A stretch of 64,000 bases of DNA, from contig CALXRI010000016.1 of assembly GCA_944390795.1 (NCBI GenBank), positions 1 through 64,000 of the forward strand, written 5' to 3'. The translations under genes were made by a program, and so were the position numbers. This DNA is from an uncultured Victivallales bacterium (GTDB lineage: Bacteria > Verrucomicrobiota > Lentisphaeria > Victivallales > UBA1829). Below the pieces are notes generated by a model, which was given only the letters and a program-made list of their open reading frames with translations, did not search any database and was not told where the DNA came from. Positions 1 to 64,000 of the stretch are shown here, in pieces; the first letter of the stretch is position 1; every line of letters starts with the position of its first letter.

Positions 1-99
1 CTTCCGGAAAGCGGAGAACAGCGGATTCCCGTGACGGAATTCGGTCCGGACGATCCTTATACGGTGATGACAAGCCGGACGGTTGAATTAACAGAATAA
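1..99 (+). CDS. C-terminal tail of an unidentified protein (truncated by window edge)
   Basis: An open frame enters from the left edge and ends at a TAA at 97-99, giving 32 residues ending in TVELTE. It is too short to assign a function. The region after it has a CCCCGGA/TCCGGGG inverted repeat (about 124-152) and then the leader of the fucosidase gene, so the two genes could be neighbours in a glycan-use region. Only the same-strand context supports this, and the fragment could be part of any protein. Confidence 0.5.
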   Translation, partial: LPESGEQRIPVTEFGPDDPYTVMTSRTVELTE

Positions 100-154
100 A
101 ACATAACAGGGAGGCAAGGGCGACCCCGGAAGTTTCCGGATCATTTCCGGGGAA

Positions 155-182
155 TTGAAAAATTCATTCTTTTTCGTATTGA
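155..182 (+). promoter_or_regulatory. Possible sigma70-type promoter of the GH95 gene
   Basis: TTGAAA at 155-160 is followed after 16 bases by TATTGA at 177-182. This fits the TTGAAA-N16-TATATT pattern seen before other genes in the window, with a poorer -10 box. The transcript would start near 190, just ahead of the first ATG at 215. Confidence 0.4.
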
Positions 183-214
183 ATTAGGAAAATATAAAAA
201 TTCACGGTGCAGTC

Positions 215-2554
215 ATGCAGAAAAAAAATCATTTCTTCTCAGAGGTGCGCAGAATCCCGTTCCGCCGGATTCGGCTGTCGTGTTCCGTTATGAAATTGTG
301 TGCGGGTTTTCTCGTCGTGTTATCGGCTCTTGCCGCCGCGGCGGCGGAGAATCTGCGTCTCTGGCAGGATTTTCCGGCAAGAAGATGGCAGTCCGAGTAT
401 TTCCCCATCGGCAACGGCGCGCTTGGCGCGATGCTCGACGGCGGGATCAAGCTCGACATCCTTCAGCTCAATCTGGATTCCCTTTGGACCGGGGACGGCA
501 ATCCCTCCGGAAATTTAGCTTCGATGGGCAGTTATCAGTCTCTGGGCGAGCTGCGGATTTCCTATGACCGGGTCTCCCCTTCCAAACCCTACCGCAGAGA
601 ACTGGATATCACCCGCGCGATTCATACCGTTTCCATCGGCGGCCAGACCCGGACCGCGTATGTCAGCGCCCCCGATCAGGTGCTGGTCTATGCCGTCCGT
701 TCCGAAGAGCCGCTTTCCGGGCGGATTGTCCTGCGCGATTCCCGGGAAGGCATGGCATACCGGGAGAACGGAAAGGAGAAAAAAATCGGGACTTCCTATT
801 CCGGCAGGGAACTCCGCCTTGACGGCGTTCTTCCCAATGAGCTGAAATACGGGAAAGACGGGAAAGTCATGAAGGAATTGATGTCAAAGGTGTTTGACGC
901 CGTCCCGTCCGATCTGCGCTACGGCGTGCTTGCCGGAGTTTCCGCCGACGGCGTTGTCGAGGCGGCTGACGATGCGCTTTGTTTCCGGAATTGCCGCAAT
1001 TTGACGGTTTTCCTCGTCGCGGACACCACGTATGAAATGAATCCCGCGGCAAATTTCCGGAATCCGGAAAAACTCCGCGGTCTCCGGGAACGGCTGGAGA
1101 AGGCGTTTTCAGCGGGAGAGGAAAAACTTCGTCAGCGTCATATCGCCGAATACCGCAGTTATTTTGACCGTGTTTCCCTGTCGCTCGGTTCCGGCCGCGG
1201 AGATCTTCCTCTGAGGCGGCGTCTGGCGGAATTCCGGAAAAAGGGCGGAGATCCGGAACTTCCGGCCCTGCTTTTCCAGTATGGGCGCTATCTGCTGATT
1301 TCCTCCAGCCGTCCGGGGACTCTGCCCGCCAATCTGCAGGGCATCTGGAACAATTCCAACACTCCCCCCTGGCACAGCGACTATCATACGAACATCAACC
1401 TCCAGATGAATTACTGGGGCGCGGAACCAGCCGGTCTCCCCGAGTGCCATCTGCCGCTTTTCGATCTGATGAATGCCGCCGTTCCCATTGCGGAGCAGGG
1501 GATGCGGAGTCTGGCGGGCAAACGCCGGATAGAGGGATTCACCTTCCGGACCAGCCTGAATCCCTTCGGCGGGGGCGGCTGGAAATGGAACTGCCCGGCC
1601 AATGCATGGCTGGCATTGCACATGTTCCAGCACTATGAGTATAATCCGGATCCGGATTTTCTGCGGCGGACGGCCTGGCCGTTTTTCGAAGGAACCATGA
1701 AATTCTGGCTTTCGTATCTGAAAGAGCGTCCGGACGGCAGCGTGGTCGTTCCCCGGGGATGGTCTCCGGAGCATGGACCGGTCGTCGACGGCGTTTCCTA
1801 TGACCAGCAGATCGTGACGGAGTTCTTCGATGCCTTCCTGAGAACGGCACGGATCCTGAACATCCGGAATGCCATGACGGAACGTGCCGGCGCCGTCCGT
1901 CCCCGTCTGCTGGGACCGAAGATCGGCAGATGGGGCCAGCTCCAGGAATGGGAGGAGGACCGCGACGTCAAGGGCGATTCCCACCGCCATACGTCCCATC
2001 TCTTTGCCGTGTATCCGGGGAGCAGCATCAACGCCGTTGAAACACCGGAGTTCCATCGGGCGGCACGGATTTCACTGGAGGGAAGATCAACGGCCGGGGA
2101 TTCCCGGCGTTCCTGGACCTGGCCGTGGCGCGCCGCCTTGTGGGCGCGGCTCGGAAATGGAGAGAAGGCCGTCGAAATGCTGAATTCACTTCTTCGGTAC
2201 AATACCATGGACAATTTTTTCACCACCCACGCGCCGTTTCAGATCGACGGCAATCTCGGCATGGTTGGAGCGCTTTGCGAAATCCTGCTGCAGAACGACG
2301 TCGACGGGATTTCCATTCTGCCGCTTGAACTTCCGGAGTGGCCGGAAGGTTCCTTTGCCGGACTGCGGGGAAAAGGCGGTTATACCGTCGGCGCCACATG
2401 GAAAAATGGTGTCGTCACCAAAGCGGAAATTACCGCCTCCCGTGCAGGGACCGTGAGAGTCAAACTGCGCACTCCTTTGCGCTACAAAGGCGCCTCCGGC
2501 AAGCGGTTCGACATTCCGATGAAAGCGGGGGAAACCGTTGTGCTGACCCGCTGA
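215..2554 (+). CDS. Secreted GH95 alpha-L-fucosidase
   Basis: A glycoside hydrolase family 95 enzyme of 779 residues, predicted to release alpha-1,2-linked L-fucose from host or algal glycans with inversion. The N-terminal beta-sandwich begins near residue 50 with the family-typical NGALGAM and LNLDSLWTG motifs. The (alpha/alpha)6 barrel follows and ends in a beta domain. The family's catalytic set is visible: the paired Asn in HTNIN (N393, N395), the acid Glu in SPEHG (E519) and the Asp in QIDGN (D678). A signal peptide with core AGFLVVLSALAAAAA starts at a second in-frame ATG at 290. The start at 215 would give an unusually long basic n-region, so 290 is a real alternative; neither has a convincing ribosome site. 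The mature enzyme should act in the periplasm or outside the cell. It converges on uvrC and has no transporter beside it. Confidence 0.9.
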   Translation: MQKKNHFFSEVRRIPFRRIRLSCSVMKLCAGFLVVLSALAAAAAENLRLWQDFPARRWQSEYFPIGNGALGAMLDGGIKLDILQLNLDSLWTGDGNPSGNLASMGSYQSLGELRISYDRVSPSKPYRRELDITRAIHTVSIGGQTRTAYVSAPDQVLVYAVRSEEPLSGRIVLRDSREGMAYRENGKEKKIGTSYSGRELRLDGVLPNELKYGKDGKVMKELMSKVFDAVPSDLRYGVLAGVSADGVVEAADDALCFRNCRNLTVFLVADTTYEMNPAANFRNPEKLRGLRERLEKAFSAGEEKLRQRHIAEYRSYFDRVSLSLGSGRGDLPLRRRLAEFRKKGGDPELPALLFQYGRYLLISSSRPGTLPANLQGIWNNSNTPPWHSDYHTNINLQMNYWGAEPAGLPECHLPLFDLMNAAVPIAEQGMRSLAGKRRIEGFTFRTSLNPFGGGGWKWNCPANAWLALHMFQHYEYNPDPDFLRRTAWPFFEGTMKFWLSYLKERPDGSVVVPRGWSPEHGPVVDGVSYDQQIVTEFFDAFLRTARILNIRNAMTERAGAVRPRLLGPKIGRWGQLQEWEEDRDVKGDSHRHTSHLFAVYPGSSINAVETPEFHRAARISLEGRSTAGDSRRSWTWPWRAALWARLGNGEKAVEMLNSLLRYNTMDNFFTTHAPFQIDGNLGMVGALCEILLQNDVDGISILPLELPEWPEGSFAGLRGKGGYTVGATWKNGVVTKAEITASRAGTVRVKLRTPLRYKGASGKRFDIPMKAGETVVLTR

Positions 2555-2676
2555 ACCGCCGCTTCCGGTCCCCGGGTCGGGATGAGCCGCCTGAATTTTC
2601 CCGTGTCGCGGTGCGGACACTCTGGAGAAGTTCCGGACGTCCGCTCCGGGCAGGCGGCGGGGACGCGGAGGAACTG

Positions 2677-4173
2677 TCACAGAATATCGAAACTGCCGGT
2701 TGCCGGGTGGCTTTCCAGATAGTCATGGATGGCCTGCGCCATTTCCCGGCCGATTCCTTCCACTTTCGCGCAGATTGTCTCCGGCGACGCTTTGCGGAGC
2801 CGGTGCACGGAGCCGAAGGCTTCCAGAATTGCGCGTTTCCGGGATGCCCCGATATTCGGGATTTCGTCAAGAATGGAATTCTGAATGGTCCGCAGGCGCA
2901 GGGCCCTGTGATAGGTCACGGCAAAACGGTGCGATTCGTCCCGGATGGCCTGGAGCAGCTTCAGGGCAGGGCGGTTCCTGTCGATGAGAATCGGGTCTCC
3001 GCGCCCGGGAATGAAAACTTCTTCGTTGCGTTTGGCCAGACCGATCACGGGAAATGGCGGGCAGTTCAGTTTCAGCAGCGCATCGACTGCGGAACTGAGC
3101 TGTCCTTTGCCGCCGTCTACAATGAGCAGATCCGGAAGAGGCTGCTTTTTCTCCAGCAGGCGGAAAAAATGTCGGGAAACGGCTTCGCGCATCATGGCGA
3201 AGTCGTTGGCTCCTGTCACGGTCCGGATCCGGAAGCGGCGGTATCCCTGCTTGTACGGGCGGCCGTCGCGGAAACAGACCATGGAGGCGACGGCAAGGGT
3301 TCCGGAGATGTTGGAGATGTCAAAGCAGATCATGACGCGCGGCGGCGTTTTGAGTTTCAAGGCGCTGCGCAGATCCTCGACCGCCTCCGGGCCGCCTGCG
3401 GTCTGCGGGATGAAGGCATTCGAAAAGGTCCTGTTTTTTGATCCGTAGAGAGACTCCACATTTTTTGAAATGTCCCGGAAAAGAGCCGCTTTTTCAAAGT
3501 TGCGCTTTTCCGCATATTCCTGCATTTTTTTCCGCAGGAGCTCCAGCATTCCGTCCACGTTTCCGTTCAGAAGATCGATCAGGCTGTCAAGACGTTCCCG
3601 GTATTCCGCTTCTGTGACCTTTCCGATGCACGGACAGCAGCAGTCCCTGATTTTTGCGGCAAGGCAGTGTGTGTACTCCTCTCTGCCCGGATCGTGAAAA
3701 ATGCACGAGCGCAGGGCATAATGGCGGATCAGGAAGTCCAGTGTCTGACGGAGGGCGCCTCCGTGAGGGAAGGGGCCGAAATAAAGGCAGGAGTCGTCTT
3801 TTCTCAGACGTGCCGTCTTCGGTCTCGGGAAACGTTCCGAAAGATCTATCTTGAGAAGCAGGTGGCGCTTGTCGTCGCGGAGCAGGACATTGTATTTCGG
3901 GGCGTATTCCTTGATGAGGCGCGATTCCAGGATCAGCGCCTCGTCCTCGCTGCGGACCGTGAGGCATTCCCATGTGTCGATGGAATTGATGAGGGAACGC
4001 AGCTTCGGATCTGCGCGTGTTTCCCTGGAGGGCTGGAAATACTGTGACATCCGTTTCCTGAGGTTTGCCGCCTTGCCGACGTAAATCACCGTGCCGAAGG
4101 AATCCCGGTAAATGTAGACGCCCGGCTTCGCGGGGATGTCGCCGGGATAAAAGGATATTTTTTTCAGTGCCAT
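2677..4173 (-). CDS. uvrC: Short UvrC-type excinuclease subunit C
   Basis: The nuclease subunit of UvrABC nucleotide excision repair, which cuts on both sides of a lesion. In the 498-residue product, the GIY-YIG domain covers about 10-95. Four Cys (157, 170, 178, 182) have the spacing of the UvrC Fe-S site. The UVR motif is at about 208-240, the RNase H-like nuclease at about 278-425 (D285, D324, D353, H415 all present) and the HhH domain at about 430-490. E. coli UvrC is 610 residues; here about 90 residues between the UVR motif and the RNase H domain are missing, although all catalytic residues remain. The frame opens with TTG at 4224, but that lies at the predicted transcription start. The start at 4173 (MALKKI) matches the family N-terminus, though its ribosome site is weak. 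Confidence 0.88.
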   Translation of the reverse strand: MALKKISFYPGDIPAKPGVYIYRDSFGTVIYVGKAANLRKRMSQYFQPSRETRADPKLRSLINSIDTWECLTVRSEDEALILESRLIKEYAPKYNVLLRDDKRHLLLKIDLSERFPRPKTARLRKDDSCLYFGPFPHGGALRQTLDFLIRHYALRSCIFHDPGREEYTHCLAAKIRDCCCPCIGKVTEAEYRERLDSLIDLLNGNVDGMLELLRKKMQEYAEKRNFEKAALFRDISKNVESLYGSKNRTFSNAFIPQTAGGPEAVEDLRSALKLKTPPRVMICFDISNISGTLAVASMVCFRDGRPYKQGYRRFRIRTVTGANDFAMMREAVSRHFFRLLEKKQPLPDLLIVDGGKGQLSSAVDALLKLNCPPFPVIGLAKRNEEVFIPGRGDPILIDRNRPALKLLQAIRDESHRFAVTYHRALRLRTIQNSILDEIPNIGASRKRAILEAFGSVHRLRKASPETICAKVEGIGREMAQAIHDYLESHPATGSFDIL

Positions 4174-4225
4174 ACGTTTTTTGAGAAAGGTTTTCCGGAC
4201 TTGATGCGTTTGCATACCGTGCAAT

Positions 4226-4253
4226 ACAATAGCCGGATGTGCGGAAAAAACAA
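4226..4253 (-). promoter_or_regulatory. Possible uvrC promoter
   Basis: On the minus strand TTGTTT is followed 16 bases later by TATTGT, ending close to 4226. Transcription would start at about 4220, which favours the ATG at 4173 over the upstream TTG. Coordinates are approximate to a few bases and the match to consensus is moderate. Confidence 0.35.
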
Positions 4254-4336
4254 TCGAAAGAGGAAAAAATCACTCGAAAAGAGCGTGTCAAGGAAGGCAA
4301 GAGCTTTTTTTTACGAAATTTTATTCCCTGCGGGAC

Positions 4337-4364
4337 TTGACATAAGCATATATGATTGTATTTT
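4337..4364 (+). promoter_or_regulatory. Promoter of the pilus-like operon
   Basis: A perfect TTGACA -35 (4337-4342) is followed after 16 bases by TATTTT (4359-4364). It lies in the divergent gap between uvrC and the first pilus-like gene, about 50 bases ahead of its ATG. No further promoter of this quality appears between the six downstream genes, whose gaps are 3-25 bases, so one transcript up to about 14.8 kb is likely. Confidence 0.6.
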
Positions 4365-4416
4365 TCGGTAATATTGTTGTCTTTGGCGTTGTTTTAATTA
4401 TCGAAAGAGCTGAAAA

Positions 4417-5169
4417 ATGAGATTCTTGCCGGCTTTGCTTCTGTCCGCTCTTCTGTTTGCGGCAGGGACTCTTCATGCCCAGGGACGGCGTTCCTCCTCC
4501 CGAAGAGCTGCGATTCCCGATATCCAGTTGTCGATCTCTCTGGTGAGCGCGCCGTCCATTCAGGTTCTGGACAAGGCTGATTCGGGGATCCCGCTTGGAA
4601 AAGGCAAGAAGTGGATTCAATTCCAGATTGCATACAAATTTTCCTCTTCCGCCGTGAATGCCAGGAAGATTTACGAGGATATGAAGGTTGAGCTTTATGT
4701 CCGCCATCCGGCTCCCGACGGCTATGCCTGGTTCACCGGCGTGCAGTATCTCCATTGCGTCATGGCGGATATGGAGAAGCACTATGCAGCCCTTTACATG
4801 CCTCCGTCCACGGTCGCCCGTTATATTTCAAGGGAACGGAAGTCCCGTGAGGTGTTGAAGAACCTTGAAGGACTGGTGATTCTCAGCGACCGCGATGATC
4901 AGATTCTCGGCCTGCAGTTTTTTGATCTTTCCGCGGGCGGGAAAAAACTCTCAGCTTCGCAGACCGCCGCATTGCGCAACGCCTTCCGGAGCATCAATCG
5001 GGAGAAATACAAGTTTGTCGATGCCATCTGGCCCAAGGAAAATACCCCGTGGCAATGGATTGATGCGGAAAAATATGATCTTCCGAAACCAGTGTTCAAT
5101 CATGCCGGCAGAACACAGATCAAGGAAATGCCTGCGGAAAAAAGCGCAGAGGATGAACGCGGAGGATAA
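4417..5169 (+). CDS. Amuc_1102-like exported pilus-locus protein
   Basis: A 250-residue exported protein with a cleavable signal peptide (MRFLPALLLSALLFAAGTLHAQ) and no further membrane segment. The mature part is predicted mixed beta structure with a basic, Lys-rich C-terminus. By position, first before a PilM gene in a block that otherwise matches Akkermansia Amuc_1101-1098, it corresponds to Amuc_1102. I cannot show sequence homology by eye, so the name rests on gene order and size. It sits three bases upstream of the PilM-like gene and should be co-translated with it. A periplasmic accessory role in the pilus-like complex is inferred. Confidence 0.65.
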   Translation: MRFLPALLLSALLFAAGTLHAQGRRSSSRRAAIPDIQLSISLVSAPSIQVLDKADSGIPLGKGKKWIQFQIAYKFSSSAVNARKIYEDMKVELYVRHPAPDGYAWFTGVQYLHCVMADMEKHYAALYMPPSTVARYISRERKSREVLKNLEGLVILSDRDDQILGLQFFDLSAGGKKLSASQTAALRNAFRSINREKYKFVDAIWPKENTPWQWIDAEKYDLPKPVFNHAGRTQIKEMPAEKSAEDERGG

Positions 5170-5172
5170 AGT

Positions 5173-6930
5173 ATGCCAGGAAACGAATTTCTACTTTGCA
5201 TTGATATCGGCGGAGACAGTATCAAAGCCGCGGAATTTTCCTATTCTCCCACGGGAGATATGGTTCTCGAGCGCTTTGCATTCTCCGAATTCGGCAAGGA
5301 GCTGAACGGCGAGGAAGACAATTTCCCCGTTTTTGCCACCGCTTTGTCCGACATTGTTTCGAAAAACGGTTTTCAGGCTAAGAAAGTATGCTTTACCATT
5401 TCCGGACAGAATTCCTACATTAAATTTGTCAAAGTTCCCGCAATGGTGAGCGATGAGAAAAAAATCAAGCAGATTATTGCTTTTGAAGCGAAGAATGCAA
5501 TTCCCTTTTCCATGGATGAGGTCGTATGGGATTCCCAGCTGATCAGTTCCGCCGATGACAGCGTCGAAATTGAAGCGATGTTTGTCATTGTCAAAAATGA
5601 GGAAATCGACAAGATCACCCGTATCCTGGAGGCCATGGGCAAGGAGATCGTCCTGATTGAAGTCGCGCCGACGGCCTGCTACAATGCCGCCCGTGCCAAT
5701 GGCGTCGGGGATACGGATTGCGAGATGATCCTGAATATCGGAGGACGATGCTCCACACTGATTTTTATTGACAGCGGGCGTTTTTTTGTCCGTATCATTC
5801 CGATCGCGGGTCACTCGGTTACGCTTCAGATCAGCAAGGAGTTCGGCATTCCCTACAATGAGGCGGAGGAACTGAAACGCCGTCATGGCTTTGTAGCTTT
5901 GGGCGGAGCGTATGAGGAACCGGATTCCGAGGTCGCCGCCACCGTTTCGAAGATCATCCGGAATGTGATGACGCGCCTGCATGGAGAGGTCAACCGCTCC
6001 ATCAATGTATACCGTTCCCAGCAGAAAGGCCGGAAGCCGGAGAGACTTTATCTTGCCGGCGGAAGTTCCGTCATGGCATATACGCCGCGCTTCTTTTCTG
6101 AAAAACTCAGGATTCCCGTGGAATATCTGAATCCGTTCCAGAATATTGCAATCGGTCCTGAGCTGGACAAGGAGAGTCTGGCTAATCTGGCTCATATGTT
6201 CTCGGAAACCATCGGTTTGGCCGTTCGTCATGCGACGGTCTGCCCTATTGAAATTTCGCTGGTTCCGGAATCCATGCGGAAGCTGAATGAATTCAAGCTG
6301 AAAAAACCTTATCTGTATGCCTCCGCCGCATCTCTGCTCCTTTGTCTTCTGGTGACTTTTTTCGGTTTTTCCAAGCAGTTGGAAATTGCGGAATACAAAC
6401 AGAATATCGCACGCAAATTCATGACGGAGACAAACCAGGTCGTTTCCCGTCTGAAGTCTGCGGAAAACGACTTTTCCAACGCGAGAAGCGAATATGAGGC
6501 GGCAGCCCAGATTCTGGCAAAGCAGAAAGACTGGCCGTTGATCCTGAACGAATCCCAGAAGGTTCTTCCCGATGATATGTGGCTGACATCTTTCTCACTG
6601 ACCAACAATCTTCCAAATAATAAAAACCAGGCGGATCCGGAAAATTTTTCCGGCGGGTTATTCGGCACAGTGCGATCCTCGCCGTCCACACAGATTTCTA
6701 CCTCGCCGAATGAGCTTTCCGCAGCGAAATTTGACGGACATGCCTTGATTCGAGACAACGAGATCAATGAATTGTATATGGAAATGCTTTCCAAATCGTC
6801 CTTCTTCAAGTTCAATCCCCAGACGGAGACGTTCACATCAGTGATTGACGGAACGATGGCAAGTACATTCAATGTATCGACATTTTCCCTCACATCCCAT
6901 TTGAAGGAAATCTATAAAAGGGGTAACTAG
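5173..6930 (+). CDS. PilM-like actin-fold ATPase fused to a PilN-like domain (Amuc_1101-like)
   Basis: Residues 1-360 form a PilM/FtsA-type actin-like ATPase. The phosphate-1 loop reads CIDIGGDSIKAAEF, and a phosphate-2/adenosine region reads LYLAGGSSVMAY. After a basic stretch there is one membrane helix at about 379-400, then a coiled coil at about 405-450 and a small PilN-type periplasmic domain to residue 585. In proteobacteria PilM (about 350 residues) and PilN are separate proteins, with PilN's cytoplasmic N-terminus binding PilM; here they are one chain. The ribosome site is GGAGG, 7 bases before the ATG. The protein should anchor the inner-membrane platform of the pilus-like machine. 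The domain boundary is from hydrophobicity; the PilN assignment is inference. Confidence 0.85.
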   Translation: MPGNEFLLCIDIGGDSIKAAEFSYSPTGDMVLERFAFSEFGKELNGEEDNFPVFATALSDIVSKNGFQAKKVCFTISGQNSYIKFVKVPAMVSDEKKIKQIIAFEAKNAIPFSMDEVVWDSQLISSADDSVEIEAMFVIVKNEEIDKITRILEAMGKEIVLIEVAPTACYNAARANGVGDTDCEMILNIGGRCSTLIFIDSGRFFVRIIPIAGHSVTLQISKEFGIPYNEAEELKRRHGFVALGGAYEEPDSEVAATVSKIIRNVMTRLHGEVNRSINVYRSQQKGRKPERLYLAGGSSVMAYTPRFFSEKLRIPVEYLNPFQNIAIGPELDKESLANLAHMFSETIGLAVRHATVCPIEISLVPESMRKLNEFKLKKPYLYASAASLLLCLLVTFFGFSKQLEIAEYKQNIARKFMTETNQVVSRLKSAENDFSNARSEYEAAAQILAKQKDWPLILNESQKVLPDDMWLTSFSLTNNLPNNKNQADPENFSGGLFGTVRSSPSTQISTSPNELSAAKFDGHALIRDNEINELYMEMLSKSSFFKFNPQTETFTSVIDGTMASTFNVSTFSLTSHLKEIYKRGN

Positions 6931-6954
6931 CAGGCGGAAAAGGATTACGGAACG

Positions 6955-8157
6955 ATGAATTTCATCAAGAAAAATATTATATTTTTTATTGTTTGTTCGC
7001 TGACGCTTCTTGCGTCGCTTTATCTCATTTATCTTGACCTGGAGAAGCATTCCCTGATAGCCAAGGCCAATGCCGAAACCGAGGAAAGTCGCCAGAAAGC
7101 GGATAAAGCATATAAAGGCAGAGGGAACCGCCCTGTGGATCCGAATGTCAAGATGATTGCATCCGACACTGAGATCGTGAAGCAGCGGACCGCCGTGCTG
7201 CAGCGGATTTTCGGGAAACCTTACAGAAATGCCCTGATCACGTTTGCCCGTGAAATCGGGATGACCGAGGATGAACTGCTGAGCAAGTTCCGTGATTTTT
7301 ATGAAAGTGATGAACAGAAGGATAAATCTCCGGAAGTTCTGATTCCCGATTTCAAAAAAAGCCTTGGTGATGAAAGAAAAGTGGAAGCCGCTTTCAACCG
7401 TTTTATCGAAACCGTTCAAAAGATCACCGTGGAACCTCTGACGGGGCAGGCGGCAATTGATATTTTTGCTGTCGCGCTGGGACTTCCCCGTTCGATGAAT
7501 TCCTCCTCCTGTCACGTGCTCCTTGCCACGATGCAGCGAAATATTTTTGACAGAAGAAATATTCCCGGAGTCCTGAGCATTCAGACCGTCCGTGATTTTA
7601 CTTATGACCAGTATGTTCAAACCCCGCCTCCGCTCAGCGCCATTCCCGATATCCTGATCATGATGCCGATCTACGAGGATATTTTCTACCGGATGCGTCT
7701 GAGCAAGCTTGCCAACGTGCAGGCTTTTACCCGGCTCAACAACGGAGTTGCGCATTCGGACAAGTATCGGAAATATTCTTTCAAAACCACTGTGACGGGC
7801 GACCTTGATTCCATTCGGAAATTTGTCAATAATCTTCATGAAGCCTACAAGGAGAATCAGGTTTATGTGGTTACCTGGGTCTCTCTGACTTCCCATACCG
7901 ATCAGGAAGTGGCACAGGCCAGAGCTCTTGTTGCAAATGATGTCGGCGGGGGTCCGCTCAATGCAAGATTCAATCAGCCGTCCCCGACGCCCTCCCGGTC
8001 CAACCGGCCGTCATCTGAAGAAAATGAAGCGCATCTGCCGCTGGAGGAACGCTCCGCTTACGGGCGGGTCATCATCGGTTCAAACCGTCAGGTCACAGCG
8101 GAACTGGAGTTTGATTATTACATCTTCGTAGGCGACAGGCTGGGGAAAACAAATTAA
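6955..8157 (+). CDS. Amuc_1100-like inner-membrane pilus protein
   Basis: A 400-residue protein with a short cytoplasmic start, one membrane helix (about 7-27), a coiled coil at about 28-50 and a long periplasmic region. This is the architecture of PilO and of Akkermansia Amuc_1100. Gene order (after PilM-N, before an Amuc_1099-like gene and a secretin) supports the match. Residues about 335-365 are Pro/Ser/Asn-rich and probably a flexible linker before a final beta segment. The ribosome site AAGGA precedes the ATG. In Akkermansia the homologue is exposed and acts on host TLR2; whether this protein does so cannot be told from sequence. Confidence 0.75.
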   Translation: MNFIKKNIIFFIVCSLTLLASLYLIYLDLEKHSLIAKANAETEESRQKADKAYKGRGNRPVDPNVKMIASDTEIVKQRTAVLQRIFGKPYRNALITFAREIGMTEDELLSKFRDFYESDEQKDKSPEVLIPDFKKSLGDERKVEAAFNRFIETVQKITVEPLTGQAAIDIFAVALGLPRSMNSSSCHVLLATMQRNIFDRRNIPGVLSIQTVRDFTYDQYVQTPPPLSAIPDILIMMPIYEDIFYRMRLSKLANVQAFTRLNNGVAHSDKYRKYSFKTTVTGDLDSIRKFVNNLHEAYKENQVYVVTWVSLTSHTDQEVAQARALVANDVGGGPLNARFNQPSPTPSRSNRPSSEENEAHLPLEERSAYGRVIIGSNRQVTAELEFDYYIFVGDRLGKTN

Positions 8158-8179
8158 CGGATGAAATGAGGGTATCAAA

Positions 8180-9382
8180 TTGCTGTTTTTAAAGAGACAT
8201 TATGAAAAGATTCTGCTCGGAACTCTTCTGATTATTTTTATAGTGTTGCTGGTTTTTCAATTCCTGCTCTGGCAGCAGGGACAGAGAATCAAAATCGACG
8301 GTATTCTGGAGTTTACTCCTCCCCCTCCGAATTACACCAGCATAGATTTTGAGGCACAGGAATCACCTTTTAATGTTCTTGCCAATCTGGCGGAAACGCC
8401 TCAGTGGCTGAAATCTGAAAAGCGTCTTCCTTCTTCCGCGATCTATACAGACTTCATGCTCCCCTATCAGATGGCATTCTGTCCTTATTGCCGGAAAATG
8501 ATTCCGGCTGTTGACTTCCCTCCCGTAAATTCCGACCGCGAAGGCCGTTGTTCTCTTTGCCGTCATGTTTTGAAAGCACCTCTTCGGAACAAACTTAATG
8601 TTGTCGTTGATACGGATGAAGATGGTATTCCCGATAAAGACGAGACTGCCCTGGGGATGAATCCGAAAGATCCGAGTGATGCCATGGCTGATTTCGATGA
8701 TGACGGCTTTACCAATTATGAGGAATATGTTGCGGGAACCAAGATCCGGGATCCCAAAAGCCGGCCGCCATATCATCAGAAGATCTCCGTGGTCGGAATC
8801 AGCAAAACGGTTCTCCCGATCACAATCAAATTAATTGATTTCAAGGGGCGGAACGATAAAGAGCAGGCTGATGTTCAAATTGGCATACGCGACCGGAGAG
8901 GCCGTGAGAAGAGCCATTATCTCAAGCTGGGGAAAGCGTTCAACTGCACGGCCGGAACTTTCACTGTGGTCGATATTATCCGTCAGACAGAGATGGTTCC
9001 CATCCGCGGTACAAATATGAAGACGGAAAGAGACAATTCCTATGTCATTCTCCAGAAACGGGGATCGCAGGACCGGATAGAAGCACATCTCAAATCCCGC
9101 GTGACGGAACCCCGGGAAAAGATTTCCCTGCGCCTCGGTTCGCTCAAACGGAATCAGGAGAAAGAGTTTTATGCCGGTGATTCTTTTGAGCTTGGAACCA
9201 ATATGACCGGAATCGAAAAATACACCATTGTTGCACCGGATGCCCAGAAAAAAACTGTTGGTCTGAAGTTTGACAAAGACGGCAAGACATATACGATTTC
9301 CCATAAGCCGCAGATCGCGCTTATCATTGAGCAGAAACGGGCTGTTCCCAAGAATCAGCCGCCACAGCCGAGAAACAGATAG
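8180..9382 (+). CDS. Amuc_1099-like protein with zinc ribbon and calcium-loop repeats
   Basis: A 400-residue protein with one membrane helix (about 11-31) and a periplasmic remainder. Two Cys pairs (C101/C104 and C124/C127) form a likely zinc ribbon. Two DxDxDG loops at 144-155 and 171-182 match thrombospondin type-3-like calcium repeats (TVDTDEDGIPDKDE-type). The remaining ~200 residues are predicted beta-rich. By order it corresponds to Amuc_1099 of the Akkermansia locus, in the place PilP holds in type IV pilus operons. The start is TTG at 8180 with GAGGG upstream; no ATG gives the membrane helix. A role linking the inner-membrane platform to the secretin is inferred. Confidence 0.75.
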   Translation: MLFLKRHYEKILLGTLLIIFIVLLVFQFLLWQQGQRIKIDGILEFTPPPPNYTSIDFEAQESPFNVLANLAETPQWLKSEKRLPSSAIYTDFMLPYQMAFCPYCRKMIPAVDFPPVNSDREGRCSLCRHVLKAPLRNKLNVVVDTDEDGIPDKDETALGMNPKDPSDAMADFDDDGFTNYEEYVAGTKIRDPKSRPPYHQKISVVGISKTVLPITIKLIDFKGRNDKEQADVQIGIRDRRGREKSHYLKLGKAFNCTAGTFTVVDIIRQTEMVPIRGTNMKTERDNSYVILQKRGSQDRIEAHLKSRVTEPREKISLRLGSLKRNQEKEFYAGDSFELGTNMTGIEKYTIVAPDAQKKTVGLKFDKDGKTYTISHKPQIALIIEQKRAVPKNQPPQPRNR

Positions 9383-9403
9383 AAATTAATATAAGGATCA
9401 GCT

Positions 9404-11965
9404 ATGATGAAGGTTGTTATGGAGTTCAGCAGACAGTCTTTCCGGTTGTCGTCATCCGCGATTGTCATATTAACTCTTTTTCTTTTTTCTCTGGAGGCAT
9501 TTTCTCAAAATCAGAAGATTTCTTCCCAGAATGCCCCTTCCGCCTCTCAGGATGCTTTCAAGATGGATCCGTTTGAATTTGAGATTCCCGATGACAATGT
9601 CATGCAGGAGATTCAGTCCCGGAATAACATTCTTGAGCAAAGCGTTTTTCAGCAGGTGAGAATCGGGGACAAGTTTTATTCCGCGAATAATTTTGCTGAC
9701 GCCTTCAGCGCTTATAAACGCGCTTTGGCTATTATCGAGCGCAGCAAGCTCGGCAATGGCACCTATGTGGCATCCGTCAGAAGCAAGATTGAAAAACGGA
9801 TGCTTCAGACCAGGAAACAGTGGGGCATTTCCATCGCCCGTGACGCCAGGAAGATTTATCTGAACGCTTTGACGCAGCAGGAATCTGCCGGAGCGATTGC
9901 CGAATTCAATAAGGCGGAACAGCTTGCCGCATCCGCCCTTCCGATCTATTATGCGGGGAAGACAATTGCCGAGGCGAATTTTGACGATAACACCCTTCTG
10001 AAACTTTCCAAGGACGATCCCTCCTTTTATAACGGGGTGAAGACATTTACTGCGGATTGCAAAAAAATGACCGAGGCCATCCAGTTCCGTGAGGAAACTT
10101 CTCTGGCCGTGGTGGATCCCGATAATAAAAGACGCAAGGAAAATATTGCCGATCTTCTCAAGGAAGCCCAGATTTATTATAAGAAGAAGAAATATGAAAA
10201 GGTTCGGGACAACATGGAAAAAGTGCTTGTTCTTGATCCTTACAACCAGGATGCAATGACCCTGCTCAACAAAACTTATAAGAAATTGTATGATATCGGG
10301 CTTTCTCGACGGGAGAATGACGCCCTGGAAAGAATGGCTGATGTGGAATGGAGATGGAATGAGCCGAGACTGCCGTCCGAAAGTTCCATTGAGGTTGAGG
10401 TTCCCCGCGAGATGACCGGAAGCCGTTCCACTCTGTATGACAAGCTTCAGAAGATTATGATTGATAAAATACTGTTTGAGACAACGGATATCCAGTCAAT
10501 TCTTGCACGTCTGGCTTCCCTCAGCAAGGAGAACGATCCAGAGGGAGTCGGAGTCAGCATCATTCCTCCGCCGGATATTGCGGTCCGTTCCAGAAAGATC
10601 CCGTATCTTGAGCTGGAAAAGGTCCCTTTGCTGGAAGTTTTGAAATACGTTTGCGAACTTGCCGGACTCAAGTATAAAATTGAGGATCGCGCCGTTCTGG
10701 TTGGAACTGACGGAATCGATGATATGGAACATGGCTTCTTTCAGGTGAGGAACTCCCTGATCAACCGGATCGCTGCCGAAGTCGGTCCGAAAGATGAGAA
10801 AAAAGAAGAGAAAACCGGAGGAATTACAGAGCGTGTCGATACGTTTACGGATGAAGGCGCATTTGATGAGGCGGCGCAGGAAATGATTTCCGTTGCGCCG
10901 GTGACTCCGGAAATGCTGAAACAGTTTTTTTCTGCTCGTGGCATTTCCTTCGACGCCCCCAATTCCTCGATTGCGTTTGACACGAAGACGAACAAATTGA
11001 TTGTGAAGAATACTCCTGACAACCTCAGGCGTCTGGATGCGCTGCTGAAAGAGATTGATATTCAGACTCCGCTGGTCCTGATTGAAGCGAAAATCCTTGA
11101 GATTACAATGGAGGCCATTGAGGAACTGGGATTTGACTGGACCTTGACTTATCTCAATACCAATACCAATCAGCGGTTCACCTTCGGCAATCTTCCGACA
11201 TCCGACCTCTACCGCCCATCCAGCGAGGCGAACAACAAGATCATCAACAATTTGAATATCCTTCCGAATTTCGGAAGTGAAAATCAGTTCAATCTGTTTC
11301 TTTCGGTTCGCGCCATCGACCGGACAGACCGGGCGGAAATCATTTCTTCTCCCCGTCTGCTTACTGTATCCGGCATGGAAGCATCTTTAAATGTAGACCA
11401 GCAGCGTTATTTCCCGGATTCCTGGGACGATCCCGAAGTGACGATTGTCAACGGCACTTCCTATACCTACAATCCTCCTGTGCCGGAATTTGAGGAACAG
11501 GCGGTCGGAACTGTTTTCAGTGTGACTCCCACGGTCAGTCCGAACAATTATACGATCATTCTCAAGATGAACAGTGACGTATCGAAGATGACCGGCTGGT
11601 CGAACTACGACTACAGTATTATCATCGGCGGTCTTATGAACAGTCCGGCCGACACGACCCTCGGCAATATTTCACCGAAAATGAAAATGCCTGAATTCTC
11701 CCGCCGAGTCGTGGATACGCAGGTGAAGATCTATGACGGGGAAACCGTTGTAATCGGCGGTATTCTGGAAGACAAAGCTTCCAAGACGGAAGACAAATGG
11801 CCTTTCCTCGGCGATGTTCCGCTGTTCGGCAGGCTTTTCACCAATTCGTTCAGCAACAGTCAGAAAACCAATCTCCTGATTTTTGTGACCGCACGTCTGA
11901 TGAAAGGAAACGGGCTTCCTGTCCGGGATGCCCGGGCACAGGGACTGTTTGAGTTCACCAGATAA
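9404..11965 (+). CDS. Secretin 1 of the pilus-like locus (Amuc_1098-like, PilQ/GspD family)
   Basis: An 853-residue outer-membrane secretin. A signal peptide (about 1-34) is followed by TPR-like helices (about 75-300), an N0-like domain (about 350-445), an N1-type ring domain (about 500-560) and the beta-barrel secretin domain (about 560-840). The family signature VPLFGRLF and then KTNLLIFVTARLM is present near the C-terminus. The TPR stretch before N0 is unlike PilQ and matches the PVC-type secretins. The ribosome site AAGGA lies 7 bases before ATGATG. It should form the multimeric gate for the pilus-like complex. It is followed 17 bases later by a second, diverged secretin. Confidence 0.9.
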   Translation: MMKVVMEFSRQSFRLSSSAIVILTLFLFSLEAFSQNQKISSQNAPSASQDAFKMDPFEFEIPDDNVMQEIQSRNNILEQSVFQQVRIGDKFYSANNFADAFSAYKRALAIIERSKLGNGTYVASVRSKIEKRMLQTRKQWGISIARDARKIYLNALTQQESAGAIAEFNKAEQLAASALPIYYAGKTIAEANFDDNTLLKLSKDDPSFYNGVKTFTADCKKMTEAIQFREETSLAVVDPDNKRRKENIADLLKEAQIYYKKKKYEKVRDNMEKVLVLDPYNQDAMTLLNKTYKKLYDIGLSRRENDALERMADVEWRWNEPRLPSESSIEVEVPREMTGSRSTLYDKLQKIMIDKILFETTDIQSILARLASLSKENDPEGVGVSIIPPPDIAVRSRKIPYLELEKVPLLEVLKYVCELAGLKYKIEDRAVLVGTDGIDDMEHGFFQVRNSLINRIAAEVGPKDEKKEEKTGGITERVDTFTDEGAFDEAAQEMISVAPVTPEMLKQFFSARGISFDAPNSSIAFDTKTNKLIVKNTPDNLRRLDALLKEIDIQTPLVLIEAKILEITMEAIEELGFDWTLTYLNTNTNQRFTFGNLPTSDLYRPSSEANNKIINNLNILPNFGSENQFNLFLSVRAIDRTDRAEIISSPRLLTVSGMEASLNVDQQRYFPDSWDDPEVTIVNGTSYTYNPPVPEFEEQAVGTVFSVTPTVSPNNYTIILKMNSDVSKMTGWSNYDYSIIIGGLMNSPADTTLGNISPKMKMPEFSRRVVDTQVKIYDGETVVIGGILEDKASKTEDKWPFLGDVPLFGRLFTNSFSNSQKTNLLIFVTARLMKGNGLPVRDARAQGLFEFTR

Positions 11966-11982
11966 TTGAGGAATAAGGAACT

Positions 11983-14760
11983 ATGAAGGATAAGATACAT
12001 ACAATGGAGTGCATGACAATGCCTGTGAGACTTCTTCAATTTCTGATACTTGCATCGATTCTGCTTGCATCCGGCAATGTGTCGGCGCAAAATCCTGCCG
12101 ACGGCCGGGAAAAGACAAATGCTTCGCAGGCTTTGTCCTCCGCTGAATTGAGTGAACGGAAGAATGAGTTCAAGAATCGGGAATTTGTCCGTCTTCAGGG
12201 ATCCGAAAAAGAGATTGACCGCCTTGTGGCTGAAGCTGTCAAGTTCTACCAGAATGACGAATTTGACAAGGCAATTGATCTCTATCTGGATGCCAAAGGT
12301 CGCCTTGAAACACTGTACCGGACCAGTAATCTTCCCCGCATCAAAGCCAAGATCGACAACTGTGATCTTTCCATCTCCAAGGCTTACTACTACTGGGCGC
12401 AGAAGATTTACTTCGATGCCGTTAAATCCGCAAAGGTTTCCGACTACGATGCAGCCATTGAAAAATGCAGAAAAGCCATCGAGATTTATCCGCCCTGCAA
12501 GGAAAAAATGGAAAAAATCATTGAGAAATACGAGCTTCTCAAAGGGAAAACACTGGCTGCCGAGAAAATCAAGTCGAATACGGCCGACGATCCGGATGAT
12601 CTCAAGGAAAAACGCATTCTCCTCCGTCAGGGGGAAGTGCTGTACAAGGAAGGTCTCTGGGACAAGGCCCGTTCCAAGTTTGAAGAGGTGATTGCGATAG
12701 ACCCTTATAATGAATTTGCCATTGATTATGTTCGTAAGATCAACATCAAGCTTCTCGAGGCCGGAAAGCGTCGAACCGGTCTTACCAGAAATCAGCGGGC
12801 AGCAGAGGCCATATGGAATCCTGTCACGCCAATTATTCCGATGGACAACGCTGCAAATGCGGCGATTCAGGAAACCGGAGTCGTCAAGGAGACATATGAG
12901 AGCCCGATTACGAAAAAGCTGAAGGAAATCATTATAGACCGGATTGATTTTGAGGATGTGTCCATTGCGACTGCCGCGAAATATCTGAAAGAGCGGAGCA
13001 AGGAAAAGGATCCTGAAAAAGTTGGAGTCAATATTGTTCTGCGCGGCAAGATCAATCAGCCGATTACGGCTGACGGCGATGAGATTCTTGAAGAAGAGGT
13101 GGTCTCGAATGAAGACGAAGGTCCCACGATCCAGCCATTGACAATGATGGTTGACAATATCCCTTTGGAGTCTGCCATCAAATATATCTGCAATCAGGCG
13201 AATTTGAAATACCGTATTGAAAAATATGCCGTGGTGATTGCTTCGCCGGATGTAAAACTTGAAGATGTGGAGACAAAAATCTATCCGATTGAAAAGGATG
13301 TGATTAATCTCGGAACCGATGAAAATATCAAAAGCAGTTTTGAAAACCGGGGCATTTCCTTCCCCGCAGGTGCAGCGATTGTTTATGACGAGTCCATCGG
13401 GCGTTTGATTGTCACGAATACTCCGGAGAATCTTCAAAAGATTGAGAGTATCATCAAGGAGATGAATATTGTCGATCCTCAGGTCCTGATCCAGACAAAG
13501 TTTGTGGAGATTAAACTCAACGATCTTGAGGAACTGGGATTTAAATACAATTTTTCCAGGCAGAATTCCAATGTCTCCAAACTGACTCAGTCCGATTTGA
13601 TTGCCTGGGAATCGGGAACGGATCAGTTCCTTGGAGATAAATATTATAATGTCTATCTCCCGAATACAACAACCGAGTCCATTACCATCGGTGGAGGAAC
13701 TTCCTCCGGGACGGGCGGATCTACCGGAACCGGAACGGGGACCGGTACTGATACCGGAACCGGCACAGATACAGGTTCCGGCAGCGGTTCCGGCAGCGGA
13801 TCCGGTGAAGGCGGCGGAAGTCTTGTCTTTGAGACCACAAAAACCTCCAAATGGCTGGATTATGGAGGAACGATTCGCGGAACCGGCGGTCTTGCCAGCA
13901 ATACCACCGGACAGACCATCTATTATACAAAAGCGCCGCTGCAGGATAAATCCATATCATTCGGGCCGAATGATGACATTATCCGCGTCTTCAACAGTAC
14001 CGGACAGCTGGACAATCCTTCGATTGTCGAAGGTTACGGTGAGTTGTTCAACATGTCATACTACAACAAATACGGTTACAAGCTGGATGCCTCCATTTAC
14101 GCTCTGGACCAGTCGGATGCCACGGATGTGCTTTCCTGTCCCCGCGTTACGACCATGAACGGGCAGGCCGCAACAATTAAAATGGTGACTGAAAAATACT
14201 ATCCGACCGACTGGGAAGAAGCGGAATACAGCGTCATGAGCGGAGGTAACGCGGAAATTCCTGTCTTTATCGGTTCCACGGCGGAACTGGACGAAGCCAC
14301 GGAGGAGGGTATCATCTTTACGGTTACTCCCAATGTCAGTTCCGATAAATACACCATCAATCTTTTCATGCAGCCGCTGGTGCAGAACTTCATCGGCTGG
14401 GACGACTACAGTTATGATGTCCCGATGGATATCAGCATCAACGGCAACAATCAGGTCGTCAACGTCCCGAACACGATGAGAATGCCGATTTTCGAACGCC
14501 GCATGACCAAGACGAATGTCGAATGCACCGACAACGGCACGATTATCATGGGCGGTATGATTCAGGACGAGACTACGACCCTGGATGATGCCTATCCGAT
14601 TCTCGGTGATCTTCCGCTGATCGGACGTCTCTTCCAGTCCAAGGGGCGTGCCGGGGCCAAGAAGAATCTGATGATCTTTCTTTCCTGCCGTCTGGTCAAC
14701 CCCGACGGTTCTCCGCTTCGTGAACGTGAAGATCCCGGTATCCCCTCGTTCCGGAACTGA
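11983..14760 (+). CDS. Secretin 2 of the pilus-like locus, with Gly/Thr/Ser-rich insert
   Basis: A 925-residue paralogue of the preceding secretin with the same plan: signal peptide (about 1-36), TPR-like helices (about 60-270), N0-like domain (about 310-420), N1-type domain (about 430-500) and the C-terminal secretin domain ending in LPLIGRLFQS and KKNLMIFLSCRLV. It differs by an insertion near residues 571-612 made of Gly-Thr, Gly-Ser and Asp-Thr repeats, set in a larger loop (about 535-680) that the first secretin lacks. The ribosome site AAGGA is 5 bases before the ATG at 11983. The two proteins could form a mixed ring or two separate channels; the sequence does not decide. Confidence 0.9.
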   Translation: MKDKIHTMECMTMPVRLLQFLILASILLASGNVSAQNPADGREKTNASQALSSAELSERKNEFKNREFVRLQGSEKEIDRLVAEAVKFYQNDEFDKAIDLYLDAKGRLETLYRTSNLPRIKAKIDNCDLSISKAYYYWAQKIYFDAVKSAKVSDYDAAIEKCRKAIEIYPPCKEKMEKIIEKYELLKGKTLAAEKIKSNTADDPDDLKEKRILLRQGEVLYKEGLWDKARSKFEEVIAIDPYNEFAIDYVRKINIKLLEAGKRRTGLTRNQRAAEAIWNPVTPIIPMDNAANAAIQETGVVKETYESPITKKLKEIIIDRIDFEDVSIATAAKYLKERSKEKDPEKVGVNIVLRGKINQPITADGDEILEEEVVSNEDEGPTIQPLTMMVDNIPLESAIKYICNQANLKYRIEKYAVVIASPDVKLEDVETKIYPIEKDVINLGTDENIKSSFENRGISFPAGAAIVYDESIGRLIVTNTPENLQKIESIIKEMNIVDPQVLIQTKFVEIKLNDLEELGFKYNFSRQNSNVSKLTQSDLIAWESGTDQFLGDKYYNVYLPNTTTESITIGGGTSSGTGGSTGTGTGTGTDTGTGTDTGSGSGSGSGSGEGGGSLVFETTKTSKWLDYGGTIRGTGGLASNTTGQTIYYTKAPLQDKSISFGPNDDIIRVFNSTGQLDNPSIVEGYGELFNMSYYNKYGYKLDASIYALDQSDATDVLSCPRVTTMNGQAATIKMVTEKYYPTDWEEAEYSVMSGGNAEIPVFIGSTAELDEATEEGIIFTVTPNVSSDKYTINLFMQPLVQNFIGWDDYSYDVPMDISINGNNQVVNVPNTMRMPIFERRMTKTNVECTDNGTIIMGGMIQDETTTLDDAYPILGDLPLIGRLFQSKGRAGAKKNLMIFLSCRLVNPDGSPLREREDPGIPSFRN
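13695..13818 (+). repeat. Degenerate in-frame Gly-Thr/Gly-Ser repeat in secretin 2
   Basis: The DNA consists of imperfect 6-base units of the GGAACC, GGTTCC and GATACC types that encode alternating Gly-Thr, Asp-Thr and Gly-Ser dipeptides. Such arrays can change length by slippage, but all units keep frame. It lies in a probable surface or lumen loop of the secretin. Confidence 0.7.
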
Positions 14761-14788
14761 TGTTCTGCTTCTGCGCCCGGGCAGGATT

Positions 14789-14809
14789 TTCCTGAATCTG
14801 ATTCGGGAA
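14789..14809 (+). terminator. Hairpin after the pilus-like operon
   Basis: TTCCTGAAT and ATTCGGGAA pair over 9 positions (one G-U) around a CTG loop. Only a weak T-rich tail follows, so this may be a stability hairpin or partial terminator between secretin 2 and the DUF4186 gene. Confidence 0.4.
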
Positions 14810-14837
14810 TGCCTTCTGTCCGGGAAGGGAGGATATC

Positions 14838-15236
14838 ATGTCTGAACCTCCAGGATGGAATGCCCTGAAAGAGCGTCTCTCCCGTTCCAGATTCCGTTCC
14901 CGTTTTCAGCTCGGCACAGCGGAACTGCGGATGATTGCGGAAAACGGCTGGGAAAAAACCGAGCATCAGTGCCGTAAATTCATTCTGACGCGTCTTGCTC
15001 CTGCGGAACCGCTCCACGACGGACGCCAGACTCCCATGCGCGGGCACCCGTGCTTCATTGCACAGCATGCAACGGGTTGCTGCTGCCGTTCCTGTCTGTC
15101 AAAATGGCACGGCATTCCCGCGGGAAAGGCCCTGAGTGCGGCGGAGACGGCCTATCTAGTTTCTGTTTTGATGGCATGGCTCCATGAGCATGCCTCCGGT
15201 GCGGAGAATTTCCCGCACACTCCCGATCTGTTTTGA
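14838..15236 (+). CDS. DUF4186 family protein
   Basis: A 132-residue small soluble protein of unknown function. The family core GHPCFIAQHATGCCCRSCLSKWH is recognisable around residues 68-90; it holds a His/Cys cluster suggestive of metal binding. A strong ribosome site GGGAGG stands 5 bases before the ATG. It follows the secretin operon on the same strand by 78 bases and converges with the minus-strand cluster. I know of no assigned reaction, and the neighbours give no clear hint. Confidence 0.85.
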   Translation: MSEPPGWNALKERLSRSRFRSRFQLGTAELRMIAENGWEKTEHQCRKFILTRLAPAEPLHDGRQTPMRGHPCFIAQHATGCCCRSCLSKWHGIPAGKALSAAETAYLVSVLMAWLHEHASGAENFPHTPDLF

Positions 15237-15247
15237 TGTCTGCGGAA

Positions 15248-15496
15248 TCAGAAGCGTTTCCGTTTGCGGATGAAACAAAGTTCGTTGCATCTCGGGCAGC
15301 GGGTGACATTCTCGCTGTCGTCCTGTGCCAGAAAAGAAAGATGGCAGTTGTCACAGAAATAAAGACGTTCTTTCACTACGGACCAGTCATATGCTTTCTT
15401 CTGACGCATTTCCTGGCGGATCCAGAGGATGGCGAGCACAAGCAGCCAGAAGAAAATATAGATGTAGAAAATATGGAGTTCGGAAATCGGAATCAT
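15248..15496 (-). CDS. Small membrane-anchored zinc-ribbon protein
   Basis: An 82-residue protein with one N-terminal membrane helix (about 8-26), a basic stretch and a C-terminal zinc ribbon made by C48/C51 and C67/C70, ending in a basic tail. The start ATG overlaps the stop of the preceding gene by 4 bases (ATGA), so it is translationally coupled to the TPR-exbB-exbD cluster. GGAGA lies upstream. The family was not recognised. The ribbon would face the cytoplasm if the basic tail obeys the positive-inside rule. Confidence 0.7.
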   Translation of the reverse strand: MIPISELHIFYIYIFFWLLVLAILWIRQEMRQKKAYDWSVVKERLYFCDNCHLSFLAQDDSENVTRCPRCNELCFIRKRKRF

Positions 15497-16278
15497 TTCT
15501 TTGTCTCCGCTTTTGCCGGAACCGGCTTGTTCCAGGTCACAAGAAACAGATTTTGTCCTTTCAGCGCTTTTTCCGCCGCATAAAGTGCAAGCTGGCGTTC
15601 CGCAAGCAGGTCCAGCGCGGTGTTTCCGCAGGAGCGCAGGATCCGGATGAGAGGCGGCATATTTTCTTCTTTTGCGGGAAGATAAGTCAGCATGGTGGCC
15701 GAATCCGCTTTGTTTTTTTCCAGAATCTTCCGGGATGCATCGTCATTGAGGAATAGCCCGTAAAACTGGTTGCCCTTCAGGTCGGACCAGACGGGATATT
15801 GGACTGCTGCGGTTTCCGGATCCTTGATCTGCGGGGTTTTGAGCGGGATTTCCGGTCGGGAGTTCAGAACGGCCAGTTCCCGGACAGGAGCGGATGAATC
15901 GTCCGGGGGGGCGGTCGAAGTTCCCGCAGCAAGATGGAAAAGACCGGGAGAATCCATGCGGGGCTGCTGAAAATCATAGTAACGCATTTCACGGACCAGA
16001 CTGAAGCCATGTTCGTCATTCGGCTTGACAAAGTTTTCCGGTTCCGTGTATTTCAGCCAGTAGTTCAATTGATGGATATCCCTGTCGGCAAGGTCTTCGG
16101 GTTTGCAGATCACAGTATGATGGGAACGGGAACGCAGAGGACGGGAATCCTTCTGGATCGGCTTGAAAAGAAAGAGCAGCATTGCATGAAACATCACGGT
16201 TGCGAAAGCAAGGAGAAGAACCGCTCCCGCAGGGAGATTTCTCTTCTGTTGCATCTGTAATGCGTGTTGCCTTTCCAT
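15493..16278 (-). CDS. Unknown single-pass protein after exbD (TonB-like position)
   Basis: A 261-residue protein with a short basic cytoplasmic start, one membrane helix (about 17-38) and a periplasmic tail rich in Pro, Ser and Asp, especially about 115-165. The topology and position after ExbB and ExbD resemble TonB/TolA-type partners, but no TonB C-terminal motif is evident. The ATG at 16278 is 2 bases after the exbD stop; an upstream TTG at 16284 overlaps that stop and is less likely. I call it unknown; a proton-motive-force-coupled partner is only an inference from context. Confidence 0.65.
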   Translation of the reverse strand: MERQHALQMQQKRNLPAGAVLLLAFATVMFHAMLLFLFKPIQKDSRPLRSRSHHTVICKPEDLADRDIHQLNYWLKYTEPENFVKPNDEHGFSLVREMRYYDFQQPRMDSPGLFHLAAGTSTAPPDDSSAPVRELAVLNSRPEIPLKTPQIKDPETAAVQYPVWSDLKGNQFYGLFLNDDASRKILEKNKADSATMLTYLPAKEENMPPLIRILRSCGNTALDLLAERQLALYAAEKALKGQNLFLVTWNKPVPAKAETKK

Positions 16279-16280
16279 CG

Positions 16281-16742
16281 TCAATTGTCCAGGAAATTTG
16301 TCTGTCGTCCCGTGTCCGCGGGACGAGCGAGCAGAAAGACATTGATTTTCAGTTCATCAGCCAGCGACATGATCTGCGCAAATGTTCCATACTGCGTGTT
16401 CATGTCCGCGCGGATCACGATTGCCGCGTTTTCCCCGAGAGCGGCCACATCGGTCAGAAGTTTGCTTTTCAGCTGATTGAGGTTCTCGACGATTGTGTCA
16501 TTGAAATAGATGTTGCCGTTTCTGTCGATCGTCACGATGTATTTTTTGACGCCGTAAGTTCCGACGATCTTGGCCGTCGGCAGATTTACGGGAATGCCGG
16601 AAACCGGCACAAACGAACTTCCCATCATGAAAAACACGGTCAGAAGGAAAAATATGCTGACGAAGGGAAGCAGCTCGGGAACGCCCTTGATGAGTTTGAC
16701 GCGCGGACGGATACGCGGTGACATGTTATTTTTCATCGGCAT
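16281..16742 (-). CDS. exbD: ExbD/TolR-type proton-channel subunit
   Basis: A 153-residue ExbD/TolR protein with a short basic N-terminus, one membrane helix (about 24-43) and a periplasmic beta domain. It pairs with the ExbB-type protein just upstream to use the proton motive force. The start at 16742 overlaps exbB by 17 bases and has AGAAGG upstream; a second ATG at 16724, one base after the exbB stop, is equally possible. The usual intramembrane Asp of ExbD is not obvious: the helix reads LLPFVSIFFLLTVFFMMGSS, with Glu just before it. This may alter proton coupling. Confidence 0.85.
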   Translation of the reverse strand: MPMKNNMSPRIRPRVKLIKGVPELLPFVSIFFLLTVFFMMGSSFVPVSGIPVNLPTAKIVGTYGVKKYIVTIDRNGNIYFNDTIVENLNQLKSKLLTDVAALGENAAIVIRADMNTQYGTFAQIMSLADELKINVFLLARPADTGRQTNFLDN

Positions 16743-17364
16743 CGCGGCCTTCTCTGTGGTGTTTGAAGAAGTAGATGATTTCAGAAGCGGCTTTTTCCAT
16801 GTCGACGCAGAATGCCTCGACGCGCGTGACGAGATAGTTGTAGGCGATCAGACTCGGAATTGCGACACAGAGTCCCGCCGCCGTGGTCGTGAGGGCAATG
16901 CTGATTCCCCCGGAAAGATCGCCCAGCGTCAGCGAGATGCCCTGTTTCATCTGCATGGCGATGAAGGTTTCCATCATGCCGACGACGGTGCCGAGCAGTC
17001 CGAGCATCGGTGTGACGATGGAAATTGTCGCAAGGATGTTCATCCGGCTTTCCAGACGGGGCAGTTCCACCAGTGCGGCATCGTCAATCGCCCGGCGAAT
17101 ATCGTCGTCGTTCTGGTATGCCTGAATTGCGGCGGTTAGAATTCTGGCGACCGGGCCCGGGGTGTTGTCGCACAGCGTGATCGCCTCGATCATGCCGTCG
17201 CGGCGCAGCACGTTCACCAGGCCGCTGACCAGCTCCTGCACATTCACCTGCGCCCGGTGGAACTGAAACCATTTGGCCAGAAAAATATAAAGCGCAAGCA
17301 GACTGCAAAGCACGATCACCCACATGACAGGTCCGCCGGAAACAATCATATTCCAATACAGCAT
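16726..17364 (-). CDS. exbB: MotA/TolQ/ExbB proton-channel protein
   Basis: A 212-residue protein with three membrane helices (about 10-30, 112-134 and 155-178). The conserved TolQ/ExbB core (ISIVTPMLGLLGTVVGM, then IALTTTAAGLCVAIPS) is clear. It forms the ion-conducting ring with ExbD. A strong GGGAGG ribosome site lies upstream of ATG 17364, and the TPR gene ends 15 bases before. It could serve TonB-type uptake, Tol-Pal-like envelope upkeep, or an adventurous motility-like function; the large TPR neighbour favours an envelope role. Confidence 0.92.
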   Translation of the reverse strand: MLYWNMIVSGGPVMWVIVLCSLLALYIFLAKWFQFHRAQVNVQELVSGLVNVLRRDGMIEAITLCDNTPGPVARILTAAIQAYQNDDDIRRAIDDAALVELPRLESRMNILATISIVTPMLGLLGTVVGMMETFIAMQMKQGISLTLGDLSGGISIALTTTAAGLCVAIPSLIAYNYLVTRVEAFCVDMEKAASEIIYFFKHHREGRDADEK

Positions 17365-17379
17365 ATCAAAATCCTCCCG

Positions 17380-19959
17380 TTATGGATTGAATTTCTGTCT
17401 CTTCAGTTTTTCAAAGCGTTCTTCCGCCGTTTTTCTGTCGATCAGCTTCGCGTCCAGGAGCCAGTGAAGAGCGAATCTCGCATCCTCCACTGTGGAGCGG
17501 AGCGGTTGTCCGGCAGCGATGTCGATCAGCGCCTCCGCCGCTTTCACGCACCAGACAGTTTCCACCGGGCGCAGTTCCGCTTCCGAGGCAGGCAGCTTGT
17601 AGAGCAGCTGTTTGTAATAATCCGCCGCCGCTTCCTCGTTTTCCAGTTTGCCCACGCAGCGTCCGATTTTGTAGGTGGCCATCATTTGCAGCTGCGGCGG
17701 GCAGTTTTCCAGTTCCAGAAGTTTCCGGTAACAGGAGACCGCAAGATTGAGTTCCTCGCGCGGACGGCTGCTTCCGGAGGTGGCAATTGCAAACATGCAG
17801 TCGCCGATGGAACCGAGCGCGGCGCATTCAATAATGGATCCGGGTCGGGTTTTTGCCGCCTTGCGGTAATAGGGAATTGCCGCGGAAAAGTCGCCGTCTT
17901 CCCGGAGAATGTCGCCGTGAAGGTAGTAGGCGTCTCCGATGCAGCTGGTTTCCGGGAAGCGTTCATAAAGTTCATTCAGAAGTTTGAGCGCGGCGCTGAA
18001 CTCTTTGTTCCTGTAGTGCTGAAGCGCCTTTTCAAAAACGGCGCGCGCCTGGATTTGCGGGAATTTGTCATTTTTCATCAGTCTGTTGAGAGCGGCTTCC
18101 GCACGGGAGGACGAACCCGTGTCGGCATAACGGGAGGCCAGACGGAAAATCGCATTGACCGCATACTCGGAATCCGGAAAACGTTCGGCAAGGAGCCAGG
18201 TCTCCCGTTCCGCGGAGATCTCGTCGCCCATGCTGTAATACACGTGGATCAGCCAGAAGGCCGCCCTCGGAGCCAGGTCGTCTTTCGGATATTCCCGGAT
18301 CAGGCGGGCATACAGCGCAGCGGCTGATCCGGGGTCTTTTGAGGAAAACGCCAGCGACGCCGCATTATACAGGGCCTGGGGGAGGAGGTCGTTTCCCTTT
18401 TTTGCCGCATCCAGAAAGCTGCCGTAGACTTTCCGCGCCTCATCGAACAGGCCTTTCTGTTCATCCGCCGCCGCTTCCAGAAACAGGAGATTGGTTTTTT
18501 CCGGTTCTGGCGGACTGCATTTTTTCAAGTCCTTCAGCAGTGCGAGCGTTTTATCCGGCTCTTTTGCGTCCAGTGCGGCCGCTGCGGCAAGGTAAAGAGC
18601 CTTCGGCGCTTGTGACGGCCATTTTCCGGCAATTGCCCGGTAGACGTCAATGCACCGGTCAGTTTCTTTCCGTAAGGCAAGCACTTCGGCAATCAGAAAT
18701 TCCCCTTCGGATTCCGCCGTTCCCGCATAATGCGAACGGATCCGTTTTTCCGCCGCCTGAAGCCCTTCGGGGGTTTGCTGGAGCATGGCATAACGCCGGA
18801 GCGCTTCGCGTTTCTTTGCCGGAGCCGTGCTGATGTTCGAGTAGACGGATTCGTAAAGCTGAAGAGCGGCATCCGGATTGCCGGCTTCTTCCAGCAGGCG
18901 CGCCGTATTGAGTTTTGTATCCGCGCCGACAAGGGAATGCTTGAACAGCTCAAGCTGTTTCATGGCCAGAGCCGCGGCCTGTTTTTTATCTCCGATCCGT
19001 GAGAAAACCCGGATGATCCGTTCCAGGGTGTCGAAGGCTTCCCGGTTGTCGGCCGCGGCATGAAACGCCGCGCGGTAGGAATCCAGCGAGAGCGTGTATT
19101 TTCTTGCGGCCGCGAATGCGTCCGCATAAGAGGAGGCCACGATGTAAAGAAGCGGGTCCTTTCCCCGGCTTCCGTTCAGATCGCGGAGCAGCGCCTGCCA
19201 TGCGCCCGCGGCGGCTTCCGCGCCTTCGGCTTTCAGCAGAATATAAGCGTTCAGCAGACGGTATGCGGCGAAATCCCCGGCATTGGAATTGGCCGGATAG
19301 GAGAGCAGGAGGGCCAGCGCCCGTTTCGGCTCATCCGCTGCCGCCGTGCAGAGAACGCCGCGTTCAAAAGCCAGCTTTCCCAGCGGCGAGGCGCCTGTCT
19401 GGCGATAGAGAATGTCGTAGACTTTCGCGGCTGACTGATAGGCTTTCAGACGTTCCAGAACAAACGCGTAGGAGAACAGCGTCCGGATTCTGCGGGGATC
19501 CTTTGCCGACAGTCCGGGAAGAATCCGCTCATAAATTTTCCGGGCGTCCTCGTAGCGTCCCCGCTGGGAGAGAATATCGCCGCGCCACATGGTGATCGAG
19601 AGCGGATTTGCGCCGGGAAAGGCGGTTTCAAAGTCCTGCAGCGTTTTTTCCGCAAGGTCCGGCATGCGGCCGAGCACCAGCGCGTCGATCAGACGCTCGT
19701 AGGCGTCGCGCATGGTATCCGGACTGCCGATCTTCCTGGCATCCTCCAGATATCTGCCGTAGAAACTTGCCGCGACCGCATAATCCTTTGCAGCGAATGC
19801 ACGGTCTCCTGCCTTCCGGTCCCGGGATTCCGCCTCCATGACTGCGTTGAATACATCAGAGGCAGGATTGAACTGGGCGCACAGCGGCAGAGCCGCGCTG
19901 ACAAACCCCAGCGCGGCAATGACGGCGAGAGAACCCTGTTTCCCTGCGTGACGTTTCAC
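17380..19959 (-). CDS. Large exported TPR-repeat protein
   Basis: An 859-residue protein with a signal peptide (about 1-28) and tetratricopeptide repeats almost to the end. Units such as AAKVYDILYRQTG, ALYARLIREYP and AIPYYRKAAKTRPG recur at ~34-39 residue spacing. The start is GTG at 19959, six bases after AAGGAG. It precedes exbB by 15 bases in the same operon, recalling CpoB/YbgF next to Tol genes in other bacteria, but it is far longer. A periplasmic scaffold for the ExbB/ExbD energy system is inferred. The gap to recA is 51 bases, so the cluster may be read from the gyrB-recA transcript. Confidence 0.85.
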   Translation of the reverse strand: MKRHAGKQGSLAVIAALGFVSAALPLCAQFNPASDVFNAVMEAESRDRKAGDRAFAAKDYAVAASFYGRYLEDARKIGSPDTMRDAYERLIDALVLGRMPDLAEKTLQDFETAFPGANPLSITMWRGDILSQRGRYEDARKIYERILPGLSAKDPRRIRTLFSYAFVLERLKAYQSAAKVYDILYRQTGASPLGKLAFERGVLCTAAADEPKRALALLLSYPANSNAGDFAAYRLLNAYILLKAEGAEAAAGAWQALLRDLNGSRGKDPLLYIVASSYADAFAAARKYTLSLDSYRAAFHAAADNREAFDTLERIIRVFSRIGDKKQAAALAMKQLELFKHSLVGADTKLNTARLLEEAGNPDAALQLYESVYSNISTAPAKKREALRRYAMLQQTPEGLQAAEKRIRSHYAGTAESEGEFLIAEVLALRKETDRCIDVYRAIAGKWPSQAPKALYLAAAAALDAKEPDKTLALLKDLKKCSPPEPEKTNLLFLEAAADEQKGLFDEARKVYGSFLDAAKKGNDLLPQALYNAASLAFSSKDPGSAAALYARLIREYPKDDLAPRAAFWLIHVYYSMGDEISAERETWLLAERFPDSEYAVNAIFRLASRYADTGSSSRAEAALNRLMKNDKFPQIQARAVFEKALQHYRNKEFSAALKLLNELYERFPETSCIGDAYYLHGDILREDGDFSAAIPYYRKAAKTRPGSIIECAALGSIGDCMFAIATSGSSRPREELNLAVSCYRKLLELENCPPQLQMMATYKIGRCVGKLENEEAAADYYKQLLYKLPASEAELRPVETVWCVKAAEALIDIAAGQPLRSTVEDARFALHWLLDAKLIDRKTAEERFEKLKRQKFNP

Positions 19960-20010
19960 GGACGCTCCTTCCTGTTTTTCGGATGCCGGATTGCTCCGGA
20001 GAGAACGAAC

Positions 20011-21153
20011 TTAAGCCCTGGCTTCCGGTTCCGGCGCCGCATCCTGTGCGGCATTTGCGCCTTCCTGCGCGGCTCCCTCGGTTTTTGTCGCGCCCTGTGC
20101 GGCCGCCTTGCGTTCGGCAAGCACGGCTTTGATTCTGGAAAGAATCTTTTCCTCGAGTTCGTGATCCTCCTGAAGGAGCGCCTTCACGGCTTCGCGGCCC
20201 TGGGCGAGCTGTTCGCCTTCGAACGCAAACCAGGAGCCGCGTTTTTCAATCAGTCCGAGATCGCTTCCGACATCGATGATCGAGCCGACGCGGGAGATTC
20301 CCTCGTTCCAGTTGATGTCGAATTCCGCGCTCTTGAACGGAGGCGCGAGCTTGTTCTTGACGACCTTGACCTTGGTGCGCGCTCCGTTCGGTTCGCCCGC
20401 GGCGTCCTTGAGCGTGCCGATGCGGCGGATGTCAAGACGGATGGAACTGTAGAACTTCATCGCGTTGCCGCCGGTGGTGGTTTCGGGACTTCCGAACATC
20501 ACACCGATTTTTTCGCGGATCTGGTTGGTGAAGATGACGCAGGTCCTGCTGCGGTTCACCGCGCCGGTGATCTTGCGGAGAGCCTGCGACATCATGCGCG
20601 CCTGCAGCCCCATGAACGAGTCGCCGACCTGCCCGTCGAATTCCGCCTTCGGAACGAGCGCCGCCACGGAATCGATCACGACGACATCCACGGAATTGCT
20701 GCGGATCAGCGTGTCGGCGATGTTCAGCGCGTCTTCGCCGCAGTCGGGCTGGGAGATCAGAAGGTTGTCAATGTTCACTCCGATCTTGCGTGCATACTGC
20801 GGATCGACCGCGTGCTCCGCGTCGATGATCGCCGCCACGCCGCCCGCCTTCTGGGCATTGGCGATGACATGCATGCAGAGCGTCGTTTTTCCGGAGGATT
20901 CCGGGCCGAAGATTTCGATGATCCGCCCGCGGGGAAGCCCCATGATTCCGAGCGCGATGTCGAGCGAGAGCGCGCCGGTGCTGATGACGGGGACGTCGAC
21001 GGCGGAGTTGTCGCCGAGACGCATGATCGCGCCCTTGCCGTATTCCTTCTCAATCTGACCGAGAGCGATTCCGAGGTTCTTCGCCCGGGCTTCCGCCGGA
21101 CTGACCGCCTGAGCGGCGGACTTTGCCGCTTTCGATTCCTTGTCTGCTGCCAT
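20011..21153 (-). CDS. recA: RecA recombinase
   Basis: The 380-residue recombinase for homologous recombination and SOS signalling. The Walker A motif GPESSGKT, the NLLISQPD region and the Walker [13 protein letters not shown] are intact, as are loops L1 ([18 protein letters not shown]) and L2. The C-terminal ~45 residues are Ala/Glu-rich and acidic overall. The frame is open upstream into gyrB, but the ATG at 21153 has AAGGAG 8 bases away and matches the usual RecA start. It lies 43 bases after gyrB on the same strand, an uncommon pairing. A 15-base palindrome sits in the gap. Confidence 0.98.
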
Positions 21154-21165
21154 GTGATATGCTCC

Positions 21166-21180
21166 TTGAAGAATTTTCAA
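21166..21180 (-). promoter_or_regulatory. Palindrome in the gyrB-recA gap, possible operator
   Basis: TTGAA and TTCAA flank five bases directly before the recA ribosome site. It could be an SOS (LexA-type) operator or a small mRNA hairpin. It does not match the E. coli (CTGT-N8-ACAG) or Bacillus (GAAC-N4-GTTC) LexA boxes, so this is a guess. Confidence 0.25.
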
Positions 21181-21196
21181 TTCTGTTTTCTGCGGA

Positions 21197-23686
<2,490 letters not shown>

Positions 23687-23771
23687 TCACTCCATTCGTT
23701 ACGTATTTGCAAACATTCGTTTCCGCCGTTTTCAGGTGGCGGTCCGGAGAGAGTCCGGACCGGTGTTCCGT

Positions 23772-23799
23772 AATATACATCCGCCCGCTTTTTTTTCAA
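23772..23799 (-). promoter_or_regulatory. gyrB promoter
   Basis: On the minus strand TTGAAA (23799-23794) and TATATT (23777-23772) are separated by 16 bases. This is the best form of the promoter pattern repeated in this window. The leader is about 80 bases long. Confidence 0.75.
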
Positions 23800-23938
23800 T
23801 GAAAAAACGGAGAAAGAAGCGATCTCCGGCATGATCTTTTCCGGGATTTCCGGACCGGTGTGCCGGATCCGGAAAAACGGCGGCGGGAAAGCCCGCGCGC
23901 CCTGCATGAAAAATCGTCTCTTTTTTGCGGAGGAAAGC

Positions 23939-23967
23939 TTGAAAAGTATGCGGGGAATGAGTAGTTT
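23939..23967 (+). promoter_or_regulatory. Possible promoter of the aldo/keto reductase gene
   Basis: TTGAAA (23939-23944), 17 bases, then TAGTTT (23962-23967). The -35 box is good and the -10 box weak. Confidence 0.35.
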
Positions 23968-24079
23968 GATGCCGTCCGGACGCTTTTGTCTGTCTTCCTG
24001 CTTCCGGTGAGGATGCCGGAGACGGCTTTCACGCTTCCGGTCGCTTCCGCGGAAATGACAGAAACTATGGAGGAAGGCG

Positions 24080-24928
24080 ATGCAATGCAAAACTCTGCAG
24101 TGCGGTTTTTCCATGCCGGAGCTCGGAATGGGCACCTGGCAGATGGGAGGACGCCTGGAACGCAATCCGGACAACGACGATGCGGGGCAGATTCAGGCCC
24201 TGCGGACCGGACTGGAGCTCGGATTCACCCTGATCGATACGGCGGAATCCTATGCCGACGGCAAGGCGGAGGAGCTGGTCGGCGCGGCGATCCGCGGATA
24301 CGACCGTTCCCGTCTGTTTCTGACGTCCAAGGTGTGGAAAACCCATCTCGCGTATGACGATGTGCTGCGTGCGGCGGAGGGCTCTCTCAGAAGGCTCGGA
24401 ACAGCTTACCTCGACCTCTATCTGTATCATCAGGTCGGCGACGATGTCCCGCTGCGGGAGACGATGCGCGCCCTCGACCGTCTGGTCTCGGAAAAACTTG
24501 TGCGCTTCATCGGCGTCAGCAATTTCGCGCTGGAGCGTTTCAAACGGGCGCAGGCCTGTGCGGAGCACAAGCTTGTCGTCAACCAGATTCACTACAGTCT
24601 CGCGGTCCGCGAGGCCGAGGGCGAGTTGATTCCGTGGCTTCAGGAGAACGACGTGATGATCCAGGCATGGCGGCCCCTGCGCGGTGTCCCGGACTGCGCG
24701 CTTCTGGATTCGCTCTGCGCAAAATACGCGAAAAGCAAGGCGCAGATTGCGCTGAACTGGCTGATCCGGCAGAAAAACGTCGTCACGATTGCGGCTTCCG
24801 CTTCGGGGGCGCATCTGCGGGAAAATCTGGAGGCCGCCGCGTTTGCGCTCGCGCCGTCCGATCAGGAGAAACTGACGAGGGAGTTTCCGGAACGGCGGCT
24901 GATTTCCGAGGCGGTTCCCCTGCGCTGA
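24080..24928 (+). CDS. Aldo/keto reductase
   Basis: A 282-residue cytoplasmic NADPH-dependent oxidoreductase of the AKR superfamily. The catalytic tetrad is visible as D53, Y58 (DTAESYADGKAEE), K84 (LTSKVWK) and H117 (LYLYHQ). The FIGVSNF motif and the barrel layout are standard, and the length is normal (270-330). GGAGGAAGGC stands immediately before the ATG. It stands alone, divergent from gyrB and followed by a hairpin. The substrate, probably a small carbonyl compound, cannot be inferred. Confidence 0.9.
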   Translation: MQCKTLQCGFSMPELGMGTWQMGGRLERNPDNDDAGQIQALRTGLELGFTLIDTAESYADGKAEELVGAAIRGYDRSRLFLTSKVWKTHLAYDDVLRAAEGSLRRLGTAYLDLYLYHQVGDDVPLRETMRALDRLVSEKLVRFIGVSNFALERFKRAQACAEHKLVVNQIHYSLAVREAEGELIPWLQENDVMIQAWRPLRGVPDCALLDSLCAKYAKSKAQIALNWLIRQKNVVTIAASASGAHLRENLEAAAFALAPSDQEKLTREFPERRLISEAVPLR

Positions 24929-24937
24929 ATGCGGAGA

Positions 24938-24970
24938 GGCGGAAACCGCCCGGAAGAAAGCGCTTTTTTT
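24938..24970 (+). terminator. Possible terminator after the aldo/keto reductase
   Basis: GGCGG-AAA-CCGCC (24938-24950) is followed by AAAGCGCTTT and a run of seven T ending at 24970. The T run adjoins the second, short stem. Confidence 0.45.
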
Positions 24971-25028
24971 ACAGGCGTGTGACAAAATGACGCATCGGTT
25001 CCCCGCCCTTGCGCTCATTTGTAAGCAT

Positions 25029-25044
25029 TGGCACAATAGTTGCT
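25029..25044 (+). promoter_or_regulatory. Sigma-54 (RpoN) promoter of clpB
   Basis: TGGCAC at 25029-25034 and TTGC at 25040-25043 give GG and GC elements exactly 10 bases apart, as in the -24/-12 consensus TGGCACG-N4-TTGCA. The transcript would start near 25055, 39 bases ahead of the clpB ATG. No TTGAAA/TATATT promoter was found in this gap. A bacterial enhancer-binding protein site was not identified. Confidence 0.75.
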
Positions 25045-25093
25045 TATCCCTTTCTTGTCATAAATGGATGTGAACAAAAAGGAGAACTGCTTT

Positions 25094-27715
25094 ATGGACA
25101 TGGAAAAACTGACAGCGAAATCCAGAGAGGCGATGGTCAAGGCGCAGGAAACCGCCGTGGAATACGGGCATCAGGAGATCCGCCCGGTCCACCTGCTGTA
25201 TGCGCTGGTCAACCAGGAGCAGGGGCTGATCCCCTCTCTTCTCAGGAGAATGAAAATCGATGCGGAACGGGTCAACGCCGCCGTCATATCCGCGCTTGAC
25301 GCCATTCCGTCCGTCTCGGGTCCCGGCGCCCAGCAGACTTATACTTCGCGCGATTTCAGCCAGGTGCTCATCGCGGCGAAGAACAAAGCCGAGGAGATGA
25401 AGGATGAATTCATCAGCGTCGAACATCTCTTCCTCGCCCTGCTGGAGGACAGAAGCTGCGAAAAGATTCTGTCGTCTGTCGGGTGCACGCGCGACGGAGT
25501 TCTGCTTGCGCTCAAGGAGGTGCGCGGCAATCAGCGCGTGACAAACGAAAACCCGGAGGCCTCTTTCGAGGCTCTTGAAAAATACGGGCGCGACCTGACG
25601 GAAACCGCCCGGAAGGACAAACTTGATCCCGTGATCGGGCGTGACGACGAGATCCGCCGCACCATTCAGATCCTTTCGCGCCGGACCAAGAACAATCCTG
25701 TTCTGATCGGCGAGCCCGGCGTGGGGAAAACCGCCATCGTCGAGGGGCTTGCAATCCGCATCGTGCGCGGCGACGTGCCCGAAACATTGAAGAACAAACG
25801 GATCGTCGCCCTTGACATGGGCGCGCTTATTGCGGGCGCCAAATACCGCGGCGAATTCGAGGAGCGTCTGAAAGCCGTCCTGAAGGAGGTCTCCTCCGCG
25901 AACGGCGACATCATCCTCTTCATCGACGAACTGCACACCGTCGTCGGCGCGGGAGCCAGCGAGGGGTCCATGGACGCGGGCAATCTGCTCAAGCCCATGC
26001 TCGCCCGCGGCGAACTGCACTGCATCGGCGCGACCACGCTGGACGAATACCGCAAATACATCGAGAAGGACGCCGCGCTGGAACGGCGCTTCCAGGCGGT
26101 ACTGGTCAGCGAACCGAGTCTTGAGGACACCATTTCGATTCTGCGCGGGCTCAAGGAGCGTTACGAGCTGCATCACGGCGTGAAAATCAAGGATGCCGCG
26201 ATCGTCGCCGCCGCCACGCTCTCGAACAAGTACATCACCGAGCGTTTCCTGCCGGACAAGGCGATCGACCTGATCGACGAGGCCGCCGCGAAACTGCGCA
26301 CCGAAATCGACTCCTGCCCGACCGAGATCGACGAACTCGAGCGCAAGGCCATGCGTCTTGAAATCGAACTCGCCGCCCTGAAGAAGGAAAAGGACGAGGC
26401 GAGTCAGGAACGGCGGAAGATCATCGAAAAGGAGCTTGCCGAACAGAAGGAAAAGGCCAAAGCCCTCCGCGCCGCGTGGGATGCCGAAAAGAACTCCATT
26501 TCGGAACTGCGCCTGATGCGGGAAAGCCTCGACGTCGCCAGGGCGAAGCTCGCCAGAGCGGAGCGCGACTACAATCTTGAGAAGGCCGCCGAACTGCGGC
26601 ACGGCACAATCCCGGGAATCGAAAAGCAGATCGCCGCCGCGGAAAAGAAGCTCAAGTCCGAGGATGCCGCCGAACACCGGCTCCTCAAGGAGGAGGTCGA
26701 CGAGGAGGATGTCGCCGAGATCGTCAGCCGCTGGACGCGGATTCCCGTGAACAAGCTTGTGCAGACCGAACGGGACAAGCTTCTGCACCTTTCCGAAAAG
26801 CTGCATGAACGGGTGGTCGGGCAGGACGAGGCGGTGGAAACCGTCGCCGACGCCGTGCTGCGCGCCCGGGCGGGGCTCAAGGATCAGCGCAAGCCGACCG
26901 CGTCGTTCATTTTCCTCGGCCCCACCGGTGTCGGAAAGACCGAACTTGCCAAGGCGCTTGCCGAGGACCTGTTCGACGATGAAAACGCCATTATCCGGAT
27001 CGACATGTCCGAATACATGGAGAAGCACAGCGTGTCGCGTCTGATCGGCGCGCCTCCCGGATACGTCGGATTCGACGAGGGCGGGCAGCTGACCGAGGCG
27101 GTGCGGCGCCGTCCCTATTCGGTCGTGCTGTTCGACGAGATCGAGAAGGCGCATCACGACGTCTTCAACATCTTCCTTCAGATCCTGGACGACGGTCAGC
27201 TGACCGACTCCCACGGGCGGACGGTCAACTTCAAGAACACGATCATCATCATGACCTCCAACATCGGCAGCGACATGCTGCTGGAGGAGATCAAGGAGAA
27301 GAAGGATCCGGAAAAACTCCGCGAAGACCTGATGCAGCGTCTGCGCGATCATTTCCGCCCCGAGTTTCTGAACCGTGTCGACGGCATTCTGATCTTCAAG
27401 TCGCTTCAGATGGATCAGATCGTGAAGATTCTTGACATTCAGCTCGCCGATTTCGCGCGGCGTCTGAAGGATCAGAGCGTCGGATTTTCGATTGCCGAGG
27501 CCGCGAAAAAGCATCTTGCGGAAAACGGCTACGATCCCGAATTCGGCGCACGTCCGCTCAAGCGCGTGATCGTCAACGAGATTGAAACGCCGGTCTCCCG
27601 GATGCTGATTGCGGGCGATCTCCGCGAAGGCATGACCCTGAAGGTTGATTTTGTCAAGGGGGCGCTCAAGTTCACGCCCGTTGCGGAAAAAGCGAAAGCG
27701 CGTGAAAACGCCTGA
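25094..27715 (+). CDS. clpB: ClpB disaggregase
   Basis: An 873-residue Hsp100 chaperone that threads aggregated proteins together with DnaK/DnaJ/GrpE. The Clp N-domain (about 1-145) is followed by AAA+ module 1 (Walker A GEPGVGKT from residue 206, Walker B ILFIDELH). A coiled-coil middle domain covers about 400-530, and AAA+ module 2 carries GPTGVGKT from residue 609 and [11 protein letters not shown]. The long middle domain and the absence of an IGF/IGL ClpP-docking loop indicate ClpB and not ClpA or ClpC. The frame opens at 25064, but GGAG lies 9 bases before the ATG at 25094 (MDMEKLT), the usual ClpB start. It precedes grpE-dnaJ but is separated by a terminator. Confidence 0.97.
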
Positions 27716-27732
27716 TGCGCAGACCGGTGCTG

Positions 27733-27755
27733 CGCGGAGGGGACTCCCCTCCGCG
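27733..27755 (+). terminator. Terminator after clpB
   Basis: CGCGGAGGGG and CCCCTCCGCG form a perfect 10-bp stem around an ACT loop, followed by TCATATTTTCC. The stem is very stable but the T tail is interrupted. Confidence 0.65.
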
Positions 27756-27787
27756 TCATATTTTCCTTGCGAATCCCGCGCGGGCGG

Positions 27788-27815
27788 TTGAAAAAACGCC
27801 CGTTGCGGCTACATT
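27788..27815 (+). promoter_or_regulatory. grpE-dnaJ promoter
   Basis: TTGAAA (27788-27793), 16 bases, then TACATT (27810-27815). It is about 35 bases ahead of the grpE ATG. No CIRCE element (TTAGCACTC-N9-GAGTGCTAA) is present. Confidence 0.65.
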
Positions 27816-27850
27816 ATCACGCAGGATGAAAACTGAAGAAAGGACAGCCC

Positions 27851-28489
27851 ATGAAAAATAGCGAAAAGGACAAGGAGAAGGACGTTCCCCGGAAGGCGCA
27901 GGAAAAAGCCGCCGAGAAGAAGTCGGAGACGCCGAAGAACGCCGAGAAAAAGGTGGAGGCGCCGAAGACGGATTCCTCCGCCTCCGAAGCTCCCGGAAAG
28001 CCGGAGGATGCTCCGGAACAGAAGATCGCCTCTTTGGAGAAGGCCGTGCAGGAGCTTGAGGACAAGAGAATCCGCCTGATTGCGGAGATGGACAATCAGC
28101 GCAAGCGCGCCTCCAAGGACATGGAAGCACTGCGCTATTCCGTGATGACCGACACGCTTCACCCGTTCTTCCAGGTGTTCGATCATTTCGCGATGGCGGT
28201 CGCGGCGACGGAAACCAGCAACAATCTCAAGGCGCTGCTCGACGGCATGAAAATGATCCAGACCGAGTTTGACCGCGCCTTTTCTGATCTCGGAATTGAA
28301 CGGATTGACGCGGTCGGCAAGGAGTTCGATCCGAACACGCAGGAGGCCGTTTCCCAGGAACCGTCGGATACCGTGCCGGCGGGAAAGGTGATCCGACAGT
28401 GGTGTTACGGCTACAAGCTCCGGGACCGTCTGCTCAAGCCCGCCAGCGTTGTGGTGAGCTCCGGACCCGCGGAAGCCGCAAAGAAATAA
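27851..28489 (+). CDS. grpE: GrpE nucleotide exchange factor
   Basis: A 212-residue cochaperone that releases ADP from DnaK. Residues 1-60 are a Lys/Glu/Ala-rich low-complexity extension. The dimerising long helix (about 58-110) and the GrpE head follow, with the family end motif PADTVPAGKVIRQW-type at about 175-190. AAAGGA lies before the ATG. dnaJ follows on the same strand with a hairpin in between. dnaK, normally between grpE and dnaJ, is not in the window. Confidence 0.95.
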   Translation: MKNSEKDKEKDVPRKAQEKAAEKKSETPKNAEKKVEAPKTDSSASEAPGKPEDAPEQKIASLEKAVQELEDKRIRLIAEMDNQRKRASKDMEALRYSVMTDTLHPFFQVFDHFAMAVAATETSNNLKALLDGMKMIQTEFDRAFSDLGIERIDAVGKEFDPNTQEAVSQEPSDTVPAGKVIRQWCYGYKLRDRLLKPASVVVSSGPAEAAKK

Positions 28490-28516
28490 GGCGAAGCGCC
28501 GGATTTCATTAAGGAA

Positions 28517-28535
28517 AAGCCGGAACGTCCGGCTT
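28517..28535 (+). other. Intercistronic hairpin between grpE and dnaJ
   Basis: AAGCCGGA-ACG-TCCGGCTT makes an 8-bp stem ending 19 bases before the dnaJ ATG and close to its ribosome site. It has only a short T tail, so it may tune dnaJ expression or protect the mRNA end. Confidence 0.4.
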
Positions 28536-28554
28536 TGGAAAGAAGTGTCAGCTT

Positions 28555-29751
28555 ATGGCGAATGATTATTATCAGATTTTAGGTGTTCCCAAGACGGCGA
28601 GCGCCGAGGAAATCAAGAAAGCGTACCGGAAGCTTGCCGTGAAATACCATCCGGACAAGAATCCGGGGGACAAGAGCGCCGAGGAGAAGTTCAAGCAGGT
28701 CTCCGAAGCTTACGACGTGCTCAGTGATGAGAAAAAGCGCAAGCAGTACGACCAGTTCGGCTCCGACTACTTCCGCGCGGGCGGTCCTTCCGGAGGGGGT
28801 GCGGGTGCTTACGGCCCCGGCGGAGCGGGGGGATTCCGCGACCCGTATGACATTTTCAGCCAGGTGTTCGGCGGCTCCTATGGTTCCGAGGGTGTCAATG
28901 CCGAAATGTTCGAGAATCTGTTCGGCGGCTCTTCGTCGCGCCGCGGCAGACGCTCCTCCGCGCAGAACGGCGGAAGAAACGGCGCGGATCTCCAGTACAA
29001 ACTGGAAATTTCGTTCGATGAGGCGGTTCACGGCGCCGACAAGCGCATCCGCCTTGCGAAGTACGATGTCTGCGCGACCTGTTCAGGCACCGGCAGTCAG
29101 CCGGGATATGCGAAAACGCAGTGCCCGCAGTGCGGCGGTTCGGGAAGCATCCGCACGAGCAACGGCCTGTTCATGCAGGAACAGCCCTGCAAGGCATGCC
29201 GCGGAACCGGATTCAAGATCACCCATCCATGCAAACCGTGTTCGGGAACGGGGCGTGTCAGAGTTGACAAGGAGATTCTGATCCATATTCCGCCGGGAGT
29301 CGACAACGGTTCCAAGCTGCGCATCGCCCGCGAAGGCGAGGCTGGAACGAACGGCGGCGCGCCGGGAAATCTCTATGTGATTATCGCCGTGCGTCCGGAC
29401 GATCTGTTCCAGCGTGACGGAACGAATACGCTCTGTGAACTTCCCATTGATGTGAATACCGCCGTCTCGGGCGGCATCGTGCAGGTTCCGACGATCAACG
29501 GTCTGGCGAAGATGCGCATCCCGGAAGGAACCCAGAACGGCACGACGCTTCGGCTCAAAGGCAAGGGGATTCCCGCGCTCAAGGGCGGTATCCGCGGCGA
29601 TCATCTGGTGAAGGTGATGGTGGAAACGCCGGCGAACTTGTCGAAGCAGCAGAAGGATCTGCTCAGGTATTACAACGACTCGCTCACACCCCAGAACAAC
29701 CCGCTGAAGACGGCGTTTGAACAGAAGGTCAGACGTCGTTTCCCGGGGTGA
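28555..29751 (+). CDS. dnaJ: DnaJ (Hsp40) cochaperone
   Basis: A 398-residue type I DnaJ. The J-domain (1-70) carries the HPD motif in YHPDKNPGD and is followed by a Gly-rich linker (about 75-135). Four zinc-binding CxxCxGxG-type repeats lie at about 170-245 ([32 protein letters not shown]), then the two beta-barrel substrate domains. All elements for DnaK stimulation and zinc-dependent substrate binding are intact. The ATG is the conserved start [11 protein letters not shown]. Confidence 0.97.
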
Positions 29752-29773
29752 TCCGGGGAAAGCGGGCAATGGG

Positions 29774-29825
29774 GGAGTCCCGCCGGCGGCGTGAAGGCGC
29801 GCCGGTCTGCCGGACTCCGTTTTTC
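29774..29825 (+). terminator. Terminator after dnaJ
   Basis: GGAGTCC and GGACTCC form the outer stem. CCGGCG and CGCCGG form an inner stem. The structure is followed by GTTTTTC. It separates the heat-shock genes from smpB. Confidence 0.75.
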
Positions 29826-29857
29826 TGTCAGAACCCAATGCTCCAAGGGGAAAGGCA

Positions 29858-30334
29858 ATGACGGCAAAGAGAGAGGACAAGGAAGGCGGTGACGGCGTCA
29901 TCGCGCGCAACAGGAAGGCGTTTCACGATTACCAGATCATTGACAGTCTGGAAGCCGGGATTGCCCTGCGCGGAACGGAAGTGAAGAGCTGCCGCATGCA
30001 TGCCGTCTCGCTTCAGGATTCTTTTGCGAAAATCGAAAACGGGCAGGTTCTGCTCTACAATATGAATATATCTCCCTATTCCCATGGAAACCGCTTCAAT
30101 CACACCCCGGTGCGGCCGCGTGTTCTGCTGCTGCACAAGAAGGAGATCCTGAAGCTCTCCCAGCGGGTGAAGGAGAAGGGATACGCGCTGATTCCGCTGA
30201 AACTTTATCTCTCGCGCGGCAGGGTCAAGCTGGAGCTCGGAACGGCGAAGGGCAAGACGTTCGAGGACAGGCGCGAAACACTGAAAAAACGCCAGGACGA
30301 TCTCGATGTCCGGCGTGAAATCAAGATACGGTAG
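29858..30334 (+). CDS. smpB: SmpB tmRNA-binding protein
   Basis: The 158-residue partner of tmRNA in trans-translation, which frees stalled ribosomes. The OB-fold core (ARNRKAFHDYQI, EAGIALRGTEVKSCR) and the C-terminal tail with GKTFEDRRETLKKRQ are typical, and the length is normal. AAGGGGAAAGG precedes the ATG. The tmRNA gene (ssrA) is not nearby. The MATE gene starts 7 bases downstream. Confidence 0.97.
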   Translation: MTAKREDKEGGDGVIARNRKAFHDYQIIDSLEAGIALRGTEVKSCRMHAVSLQDSFAKIENGQVLLYNMNISPYSHGNRFNHTPVRPRVLLLHKKEILKLSQRVKEKGYALIPLKLYLSRGRVKLELGTAKGKTFEDRRETLKKRQDDLDVRREIKIR

Positions 30335-30340
30335 CAATTT

Positions 30341-31747
30341 ATGAAAATTCAGAAGAACCAGTTTCTCTCGACGGAAGGGGGACTGCTTGAAGTCCTGCGG
30401 ATCGCGCTGCCTCTGATTATGGGCGCGGCGGCTCACGCCCTCAATCTGCTTTCCGACCGCGTCATGCTTTCGTATTATTCGGAGGAGGCGGTTGCCGCAA
30501 GTCTCACCGGCGGACTGACCGGTTTTACAATCGCCTGCTTTTTTCTGGGCACGATCGGGTTCACGGGATCGTTTGTCGCGCAGTATTCCGGAGCAGGGGC
30601 CACAGAGCGTGTCGGAACGGCTGTCTGGCAGGGGATTTTTCTGTCGCTGATCGGGGGGGCGATTCTGGCGACCGGCTATTTCTGGGCGGATGCGCTTTTT
30701 GCGCTTTTCCGGCATGAGCCGGATGTCACCGCGCAGGAGATCCGCTATTTCAAGATTCTTTCCGTCGGAAACGTGCTGCTCCTTCTCAATGCGGCATTCG
30801 GCGCCTTCTGGAGCGGACGCGGAAAGACGGTCATGGTGATGAGTGTGAGTTTTCTCATCACATTGATGAACATTCCGTTCAATTACGCGCTGATTTACGG
30901 TAACTGGGGCGCACCGGAACTGGGAATTGCAGGCGCCGCGTGGGGGACGAATCTTTCAGCTCTGGTCGGCGTGCTGGTTTATGCGTATTTCTTTTTCGTC
31001 CCGCGGAGTTCGCGCCGTCATTTCAACACCTGTTCGAACATCATCGACTGGGGACTGCTGTGGCGTCTGGTGCGCTTCGGTGTCCCGAACGGGTTCCAGT
31101 TCTTCATCGACCTTTCCGCTTTCAATATTTTCGTCATTGTGGTCGGAACCTACGGCAAGGACATCGGGGCGGCGACGGCGATTGCCTTCGGGTTGAACTC
31201 CATCGCGTTCACGCCGATCCTCGGCATCGGGCAGACCGTGGCGATTCTCGTGGGGCAGTCCATCGGGGCGAACGACGTGCACCGGGCGAAGAAATCGGTA
31301 AAGAGCGCACGGAATCTGACGCTCATCTACATGGGGCTTATGGCCGTTTTGTTCGTTCTGGTGCCGCAGGTGCCGCTGGCGATGTTCGACCAGAGCAATC
31401 CGGAAGTGATCCGTCTGACGAAAATCATGCTCTGCTTCATCTCCGTTTATCTCCTCTTTGACGGCATGTCGATTATTTACAGCAGCGCGATCAAGGCAGC
31501 CGGAGACACGTTCTTTGCGATGGTCGCGGGGATGTGCATGGCGTTTTTCGGACTTGCGCTGCCGTCGCTGATTTTTGCAAAGCTCGGCATGGCGGTCTGG
31601 TTCATCTGGGGAACGATCGTGGTCTACATCATCATCTGCGGCATTGTGTTCTACGCCAGGTATCTCGGTGACAAATGGACGCACATGAAGGTGATTGAGA
31701 ACACCGCGACTCTGCCCGAGGATCAGGAGCTCCTGCTCAAGGACTGA
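30341..31747 (+). CDS. MATE-family multidrug/solute exporter
   Basis: A 468-residue inner-membrane protein with 12 predicted helices in the two-bundle MATE layout. The N-terminal region (LRIALPLIMGAAAHALNLLSDRVMLSY) and the mid-protein QTVAILVGQSIGA motif fit the NorM/DinF branch. Transport would be driven by Na+ or H+ exchange and the substrate is unknown. It starts 7 bases after smpB with a weak ribosome site, so coupling to smpB is likely. Confidence 0.9.
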   Translation: MKIQKNQFLSTEGGLLEVLRIALPLIMGAAAHALNLLSDRVMLSYYSEEAVAASLTGGLTGFTIACFFLGTIGFTGSFVAQYSGAGATERVGTAVWQGIFLSLIGGAILATGYFWADALFALFRHEPDVTAQEIRYFKILSVGNVLLLLNAAFGAFWSGRGKTVMVMSVSFLITLMNIPFNYALIYGNWGAPELGIAGAAWGTNLSALVGVLVYAYFFFVPRSSRRHFNTCSNIIDWGLLWRLVRFGVPNGFQFFIDLSAFNIFVIVVGTYGKDIGAATAIAFGLNSIAFTPILGIGQTVAILVGQSIGANDVHRAKKSVKSARNLTLIYMGLMAVLFVLVPQVPLAMFDQSNPEVIRLTKIMLCFISVYLLFDGMSIIYSSAIKAAGDTFFAMVAGMCMAFFGLALPSLIFAKLGMAVWFIWGTIVVYIIICGIVFYARYLGDKWTHMKVIENTATLPEDQELLLKD

Positions 31748-31818
31748 TTCCTGCACTGTTCCCCCCCGATGATTCAGGCCTGTATCCTGCGAAAAAGCTC
31801 CGGATTTCCATCGGAACA

Positions 31819-31847
31819 TTGAAAAGCCTTTCATGAAAAGGTATATT
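31819..31847 (+). promoter_or_regulatory. Promoter of the PrsW-like gene
   Basis: TTGAAA (31819-31824), 17 bases, then TATATT (31842-31847). This is the window's common promoter pattern, about 50 bases ahead of the ATG. Confidence 0.65.
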
Positions 31848-31896
31848 GCCGCGAACAGACTGAATCTCAGACTCAGACAGGCGGACGGAGGACAGT

Positions 31897-32565
31897 ATGG
31901 CGCATTCCGATCATTCCGGCGGACAGGACGGCCGGGGCGGGCAATCCGCTCCCTTGTCCACCGGCGGACCCTGGAACGATCCCGACGCGTCCTATTATGA
32001 ACTCTGGTTCAAGGATGTCATTGCGCACCATCCCATGCTGAAAATTGTTCCGGCCACTCTCTGCGCCGGCGTGTGCAGCGGTGTCATTGCCGTCATCGGC
32101 GCCTTCTTCCGGCCGGACGGTGCATGGCTTGTCGTGCTGAACATCCTCTTTTTCTCCCCCTTCATGGAGGAGCTCTTCAAACAGATCGGACTCATTTACC
32201 TGCTGGAAAAACGGACCTGGCTGCTGCGTTTCCCCTGGCAGTTCCCGCTGGCGGGAGCTCTGAGCGGACTCACGTTTTCCGTGCTGGAAAACCTGATCTA
32301 CCGCTATCATCATCTTGCCGGCATGGAGGGAGAGGAACTGCACTATATCATGGGATTCCGCTGGATTGTCTGCTCGGCGCTTCATCTGGCATGCGCCCTG
32401 ATCGCCTCCGCCGGACTCTGCCGCGCATGGAAACGGCATATGGGACATTTCCAGCCGTTCAATCTGCGGGACGCGCTCTGGTATTTCGCCGCCGCAATCG
32501 GTCTGCACGGATTTTACAACTTCCTTGTATTCCTCACCTTTTTCGATGAGATCTTCCATTTCTGA
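31897..32565 (+). CDS. PrsW-like intramembrane protease
   Basis: A 222-residue protein with about five membrane helices after a Gly/Ser-rich start. The glutamic-type protease motifs are in the right order: EExxK (E91, E92, K95), FxxxEN (E131), a helix His (H163) and HxxxN (H204, N208). The same Abi/CAAX-like superfamily includes prenyl-peptidases and bacteriocin-immunity proteins. B. subtilis PrsW cuts the anti-sigma factor RsiW; no sigma/anti-sigma pair is adjacent here, so the target is unknown. GGAGG lies 5 bases before the ATG. Confidence 0.75.
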   Translation: MAHSDHSGGQDGRGGQSAPLSTGGPWNDPDASYYELWFKDVIAHHPMLKIVPATLCAGVCSGVIAVIGAFFRPDGAWLVVLNILFFSPFMEELFKQIGLIYLLEKRTWLLRFPWQFPLAGALSGLTFSVLENLIYRYHHLAGMEGEELHYIMGFRWIVCSALHLACALIASAGLCRAWKRHMGHFQPFNLRDALWYFAAAIGLHGFYNFLVFLTFFDEIFHF

Positions 32566-32627
32566 GTTTTCCCGGGTGAAGCTGTGCCAGTCGTCCGCCG
32601 GGAGTGAAAACGCTTTCGCGCATTGCG

Positions 32628-32704
32628 CGACCGGCGTCTCGCCGCCGGACCGCGACAAGGGCAGCGCCCTTGACTCACCGGGAAAAATGCTTCCGATTTT
32701 TCCG
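32628..32704 (+). repeat. Dispersed intergenic repeat, copy A
   Basis: The first 34 bases (32628-32661) are identical to copy B read on the other strand, and the remaining ~43 differ by a few changes and short indels. It contains GGCG/CGCC, AAGGGC/GCCCTT and GGAAAAAT/ATTTTTCC inverted repeats, so the RNA or single strand would fold. It lies between two convergent genes, prsW-like and ask. Confidence 0.8.
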
Positions 32705-32753
32705 CAGGGGGCGGAAAAGCTGTGCAAAGCGATTGCGGGGAGCGGAACGGTTC

Positions 32754-34163
32754 TTACGGATTCGCGTTTTCCACAAATTCCCGATGCAGGACAATCTGCG
32801 CCTTTTTGAAGTCGTCACGCGAGACGATGAACTGGATGTTCACCTGGCGCATGACCTGATCGAGCGCCAGGACGTTGATGTCCGCCTCGTAAAGCGCTTT
32901 TGCGGCCTTTGCCAGGAATCCGGGAATCTTCATGTTCGTTCCGATTACGGAAACGACAGCGACGCGGGTTTCCGTGACGGAAGCGTGGACAAAGATTCTG
33001 CGCATTTCCTCCATGCATCCGTCGATATTCTTGCTTTTCTGCGGAATATAATGGGTGATGGTGTTGGCGTTGGTGTTCTTGGCAATGTAGTTGATCCCGT
33101 TGCGCGCCAGGCATTCGGTCAGTTTGTGGTCGTAACCGACGCTTCCGACCATTTCGGGATCGTGCACTTCAAGGGCGATCAGGTCGCCGCGCCCGCAGAT
33201 CATTTCCACGCGGGGGGTCGGAGATACGTAATCACGGCTGATGAGCGTGCCGGGGTGCTCCGGATCGAACGCGTTCTTGACGCGGATCGGAATGTTCTTC
33301 ATTTCCATTTCCTTGGCGGCCTTGGAATGAATTGCTTCCATGTCCATGTCCGAGAGCTGGTCGGCGATGTCGAAATTGGTATTGCCGATGATCTTCACCT
33401 TGTCGACCCCGATGAGTTTCGGATCGCCGGTGGAGAGATGAAATTCCTTGTGGATGATTCCTTCCCTTGCGTCGGTCAGAACCGCGATTTTGCTGAAGGT
33501 GATCTCGCTGTAGCCGCGGTCGAAGCGTTTCATGATGCCCTCGTCATATTTGACGTAGCCGGTGACGATCGGCATCTCCTTGTCGAATTCAATATCCTTG
33601 AAAGCCGAAAGAATCGCTTCGTCAAGCGACATGATCTCGGGCGACATCCAGCCGGAGAGATCGACGAAGCGGGCGTTGACGCCGTTTGCCCTGAGAATCC
33701 TTGTGGAATTGTAAGCGCTGTGCGCCTCGCCGAGCGCGGCAAGGAATTCTCTGGTGGACGGCAGGTATTCGGAGGGCTTGGAGTGCCCCGCGCTGCGCAG
33801 GAACATAATGTATTTGAGGCATTCCCGGATGGCGTCGATCCTTTCGTTGACGAACTTGTCCGCGTCCGCGACATCCAGGCCGATGGATTCGAAGCTCCTG
33901 TTGTAGTCAAGCATTTTCGTGCGGACTTTTTCCAAGGCTTCCGGCCAGTTCCTGCTGTCTTTCGCAATGAAGCCGTATACGCCGGGTTCCCCGGTCTTCT
34001 TGTCTTCGAGGAGCAGATTCGTGATGCCGGAATAAGCGGAGACGACAAATACGCGGTTGTAGAGCTCCGCGCCTTTTCTCGATCCGATGATGACGTTGTT
34101 CATGACTTCGCCGAAACGGCTCATTGAAGTCCCGCCGATTTTTTCAATGGTATGGTTTCCCAT
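32754..34163 (-). CDS. Aspartate kinase, resembling the ectoine-cluster type
   Basis: A 469-residue aspartokinase that phosphorylates aspartate, the first step to threonine, methionine, lysine and diaminopimelate. The N-terminus has EKIGGTSM in place of the common KFGGTS. The amino-acid kinase domain (1-300) is followed by two ACT-type regulatory domains (about 315-465). The EKIGGTSM start and overall pattern recall the Ask_Ect subfamily, usually beside ectABC; no ectoine genes are here. It starts 3 bases after the homoserine dehydrogenase stop, with GAGGA inside that gene, so the two are coupled. The subfamily assignment comes from memory of the motif and is less sure than the enzyme call. 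Confidence 0.85.
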   Translation of the reverse strand: MGNHTIEKIGGTSMSRFGEVMNNVIIGSRKGAELYNRVFVVSAYSGITNLLLEDKKTGEPGVYGFIAKDSRNWPEALEKVRTKMLDYNRSFESIGLDVADADKFVNERIDAIRECLKYIMFLRSAGHSKPSEYLPSTREFLAALGEAHSAYNSTRILRANGVNARFVDLSGWMSPEIMSLDEAILSAFKDIEFDKEMPIVTGYVKYDEGIMKRFDRGYSEITFSKIAVLTDAREGIIHKEFHLSTGDPKLIGVDKVKIIGNTNFDIADQLSDMDMEAIHSKAAKEMEMKNIPIRVKNAFDPEHPGTLISRDYVSPTPRVEMICGRGDLIALEVHDPEMVGSVGYDHKLTECLARNGINYIAKNTNANTITHYIPQKSKNIDGCMEEMRRIFVHASVTETRVAVVSVIGTNMKIPGFLAKAAKALYEADINVLALDQVMRQVNIQFIVSRDDFKKAQIVLHREFVENANP

Positions 34164-34166
34164 GGT

Positions 34167-35456
34167 TCAGATATCCTCGATTCTGATGAGTTTCACCGTG
34201 TCCCTGACCTCCGGGAGGCGGTTGATGGCTTCGATCGCGCGCTTGATGTTTCTCTCCACGGTCATATGAGTGATGATTAAAAGCGAGACGTTGTTGTTGG
34301 ACTGGCCTTCCCGCTGGACCAGACTGGAGATGCTGATTTTATTCTCGCTGAGCAGCTGTGCGACTTTTGCCAGCACGCCGGGCTGATCGACGACCTGGAC
34401 GCGCAGATAGTAGCGCGAATGCACGTCGTCCATCCTGACGATGCCGGCGAACTGCGCGCCTTCCCGGAAGGACGGAATGCGTCGCACGCAGCCGTGCGTC
34501 AGATTCAATCCGACATCGACGATGTCCGCAACTACCGCGCTGGCGGTTGCCGCGCGGCCTGCGCCGCGCCCGTAGAACAGGGTGTCGCCGACATAGTCGC
34601 CTGTGACCATGACGCCGTTGAACACCTCGTCGATCATGGCGAGCTGGGTTTTCTTCGGAATCATCGTCGGATGGACGCGGATTTCGACGTTTTCGTTTTC
34701 CTTTTTGATGATGGCAAGGAGCTTGATCTTGTAGCCGAGTTCGTCGGCGAGCTTGATGTCCGAAAGCGTGACGTCGCGGAGTCCCTGCACGTAAATCGGG
34801 TCCATGCCGAACCATTTTCCGTAGGCGAGCGCCGAGAGAATCGCCGCCTTGTGCGCGGTGTCGAAACCGTCGATGTCGAGCGACGGATTCGCTTCCGCGT
34901 ATCCGAGCTGCTGTGCATCCTTGAGGACGGGGGCGAAGTCGATCTCCTCGCGCTGCATGCGCGTGAGAATGTAGTTGCAGGTTCCGTTCATGATGCCGTA
35001 GATGCGGCTGATGCGGTTGCCGACGAATCCTTCGCGAAGGCTCTTGATAATCGGAATGCCGCCTGCCACGCTGGCTTCGTAGTAGATTTCCGTATCGTGT
35101 TTTTCCGCCGTTTCAAAGAGCTCGCGTCCATGTTCGGCGAGCAGCGCCTTGTTCGCAGTGACGACGGGCTTGCCTTTCACGAGCGCGTCCAGGATCATCT
35201 TTTTCGCCACCGTGGTTCCCCCGATGAGCTCCACCACCACATCCGTGCTGTCGATCAGCTCCTTCGCGTCGGTGGTAAGGATTCCTGCGGGAACTTTGAC
35301 GCCGCGGTCGGTCGTGATGTCCAGATCGGCAATCTTTGCAAGAACGGGCTTCACCCCGGTGCGTTTGGCTATTGCATCTGCGTTGTTCAGAAGGCAGTCC
35401 GCCACGCCGGCGCCTACGGTTCCGAACCCGATGATTCCCACTTTGAACTCTTTCAT
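34167..35456 (-). CDS. hom: Homoserine dehydrogenase
   Basis: A 429-residue NAD(P)H-dependent enzyme that reduces aspartate semialdehyde to homoserine. The N-terminal Rossmann motif (VGIIGFGTVGAGV) and the catalytic region (LRGIMNGTCNYIL-like, RIYGIMNGTCNYI here) are present. The GLGATLD-equivalent stretch (AEANPSLDIDGFDTAHKAA) and a C-terminal ACT domain (about 350-429) follow. An upstream in-frame ATG at 35471 exists, but GGAGA 8 bases before 35456 and the family N-terminus favour 35456. It forms an operon with aspartate kinase; semialdehyde dehydrogenase lies elsewhere. Confidence 0.95.
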   Translation of the reverse strand: MKEFKVGIIGFGTVGAGVADCLLNNADAIAKRTGVKPVLAKIADLDITTDRGVKVPAGILTTDAKELIDSTDVVVELIGGTTVAKKMILDALVKGKPVVTANKALLAEHGRELFETAEKHDTEIYYEASVAGGIPIIKSLREGFVGNRISRIYGIMNGTCNYILTRMQREEIDFAPVLKDAQQLGYAEANPSLDIDGFDTAHKAAILSALAYGKWFGMDPIYVQGLRDVTLSDIKLADELGYKIKLLAIIKKENENVEIRVHPTMIPKKTQLAMIDEVFNGVMVTGDYVGDTLFYGRGAGRAATASAVVADIVDVGLNLTHGCVRRIPSFREGAQFAGIVRMDDVHSRYYLRVQVVDQPGVLAKVAQLLSENKISISSLVQREGQSNNNVSLLIITHMTVERNIKRAIEAINRLPEVRDTVKLIRIEDI

Positions 35457-35589
35457 CAACGGTCTCTCCATACTTGTTGTCTGACCTGAAACACGGAATA
35501 CAGCCCATTAATATAAGCATCTTTCCGTGTTTTTAAAATAAAAAAGCGATTTTTCTTGCGTTTGTTGTGTTTCATGACCCAAGGCGCGA

Positions 35590-35617
35590 TTGAAAAAAAC
35601 TGCCGCCGTGCTATATT
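35590..35617 (+). promoter_or_regulatory. Promoter of the small exported protein gene
   Basis: TTGAAA (35590-35595), 16 bases, then TATATT (35612-35617). This is a full match to the window's common pattern, about 45 bases before the chosen ATG. Confidence 0.75.
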
Positions 35618-35661
35618 ATTTAAAAAATTAAATTGCAATGCAAAAAACGGAGGACTTTCCC

Positions 35662-36243
35662 ATGATTCGCAAACTGTGTGCCGTTGTTGCGCTGTCCGTG
35701 CTGACCGCGCTTTCCGCTTTTGCCCAGAAGCCCGTTGTTTCTGCCGTGACGGACATCCAGGACGATCCGACGAACGGACTGGAGATGTGCCGCAGCCTTT
35801 TCATCGAATATTTTCTTTCCGAACTGACGACTCATGCCAAAGTCAACGTGCTGGATACCAAAACCGTGCAGAAGGCGATCGGGGAGCTGAAATTCGAGCA
35901 TGGAAGGAAACTCTCGAAAAAAGAGATCGGCGCTTTGTGCGGCAAGCTCAAATGCGGCGCTCTCTGTCTTGTCGGCATGAAGCGTGAGGGAAACGGAAAG
36001 ATGGCAGTGAACATTGACCTGGTTGATAAAAACGGCAAACTGCTCGGGACCATTTCCGCTCAGATGGACGGTGTCGGCGATACGGATTCGATCAGTTCCA
36101 AACTTGCACGTGACAGCGCGGTCATTCTCCGCCGGATCAATGGGACGGCGCTTGTCGGCAGCGAGATCGACAACAGGACGGACAGTGTTTACAATACTCT
36201 CCCGAGCACTGTCACGAATCTTTATGACACGGATGCCAAATGA
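35662..36243 (+). CDS. Small exported protein with CsgG/LpoB-like core
   Basis: A 193-residue protein with a signal peptide (MIRKLCAVVALSVLTALSAFAQ) and no lipobox Cys at the cleavage site. The stretch NVLDTKTVQKAIGEL followed by CGALCLVGMKR resembles the alpha/beta core of CsgG, LpoB and FlgO-type envelope proteins, in which a helix and a 'G-A-x-x-h-V-x-G' strand alternate. The start at 35662 has GGAGG 8 bases upstream; the in-frame ATG at 35638 has none. It stands alone with its own promoter and a strong terminator. A periplasmic role is likely and the partner is unknown. Confidence 0.65.
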   Translation: MIRKLCAVVALSVLTALSAFAQKPVVSAVTDIQDDPTNGLEMCRSLFIEYFLSELTTHAKVNVLDTKTVQKAIGELKFEHGRKLSKKEIGALCGKLKCGALCLVGMKREGNGKMAVNIDLVDKNGKLLGTISAQMDGVGDTDSISSKLARDSAVILRRINGTALVGSEIDNRTDSVYNTLPSTVTNLYDTDAK

Positions 36244-36294
36244 TTCCTCCGGCGTTCTGAACCTGCGCAAAGCCGGCATGTGCCTTTCCTGACG

Positions 36295-36322
36295 TCCCCG
36301 CTTGTCTGCGGGGATTTTTTTT
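36295..36322 (+). terminator. Rho-independent terminator
   Basis: TCCCCGC and GCGGGGA form a 7-bp stem with a 6-base loop, followed by eight T. It ends the small exported protein gene; the AraC gene converges from the right. Confidence 0.92.
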
Positions 36323-36340
36323 GCTTCCGACGGACTGCAT

Positions 36341-37171
36341 TTACATTTTCTTCCGGTACTGATGCGGGGTTATGCCGAAACGCTTCCGGAAGAGCCTGAC
36401 CAGATAGGCGGGATCGCGGATGTTCAGGTCCTCCGCGATCTGGAAGACGCTCCGGTCCGTGTCGCGGAGCAGGCGCTTCGCCTCCTTGAGTCTCAGTGTC
36501 AGGATCCATTGATGCGGCGTCTCCTTGAAATAGCGTTTCCAGTGGCGGAAGAAGGTGCGTTTGGACAGGCCGTGTCTCCTGGCCGCCGTTTCAAGCGGGC
36601 ACGGTTCCCGGTAATGCAGCTGAAGCCAGGATGCGGCGGAGCGTATTTTTTTCTCATAGAAATTTTCCTCCGCGTTCCTGTCGTTCCGGAAACGGATGAT
36701 CTGCTCGAGCAGGGCGAAACAGAGCAGGTCGATCTGTTCCGCGGCCTCCGGTTCCTGGGAATGCGGGAACAGTCCTCTGAGCTCCGCAATCAGATTGCGG
36801 ATCGGCGAAGTCAGTGTGATGCTCCACAGAAACGGTTCCGGCGCGATTCCACACTTCTCGAGAAGCGGGACGGTGTCGCCCCGGTAGATGAAATAGAATG
36901 CGTCACGAGGTTTCCTGACTTCATAGCAGTGCTCCACGTCCGGCGCTTTGACGACCGCATGCGGAAAGGGGAGTCCCTGTTCCACTCCGTCAAAAGTATC
37001 CAGGGAGACCTCCTCGTCCGAACGGAGGCGGATGCAGAATTCCAGTTTGTCCCGGTAGCGGTTTCCTGCCTTCTGCAGAACGCTGTCCTGAATGTATCCG
37101 AGGGAGTGAACCGGGAAAGGAAAACGGATCGCTCTTGGCACATTTGTCATCAGAATATGCTGATAAATCAT
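36341..37171 (-). CDS. AraC-family transcription regulator
   Basis: A 276-residue regulator. The N-terminal ligand-binding region (about 1-160) looks like a cupin-type sensor. The C-terminal double helix-turn-helix (about 175-275) carries ETAARRHGLSKRTFFRHWK and the AraC signature ending ...DPAYLVRLFRKRFGITPHQYR. The frame extends upstream, but the ATG at 37171 gives the normal AraC size and lies below a TATATT box. It is divergent from the 995-residue protein gene and probably controls it in response to a sugar or glycoside. The sensed compound is unknown. Confidence 0.9.
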   Translation of the reverse strand: MIYQHILMTNVPRAIRFPFPVHSLGYIQDSVLQKAGNRYRDKLEFCIRLRSDEEVSLDTFDGVEQGLPFPHAVVKAPDVEHCYEVRKPRDAFYFIYRGDTVPLLEKCGIAPEPFLWSITLTSPIRNLIAELRGLFPHSQEPEAAEQIDLLCFALLEQIIRFRNDRNAEENFYEKKIRSAASWLQLHYREPCPLETAARRHGLSKRTFFRHWKRYFKETPHQWILTLRLKEAKRLLRDTDRSVFQIAEDLNIRDPAYLVRLFRKRFGITPHQYRKKM

Positions 37172-37196
37172 AGTTCCGCCTTTCGTTTTCCACAGG

Positions 37197-37224
37197 AATA
37201 TAGGATGGAATCGGGAAAAGACAA
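37197..37224 (-). promoter_or_regulatory. Promoter of the AraC regulator
   Basis: On the minus strand TTGTCT (37224-37219), 16 bases, then TATATT (37202-37197). It supports the start at 37171. Confidence 0.5.
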
Positions 37225-37269
37225 TTCTCAATCTGGCCTTTTCATCCTGTTTTTTGGCAGGAATGTCTC

Positions 37270-37298
37270 TTGCGGAAAAAGAAAAGTCCGGATATAAT
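37270..37298 (+). promoter_or_regulatory. Promoter of the 995-residue protein gene
   Basis: TTGCGG (37270-37275), 17 bases, then TATAAT (37293-37298). The -10 is perfect and the -35 poor, as expected of an activator-dependent promoter. The ~45 bases between the two divergent promoters are where the AraC protein would bind. Confidence 0.6.
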
Positions 37299-37336
37299 GG
37301 AACCATATTTCAGAAAACCGGAAAACGGAGGCGGAT

Positions 37337-40324
37337 ATGGGCAGCGACTGGAATTACTATTACGATTTCGGACAGGAACGGAGACTGGATTCCTGGAAGA
37401 CCGTCGAAGAGAAGGAAACGCATTGCACGCTGGAGTGTTCCTTCTCCTGCGGGGCGGGCGATTACGTGATTCTTCTGCCGGTGCATGGACCGGAGAAACT
37501 GTTCGGCAGTCCTCCGCATCCGGAGTCCGCGGGCCTTGAAATCAACGGGAGTTTCCATTTCCTGAAAGATTCGCAAAGCGCCTATGTCGGTCCCCATGGC
37601 TGCCGGGCGGGATTTCCCGTGCATTTTTCAGGTGTGAGCAATCGAATCCGTCTGAAGGTTGCCGCTTCCCGGGAGAAATCCGCGGAATCTCCTTGTCTTT
37701 ATCTGATTCCCGATCTTCCGCCCGTGGAGGTGACGACGGAGTATGAGGGGATTCTGCATGTGGAAAAAGAGGTCTTCCGGGAAGAGAAAAGCGCTTGTTC
37801 CGCGGAGGGCTTCACACCGGGGTGCGGATGCGGGAAATCCCCGGGGCGTTTCGGATTTTCCAAGGGGGACGGCGTGCTCGACTGCGCCATGCCCTGTCTC
37901 GGCGTGGTGGACAAAATGTATCTCTGCGGGCATCCGCAGTATCGGAAACCGTTCCGCTGGACTTATTCCACGCTCCCGGACGGAGCGGCGCTGCACGGTT
38001 CGTTCCCGCCTGCTGCGCAGGGCATTGAAAGCGACCGGATTGACGTGAACCATCTTTCCGTTCGCTGGGAAACCGAATTCGGCGGCAGACACTTTGCCTG
38101 CACCTATTCGCTTGCGACGTCCGGAATCATGACCGAGAGCGATGCCGGTCACCAGCGTCTTTCCTCACTGGAATTCGCGGGCAATTACCGCTATGTCCTG
38201 ATCCCCGGCGAGGGGGACAGCGTGAAGGTCCTCTCACTCGACCGGGCCGCGGAACAGGGGATTGACATGGCGGAAAACTGGCTTCTGCTCTTCGGATGCA
38301 CGGAGTTTCCGGACCTGCCTCTTCTCATCGTCCCGGATTGCCCGCCGGAGCGTCTGGAGGTCCGGCGGAATCCGGGCAACGGACGCCTTTCCGAACTCCT
38401 TCTTCACGGATGCCGCAGAATGATTACCGCCACGCCGTTCGGAATCGAAAGTCCGCAGCCGGTCTCTCCGGAGAACCGGGAGTTTCTGACGGATGCCGTC
38501 CGCCGGTGCCGTTTCTGGAGCCGTGCGTTTCAGGCTTATCCCGTCAAGTGCGAGGATTACTTCAAACTGGACGGCGATGGCGAAAGCGTTGAAATCATCC
38601 AGCGCTTTTCCTATCGGAGACTGCACGACGCATGGAATACGGAACCGCTTGAACTCGCTCCGCTGCCTCCGGTGCTTACGCTTTGCGGGACCGCCGTTCC
38701 GGATGAGAGAACTCGCGATTTCCGTTTTCCGACGAAATTCGGATATCTCCGGGGAACATTCGGAAACTCTTCCCGTTATACGATTCCCCGCATGCCGACG
38801 GCGCGGAGATTCCCGCTCCGGGAGGCTTCCGGAGCGCCTGCCGGCATCCTGAAGGAAGGTCTCCGGGAATTCTTCGATTTCGCCGCCTGTTTCCCGGAGA
38901 CCGTGCAGCCCTATCCGTATGCCGGCTCCCTGATGGAATCCTATGCGCCGGCGACCACGATGATGAACTTCATGGATGCGGAAAGCCGGGAAAAAATCCG
39001 TGCGCTTGCCGCGGCGCGTCTCAGGGGCGCATGCGAAAGAACCCGCACGTATGACTATCCCGTCATCGACTGGGGGGAGATGATGCGGCGGATGCCGGAT
39101 GACGAGGAGGTCCTCCGGATCTACAGGAATCCCGCAATGCCTCGCCGGAGACTCTGGAACTGGTATGAACGGACGGAACCTTTTACCGGAACCCGCTTCC
39201 ATATCTGCTATCTGAATGTCGGCTTCCTTTCCTCCAATGTCATCCGGGAGGGCACACCCGCGGAGATCGCCGCGCTGAAGATTCCGCTGATTGAAAACGA
39301 CTGGGGGGTCGGACTCACGTTTTACTATATGTATCTCTGCGCGCTGGCCTCGGGAGACTTCTCCCCGGTCCGGGAGAACTGGGACCTGATCCGGAGCATT
39401 CATCTCTTTTTCGAACGCATGCTCGACTGGGCCTGCATGGGAACCGGTTACAGCGACAATGCGATTCTCTGGGTCGAGGGGGCGAATTACGGCGCGTTTA
39501 CCGCCTTCGCCAATCTTGCGGAAGCCGTCGGAGACCGGGAGGCCGAGGCGTTCGGCATCTACCTTGCCGCCAAGCAGATGGCGCTCCGCATGGCGCTTCT
39601 CCGTTCCTCGCAGCACTATTTCCACCGTTTCTACGGAGTGGAACCATGGTATATCACCAAGTTTTTCCATGAGGAGTCCAGTCCGTCCTATCAGTTCCAG
39701 AATGTCCCCGCGGATCTTTCCGGATTCAGATATCGTCCGCAGGGCATTTACAACCTGACGACGGAGGGGCTGTATCCGGAACTTTTCGAAGCGATGCGGA
39801 GATTCTGTCCGGAGGATCTCCGGAACACGATGAGCAGCTTCCGGAAAACCGCCGCCGAAGGAGAGGGAATTTCCGGATGGACCGGAATCCAGCAGGTGGC
39901 GTCTTTCCTGATCTGCGAGGCGCTGGATGATTCCGTTCCGGAAGAACAGCTTTCCGCGGATATTGCCGCCGCGGAAAGCAGGGACCTTCTGATGAGGAAA
40001 TGGCGCGGCATTCACATCTTCAGCCGCCGCCTGCCGGAGAATTATTTCAAGGCGCAGCTTCTCGCCTGGAATGCCATGAAGCATCATGACATCTGGCTGG
40101 AACACTGGGAGAATGCCGCCATCCGGAGCGCCGAATGGGAGGGAAATCGCGCACGGATTGTCTTTGAAAAGCTGCCGGGCGCGGCGAAGATCCGTTTCGG
40201 CTGCAGAAAGAGACCTGTCAGGGTTCTGCTGAACGGCGGGGAGACGGAGTTCCGGTATGGAAAAGACGGAAGGCTTCAGACCGCTCCCGGGGCGTCCGGG
40301 ACGCTGGAAATCCTCTTCGCGTAA
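37337..40324 (+). CDS. Large orphan protein, possible cytoplasmic carbohydrate-active enzyme
   Basis: A 995-residue protein of no family I recognise. There is no signal peptide, so it should act in the cytoplasm. Residues 1-330 are predicted mostly beta. Residues about 500-900 are helix-rich with aromatic and acidic residues clustered between helices (DNAILWVEGANYGAFTAF; HRFYGVEPWYITKFFHEE), which suits an (alpha/alpha)6-toroid glycosidase or lyase. A short beta tail ends in the pattern LEILF, common at the close of glycosidase C-domains. GGAGG lies upstream of the ATG. It is divergent from an AraC regulator, which supports an inducible sugar-related role. All functional wording beyond 'large inducible soluble protein' is inference. 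Confidence 0.7.
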   Translation: MGSDWNYYYDFGQERRLDSWKTVEEKETHCTLECSFSCGAGDYVILLPVHGPEKLFGSPPHPESAGLEINGSFHFLKDSQSAYVGPHGCRAGFPVHFSGVSNRIRLKVAASREKSAESPCLYLIPDLPPVEVTTEYEGILHVEKEVFREEKSACSAEGFTPGCGCGKSPGRFGFSKGDGVLDCAMPCLGVVDKMYLCGHPQYRKPFRWTYSTLPDGAALHGSFPPAAQGIESDRIDVNHLSVRWETEFGGRHFACTYSLATSGIMTESDAGHQRLSSLEFAGNYRYVLIPGEGDSVKVLSLDRAAEQGIDMAENWLLLFGCTEFPDLPLLIVPDCPPERLEVRRNPGNGRLSELLLHGCRRMITATPFGIESPQPVSPENREFLTDAVRRCRFWSRAFQAYPVKCEDYFKLDGDGESVEIIQRFSYRRLHDAWNTEPLELAPLPPVLTLCGTAVPDERTRDFRFPTKFGYLRGTFGNSSRYTIPRMPTARRFPLREASGAPAGILKEGLREFFDFAACFPETVQPYPYAGSLMESYAPATTMMNFMDAESREKIRALAAARLRGACERTRTYDYPVIDWGEMMRRMPDDEEVLRIYRNPAMPRRRLWNWYERTEPFTGTRFHICYLNVGFLSSNVIREGTPAEIAALKIPLIENDWGVGLTFYYMYLCALASGDFSPVRENWDLIRSIHLFFERMLDWACMGTGYSDNAILWVEGANYGAFTAFANLAEAVGDREAEAFGIYLAAKQMALRMALLRSSQHYFHRFYGVEPWYITKFFHEESSPSYQFQNVPADLSGFRYRPQGIYNLTTEGLYPELFEAMRRFCPEDLRNTMSSFRKTAAEGEGISGWTGIQQVASFLICEALDDSVPEEQLSADIAAAESRDLLMRKWRGIHIFSRRLPENYFKAQLLAWNAMKHHDIWLEHWENAAIRSAEWEGNRARIVFEKLPGAAKIRFGCRKRPVRVLLNGGETEFRYGKDGRLQTAPGASGTLEILFA

Positions 40325-40354
40325 GACCGCGCGTCACGCAGGCGCCGTCCGCAG

Positions 40355-41245
40355 TCAGCAGATGTTTCCGAGATAGACGTTCGGGAAGTTCCGGTCGGCG
40401 AGCGCATGGTTCTGGATCTTATAAAGCAGTTCCAGCGGCGTGCGCGGGCTTTCCGAATACTGATAGTCCGGGTGATAGGCCGTGAAATGCAGCGGCGTGT
40501 CGATTCCCAGGCGTGACTCGACCCAGTCCAGATAATCGTCGATCATTTTGTCCGAATCGTTTTTTCCGGGAATGACGAGATAGGTCAGTTCGACATGGCC
40601 GCCGACTGTGTTCCTGTAGAATTCCACGGCGTCCGTGACCGGTTTCAAAGTGCCGCCGCACATCTCCCTGTAATACGCTTCGGAAAAACCCTTGACGTCG
40701 ATGTTTGCGGCGTCCATGAGGGGATAGATCTCCTTTGCCGCCTCCAGGTTGATGTAGGCGTTGGAGACGAGAACCGTCTTGAGCCCGAGTTCATGCGCGG
40801 CGTCTGCCGCATCGATGACGTATTCGCCGAATACCGTCGGTTCGTTGTACGTGAAGGAGACCGAGGCGCAGCCGTGCCGTTTCGCAAGCTGTGCGATTTC
40901 AGCAGGTTCGAAATAACGGTAGGTGAGGCGTTTCTGATAGGCTCCCCGGGACAGATGATGGTTCTGGCAGAAGACGCATTTCAGATTGCATCCGAGCGTG
41001 CCGATGGAAAAGGTGGCGCTCCGCGGCAGAAAATGGCGCAGCGGTTTCTTCTCAATCGGGTCGATCTGGAGCGCGACCGGATATCCGTAGGACTGTGAGA
41101 CCAGTTCTCCTCCCCGGTTGAGGCGCACGGCACAGACTCCGCAGCCTCCGTCCGGGATCAGGCATTTTCTTGGGCAGAGCAGGCATCTGACCTTGCCTTC
41201 TCCCTCTTTTTCCCACCATCGGGCCGGATGCACTTTCAATTCCAT
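40355..41245 (-). CDS. amrS: AmrS radical SAM enzyme (AmmeMemoRadiSam family)
   Basis: A 296-residue radical SAM protein related to pyruvate formate-lyase activase. The CxxxCxxC cluster motif is C86/C90/C93 (LGCNLKCVFCQN). An extra N-terminal Cys group (C21, C24, C28, C35, C38) is typical of AmrS. The barrel motifs SFTYNEPTVF and VSNAYI follow. The partner genes (Memo and AMMECR1 types) are not adjacent. An ATG at 41266 lies only a few bases after the likely transcript start, while 41245 has GAGG upstream and matches the family, so 41245 is chosen. The reaction of the family is unsettled. Confidence 0.88.
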   Translation of the reverse strand: MELKVHPARWWEKEGEGKVRCLLCPRKCLIPDGGCGVCAVRLNRGGELVSQSYGYPVALQIDPIEKKPLRHFLPRSATFSIGTLGCNLKCVFCQNHHLSRGAYQKRLTYRYFEPAEIAQLAKRHGCASVSFTYNEPTVFGEYVIDAADAAHELGLKTVLVSNAYINLEAAKEIYPLMDAANIDVKGFSEAYYREMCGGTLKPVTDAVEFYRNTVGGHVELTYLVIPGKNDSDKMIDDYLDWVESRLGIDTPLHFTAYHPDYQYSESPRTPLELLYKIQNHALADRNFPNVYLGNIC

Positions 41246-41276
41246 GGGTTGAATCCTCAATATCATTTTTCCGCAT

Positions 41277-41305
41277 AATATACCCTGTCATGCGGGAGAA
41301 TGCAA
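41277..41305 (-). promoter_or_regulatory. amrS promoter
   Basis: On the minus strand TTGCAT (41305-41300), 17 bases, then TATATT (41282-41277). Transcription would begin near 41270. Confidence 0.6.
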
Positions 41306-41410
41306 ACGGAAAGCCCGGTGCGCCGAGGTCATTGAACCTGTCCATGGGAGGTTCCTTGACGTTACGGCGGGACGGCGGGGGGCTTCTGGCAGCAGGCGGG
41401 GGCAGGGGGA

Positions 41411-42592
41411 CTATTTCCGCTCCGCTCCCGCGGGCGTAAGGTGTTCCGCCTCATAGCGTCTGCGCATAGCTTCGCGTTTTCTGGCCGCGTCGAAATCCTC
41501 GTCGCTCATGTTCAGCAGCGCGAAGATGGCGGGCTGTTTCCCCGTGACGATGGCAAGCTCGACGCCGGACCCGTATTTCAGGACATATCCTTCCGGATCC
41601 AGCTCGACCTCGACCGGATACTGTGTGATTGTGGCTGCGGGGGAGTCCGTCAGCGGGATGTCGCCGATCCATTTGACCACGCCGCTGAAATTCCCGTACT
41701 GCAGTTTGTTGTAGACATCGCTGGTCACCCGGACGTGCTGTCCCGGTTTGACCTTGCGCACGACGCGGGCGTCCACTCTGGCAATGGCCCGGCTCCGGTT
41801 TCCGGAAGCGATTTTCGCCGCGACCTTGCCCCGTTCAACATACCAGGTGTTCTTGCACTCCAGTTCGACGAGGCGTCCCGTGGCGGGAGAGACAAGCTTG
41901 CATTCATCAATCTGCTTTTGAAGAAAAGCCAGTTCCGCTTTTTTCCCTTCCAGTTTGGCCGCAACCAGTCCGACGTCGCGTTTCGCCTTCTCAATGTACT
42001 GCTCTCCGAGTCCCTCCTCGACCCGTCGCGCATTTTCCTTTGCGCGGGCGAGTTCCGCTTCGCTTGCAATCGCTTCCAGTTCGGCCTTTTCAAATTCGAC
42101 TTTGGAGATGGCGCTGACGAGCTGGAGCTTCTTGGAGCGTTCCAGGCGGTCTCTTGTGCGCTCCGCCTTTTCCCTGGATTCCTTCAGATTGGTTTTTGAA
42201 TACCAGAGTTCCTTCGGAAGCGGTTCCTTTTCCAGAATGGCGAGTTCGGCTTTTTTCACTTCCAGTTCCGCGGCGAGTTCCTTCACCGCCGCATCCGCCG
42301 CGATTGCCGCCGCTTCATAGGCGCGGGAGTCCAGTTCGGCGATCACATCTCCCTCCCGGATGTCGTCGCCGGTCCGGAAGTTGAACTTCTTGACATGAGC
42401 GTCCACATGGCCGACGAGCTCAAAGGTGTGTTCGGGAATGATGACGCCGTCCGCGTAAATGGTGTCCTCGATCTCGAAGAGGAACAGCGAGAGCAGGGCC
42501 GCGAGAATCGCCGCCGCTCCGATAAGGGTGAGAACCATGAAGACTCGGATTTTGGCCCGCAGATTGGAATTCCGGTTTCCGGTTTTGGACAT
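41411..42592 (-). CDS. HlyD/MFP-type membrane fusion adaptor
   Basis: A 393-residue periplasmic adaptor with an N-terminal membrane helix (about 16-40) and a biotinyl-lipoyl half-motif (GHVDAHVKKFNFRTGDDIREGDVIAELD, about 60-88). A long coiled-coil hairpin (about 92-235) returns to the second lipoyl half (CKLVSPATGRLVELE), and a beta-barrel domain follows. It lies 22 bases after an ABC exporter gene with CAGGAG before the ATG, so the two form an export system of type I-like design. An outer-membrane factor gene is not nearby. The C-terminal ~30 residues are charged. Confidence 0.9.
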   Translation of the reverse strand: MSKTGNRNSNLRAKIRVFMVLTLIGAAAILAALLSLFLFEIEDTIYADGVIIPEHTFELVGHVDAHVKKFNFRTGDDIREGDVIAELDSRAYEAAAIAADAAVKELAAELEVKKAELAILEKEPLPKELWYSKTNLKESREKAERTRDRLERSKKLQLVSAISKVEFEKAELEAIASEAELARAKENARRVEEGLGEQYIEKAKRDVGLVAAKLEGKKAELAFLQKQIDECKLVSPATGRLVELECKNTWYVERGKVAAKIASGNRSRAIARVDARVVRKVKPGQHVRVTSDVYNKLQYGNFSGVVKWIGDIPLTDSPAATITQYPVEVELDPEGYVLKYGSGVELAIVTGKQPAIFALLNMSDEDFDAARKREAMRRRYEAEHLTPAGAERK

Positions 42593-42614
42593 GGGAATGG
42601 TCTCCTGTGGTGAA

Positions 42615-44399
42615 TCAGAAATTTTTCAGCGGGCCGTGACCGTTGTCGCCTACGGCAAAGAGTTCGCTGCCTTTTGTCGACTCCTTGAGCTGCATCGCGT
42701 AGAGATCGCGGTATACGCCTTTTTCCAGCAGCAGATCCGCGTGCTTTCCTTTCTGGGCGATGACGCCGTCCTGAAGCACCACGATCATATCGGAATTGCG
42801 CACGGTGGAAAGACGGTGCGCAATGATGATCGTCGTGCGTTTTTTCATCAGCGTGTCGAGCGCTTCCTGCACGGAGGCTTCGGAAACGGTGTCGAGCGCC
42901 GAGGTCGCCTCGTCCAGAACCAGCACGCGCGGATTTTTCAGAATGGCGCGCGCAATGGCGATCCGCTGTTTCTGTCCTCCGGAAAGGCTGACGCCGTTTT
43001 CCCCGACTTCCGAGTGATATCCGCGCGGAAGATCCATGATGAATTCATGTGCATTGGCCATTTTCGCGGCTTCGACGACCTGCGCGTGCATTGCGTGTTC
43101 GCAGCCGTATTTGATGTTGTCCTCCACGGTTCCGCTGAACAGGAAGGAATCCTGCAGCACGATGCCGACGTTCTGGCGGAGCGATTCCATGCTCATGTCC
43201 CGCAGATCGACGCCGTCGATTTCAATGCTGCCCGAGTTGACGTCAAAGAAACGCATCAGGAGGCTGGCGATAGTCGATTTGCCCGAACCGGAAGGGCCGA
43301 CGAGGGCGACTTTCAGGCCCGGTTCGACTTCCAGCGTGAAATCCCGCAGAACGGGTTTGTTCGGGGTATAGCCGAATGTGACATTCGTGAATTTGAGTTT
43401 CCCCTTGGCGTATTCCAGTTCCCGCGGGTTCTCAGACTCCTTGATTTCCGGGATGGAATCGAACAGCACGCCGATCCGGTCGATGCTGGTCATTCCGTCG
43501 GAAATCGCCGAAGAGAGTCCGCTCAGCTGGTTGAGCGGGGCGGTCAGCATCGTGAGGTAGGTGTAATACGCGACAAGATCGCCGATGCTCATTTCCCCCT
43601 TGACTGTCATGAGTCCGCCCCATCCGAGCGCCAGGATGATGCAGGTGATGTTGATGCCTTCCGCAATCATCCATGTGTAGACTCCCTTCATGTTGAGGGA
43701 GAGCGAGGCGTCAAAGGTGGGGCGCAGCATTTCCGCGAATTCACGGCTCTCCGTGCGCTCCTTGCCGAAGGACTTGACGACCTTGATGCCGTTGATCGTT
43801 TCCGCAAGACTGGCGGAGACCTCCGACATCCGTTCCCGGAGATTCATGGCGACCTTTTTCATGGACCGGCGGAAATAAGTGAAGTTCGCAATCTGCAGCG
43901 GAACGAGGATCAGACAGATCAGCGAAAGCTTCGGACTCATGGCGATCAGAGCGATGAGAATGCACGTGATGGTGAAGAGATGAATCACCAGGTTTACGAC
44001 AACCGTGCTGATCATGCCGTTGAGCATGGAGACGTCCGTCAGGATGTTGGAGATCAGTTTTCCCGTGCGGTACTCCTGATAGAAGCGAAGGGAAAGGCTT
44101 TGCAGGTGCTTGAACAGCTTCACCCGCACGCCGAAGAGGATTCTGTTTCCCGTGTAGTAGAAGAGATAGTGGCTGATGTAGAAGAAAATCTCCCGGAGAA
44201 TGTAGATGACGACGATTCCTCCGAGGAGCAGGCACAGCAGCCCGAGGTTGGAACTGCCAAGAGCCCGGTCGATAATCAGTTTGAGAAACCAGGGCATCGG
44301 CATGCCGAGCGCCGTGAAAATCAGGAGACTGATCGCTGATACTGTGCAAAGCCCCCAGTACGGCCGAATGAAACCAAGCAATCTTGTCAAACCCTTCAT
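42615..44399 (-). CDS. ABC exporter, fused membrane and ATPase domains
   Basis: A 594-residue half-transporter of the MsbA/LmrA type. Six membrane helices span about 1-310. The ATPase domain (about 340-575) carries Walker A GPSGSGKST, the signature VSLSGGQKQRIAIA and Walker B VLVLDEATSALD. It would work as a dimer exporting a lipid, peptide or drug. With the downstream HlyD-type adaptor it probably forms one export complex. The ribosome site is weak (AAAG). A candidate promoter lies about 50 bases upstream. Confidence 0.93.
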   Translation of the reverse strand: MKGLTRLLGFIRPYWGLCTVSAISLLIFTALGMPMPWFLKLIIDRALGSSNLGLLCLLLGGIVVIYILREIFFYISHYLFYYTGNRILFGVRVKLFKHLQSLSLRFYQEYRTGKLISNILTDVSMLNGMISTVVVNLVIHLFTITCILIALIAMSPKLSLICLILVPLQIANFTYFRRSMKKVAMNLRERMSEVSASLAETINGIKVVKSFGKERTESREFAEMLRPTFDASLSLNMKGVYTWMIAEGINITCIILALGWGGLMTVKGEMSIGDLVAYYTYLTMLTAPLNQLSGLSSAISDGMTSIDRIGVLFDSIPEIKESENPRELEYAKGKLKFTNVTFGYTPNKPVLRDFTLEVEPGLKVALVGPSGSGKSTIASLLMRFFDVNSGSIEIDGVDLRDMSMESLRQNVGIVLQDSFLFSGTVEDNIKYGCEHAMHAQVVEAAKMANAHEFIMDLPRGYHSEVGENGVSLSGGQKQRIAIARAILKNPRVLVLDEATSALDTVSEASVQEALDTLMKKRTTIIIAHRLSTVRNSDMIVVLQDGVIAQKGKHADLLLEKGVYRDLYAMQLKESTKGSELFAVGDNGHGPLKNF

Positions 44400-44446
44400 G
44401 AACCCAAGACTTTCTTTAGTTCCGTATTTTCTGCGACATGTGGCTT

Positions 44447-44474
44447 ACTGTACAGCCCGGGAAAATAAAAACAA
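44447..44474 (-). promoter_or_regulatory. Possible promoter of the ABC exporter operon
   Basis: On the minus strand TTGTTT (44474-44469), 16 bases, then TACAGT (44452-44447), about 45 bases before the ABC exporter ATG. Confidence 0.4.
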
Positions 44475-44609
44475 CCTTTTTTGCCGCCGCGAAGCCTTCC
44501 AAAAGGATTTTGGCATCATATTAACCTCTTCCGTGCAAGGAGTTGCGGAGAAATGGACGCCGAAATATTTTTATGTCCTTTTTTTCTGGGGGGCTGTCTG
44601 CGCTTTCAA

Positions 44610-44717
44610 TCAGGCTGTGACCGCTCCAATGAAAATGAGGAGGAGTGCGCAGACGATGACGAAAAGCCACTGCTGCAGTTTCGCGTGCTTGAATGATTCT
44701 TGTTTGTCGTTTCCCAT
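44610..44717 (-). CDS. 35-residue single-pass membrane peptide
   Basis: A short frame encodes MGNDKQESFKHAKLQQ, then a strongly hydrophobic helix (about 17-35) ending ...FIGAVTA. The ATG at 44717 has GGGAG at 8 bases and a promoter-like TTGCAA-N16-TATGTT just upstream. This combination is unlikely by chance. It lies upstream of the ABC exporter on the same strand. It could be a small membrane regulator or a subunit of the exporter; nothing in its sequence names a function. Confidence 0.6.
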   Translation of the reverse strand: MGNDKQESFKHAKLQQWLFVIVCALLLIFIGAVTA

Positions 44718-44755
44718 GATCCGATCTCCCTTCTTGAGTTTAGGAACTGCCCATA

Positions 44756-44783
44756 AACATAACCGTTCCCGTTGGCATTGCAA
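44756..44783 (-). promoter_or_regulatory. Promoter of the 35-residue peptide gene
   Basis: On the minus strand TTGCAA (44783-44778), 16 bases, then TATGTT (44761-44756). Confidence 0.5.
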
Positions 44784-45054
44784 GTTCAGGGGCGCTATCT
44801 TTTCAAGAAAAAAAACAATTTTGCCGAGACAGAAATCCCGATCCGCATGAGTGCGAGACGCCTGAAAGAGTCTCCTGATTTTGCCTGCGCCTTCCTTGAT
44901 TCCGATCCGTTTCTTTCCGTTTTTCCGCAGTCCGGCACGTCATCTGCCCGCCGTAGCCAGGAAGGAGGATTGTGTCAGAGTCAGGCTCGCGTATGCGGAG
45001 CCCGGAGAAGCGTTTTTTTCTTTCTCCGAGTTGGCGATTCTTGCGCTCCGGGGA

Positions 45055-45083
45055 TTGTATTTTCCTGCTTCCGGAGTTATTTT
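45055..45083 (+). promoter_or_regulatory. Possible promoter of the acyl-CoA synthetase gene
   Basis: TTGTAT (45055-45060), 17 bases, then TATTTT (45078-45083), which runs into a second AT-rich TATATT. It supports the start at 45132 over the longer upstream frame. Confidence 0.4.
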
Positions 45084-45131
45084 ATATTCAGATATCAGAT
45101 TGATGAAAAAATGGTGAAAGGTTGTTCAGCT

Positions 45132-46838
45132 ATGAATGCAAAAAAAGAACCTGAGGTAAAAATCGAAGAATCGTGCAGCAAAGCCGTCCAGGGGGGAAAG
45201 TATCCGCTGACCGCGCCTGAATATTATAATTTCGCCTTTGACGTGGTGGATAAAATCGGGAACGAGGACCGCAACCGTCTTGCGCTGATCTGGGTGAACC
45301 AGCACGGCGAAGAAAAGAAATTTACCTTTCACGACATATCCAAGCTTTCCAATCAGGCGGCAAACCTTCTGATTAAAAACGGCATCACGCGCGGGGACCG
45401 TGTGTTTCTGCTTCTGCCGCGCATTCCCGAATGGTGGATTTTCTCCCTTGCGCTGATCAAGCTCGGCGCGATTCAGTGTCCGTCCCCGGTTCTGCTGACC
45501 CCGAACGACATCCGCCAGCGGATTCAGTTCGGGCGTTTCAAAATGGTGATCGCCGATCCGGAGAACGCCGAAAAGGTCGATGAGATCTTCGACGACTGTC
45601 CGACCCTCTGCAAACGGGTTCTCGTCGGCGGCGAGGAGCGCTGCGGCTGGGTTTCCTATTTCAAGGAGATCCGCAATACGACCGCTCTTTCGCGCCACCG
45701 CGTGATGAACCCGTTCCCGTTCCGGAGCAAATCCTCCGATCCGATGCTGATGCTGTTCACGTCGGGGACAAGCAAGGTGCCGAAACTCGTGCTTCACAAC
45801 TATGCCTATCCGATCGGGCACTCCATCACGGCGGAACTCTGGCACGGCCTGGGGCCGGGCGACGTGCATTTCACGGTTTCCGACACCGGATGGGGAAAGA
45901 ATATCTGGGGCAACTATTTCGGGCAGTGGATCATGGGCGCATGCGTCTTCATTTTCGACGTGCGCGGAAAATTTCATGCCGAAGAGCTGCTTCCCATCCT
46001 TGAAAAATATGAAATCACCTCATTCTGTGCGCCGCCGACCGTCTACCGGATGCTGGTGCTGCACGATCTGACGCGTTTCGATTTCAAATATCTCAGGCAC
46101 TGCACCGCCGCAGGAGAGGCGCTCCATGCCGAGACTTCCCGTCTCTGGCGCGAGGGCACCGGACTGACCATCCGCGAGGGATACGGCCAGACGGAAACGG
46201 TCTGCATGATCGCCACGTTCACCGGCGATACCGTGAAGCCCGGATCCATGGGCAAGGCTTCGCCCGGCTGGGAGATCGAGCTGCATGACGATGACGGCAA
46301 TCCGGTCCCGGACGGTGAAAACGGCAGAATCGCGCTGAACTTGAAGAAAGGGCGTCCCGTCGGTCTGATGGAGGGATACGTCAACTGCGAGGAGGAAAAC
46401 CAGAAGAGCTTCATCAACGGCTATTACTACACCGGTGACAAGGCGTGGCGCGACGAAGACGGATATTTCTGGTTCGTCGGGCGCAACGACGACATCATCA
46501 AGAGCTCCGGGTACCGCATCAGCCCGCAGGAGGTCGAGGAGGTCATCATGCAGCATCCGTCGGTTCATGAGGTCGCCGTCGTCGGCGCCCCGGATCCGCT
46601 CCGCGGTTCCCGCATCAAGGCCTACATTGTCCTGAAGCCCGATTATGATCCGACCGAATCTCTGGTTCGCGACATCCAGCGGCATACCAAGGAATTGACC
46701 GCGCCGTATAAATATCCGCGTGAAATCGAGTTTGTCAAGTCGCTGCCGAAATCCTACGCGGGCAAGATCAAGCGCGACATTCTGCGCAAGCACGCGGAAA
46801 ACGGCGGTCCGCTGATCACGGCTGTCGGCGACCGGTAA
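45132..46838 (+). CDS. Acyl-CoA synthetase (AMP-forming)
   Basis: A 568-residue adenylate-forming ligase that activates a carboxylic acid to its CoA thioester. The P-loop-like motif MLFTSGTSKVPK and the motifs GYGQTETV and YYTGDKAWRDEDGYFWFVGRNDDIIKSSGYR are all present, as is the C-terminal lysine motif (KSYAGKIKRD). It resembles medium-chain (ACSM-type) and acetyl/propionyl-CoA synthetases; substrate length cannot be read by eye. The frame is open 360 bases further upstream, but the ATG at 45132 follows AAAGG and a promoter at 45055-45083. It is monocistronic. Confidence 0.92.
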   Translation: MNAKKEPEVKIEESCSKAVQGGKYPLTAPEYYNFAFDVVDKIGNEDRNRLALIWVNQHGEEKKFTFHDISKLSNQAANLLIKNGITRGDRVFLLLPRIPEWWIFSLALIKLGAIQCPSPVLLTPNDIRQRIQFGRFKMVIADPENAEKVDEIFDDCPTLCKRVLVGGEERCGWVSYFKEIRNTTALSRHRVMNPFPFRSKSSDPMLMLFTSGTSKVPKLVLHNYAYPIGHSITAELWHGLGPGDVHFTVSDTGWGKNIWGNYFGQWIMGACVFIFDVRGKFHAEELLPILEKYEITSFCAPPTVYRMLVLHDLTRFDFKYLRHCTAAGEALHAETSRLWREGTGLTIREGYGQTETVCMIATFTGDTVKPGSMGKASPGWEIELHDDDGNPVPDGENGRIALNLKKGRPVGLMEGYVNCEEENQKSFINGYYYTGDKAWRDEDGYFWFVGRNDDIIKSSGYRISPQEVEEVIMQHPSVHEVAVVGAPDPLRGSRIKAYIVLKPDYDPTESLVRDIQRHTKELTAPYKYPREIEFVKSLPKSYAGKIKRDILRKHAENGGPLITAVGDR

Positions 46839-46882
46839 TTTCCGGGGGGGGGGATCGCCACCGGCGTCCGGCTTGTTATAGA

Positions 46883-46960
46883 CGGAAAAATGCGGAAGCA
46901 TTTTTCCCGGGGTCAAGGGCCGTCGGCCCTTGTCGCGGTCCGGCGGCGAGACGCCGGTCG
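46883..46960 (-). repeat. Dispersed intergenic repeat, copy B
   Basis: The inverse-orientation copy of the element at 32628-32704, with a perfect 34-base match at 46927-46960. Here the internal palindromes are complete (AAGGGC-CGTCG-GCCCTT and GGAAAAATGC-TTCC-GCATTTTTCC). It is flanked by CCGGCGTCCGG on both sides (46861-46871 and 46986-46996) and by G-rich and C-rich ends. It lies between the convergent acyl-CoA synthetase and ppk1 genes. Confidence 0.8.
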
Positions 46961-47046
46961 TGCGGAGCACGAAAATTATCTCCCCCCGGCGTCCGGGCAG
47001 AGAGTCCTTCTGCATTGCAGATCATATTGTTATTTTTCCATGAAAT

Positions 47047-49200
47047 TTATTCCCGCTCCGGCTGTTTGAAGACTGTGATATTGCCGTTGGCCGGCTTCGC
47101 CGTTTCCTTTGCTTTTGCCAGACGTTGCTTGTAATAATCATACAGAACGTTCTGGCTGCGGGATTTTTCATATGCCGTCATGCCTGTGGTCTTGGAATAC
47201 TGGTTGATCCCGATGACTCGGCGGCCTTTCCGCCGGTCGTTCAGGCAGGTCCGGAGGATGAAATCAAGTTCCTCGCGGTTTTCCGGTGCGTCGACGGGGA
47301 AGAGCGTTTCGATCCGGCGCCGGAGATTGCGGGGCATGAGATCGGCGCTGCCCATGTAATATTCGGGGGAGCCGTTGTTGAGAAAGTAGTAGATGCGGGA
47401 ATGCTCGAGATAGCGGTCGAGAATGCTGACGATCCGGATGTTCTTTGCGAATTCCTGCGGAAGGCAGAAAGGGGTGATTCCGCAGATTCCCCGGACGATC
47501 AGCTCGATCTTGACGTGGCGGCATGCCGCCATGTAGAGGTGTTCAATTACCTCATAGTCAATGATGGAGTTCACTTTGATGATGATGTGACCGGGATTTT
47601 CCCTTGTCGAGATGCGCGCCTCGCGATCGATGAGGAAAAGGATTTTTTCCAGCATGTTGAACGGGGCGACGACAAGCTTGTTCCAGTCCGGAGGAGTGGA
47701 AAAGCCCGTAATGACGTTGAAGAGGGCTGAGACATCGGTCGCCAGAACCTTGTCGTCGGAAAAGTAGCCGATGTCGGTGTAGAGGCGCGCGGTCTTGTCG
47801 TTGTAGTTTCCTGTGCTGAGGTGGACATAGCGCCGGATGCCGTCGTCTTCGCGCCGGATCACCATCAGCGCCTTGCAGTGCACCTTGAGTCCGGCAATGC
47901 CGTAGACGACATGGGCGCCTGCCTCGGCAAGTTCACGCGCCCAGATGATGTTGTTTTCCTCGTCGAAGCGCGCCTTGAGTTCGACCAGCACGGAAACCTG
48001 TTTGCCGTTTCGCGCCGCCTTGACCAGCGCCTTGACCACGGGAGAATTGCCGCTGACGCGGTAAAGCGTCTGTTTGATCGCCAGAACATCCGGATCTTCC
48101 GCCGCCTGTTCGAGCAGTTTCACCACCGGATCGAATGATTCATAGGGATGATGCACGAGGAAGGGGCTTTGTTCGCGGATTGCCGCGAACATGTCCTTGC
48201 GCCCGATCAGGTGAGGCGACTGGAGCGGCGGAAGCGGCTCGTCGAGAAGTTCCGGATATCCCTGGAGCGAGGCGAGAGCGAACATGGACTTCAGGTTCAT
48301 GATCCCCGTGATCGGCTGGATCAGGCGCGCGCCCGCATCTGCTATGTTGAGTTTTTCCAGCAGCCATTTTTTCGATTTTGCCGAAATGTTCGAAGAAAGT
48401 TCAAGGCGGACCAGACTGCGCTTGGTTTTTTTGCGCAGGGCGATCTGGATTTCTGTCATCAGGTCGGCGATGGACTCCTCGTCGATGGAGAAGTCCATGT
48501 CGCGCGTTACGCGGAACATGGCGCACTCCTTGATTTCCGCGCCGGAAAAGAGCAGATTGAGGTTGTTCTGAATGAGTTCTTCCGCGGTGATGCAGACCAG
48601 GCCGTTTGCCGAACTTTCGATCTGGATGAATCGTGGAATCACCGGGGGAACTTCAAGGATTGCGAATTTTTCCGTCTTTTCCTTGGCGGGGACGAGGCGG
48701 ATCAGAATTTCAAGCCCGAGATTCGGCACAAGCGGGAACGGATGCGACTGATCGATGCCGATCGGCGTCAGAACCGGATAGATTTCCGAGGTCATGATTT
48801 TCAGCGCTGTGTTTTTCTGGATCGCACTGAGGGAGTCCCAGGTTTCGATGCGGATTTTGTGCTTCCGGAGTTCCGGGAGGATGTCGCGGTTGAGATAGCG
48901 ATACTGGCGCGAGACAAGTTCCTTGATCCTGTGGTCGAGTTCCGCAAGCAGTTCCGCGGGTTCGTAGCCGTAATTCTGATAGATTTTATGGAATTTGGTA
49001 TCGAGCTGGCTTGTGATGCCGGCGATGCGGACCATGAAGAACTCGTCGAGATTGCTGCTGAAGATTGCGATGAACTTGAGACGTTCAAGCAGAGGGTTCC
49101 CTTTGTCCGCCGCTTCGTCCAGGACCCGGGAATTGAACTCCAGCCAGCTGATGTCGCGGTTGAGGAACTCAAACTGCATTTGCGTTTTTTTCTGTGTCAT
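47047..49200 (-). CDS. ppk1: Polyphosphate kinase 1
   Basis: A 717-residue enzyme that makes polyphosphate from ATP, reversibly. The N-terminal domain (NRDISWLEFN), the catalytic domains with the phospho-acceptor His in YVHLSTGNYN and the second His in DRYLEHSR are present. The length is typical (690-740). GGAG precedes the ATG 11 bases away. It follows ppx by 12 bases in a ROK kinase-ppx-ppk1 operon, so the makers and breakers of polyphosphate are co-expressed. Confidence 0.96.
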   Translation of the reverse strand: MTQKKTQMQFEFLNRDISWLEFNSRVLDEAADKGNPLLERLKFIAIFSSNLDEFFMVRIAGITSQLDTKFHKIYQNYGYEPAELLAELDHRIKELVSRQYRYLNRDILPELRKHKIRIETWDSLSAIQKNTALKIMTSEIYPVLTPIGIDQSHPFPLVPNLGLEILIRLVPAKEKTEKFAILEVPPVIPRFIQIESSANGLVCITAEELIQNNLNLLFSGAEIKECAMFRVTRDMDFSIDEESIADLMTEIQIALRKKTKRSLVRLELSSNISAKSKKWLLEKLNIADAGARLIQPITGIMNLKSMFALASLQGYPELLDEPLPPLQSPHLIGRKDMFAAIREQSPFLVHHPYESFDPVVKLLEQAAEDPDVLAIKQTLYRVSGNSPVVKALVKAARNGKQVSVLVELKARFDEENNIIWARELAEAGAHVVYGIAGLKVHCKALMVIRREDDGIRRYVHLSTGNYNDKTARLYTDIGYFSDDKVLATDVSALFNVITGFSTPPDWNKLVVAPFNMLEKILFLIDREARISTRENPGHIIIKVNSIIDYEVIEHLYMAACRHVKIELIVRGICGITPFCLPQEFAKNIRIVSILDRYLEHSRIYYFLNNGSPEYYMGSADLMPRNLRRRIETLFPVDAPENREELDFILRTCLNDRRKGRRVIGINQYSKTTGMTAYEKSRSQNVLYDYYKQRLAKAKETAKPANGNITVFKQPERE

Positions 49201-49212
49201 TTCGGCGCTCCG

Positions 49213-50736
49213 TTAATGGAATATGACCTTGCGTGCAAAGACGCTCCGGAAATAGTTTGTATCGATTTCTAACAGGGATTCCGAGAAATGCGAAATGTTG
49301 TCCTCCAGACGGATTACGATGCGGTCCGGTTCGATCCTTACGCTCATGTGATCCGGAGCCGCGCCGGTCGCGGCCAGTCCGCAGGCAATGCGCAGAATCG
49401 AAGCCAGTTTGTTCAGAATGGAGCGGTCTTCCGGAGAGAGCACGGCGTATTCAGGATGAAGGATTTTCGGCTCCGCCTTGCGGTGGTAGCGGGCGACAAG
49501 TGCGGCGAGACGGCGTTCCCGCAGGGAGATGCCGGGGATCTCCGTATTCAGAATGAGATAGTGGGAGTGTTTGTGGTAAGCCTGGTTGTTGACGAACAGC
49601 CCGCTTTTATGCAGGCGGGCCGCTATGCGCAGGATCAGCAGTTCGCGTTTGCCCAGTCCGTGCAGCTTTTCCAGAAGCGTGAAGAGCCGTTCTGCAAAGC
49701 GGCTGGCTCGTTCGCTGTATTCGTTCCAGCAGAGATAGCGGGCTGCGGTATGGTTGATGAGATTGTGAATCTGTTCGTCGAAGATGTCGGGAACGCCGAA
49801 TTCCGTATTGATGAAGTCGCGCATCAGAACGTCTCTCGTGGAGGCCATCGGAACGACGATCTCCCTTGCATCCGTCAGGCGGAGCAGATTTTCCAGAATC
49901 ATGCAGCAGGGGGCGATGGTTTCCGCCAGATCCGGCGGAATCCGATAGGTTTCGCTGACCTCTTCCAGACTCATATTGAGTATTTCCGAACGCAGTCTGA
50001 AAAAAGTCTCGCGCGGAAGGCTTGCCGCCGACGTGCCGCGGCGGCCCGTCAGACGGAGCAGGGTCCGGACCGAAGAGCCCATCGCGATGATCGTTTCGGC
50101 CTTGATGCGTCCGGAGATGTGTTCCAGCTCGCTGAAGGATTTGTCGACAAGCGTGGAGACGAACTGCACCATCGCCGTCGAGGAAAACGTGCCCGGCATG
50201 AGTTCGATCGCACGGAGAGTTCCGACCTTCAGGGTTTCCGTGAAGCGGAGCTGGCCGCAGTCGTAGGCGCTGACCTGGCAGGCTCCGGTTCCGATGTCCG
50301 CAATGAGCGTCGCCTTCCGGTTGAATCCGTACTTCGCGGGAACATCGCTGATGGTCGCGATGTAATCCAGGCGCGCTTCGTCGACCCCGTCGAAAATCCG
50401 GATGTCGATTCCCGTGGCGTGGCGGACGCGCTCAATGAAGATTTCCGCATTGCCAGCCTCGCGCACCGCGCTTGTGGCGATTGCCAGGCAGCGCCTGACT
50501 CCGTATTCGTCCATTTTCTGCTTGAAATTGCGCAGGATGCCGCATAGAATCTGGATCGATTCGTCGGCGATCATGGCGGTGCGGAACACATTCGAACCGA
50601 GCGGAACGGGCATTTCAAGCTCTTCCAGTTCGACAAAGGTGTGGTCGGCGACATTGACTTCGGCAATGAGCATCCTGGCGGAATGCGCTCCGATGTCGAT
50701 GGTCGCCATCAGTTTTTTTTCCGCTTTCCGGGACAT
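49213..50736 (-). CDS. ppx: Ppx/GppA-type exopolyphosphatase with C-terminal HD-like domain
   Basis: A 507-residue protein of the Ppx/GppA family, which removes phosphate from polyphosphate or the 5' phosphate of pppGpp. The actin-like fold shows ATIDIGAHSARMLIAE near the start, AIATSAVREAGN, and LIADIGTGACQVS. The usual second motif reads GxGS in most members and GTGACQ here. The C-terminal ~190 residues are helical with HD-type features (RIAARLHKSG). The frame opens upstream in the ROK gene; the ATG at 50736 is 2 bases after that stop. It is coupled with ppk1. Confidence 0.92.
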   Translation of the reverse strand: MSRKAEKKLMATIDIGAHSARMLIAEVNVADHTFVELEELEMPVPLGSNVFRTAMIADESIQILCGILRNFKQKMDEYGVRRCLAIATSAVREAGNAEIFIERVRHATGIDIRIFDGVDEARLDYIATISDVPAKYGFNRKATLIADIGTGACQVSAYDCGQLRFTETLKVGTLRAIELMPGTFSSTAMVQFVSTLVDKSFSELEHISGRIKAETIIAMGSSVRTLLRLTGRRGTSAASLPRETFFRLRSEILNMSLEEVSETYRIPPDLAETIAPCCMILENLLRLTDAREIVVPMASTRDVLMRDFINTEFGVPDIFDEQIHNLINHTAARYLCWNEYSERASRFAERLFTLLEKLHGLGKRELLILRIAARLHKSGLFVNNQAYHKHSHYLILNTEIPGISLRERRLAALVARYHRKAEPKILHPEYAVLSPEDRSILNKLASILRIACGLAATGAAPDHMSVRIEPDRIVIRLEDNISHFSESLLEIDTNYFRSVFARKVIFH

Positions 50737-50738
50737 TT

Positions 50739-51719
50739 TCAGACATTGCCCTTTCCGCGCGCGAGAATGGTTGCGCCCATCGCCACCGCGTCGTCGCCGT
50801 ATGCGCTGCATTTGATTTTGATCTTCGAGGGGGGAATGCCGAAGAGATGCGCCTCAAAGCTTTTCCGGAAGACCGGCAGGATCACCTCCCCCATTGAAAC
50901 CATCACGCCGCCGCCGAGCACAATGCATTCCGGCGCGACGACCGCGCAGGTCGAAGCCGCGGCGATGCCCAGCATGACGGAGCCCTTGTCGATGACGTTG
51001 CGTACAACGGGGTCTCCCGCGGCATAGGCTTTCGCCAGGTATTTGCTCTTGATGTTCGTCGACTTCATGTCGAACTTGTCCGGCGGCAGAAGGGTGCCGA
51101 CGTCGCGTTTGCGGATCTCTTTCTTGATCGCCTTCACATAGGCGATTTTGCTGCAGTAGGCTTCGATGCACCCCTTGTGTCCGCAGCCGCAGCGCCGTCC
51201 GCCTTTCCGGATGATCATGTGTCCGAGCTCCCCTGCAAGTCCGCAGTTGCCCTTCAGCAGCCTGTCGTCTATGACAAGCCCTCCGCCGAGTCCTGTGCCG
51301 ATGAAATAGCCGACGACGGAGTGGCAGCCTTTCGCCGCTCCGGAATGATATTCGCTCAGTGTGCCGAGGTCTCCGTCGTTGCCGAGATAGACCTCTTTGC
51401 CGGTCAGTTTCCGGAAGATGGATTTCATGGAAAGATTCCTGACGCCGAAATTCGTTGCGAAGTGCGCATCGCCCGTGACGGGATCGACGGGGGAGGGAAG
51501 CGCCGCGCCAATATGAGCGACATCCGCCAGCGTAAGGTTCTTTTCCGCCAGCGCAAGACGACCGGTTTCCAGCATTGCCTTTGCGATCTGTTCCGGAGTG
51601 GAGTTCGCGTCCGTCTGCGTTTTGGCCGATGCCAGGATGTTGTTTGCCGCATCGGTGACGATCGCATAGATCTTGCTGCCGCCGAGGTCAATGCCGAGAG
51701 CCAGCTCGTTCGCGTTCAT
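50739..51719 (-). CDS. ROK-family sugar kinase (glucokinase-like)
   Basis: A 326-residue ROK kinase. The phosphate motif LGIDLGGSKIYAIV is at the N-terminus, and GTGLGGG with ELGHMI follows. The zinc motif CGCGHKGCIE is present, followed by an insert of ~50 charged residues before the C-terminal ADP-binding region. It should phosphorylate glucose or an amino sugar. The zinc motif is typical of ATP-using ROK kinases and argues against a polyphosphate glucokinase, despite the ppx-ppk1 neighbours. The ATG at 51719 has GGAAAG upstream and removes a 48-residue non-homologous extension. Confidence 0.9.
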   Translation of the reverse strand: MNANELALGIDLGGSKIYAIVTDAANNILASAKTQTDANSTPEQIAKAMLETGRLALAEKNLTLADVAHIGAALPSPVDPVTGDAHFATNFGVRNLSMKSIFRKLTGKEVYLGNDGDLGTLSEYHSGAAKGCHSVVGYFIGTGLGGGLVIDDRLLKGNCGLAGELGHMIIRKGGRRCGCGHKGCIEAYCSKIAYVKAIKKEIRKRDVGTLLPPDKFDMKSTNIKSKYLAKAYAAGDPVVRNVIDKGSVMLGIAAASTCAVVAPECIVLGGGVMVSMGEVILPVFRKSFEAHLFGIPPSKIKIKCSAYGDDAVAMGATILARGKGNV

Positions 51720-51835
51720 GAGGTCTTTCCTTTCGTGTCTGGTTTGTCTGTGCCATGCGGCGATGCTGGAAAACTCTGTCCGTGTCCCCCCTTGTTCACG
51801 CTTCCGGACACACGGGATTGCATCGCTTTCCGGAT

Positions 51836-51863
51836 AACCTAACCCGCGAAAGAAATTTTGCAA
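51836..51863 (-). promoter_or_regulatory. Possible promoter of the ROK-ppx-ppk1 operon
   Basis: On the minus strand TTGCAA (51863-51858), 16 bases, then TAGGTT (51841-51836). The leader would be about 110 bases long. Confidence 0.4.
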
Positions 51864-51885
51864 CAGGGAAACGATTGGATTTCGG

Positions 51886-53556
51886 TTAGAATTTCACCAC
51901 GCTGAACCCGTCGGGCGAATTGTCTGCGCTGGATTTGCGCCATTCATACGGGGGGAAGGTGTCTTTGTAATCCTCTGTCAGGACGTCCGTCCGGGAGACA
52001 AAATAGACGTCTCTGCCCTGTTCCTTTTCCCGGCGGATCAGAGCCTTGAGCGCCGCGACGTCGGGGAGATGGCGGTGCTTTGCCTCGGGATATTTCAGGC
52101 CGTATTCGATTTCTCCGCGGGAGACGAACATGTAGGCGTCCGCGCGTTTGTAGACCCAGCAGACATCCTGGAACGGACGGCGGAAGGTGACAAGCGCCGC
52201 GTCTTTCGGCACCGGCACCGTCGCGAGAAATTCGGACGGTGCCTTGCGTTCCGCCACAATGTCGGGAAATACGAAGTGCGAACAGATGATCGTATAGAGG
52301 AACCCGTAAAGATAGAGTGCGATTTTGCGCTCGGGAATGGCGGTTCTCAAGGCCCCCAGCATGCATCCCGTCCAGACAAGCGCGGCGATGACGACCAGGA
52401 TGTATTTCAGCAGCTCATGTTGTGCATAAAGCCCGACGGGCCATCCGGTGAACTGGTTGAAAGTCAGCGCCGTCGCGCCGAGAATCAGAAGGACGGAAAA
52501 GAGAATCGCCGTGATCTTGAAGGAGAGCATGCTTTTCTTTTCCGTGAAGAATCGTTCCGAAAGCCCTGCCGCGATCAGAATTGCGAGCGGGGCGAAACAC
52601 GGCAGAATATAGGTCGCCAGCTTTCCGCTTGAGCAGGAGAAGAAGAGGAACGGCATGACGAAGCTGCAGAGGCTGTATTTGAGCAGCTTGTTTCTGAAGA
52701 TGTTTTTCCGCAGTCCGAGCACTGCGTCGGGCAGCATGACGATCCACTGGAGAAGTCCCAGCAGAAGTACCGGAATGAAATAATAGAATGGTTCGCTGTG
52801 CTGTGCTTTTTCCTGCCCGAAGAAACGGTTGAGATGCTCGACGAAAATGAAGTAGTTCCAGTAGTCCGGTTCCGCGCGGTGCACGGCGACCGCCCAGGGC
52901 GTCGAAACGGCGATCACCCCGAGCAGGGGCAGCCAGGGCAGAGTCGGAATCTCCTTCCAGCGCTTCTCCCAGATCAGATAGGGGACAATGCTCACGGCGG
53001 GAACCGCGAACGCAAGGAAGCCTTTTGTAAGGAATGCGCATCCGCACATGATTCCGGACAGAAATAGAAACGCCCATTTCCTTCTGCGCGGGCAGTTTTC
53101 CTCAATGGCGAGGAAGAAAAACGCATTCGTCGCCGTCAGGAAAAATGTCAGGATCGGGTCGAGAATTCCGACTGAGCCGAGCACGAAAACCAGCGGCAGA
53201 GTCAGATAGACGGCCGTTGCGAAGAGCGCCGTCTTCCGCTCGAGCCAGCGCAGCGAGAGCAGATAGATCAGAAGCGCGCTTCCGAGCGTGGCAAGCATTC
53301 CCGGAAGCCGCAGCGCGAAGGCGTTTTCCCCGAAGAGTTGCATCGACGCCGCCCAGAGCCAGTATCCCATCGGCGGTTTTTCAAAATAGCGGACGCCGTT
53401 GAGCGTCGGCGAAACCCAGTTCCCGCTTTCAATCATTTCCCGCGCGATTTCGGCATAGCGCGTTTCGTCGGGCGCCATCAGAGGACGGCCTCCGATGGGG
53501 AGGATGAAGAACAGCGCAACGGCGCAGAGGGCGATCAGGAACCATTTGTGTTTCAT
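51886..53556 (-). CDS. arnT: ArnT-type lipid A aminoarabinose/sugar transferase
   Basis: A 556-residue GT83/PMT-superfamily glycosyltransferase with about 12 membrane helices. It has the first-loop motif APDETRYAEIAREM with the conserved Asp and Glu, followed by YFEKPPMGYW as in ArnT. It should move a sugar, likely L-Ara4N, from undecaprenyl phosphate to lipid A on the periplasmic side, lowering negative charge and polymyxin binding. It follows arnD by 4 bases and has AAAGG before the ATG. It ends the arn cluster. Confidence 0.9.
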   Translation of the reverse strand: MKHKWFLIALCAVALFFILPIGGRPLMAPDETRYAEIAREMIESGNWVSPTLNGVRYFEKPPMGYWLWAASMQLFGENAFALRLPGMLATLGSALLIYLLSLRWLERKTALFATAVYLTLPLVFVLGSVGILDPILTFFLTATNAFFFLAIEENCPRRRKWAFLFLSGIMCGCAFLTKGFLAFAVPAVSIVPYLIWEKRWKEIPTLPWLPLLGVIAVSTPWAVAVHRAEPDYWNYFIFVEHLNRFFGQEKAQHSEPFYYFIPVLLLGLLQWIVMLPDAVLGLRKNIFRNKLLKYSLCSFVMPFLFFSCSSGKLATYILPCFAPLAILIAAGLSERFFTEKKSMLSFKITAILFSVLLILGATALTFNQFTGWPVGLYAQHELLKYILVVIAALVWTGCMLGALRTAIPERKIALYLYGFLYTIICSHFVFPDIVAERKAPSEFLATVPVPKDAALVTFRRPFQDVCWVYKRADAYMFVSRGEIEYGLKYPEAKHRHLPDVAALKALIRREKEQGRDVYFVSRTDVLTEDYKDTFPPYEWRKSSADNSPDGFSVVKF

Positions 53557-53560
53557 TGTG

Positions 53561-54466
53561 TCACCTTTCCGGGGTGTGGGACTCTTGTTTCAGCGCAAGC
53601 CATCCTTCGCGTCCGGGAATCTCCCCTTTCACAATGGCGGCACGGGGCAGAACGGCCGGAGCCGCGGGCAGTAAATCGCCGGGCGCGGCGAATGAAATTC
53701 CGCGTGCCTTCGCCATGTCGAGAAATTCCTCAAACATTTTCAGACAGGCGCCGCCTTCGGCTTCCGCGTGGATCGTCAGCATGTTGAAGGCATCTTCATC
53801 CACGGTCTCCAGAAGGCGTTCATTGTAGTTTTCATTTGTCACGCCGTTTTTGCCGAGCATTTCATCATAGGTCGGCATATTGAGCGGAATCTGCGGCGTC
53901 GCCAGAACCTGCCCGTCCACGACAGGCAGAAAGATGCCGGTCCCGCGGCAGTCGCTGTTGTAGCGGAAATGGAAGCGTTCCTTCACAAGCAGGGTGCTCT
54001 CCACGCATTTCCAGCCGGGAACGGCGGAGCAGACCGGCGGCTTGCCGGTGATGCGCTCCAGCTCGTCGTACGCTCTTTTGATGTGTTCATAAACGGCTTC
54101 CGGACTCATCTGATCCACATGCGCCTGCCATGCGTGATGATCCCATGCGTGAACGCCGATTTCATGCCCGGCCGCCGCACAGGCGCGGATCGTGTCCGCA
54201 AGGCGCGCGCCGATGCGCGGCCCGGGCCACATCGTTCCCATCAGGAGAATGTCCAGTCCGTAGAGGCTCGCCGCCTTCGTCCGCATCATTTTCCAGAGAA
54301 AGGCCGGCTTGAGGAGCCGCCAGATATGGCGCCCCATGTTGTCGGGACCGACGGAAAAGAAGAACGCCGCCCTGATTCCGTGCCTGTCCAGCACGCGGCA
54401 GAGATTCGGCACGCCGTCGCGCGTGCCGCGGAAGGTGTCCACATCGACTCGAAGCGCGATTTTCAT
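53561..54466 (-). CDS. arnD: ArnD deformylase
   Basis: A 301-residue polysaccharide-deacetylase-fold enzyme that removes the formyl group from undecaprenyl-phosphate 4-formamido-L-arabinose. The NodB-type metal motif begins with RVDVDT near the N-terminus and continues with [13 protein letters not shown]; the [10 protein letters not shown] motif is near the end. It matches ArnD in length and order. Its ATG overlaps the arnA stop by 4 bases, so the two are translationally coupled. It acts at the membrane between ArnC and ArnT. Confidence 0.93.
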
Positions 54467-56454
54467 TTTGCGGTGAATTCGCCGGATTCCACCGCCTGGC
54501 GGAGGAAGAAGTCCAGCGTCATTTTGATGGAGTCTTTCAGATTGACCCGCGGCTCCCAGTCACAGTATTTCTTCGCGTTGCGGATACTCGGCTTCCTGTG
54601 CTGGACATCCTGGTATCCCTTGCCGTAGAAACTGCTGCTCTCGACCTCCTTGTAGCCGGCGAAAGGCGGGAATTTCTTCCGGAGCGGATGTCTGCTGAAC
54701 TGTCTGACCAGTTCTTCGGCAAGCTCCTTGATGCTCGCTTCGTTGGAGGGGCAGCCGATGTTGATGATCTTCCCGTCGCATCTGCCGTCCTTGTTCTCAA
54801 TGATCCGGAACAGGCATTCGATGCCGTCTGTGACATGGGTGAAGCAGCGCTTCTGCGCGCCGCCGTCGATCAGCTGGATCGGCGTTCCCTGGACGAGGTT
54901 GAGGATCAGCTGCGTGATCGCGCGCGAACTGCCGATTCTCGCGGACGAAAGGCTGTCCAGTTTCGGCCCCATCCAGTTGAACGGGCGGAACAGCGTGAAT
55001 TTGAGCAGTCCCTTCGCCCCGTAGGCCCAGATGACGCGGTCGAGCATCTGCTTGGAGCAGGAATAAATCCAGCGCTGCATCCGGATCGGGCCGGTGATGA
55101 GCGGGGAGTTGTCCTCGTCGAAATTTTCGTCCGTGCACATGCCGTAGACTTCGGAGGTGGACGGGAAAATAATGCGCTTTCCGTATTTGACGCAGCAGCG
55201 GACGATCCGGAGATTTTCCTCGAAGTCCAGCTCGAACACGCGGAGCGGATTCCTCGTATATTCGATCGGCGTTGCAATCGCGACCAGCGGGAGCACGATG
55301 TCGCACTTGCGGACGTGATATTCGATCCATTCGCGGTTGATTGTGATGTCGCCCTCAAAGAAATGGAAGCCGGGCCGTCCGAGCAGATCGGAGATGTAGT
55401 TGGAACGCAGATCCATGCCGTAGACTTCGTAATCGCCGCTTTCCAGAAGGCGTTCGCTCACGGCGCTTCCGATGAATCCGTTGACGCCGAGGATCAGCAC
55501 GCTTTTCTTTTCCTTGCCCGCGCGGCCGCGGAGCGAGTTCGTGAAGACCATCTTTTCCACGAGCTTGCATTCCTCGGCCAGCTGCGTTCCGGAGGAATAG
55601 AGCCCCCCTTCCAGTTGCGCATAGCGGACCGTGATCGCGCCCTTTCCGCAGGCGATGGTGAGCGGGTTGACCGAAAGCACCGTGCCGGGGAAGGCCTTCT
55701 GCGCGTTCTTTGCTTCGGCAACTTCCCAGAACAGGTATTTCTTCTCGCCGAGATAGCTGAATGCTCCGGGATAGGGGCGCGTCACGCCGCGCACGAGATT
55801 GCGGATCTCGGAGGCGCTTCTGCTCCAGTCTATCAGGCCGTCCGCCGGCTTGCGTCCGCCGAAGTATGTTGCCTTTTTTTCGTCCTGCTTCACACCTTTG
55901 AGCAAGCCTTTTTTCAGTTTCGGAAGCGCGGCGCGCAACAGTTTCGCCGCCGCCTTCGCCGCATTTTCATGGACGTCCCGCGCGGTGTCGTTCGGTCCGA
56001 TCGGAAATTTCTCCTGCGCAAGGATGTCGCCGGTATCGGGTTTTTCTGTCATATAGTGGAAGGTCACACCGGTTTCCTTCTCCCCGTTGATGACGGCCCA
56101 GTTGATCGGACAGCGTCCGCGGTATTTCGGGAGCAGCGAACCGTGCAGATTGATGCAGCCTTTCGCAGGAATGGAGAGAAGCTCTTTCCCGATCATGTTC
56201 CTGTAGTAGAAGGAGAAGATGAAATCGGGCTTCATTTTTCCGATCTTCGCGATCCACAGCGGATGGTTGATATCATCGGGCGCATAGAGAGGAAGTCCCT
56301 TCTGCGAGGCGAGTTCCGCGACCGATTCGAACCAGAGATTTTCATTCGGATCGTCCTTATGCGTGAAGACCGCCTGAATTTCAAAACCGTTTTCGAGAAG
56401 CGCCCGGATCCCTTCGCATCCGATATTGTTGTAGGCCAGAACGACAGCTTTCAT
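54463..56454 (-). CDS. arnA: ArnA bifunctional formyltransferase/UDP-glucuronate decarboxylase
   Basis: A 663-residue enzyme with two domains, nearly the size of the E. coli protein (660). The N-terminal formyltransferase (about 1-300) has the triad N102/H104/D140 ([16 protein letters not shown]), even at E. coli numbers. The C-terminal NAD-dependent decarboxylase (about 315-655) has the Rossmann [11 protein letters not shown]434/E435 in PSTSEVYG and R620 in HRKPS, matching E. coli S433/E434/R619. It makes the 4-keto sugar and later formylates UDP-L-Ara4N. AGGAG lies before the ATG. Confidence 0.96.
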
Positions 56455-56472
56455 TCATAATCTCCTGCTATC

Positions 56473-57444
56473 TTATACGTTGTGTGATTGTTCCCCGGAA
56501 GTTCCCGTGACCTTCTCCACAAAATACTGCGGACGGCCGCGGGCGTTCAGATGAATCTTGCCGATGTATTCTCCCAGCAGTCCCATCGCGGCGAACTGCC
56601 CGCCCATGAAGACAAAGGCGATGGAAAAGAGCGTGAATACGCCGTTTGCGCCCCAGTCTTTGTCGTAGATCCGCGTCATGACGAAGATGACGATGCCGAA
56701 AACAATCCCGAGAAAGGCGATGAAGAAGCCGAAGAAGGTCAGCATCCGGAGCGGGAAGGTGGAGGTTCCTGTCAGCAGATCATACTGCAGCGCGATCAGC
56801 TTCCAGATGGAGTATTTCGACTCTCCCGCGGCACGTTCGGCATGCCGGACGTTGACTTCCACCGAACGCCGAGCGAAAGACATCGCCAGCATCGGAATGA
56901 ATTTCCCCTGCTCGCGGCAGTTCAGGATCGCGTTGACGACCGGACGGCTGTATCCGCGCAGCATGCATCCGTAGTCTGTCATGACCTTGCCCTTCGTCAG
57001 TTTTCTTACGACCATGTTCACGGTCTTGGACGCCAGCCTGCGGAAAATCGTGTCTTTCCTGTTTTCCCGGATGGAGCCGACAACGTCGTAGCCCTCTTCG
57101 AGTTTTTCGACCAGCTTGTGAATTTCCTCCGGCGGATTCTGCAGATCCGCGTCCAGCGTGACGACATATTTCCCGCGGGACTGGGCGAGCCCCGCCGTCA
57201 CCGCCGCGTGCTGCCCGAAGTTTGTCGTAAGGATCACACCGATGATCCTGCCGGGATGATTGCGCGAGGCCTCCTCGATCAGGGATACGGAACGATCCGT
57301 GCTCCCGTCGTCGACCAGAATGATTTCCCAGGAGCGTTTCATCGCCTCACAGGCGGCGAGCGTCCGCCGGATCATTTCCGGAAGATTCGGTTCCTCGTTG
57401 TATACCGGAATCACAATGGATAGTTCAAGTGCGTCCGTTGCCAT
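56473..57444 (-). CDS. arnC: ArnC undecaprenyl-phosphate formamido-arabinose transferase
   Basis: A 323-residue GT2 enzyme. The N-terminal GT-A domain has SIVIPVYNEEPNLP, LVDDGST and TLDADLQNPPEE; two membrane helices (about 235-260 and 268-295) anchor it. It moves 4-formamido-L-arabinose to undecaprenyl phosphate on the cytoplasmic face. Related dolichol/Gtr-type transferases share this layout, but the arnA-arnD neighbours specify ArnC. It lies 78 bases after the arnT-like paralogue and 18 bases before arnA. Confidence 0.93.
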   Translation of the reverse strand: MATDALELSIVIPVYNEEPNLPEMIRRTLAACEAMKRSWEIILVDDGSTDRSVSLIEEASRNHPGRIIGVILTTNFGQHAAVTAGLAQSRGKYVVTLDADLQNPPEEIHKLVEKLEEGYDVVGSIRENRKDTIFRRLASKTVNMVVRKLTKGKVMTDYGCMLRGYSRPVVNAILNCREQGKFIPMLAMSFARRSVEVNVRHAERAAGESKYSIWKLIALQYDLLTGTSTFPLRMLTFFGFFIAFLGIVFGIVIFVMTRIYDKDWGANGVFTLFSIAFVFMGGQFAAMGLLGEYIGKIHLNARGRPQYFVEKVTGTSGEQSHNV

Positions 57445-57522
57445 GGTTTTTCAGAGGCTCCTCAATAAAATTATCAATGACTGTGCAATATACTGCCTGC
57501 GGGGAAAGATTCCAAACCCCGA

Positions 57523-59322
57523 TCATTGAAAAATCCGGATTTTCATCCGGTTCCGCTCCGGAACATTCAGCGCGATAATGACGTAATTTTCCCTGCGGTG
57601 ACTTTTGCGTTCCCACTTCCGCACGGGCTCCGCCATGAAAACATTGTCCTGAATGAGTCTGCGGAGCTTCGGAGATTGAATTTTCTGCCAGTCGCGGTAT
57701 TCTGCGATGACGGCGGCGGGTTTGTTTCCCGCACTCCGGATGTAGGCGCACAGTTTTTCCTCCAAAGTGTTTCCCGGGAAATCATCCGCAAGGATTTCAA
57801 TGCGTTCCCCGAATGCCAGATAATAGGACATGTTGGTGTAGTTTTTCACCAGATACGCCACATTGCTCTGTGAAATGCCGGATTCCTTCATTTTGTCCAC
57901 TGCCTCCAGAATGAAGGGTTTTCCCGTCCGGAACTCCGCGTCGATGACAGGAAGAAGAAGGGCGAACAGAAAAATCAGAAGCACGGCGCATGAAATCGCT
58001 GTGCCGGGGAAGGCGGCGCAGGGGCAGAAATCCCATTTGACACCGGTTGTGTTCTGCTTTCGGAAATAGAGAAAGAGGAAGATGAAAAGCAGCCCCAGAG
58101 GGATCGGTGACGCGTAAATCAAGATGCGGATGGTCTGCGGCAGTTCGAAGGGAACAAGACCGCCTGCGAAGAACCAGAGCGCCGGAAGTGTCAGGATGAG
58201 GCAGCCTCCGATCAGGAAAACATAGCGGTAGAGGTTCAGCAGAAATACTTTTGCCCGTTCAAGGAACCCTTCTCCCGTCCGGCAGAGGTAGAGGGCTGTC
58301 AGAATTGCGCAGTAGGGCAGGATCGGGAGAATATAGTAGACCCGTTTGGATCCCGAAAGCGAGAACATGACGAATATCGCGAGGATGGAGAGCGCCAGAA
58401 AACGGTCGTTGCCGGAAAGCGTTTTCCATTTTTTGACGGTCCATGCGAGAGCGAGAAGGAAGAAGGGCGTCCAGGGCAGAAGCAGCTGCGGCAGATATTT
58501 GAAGTAGTCATACCAGTCGCCCTTGTGATCGAACGGCATGAAAAAACGCATGATGTTTTCACGGAAGACCAGATAGACTCCGTCAAGTGACGTGTCCCCG
58601 TTCTCGAGCGCGACAAGCAGGAAGGGCAGAAAGTAAAGCAGGATGGATGCCGCTCCTGCTCCGAAGAACTGGATGTTGAGATGCTTTTTCCAGCTCCGTG
58701 TCATCAGGATGTCCACCAGCACAACGAGAACCGGAACCGCAATTGCGCTGAGGCCTTTCGTCTGTCCGCCCACTGCGCAGAGCGCGCCGAAGACCAGATA
58801 TGGGAAAAAGGAGGTCTTTTCCCTGTTCCGGATATACCAGGCAACCGCAAGCGTGCTGAATGCCATGTTCAGCATGTCCGCCTCCGCGAGGCGCCCCCAG
58901 AAGGCGAGACTGTAAACCGTCAGCAGGATCCAGCCGGAAGTCCGGGCGATACCACGGTCCCAGAGGGAAGCGGCGATTGAGCGTGTCGCCCACAAGGCGG
59001 CCAGGGCCGCCAGCGCACTTGGAATCCGGGCGATCAGTTCATTCACGGTTCCGTTGTTGAAGAGTGCGCAGAAGGCGATGAGCCAGTAGCTGAGAATCGG
59101 CTTGTCGAAATAGAGTTCAAAATTGATGGTCGGCTGGAAGAAGTTGCCGTTCAGATACATTTCCCTTACGATGGCAGTCCAGCGCGCTTCGGAGCCGGAG
59201 ATGCCTTTGACTCCGAGATTCAGGAAAAGAAGCAGGCAGGCAAGCGCCCAGAAGACCAGCTCGGGAAAATGCTCTTTTACAGGGAATGAGTGTTGTTTGT
59301 TTATGATATCCGGCTTCTCCAT
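57523..59322 (-). CDS. ArnT-like glycosyltransferase paralogue lacking the first-loop Asp
   Basis: A 599-residue PMT/ArnT-superfamily protein with about 12 membrane helices, first in the arn cluster. The first periplasmic loop reads GISGSEARWTAIVREM where the neighbour ArnT has APDETRYAEIAREM, so the usual Asp is Ser while the following Glu is kept. YFDKPILSYW follows in register. Either another residue takes the acid role, or the enzyme has a changed or lost activity. The ATG at 59322 has AAAGGA upstream; the in-frame start at 59358 lacks one. Confidence 0.85.
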   Translation of the reverse strand: MEKPDIINKQHSFPVKEHFPELVFWALACLLLFLNLGVKGISGSEARWTAIVREMYLNGNFFQPTINFELYFDKPILSYWLIAFCALFNNGTVNELIARIPSALAALAALWATRSIAASLWDRGIARTSGWILLTVYSLAFWGRLAEADMLNMAFSTLAVAWYIRNREKTSFFPYLVFGALCAVGGQTKGLSAIAVPVLVVLVDILMTRSWKKHLNIQFFGAGAASILLYFLPFLLVALENGDTSLDGVYLVFRENIMRFFMPFDHKGDWYDYFKYLPQLLLPWTPFFLLALAWTVKKWKTLSGNDRFLALSILAIFVMFSLSGSKRVYYILPILPYCAILTALYLCRTGEGFLERAKVFLLNLYRYVFLIGGCLILTLPALWFFAGGLVPFELPQTIRILIYASPIPLGLLFIFLFLYFRKQNTTGVKWDFCPCAAFPGTAISCAVLLIFLFALLLPVIDAEFRTGKPFILEAVDKMKESGISQSNVAYLVKNYTNMSYYLAFGERIEILADDFPGNTLEEKLCAYIRSAGNKPAAVIAEYRDWQKIQSPKLRRLIQDNVFMAEPVRKWERKSHRRENYVIIALNVPERNRMKIRIFQ

Positions 59323-59648
59323 GAGTGTGTTTTCCTTTCCGCAGAATATGCATGACAAGACCGTTCGCTTTTGAAAGCGGACAGTATACTCCTGCGGAAG
59401 GATGAATTCAATGAAGTATTGTTAGAATTATGTTAAATATTCTGGATTTTGAAGCAGTCTGCCGGACTGTCGGGGACAGAAGGCCTGATGCGGCGGCATC
59501 CGGTTTGTTGAGACACGGGAGAATCGCGCGATGCCTTGCATCGCTGAAGTTCTTCCGTACTCTCCTGTCTGTCCCGCTTCGGTTCGGCTGAATCGTCCGG
59601 TCTCCTCAGACGAAATCCCCGATCTCTCCGCATGCTCTGCCCGGGGGG
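59323..59648. other. 326-base intergenic region, arn cluster / metW
   Basis: It contains the arn promoter and its leader with a CGCTTT/AAAGCG inverted repeat (59366-59380), and a GCGATGC-CTT-GCATCGC hairpin at 59528-59544 downstream of metW with no T run. A 57-codon plus-strand frame at 59430 lacks a ribosome site and is not counted. Confidence 0.45.
59383..59411 (-). promoter_or_regulatory. arn cluster promoter
   Basis: On the minus strand TTGAAT (59411-59406), 17 bases, then TATACT (59388-59383). It lies about 60 bases before the first arn-cluster gene. No PmrA or PhoP box was recognised. Confidence 0.65.
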
Positions 59649-60278
59649 TTATTTCGAGACGACGAAGATGCAGTTCGACGCAAAGAGATTCGGCCAGAGC
59701 GGCGCAAGGAAACGCAGGGTGTCGCCTGGCTGGGCGAGCGGGATTTCCCGGACGATCCGGATGTTCTTGTCCCTGCATAGAAGACGGAAGTCGCTCAGCG
59801 TGCCGGGATGGATGTTTGCCGTTTCGTACCACTTCACCGGCAGACTCCGCGTCACGGGCATGTTGCCGCCCATCATCTGGAGCCGCGCATCGAAATGTGC
59901 GAAGTTCATGAGACTGATGATACCCTTGTTGCCGATCCGGAGCATTTCCGCAAGAAGCAGATCCGGATGCATGACCGCCTGAAGGGTTCGGCTCAGTATG
60001 ACATAATCATAACTGTTGTCCGTGAATTCCGGAAGCGCGCCGTCCAGATTCGACTGGATGACCGGCACTCCGCGGCGGACACATTCGATGATCTTGCCCT
60101 GATCGAGTTCCACGCCCATGATTTTTGCGCCTTTGAGCATTTTCAGGGCCTTGAGAAGGCGTCCGGATCCGCAGCCGAGGTCGAGTATTTTCGCTCCGTG
60201 CGGGATCATGTCTGCGATGACGGCAAGATCCGAACGGGAGATCAGGCGGTGGTCGTTCACATGTATCGTGTTTCTCAT
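59649..60278 (-). CDS. metW: MetW methionine biosynthesis protein
   Basis: A 209-residue class I methyltransferase-fold protein. The SAM motif is KILDLGCGSGRLLKAL, and the MetW features SRTLQAV and MNFAHFDARLQM are present. MetW is found as the partner of MetX in many bacteria and is thought to support its acyltransferase activity. The ATG at 60278 has GGAGGA 6 bases away; a GTG at 60284 overlapping the metX stop is the alternative. Confidence 0.93.
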   Translation of the reverse strand: MRNTIHVNDHRLISRSDLAVIADMIPHGAKILDLGCGSGRLLKALKMLKGAKIMGVELDQGKIIECVRRGVPVIQSNLDGALPEFTDNSYDYVILSRTLQAVMHPDLLLAEMLRIGNKGIISLMNFAHFDARLQMMGGNMPVTRSLPVKWYETANIHPGTLSDFRLLCRDKNIRIVREIPLAQPGDTLRFLAPLWPNLFASNCIFVVSK

Positions 60279-60280
60279 CG

Positions 60281-61426
60281 TCACTCCTCCATGTAGATGT
60301 TGTTCAGAAAGCCGGTCATCAGTCTGGAAAGAGTTTCGGCTTCGAGCAGGAACGCGTCATGCCCGTAATCGGAACGGATATTGCAGAAGGTCACGTCGTT
60401 GCCGTTTTCAATCAGCGTCCGCGCCATGTCGCGCCCGTGATATTCCGGGAACAGCCAGTCGCTTGAGAAGGAGACCACCAGGAACGGGCAGTGCACGTTG
60501 TCAAACACTTTGAAGTTGTCCCCGTCCGCCTGGTCGGAAACATCGAAATAGTCGATTGCGCGCGTGATGTAGAGATAACTGTTTGCATCGAAGCGTTCCA
60601 CAAAACAGTTTCCCTGATGGTTCAGATAGCTTTCCACGCGGAAGTCCGTGGAGAAATCGAAGGAGTAATCCTCCGACGACTGAAGCTTGCGCCCGAACTT
60701 GTGGCGCATGGATTCCTCGCTCAGGTAGGTGATGTGGCCGAGCATGCGCGCGATCGCCAGTCCTTTCTGCGGCTGTTCGCTGTAGTTTCCGCCGTCCCAC
60801 GTCGGATCCGCCATGATCGCTTCCCGCCCGACCCAGTTGAAGGCGATTGCCTGCGCCGGGATGTGAATTGCCGTGGCGATCGCAATCACCGAAGAGACCA
60901 TTTCCGGATAGGAGATCGCCCACTGGGTTGCAAGCATGCCCCCCATCGAGCCGCCGACGACAGACAGGAGTTTCCGGATGCCGAGATGGTCGATCAGAAG
61001 TTTCTGCGCCCGCACCATGTCCTGAATCGTGATGACCGGAAAATTCATGCGGTAGGGTTCTCCCGTGTCGGGATCGATGGAACCCGGCCCTGTCGTGCCG
61101 GAACACCCCCCGAGAACGTTGCTGCAGATGATGAAGTATTTCTCCGTGTCAAACGGACGTCCCGGGCCGACCATCTCGTCCCACCAGCCGGGCTTCCGGT
61201 CATTTTCGTCGTGACGGCCCGCCAGATGCGCGTCCCCTGTCAGCGCATGTTCCACAAGAATGGCGTTGCCTGCATCCGGATTCAAGGTCCCATAGGTCTC
61301 ATAACGGATGTTCAAATCGCGCAGACTCCTTCCGCAGTCCAGCTTCAGCCGGGCGTCGGAATGGAAATCCTTCGGCGTCACAATGCCGACGGGCGATTCT
61401 GTTTTTGGTTCCGTTTTTTCACTCAT
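60281..61426 (-). CDS. metX: MetX homoserine O-acyltransferase
   Basis: A 381-residue alpha/beta hydrolase-fold enzyme that acylates homoserine (acetyl or succinyl) in methionine synthesis. The nucleophile Ser is in VVGGSMGG and the catalytic His in YGHDAFLLE. The motif NVLGGCSGTTGPGS marks the family. The frame opens upstream to 61558, but GGGAGG stands 6 bases before ATG 61426 (MSEKTEPK), which removes the overlap with the purC stop. It overlaps metW, forming the classical metX-metW pair. Confidence 0.95.
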   Translation of the reverse strand: MSEKTEPKTESPVGIVTPKDFHSDARLKLDCGRSLRDLNIRYETYGTLNPDAGNAILVEHALTGDAHLAGRHDENDRKPGWWDEMVGPGRPFDTEKYFIICSNVLGGCSGTTGPGSIDPDTGEPYRMNFPVITIQDMVRAQKLLIDHLGIRKLLSVVGGSMGGMLATQWAISYPEMVSSVIAIATAIHIPAQAIAFNWVGREAIMADPTWDGGNYSEQPQKGLAIARMLGHITYLSEESMRHKFGRKLQSSEDYSFDFSTDFRVESYLNHQGNCFVERFDANSYLYITRAIDYFDVSDQADGDNFKVFDNVHCPFLVVSFSSDWLFPEYHGRDMARTLIENGNDVTFCNIRSDYGHDAFLLEAETLSRLMTGFLNNIYMEE

Positions 61427-61487
61427 TGCAACCTCCCGGCGCTCCGGTGCGTTATCTGGTGTCTGTCTATCCTCTTCCATTCCGGAT

Positions 61488-61530
61488 AAAGAAAAACCGG
61501 AACCTCGGCATTTCCTTCCCAGGCTCCGGT
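61488..61530 (-). terminator. Terminator after purC
   Basis: On the minus strand a 10-bp stem of ACCGGAGCCT with AGGTTCCGGT (one G-U pair) encloses a 15-base loop and is followed by TTTTTCTTT. No promoter for metX was seen between this hairpin and its start, so some read-through may feed metX. Confidence 0.8.
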
Positions 61531-61550
61531 CTTGGCATGCACGGAAACAA

Positions 61551-62450
61551 TCAGGCAAGCGTCCTGCCGCTCAATGCCCTCAGGGCATCCAGATATTTTT
61601 CCCGGGTCTTCATGACAATCTCCTCCGGAAGCGCGGGCGCCGGAGGCGTCTTGTCCCAGTCCAGACCTTCGAGATAATCGCGGACAAACTGCTTGTCCAG
61701 ACTCGGCGGACTGCATCCGACCCGGTAATCGCTCTTCGGCCAGAAGCGGCTCGAATCCGGTGTGAGCACCTCGTCGATCAGAATCACTTCTCCGTTGAAA
61801 TCACCGAACTCGAACTTCGTATCCGCAAGAATGATTCCGCATTTTTCCGCATGCGCCGCGGCTTCCCTGTAGATGCGGAGCGTGCAGTCGCGCACCTTTT
61901 CGGCTTTTTCCCGGCCGACCAGCTCCACTGCGGTATCGAAGCTGATGTTCTCGTCATGTCCGCTGTCGGCCTTGGTGGACGGCGTGAAGAGCGGTTCCTC
62001 CAGTTTCTGCGCCTGACGGTATCCGGCAGGAAGCGGAATGCCGCAGACCTTGCCGCATTTCTGATAATCCTTCCATCCGCTGCCGATCAGATAGCCGCGG
62101 ACAATGCATTCCAGCGGAATCGTTTTCGCCTTTTTGACGATCAGGGAGCGGCCCGCGAGATCGCCGGCAACCGCCTTCAGCGATTCGGGAAATGCCGCGG
62201 CATCCCAGCAGAGCAGATGGTTCGGCATCCAGGAGAGGAACTCGAACCAGAAAAGCGACATCTGGGTCAGAACCTTGCCTTTGTCCGGAATTCCGTTCGG
62301 CATCACGCAGTCGAATGCGCTGATTCTGTCCGTCGCGACGAACAGCAGACTGTCGCCGAGATCATAAATGTCGCGCACTTTCCCCCTGTGGGGTTCGGGA
62401 AGCCCCGGAATCGAGGTTTCCAGCAATGCTCCGTTGGAATCGTATTTCAT
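61551..62450 (-). CDS. purC: PurC (SAICAR synthetase)
   Basis: The 299-residue enzyme joining CAIR and aspartate in purine synthesis. The N-terminal [25 protein letters not shown] and the motif [14 protein letters not shown] are conserved. The size belongs to the longer PurC branch (about 300 residues, compared with 237 in E. coli). AAGGGG stands before the ATG, 20 bases after the rplU stop, so it shares the rplU transcript. A good terminator follows. Confidence 0.96.
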
Positions 62451-62469
62451 GACCGCCCCTTCTGAATCC

Positions 62470-62778
62470 TTACGCGATGGAGGTGATTTTAACTTTCGTA
62501 AGTTCCTGTCTGTGTCCTTTGCGCTTCCGGTAGCCTTTGCGCCGTTTCATCTTGAATGCGATCAGCTTGGGGCCGCGGAAATGCTCGACGATTTCACCTT
62601 CGACCTTTGCGCCATCAACGAGCGGCGCGCCGATTTTGATTTCCGCGCCCTCTCCGACGGCGAGAACTTCCGTAAAGGCAACCTTCTCTCCGGCTGCGCC
62701 TTCGAGACGTTCCATCGTGACGACATCCTGTTCCTGGACCTTGAACTGCTTGCCGCCGCTGGCAATCACTGCGTACAT
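62470..62778 (-). CDS. rplU: Ribosomal protein L21
   Basis: A 102-residue large-subunit protein that binds 23S rRNA. The start [15 protein letters not shown] and the end motif [16 protein letters not shown] are typical. An in-frame ATG at 62793 is excluded because CAGGAG lies 6 bases before 62778. In most bacteria rpmA (L27) follows rplU; here purC follows instead. Confidence 0.97.
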
Positions 62779-62849
62779 GATAAACTCCTGCACTGTTTTA
62801 TGTTGATTTTAATTCCGATTTTCAGAAAAACAATCTTCCGAAGCCGCTT

Positions 62850-62877
62850 AATATAATCCGTCAAAGGAATTATTCAA
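62850..62877 (-). promoter_or_regulatory. rplU-purC promoter
   Basis: On the minus strand TTGAAT (62877-62872), 16 bases, then TATATT (62855-62850). The leader is about 65 bases and contains a GGCTTCGGAAG stretch that could fold into a small hairpin. Confidence 0.7.
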
Positions 62878-63019
62878 ATGCAAAACATCCGATTTCATCT
62901 TTTTTTCCAGTCCCTCCGTGTCTCCCCCCTGTTTTCGCACCGCGGAGTTCCTGCGGAAACAACGGATGCGGGCGCATGGGAAGATGACGAAAGGCCGGAT
63001 GAGGATGGAGGTCCGCCGC

Positions 63020-63505
63020 TTATTTTTCCGCGCGTGCAAGGATTTCAAGACAGGTCTGCGGATCGTTCGCCGCAAGAAAGGCCGCTTTCAGACGTCCGTC
63101 GAAAAACAGCGATCCGATTGCCGCAAGCACTTTCAGATGGGTCAGTTTCTGATCCTTGCCGGCGATAATCATGAAAACAAGCCTTACCGGTTTGGAATCC
63201 AGCGAATCGTAATCGGAGATCCCGTCCCGGCAGATGCCGAGCGCCATGCAGGTTTTGTCTCCGTTTTGAAGAATGATGTGCGGCGTCGCGATTCCGTTTC
63301 CGATTCCGGTGCTCAGCAGACTTTCCCGGTGGAAAATCGCCCATTCCAGATCATCGCGGTCGCCGTATTCCCCCTCCCGGGCGATCCGGTCGATCAGGGC
63401 ATTGAGGACTTCCGCCTTGGTGCGGCGCCCGTTGAAAATCACGATTCGATCCGCCGAAAGCAGGTCGCCGAGAATGATGTGTTTCGTTGTGGTTTCTTCC
63501 TGCAT
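63020..63505 (-). CDS. PTS EIIA protein (fructose/nitrogen type)
   Basis: A 161-residue EIIA domain of the PtsN/FruA fold. The phosphorylated His is H76 in GIATPHIIL, and the motif RESLLSTGIGNG precedes it. No EIIB, EIIC, HPr or EI domains are attached or adjacent, so a regulatory role like PtsN is likelier than sugar uptake. The ATG at 63505 has GGGAGG upstream. The name ptsN is not used because no rpoN gene is near to support it. Confidence 0.88.
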   Translation of the reverse strand: MQEETTTKHIILGDLLSADRIVIFNGRRTKAEVLNALIDRIAREGEYGDRDDLEWAIFHRESLLSTGIGNGIATPHIILQNGDKTCMALGICRDGISDYDSLDSKPVRLVFMIIAGKDQKLTHLKVLAAIGSLFFDGRLKAAFLAANDPQTCLEILARAEK

Positions 63506-63544
63506 GATGGATCCTCCCGGTGCTGAATGATGCAATCGTGTGGA

Positions 63545-63572
63545 ACTGTATCATAAATCCGCGTCTTTTCAA
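63545..63572 (-). promoter_or_regulatory. Promoter of the EIIA gene
   Basis: On the minus strand TTGAAA (63572-63567), 16 bases, then TACAGT (63550-63545), about 40 bases before the ATG. Confidence 0.6.
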
Positions 63573-63582
63573 GATGCGGCGC

Positions 63583-64000
63583 TTATTTTTTCAGCAATCC
63601 CTGCAACTCCCGTTCGAATTTCTCCACCAGGCGTTCCGCCGCCGCGGGATCTGCGGATTCCGCGAGAAGCCGGATCACCGGCTCCGTGTTCGAGCGCCGC
63701 AGGAGCACCCATGCGCCGTCGGAGAGGTCGATCCGGACACCGTCAACCGTGATCGGATTCCGGCTGCTGTGCCGCTCCCGGACCGCACGGAGCGCATTGA
63801 CTCCCGCCTGAGCGGACGGGCAGATCACTTTCCGGGAGACTGAGGCGAGGCGCGGGAGTGTTCCCAGAAGGGCGTCGATGCTCTGTCCGCGGGCCGCAAG
63901 CATGTCAAGAACAAGCGCCATCGCCGCATAACTGTCGCGGCACATGCTGATGGCCGGATAAATGATTCCGCCGCTGCTGCCTTCGATTCCGAGAAACGCG
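63583..64000 (-). CDS. Phosphohexomutase (phosphoglucosamine/phosphomannomutase family), 3' part
   Basis: The C-terminal 138 residues of an alpha-D-phosphohexomutase; the gene continues past the right edge. The sugar-binding loop appears as GIEGSSGG and the phosphate-binding loop as RRSNTEPVIRLLAE, the latter decisive for the family. The EGSSGG form resembles archaeal-type phosphoglucosamine/phosphomannomutases more than GlmM's GGEQSGH. The catalytic phosphoserine loop lies outside the window. It ends 78 bases upstream of the EIIA gene on the same strand. Confidence 0.9.
   Translation of the reverse strand, partial: AFLGIEGSSGGIIYPAISMCRDSYAAMALVLDMLAARGQSIDALLGTLPRLASVSRKVICPSAQAGVNALRAVRERHSSRNPITVDGVRIDLSDGAWVLLRRSNTEPVIRLLAESADPAAAERLVEKFERELQGLLKK

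Follow-up and report, generated by a model that had tools for sequence, protein, structure and literature searches.

A five-gene Ton/Tol-like operon of PVC bacteria with recurrent absence of the proton-binding aspartate of ExbD

A stretch of 64,000 nucleotides from an uncultured Victivallales bacterium (hereafter the window) carries a five-gene operon whose ExbD/TolR-like protein has a serine in the place of the proton-binding aspartate, a loss that recurs among related operons. In ExbD, TolR and MotB this aspartate binds the proton and is regarded as central to 5:2 motors. The operon may encode a trans-envelope complex derived from Ton/Tol systems, whose proton coupling would have been lost repeatedly while the assembly was kept as an unpowered scaffold, a reading to which we give about even chances. 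No published Asp-less ExbD or related system was found from titles and the beginnings of abstracts in the open-licence literature. The preliminary description of this DNA had suggested a distinct proton-driven envelope machine: the system is distinct and conserved, with the same gene order across PVC lineages and with neither the receptor plug nor the TolB_N domain in nearly all genomes of the order, but the evidence in this genome is against “proton-driven”, since the proton-binding Asp is missing and the helix cores contain no substitute acid.

The five genes occupy positions 15248-19959 of the reverse strand in tight succession, as initially described, and are real genes forming one operon. 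They encode a TPR protein of 859 aa (17380-19959) with an N-terminal Sec-type signal segment, an ExbB/TolQ-like protein of 212 aa (16726-17364), an ExbD/TolR-like protein of 153 aa (16281-16742), a TonB/TolA-like protein of 261 aa referred to as P4 (15493-16278, with an ATG start at 16278 and a possible TTG start at 16284) and a protein of 82 aa referred to as P5 (15248-15496). The TPR and ExbB genes are separated by 15 bp, while ExbB and ExbD overlap by 17 bp and P4 and P5 by 4 bp. On the same strand, recA (20011-21228) lies directly upstream of the operon, and gyrB (21197-23683) upstream of recA. The recA neighbour is found upstream of the operon in 41 of 87 loci and gyrB upstream of recA in 34; besides recA, gyrB and guaA, no real neighbour family occurs in more than 6 of these 87 loci. 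The full order TPR-ExbB-ExbD-P4-P5 is present in 34 of the 41 order-level operons examined, window included, and the operon was found in Lentisphaeria, Kiritimatiellae, Verrucomicrobia, Omnitrophota and Hydrogenedentota.

ExbB and ExbD are genuine members of their families, the former matching PF01618 (E=1.4e-31, 109.3 bits for a cut-off of 22.9) and the latter PF02472 (E=1.9e-17, 64 bits for a cut-off of 25.4). In the profile alignment, and in an ungapped block that aligns also to the E. coli ExbD structures 6tyi and 7ajq, residue 29 of ExbD, the equivalent of E. coli Asp25, is a serine (codon AGC, 16658-16656, reverse strand). The suspicion that the helix lacks the usual Asp is thus confirmed, and no alignment places an Asp at another position of this helix. 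The window's family comprises 36 genomes, of which 35 have a readable operon ExbD; it is Asp-less in all 35, the window's own included, so that the absence of the residue is not an assembly error.

Among 111 unique operons, 60 have the Asp and 51 do not; they derive from 129 scanned stretches, of which 16 were dropped as they had no ExbB-ExbD pair, and the duplicates L232 and L277, left out of this count, were kept in the 113-row tests (Thr ring, Thr181 and P4 His). Locus L067, whose start ran far upstream, is not part of ExbD alignment A1. In a quick tree from which the trait columns had been removed, the Asp state changes 18 times, against a mean of 37.0 and a minimum of 30 in 100 label shuffles, and the window's family forms one supported clade of 23 rows (SH-aLRT 98); 19 genomes of the order read only from short loci are absent from this tree, except G030 (L079). 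Assuming that the changes are losses rather than gains, the Asp would have been lost once, early, in the window's family, and many further times elsewhere. In another 51 loci (L107-L157), of which only L113 entered the operon set, the Asp is present in 46 and absent in 5 (L111, L113, L121, L123 and L149). Since four of these five are outside the set, Asp-less ExbD is perhaps not limited to this operon. The five are titled Verrucomicrobia, Kiritimatiellae or Akkermansia, the names Akkermansia and Chthoniobacter being record titles of metagenome bins that may be wrong; a literature search for an Akkermansia mucin locus found no such paper.

The residues that replace the Asp are N, S, C, G, A and T, and 43 of the 51 are polar (S, T, N or C). 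This polar bias would fit a complex that is still ion-driven, in which an ion is bound by the Ser, Asn, Thr or Cys of the pore jointly with either the Thr ring or a residue of P4 or P5, or in which protons pass without an acid; a Cys could moreover titrate. However, the site is occupied by Gly in 6 operons and by Ala in 2, the residues S, N, C and G interchange there within one family, and E. coli ExbD Asp25 and TolR Asp23 are described as essential in the literature. Compensation by a new acid within the helix cores of ExbB or ExbD was considered and rejected: no column of the Asp-less rows gains an acid there, nor is there a His or Lys column that could compensate. At the helix ends, some charged residues are commoner in Asp-less rows and would favour another ion site, namely ExbD alignment position 45 (7/51 versus 0/60 Asp-bearing rows) and an acid at ExbB 184 (6/51 versus 0/60). 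Near the outer end of ExbB helix 2, E132 is acidic in 19 of 22 family rows, and also in Asp-bearing rows; these helix-end charges and E132 were counted against a loss of ion drive. The Thr ring is present in the window's ExbB, with Thr126 and Thr161 corresponding to E. coli T148 and T181, and 110 of 111 operons retain the Thr148 equivalent. This retention, which looks as though the pore were still of importance, was counted against the unpowered reading, and it supports another ion site, as does the very strong selection on ExbB. On balance, we consider an ion drive through such a site to be quite improbable.

The genomes with an Asp-less operon copy generally encode other ExbD proteins that have kept the residue. 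The Asp is present in all 61 other ExbD paralogues read. Within the window's family, each of the 30 canonical TolR loci has it (30 of 30); among these 30 genomes the operon copy is Asp-less in 29 and none was found in G005. When 13 more genomes with an Asp-less operon were searched for every ExbD, the residue was present in 31 of 31 other copies and in none of the 13 operon copies. The window's genome itself has a canonical TolQ-TolR-TonB-like locus elsewhere, and a single-contig genome of 0.9 Mb (G089) with two ExbD genes has kept one Asp-less and one Asp-bearing copy. Power could thus be borrowed, either by pairing of the Asp-less ExbD with an Asp-bearing ExbD/TolR, which would leave a proton site on only one subunit of the pair, or by a ring working beside the canonical TolQR. 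The co-occurrence of an Asp-bearing paralogue (30 of 30 family genomes with TolR read and 11 of the 13 others) is consistent with this, as are the tolR-like genes in unlike pairs reported for a sister system in PVC genomes (PMC12204202). In G043 and G023, however, no ExbD was found besides the Asp-less operon copy, although a further copy may have been missed, as these genomes reach a completeness of 80% and 56%. The single ExbB and single ExbD, adjacent and with overlapping frames, favour a self-contained pair. In addition, 2 of 43 Asp-less and 3 of 17 Asp-bearing genomes of the order lack canonical TolR, the association with Asp loss weakening from p=0.07 on 47 genomes to p=0.13 on all 60 read. 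We hold borrowed power to be rather unlikely.

Purifying selection still acts on both ExbB and ExbD: in the window's genus, dN/dS lies at 0.009-0.041 for the former and at 0.032-0.146 for the latter. The ExbD frame of one genus, which includes an upstream non-ExbD stretch, gives 0.19-0.39, a value counted against the scaffold reading. The conservation of ExbB is very strong, above what a mere anchor might require, and was likewise counted against that reading. Simple decay was rejected as unlikely on these low ratios. A vestigial operon on its way out and retained by linkage to recA and gyrB would account for the recurrent loss of a key residue, for the separation of P4-P5 from ExbB-ExbD in two genomes of one family, and for an in-frame stop near the start of one family match (G021), located outside the part read, which begins at position 13. 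It would also agree with the greater variability of the Thr181 position, where another residue stands in 12 of 52 rows lacking the Asp and in 2 of 61 rows that have it (Fisher p=0.003, two duplicates included), a difference counted in favour of the unpowered reading too; a tree-aware comparison of this co-loss, with 14 supported pairs, was not significant (sign test, median p 0.125). Besides the strong purifying selection, the identity of the periplasmic ExbD residues D79, K89, R108 and D110 in 22 of 22 family rows and the persistence of the operon through the whole family and in the 0.9-Mb genome argue against such a relic, which we judge very improbable.

The preliminary description had found no TonB domain in P4, and this holds for its sequence, which has no Pfam match, PF03544 and PF13103 not being reached at cut-off, but not for its predicted fold. 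The C-terminal domain (residues 163-248, 15535-15792, reverse strand) is predicted to be of the TonB/TolA C-terminal type, too diverged for Pfam: the best eight of 990 chains aligned to the single-chain model are TonB/TolA domains, with modest scores (Z 4.2-6.0, at most 6.0), and for the P4 of an Asp-bearing relative the best ten of 993 rows are TonB/TolA (Z 4.0-5.6), although an unrelated chain also reaches 4.0. Of 41 P4 relatives, two match TonB_2, with E=0.012 at best, and one matches TonB_C (E=0.059), and in a PDB profile search TonB alone was matched (E=0.036 and 0.054). Foldseek against the PDB gave nothing at E <= 0.001, hhalign against the TonB-like protein family of the same genome was weak (probability 3.6) and PHROGs gave nothing useful. 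P4 has no Pfam match to vWA and no vWA domain appears in the fold rows, which proves nothing, the best rows being TonB/TolA. That P4 is an unrelated protein was rejected, as its fold and weak sequence signals indicate TonB/TolA; it is not a standard TonB either. Its single membrane helix (residues 17-37, 16168-16230, reverse strand) carries Thr27-xxx-His31, which matches the Ser-xxx-His of TonB/TolA with Thr for Ser; the SHLS motif is described in PMC12204202 and PMC12215075. By a crude script, a His near the membrane helix is found in 78 of 105 operon rows and lost in 11 of 48 Asp-less and 16 of 57 Asp-bearing rows (p=0.66), and a first impression of linked loss of this His and the ExbD Asp was rejected. 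The His being lost about equally often in both, the coupling helix has no decay matching the Asp loss, which was counted against the unpowered reading. Alignment A5 holds 28 of 41 P4 rows and alignment A6 24 of 31.

The TPR protein matches TPR_16 (E=4.4e-21) and other Pfam families, and scores 109.1 bits against TIGR02795 tol_pal_ybgF (cut-off 90.1), a score probably inflated by its many repeats. A crude script detected a hydrophobic stretch near the N-terminus in 75 of 83 homologues and a lipobox-like motif in 2 of 83, so that the protein is probably periplasmic, as had been assumed. P5 combines one predicted membrane helix with a four-Cys zinc ribbon, whose Cys48, 51, 67 and 70 are invariant in 38 of 38 aligned sequences, and its family has matches in 151 of the 288 genomes that make up a phylum sample.

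In the scaffold reading, an ExbB ring would surround a pair of ExbD in an inner-membrane complex of the Ton/Tol type, presumably as a 5:2 assembly. P4 would reach into the periplasm, the secreted TPR protein would be its periplasmic partner, and P5 would be a small membrane subunit with its zinc ribbon probably on the cytoplasmic side. An Asp-less ExbD would resemble a permanently neutral form of the motor, in which ion-driven cycling is stopped, and the assembly may persist as a passive strut holding P4 and the TPR protein between the inner membrane and the cell wall or outer membrane. More broadly, and somewhat doubtfully, these operons could represent a PVC-wide “pseudo-motor” branch of the 5:2 family, which would have dropped proton coupling independently about a dozen times or more and been kept each time for an older, unpowered structural task. 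If so, this task might be envelope bracing or sensing through the TonB-like strut and the TPR protein, and the proton-driven stroke would be an optional feature of the assembly instead of the reason for its existence. With the Asp present in roughly half of them and missing from the others, these closely related operons offer a natural test of whether the proton serves work, gating or assembly, and they allow the task of a Ton/Tol complex to be studied where receptor and TolB are not found. They also show that caution is needed before an ExbBD pair is annotated as a proton-driven energiser.

The operon shares with the Ton system (ExbB-ExbD-TonB) the ExbB/ExbD homologues and a P4 with a single N-terminal helix bearing (S/T)xxxH and a TonB-like predicted fold. 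It differs by the missing Asp25, by a P4 too diverged for Pfam and by its TPR and zinc-ribbon partners. Furthermore, 60 of the 61 order genomes, the window's own among them, have no TonB-receptor plug domain PF07715, the exception being G039, on which ground a role as energiser of TonB-dependent receptors was rejected. With Tol-Pal (TolQ-TolR-TolA-TolB-Pal-CpoB/YbgF) it has in common TolQ and TolR as the best NCBIfam equivalogs, far below cut-off, and a TPR protein in the operon. Here, however, there is no Asp23 equivalent and no Pal in the operon, and TolB_N (PF04052) is likewise absent in 60 of 61 genomes, the window's own included, with G052 alone matched at E=3.3e-4, although a much diverged TolB could escape this search. 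Since receptor and TolB are thus not found in the window's order, the complex probably serves neither. A fully standard Ton or Tol-Pal system with partners missed by the searches, which the TolQ/TolR scores, the YbgF score above cut-off and the P4 fold would favour, appears very improbable given the missing Asp, the canonical locus elsewhere in the genome and the near-complete absence from the order of PF07715 and PF04052, each of which was detected in 3 of 14 control genomes. GldLM/PorLM is likewise a 5:2-type motor with an unusual ion site; the proton-binding acid of GldLM is located in the ring protein GldL, whereas here the ExbB helix cores gain no acid. Fibrobacter succinogenes FSU_2397-2403 also has TPR genes near ExbB, ExbD and TonB-family genes, but with two ExbD genes and, in the available passages of PMC6851124, no zinc-ribbon gene; its authors were unable to identify a MalA-like outer-membrane protein. 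Finally, the TPR-tolQ-tolR-tolR-vWA force transducers, described in PMC12204202 with a transducer of TonB-like topology and a function not known, belong to the same PVC group and likewise begin with a TPR gene, after which come tolQ-like and tolR-like genes and the transducer. They possess a vWA end and two tolR-like genes, whereas the present operon combines a single Asp-less ExbD between ExbB and P4, a domain predicted to resemble the C-terminal domain of TonB/TolA, and a zinc-ribbon gene.

The operon comprises five tightly packed genes on the minus strand of the window, with spacings of 15, -17, 2 and -4 bases in order: a TPR protein of 859 aa (17380-19959), ExbB of 212 aa (16726-17364), ExbD of 153 aa (16281-16742), a protein of 261 aa counted from its ATG (P4, 15493-16278) and a zinc-ribbon membrane protein of 82 aa (P5, 15248-15496). 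Pfam clearly recognises both ExbB and ExbD, and their best NCBIfam scores are with TolQ (104.6 bits, cut-off 221) and TolR (48.8 bits, cut-off 127.3), respectively; being below these cut-offs, they are not equivalogs. P4 has no match in Pfam or NCBIfam. In P5 a single membrane stretch is predicted, and four of its cysteines are conserved without exception in 38/38 aligned homologues. Upstream of the operon lie recA and gyrB. The plus strand carries, at 8180-14760, an Amuc_1099-like gene (49.4 bits against a cut-off of 50) and, after it, two TPR-secretin genes that resemble the Amuc_1098 family but score under its cut-off; together they probably form a type IV pilus cluster, in convergent orientation to the operon. 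A gene for a DUF4186 protein (14838-15236, plus strand; PF13811, E = 7.2e-44) sits between them.

The ExbD helix block is free of gaps in a 40-protein alignment, and the ExbD profile aligns across the NVTPFIDV block with the E. coli ExbD structure 6tyi and with another ExbD chain, 7ajq, so that Ser29 of the window (codon AGC, 16658-16656) occupies the position of the proton-binding Asp25. PMC6778125, PMC12215075 and PMC12905483 call this residue of ExbD, or its TolR counterpart Asp23, essential. The canonical TolR paralogue of the window's family retains the Asp in 30/30 loci, and the operon ExbD, read in 29 of these genomes, is Asp-less in all of them. Thirteen Asp-less genomes, one of them from the window's family, were searched for every ExbD; all 44 matches were read, and the Asp is absent from the 13 copies of the operon and present in the other 31. 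A scan of named genomes also gave 51 ExbB-ExbD loci of more distant kinship, 46 of them with the Asp; the five Asp-less ones are titled Verrucomicrobia, Kiritimatiellae or Akkermansia, and four of these (L111, L121, L123 and L149) fall outside the operon set and have Thr or Asn at the site. These controls reveal that the loss is concentrated in the operon and is due neither to an organism-wide trait nor to a method artefact; it may affect other PVC ExbD copies as well. A gene for a MotA/ExbB-like protein of 202 aa (L077, 5889-6497, minus strand), followed by one for a 113-aa single-helix protein, is present on another contig of the window's genome (C18), with no ExbD match beside it.

The operon set derives from 129 scanned stretches, of which 113 held an ExbB-ExbD pair and 111 were unique. 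The Asp is kept in 60 of the 111 and substituted in 51, by Asn (21), Ser (14), Cys (7), Gly (6), Ala (2) or Thr (1). On a quick ExbB+ExbD tree built without the trait columns, with 34 of 108 inner branches open, the Asp state changes 18 times, a count which cannot separate gain from loss; 100 label shuffles gave a mean of 37.0 changes and a minimum of 30. That paralogues and distant relatives carry the Asp favours loss as the direction. The window's family forms a single, entirely Asp-less clade on this tree (23 rows, SH-aLRT 98). ExbD was found in 60/61 genomes of the window's own genus, family and order, and the operon ExbD read in 60 genomes of the order lacks the Asp in 43 and bears it in 17. 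Within the family all 35 copies are Asp-less (Cys 15, Ser 13, Asn 4, Gly 3), the operon ExbD not being found in one member, G005. Later readings gave Asp-less copies outside the family in G043 (Asn), G049 (Asn) and G044 (Gly), and Asp-bearing ones in G037, G038 and G057.

AlphaFold2 (41 rows, mean pLDDT 76.9) models P4 with a helix at residues 17-37 and, at 163-248, a confidently predicted domain. Foldseek returned no match for it at E <= 0.001; with VIA-align on 990 chains, the best eight were TonB or TolA C-terminal domains (Z 4.2-6.0). For a relative whose genome is Asp-bearing (28 rows, mean pLDDT 72.9), the model likewise had TonB/TolA domains as its ten best rows (Z 4.0-5.6). Searched against PDB sequences, the P4 profile gave two matches at E <= 1, both TonB (E = 0.036 and 0.054), and the fourth gene of an Omnitrophota operon matched TonB_C with E = 3.1e-4 and 21.6 bits (cut-off 24.6). 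The P4 helix carries Thr-xxx-His at the site of the TonB/TolA Ser-xxx-His. Since these lines of support, each modest, are all concordant, P4 is most likely a far-diverged TonB/TolA-like protein.

Gene order was read on long stretches of 40 genomes of the order and on the window: all five genes lie inside the stretch in 34 of these 41, and the other seven are without TPR or P5 there, two of these on contigs <6 kb. The ExbB-alignment scan of named genomes placed the window's family in Lentisphaeria and retrieved related operons from records whose titles name Kiritimatiellae, Pontiella, Verrucomicrobia, Omnitrophota and Hydrogenedentota. Over 87 loci, recA was found upstream in 41, gyrB in 34 and guaA downstream in nine. 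We infer that the operon is a core locus passed on vertically. P5 was matched in 151/288 genomes of a phylum-wide sample, in some as a lone gene where the operon is absent; six loci (L262, L267, L268, L274, L276 and L279) display such lone P5-like zinc-ribbon membrane genes beside apparent housekeeping genes. In G036, P5 is doubled in tandem at the operon end (L073, 6443-6903). In G114 (L257) and G250 (L261), P4-like and P5 genes are adjacent to each other with no ExbB-ExbD adjoining; G250 holds an ExbB-ExbD pair, with Asn in place of the Asp, on a different contig.

Among members of the window's genus, ExbB shows a dN/dS of 0.009-0.041, ExbD of 0.032-0.146, P5 of 0.018-0.082, TPR of 0.106-0.122 and P4 of 0.118-0.253, low values which speak against decay of the operon. 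In a second Asp-less genus ExbD shows 0.19-0.39, in a frame including ~80 upstream non-ExbD codons. No compensating acid occurs in any ExbB or ExbD helix-core column of the Asp-less rows; charged positions at the helix ends (ExbD 45, ExbB 184) differ between Asp-less and Asp-bearing rows. In the ExbB threonine ring, Thr181 is replaced in 12/52 Asp-less versus 2/61 Asp-bearing rows (Fisher p = 0.003), its co-loss with the Asp not being significant in a tree-aware sign test (median p 0.125), and Thr148 is substituted in a single genome, an Asp-less one.

In the proposed complex, an ExbB ring and an ExbD pair would be joined by P4, whose membrane helix would attach it to the side of the ring; the periplasmic partner would be the secreted TPR protein. 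Proton drive is expected in Asp-bearing complexes. A neutral residue at the Asp site would imitate the protonated state and, the Asn form of MotB being described in PMC9389320 as changing the structure little, assembly could persist while cycling stops. By this analogy, we infer that the Asp-less complex would act as a passive scaffold across the envelope. As the main rival explanation, it would be powered by Asp-bearing paralogues, which were found in 11 of the 13 fully searched Asp-less genomes, but the operon copy is the sole ExbD found in G043 and G023 (80% and 56% complete, respectively). Canonical TolR was not found in 2/43 Asp-less versus 3/17 Asp-bearing genomes of the order (n = 60, p = 0.13).

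The plug domain of TonB-dependent receptors and TolB_N were each not found in 60/61 genomes of the order, by searches each positive in 3/14 control genomes. ExbBD-type motors are nevertheless retained in this order; the operon probably does not serve TonB-dependent receptors or TolB. Contig C1 of the window's genome carries, apart from the operon, a canonical TolQ-TolR-TonB-like locus; the third protein of this locus clearly matches TonB_2. The operon is built on the Ton/Tol plan and, by the tests applied, classifies neither as Ton, from which it differs by its Asp-less ExbD and the lack of a detected receptor plug, nor as Tol-Pal, from which it differs by the lack of a detected TolB_N. The closest published system found, as described in PMC12204202 (where the wording Lentisphaer- or Kiritimat- was not found), is the PVC TPR-tolQ-tolR-tolR-vWA set, which unlike the operon has two tolR genes and another C-terminal domain (vWA). 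In Fibrobacter, according to PMC6851124, TPR genes are close to an ExbB-ExbD-ExbD-TonB cluster.
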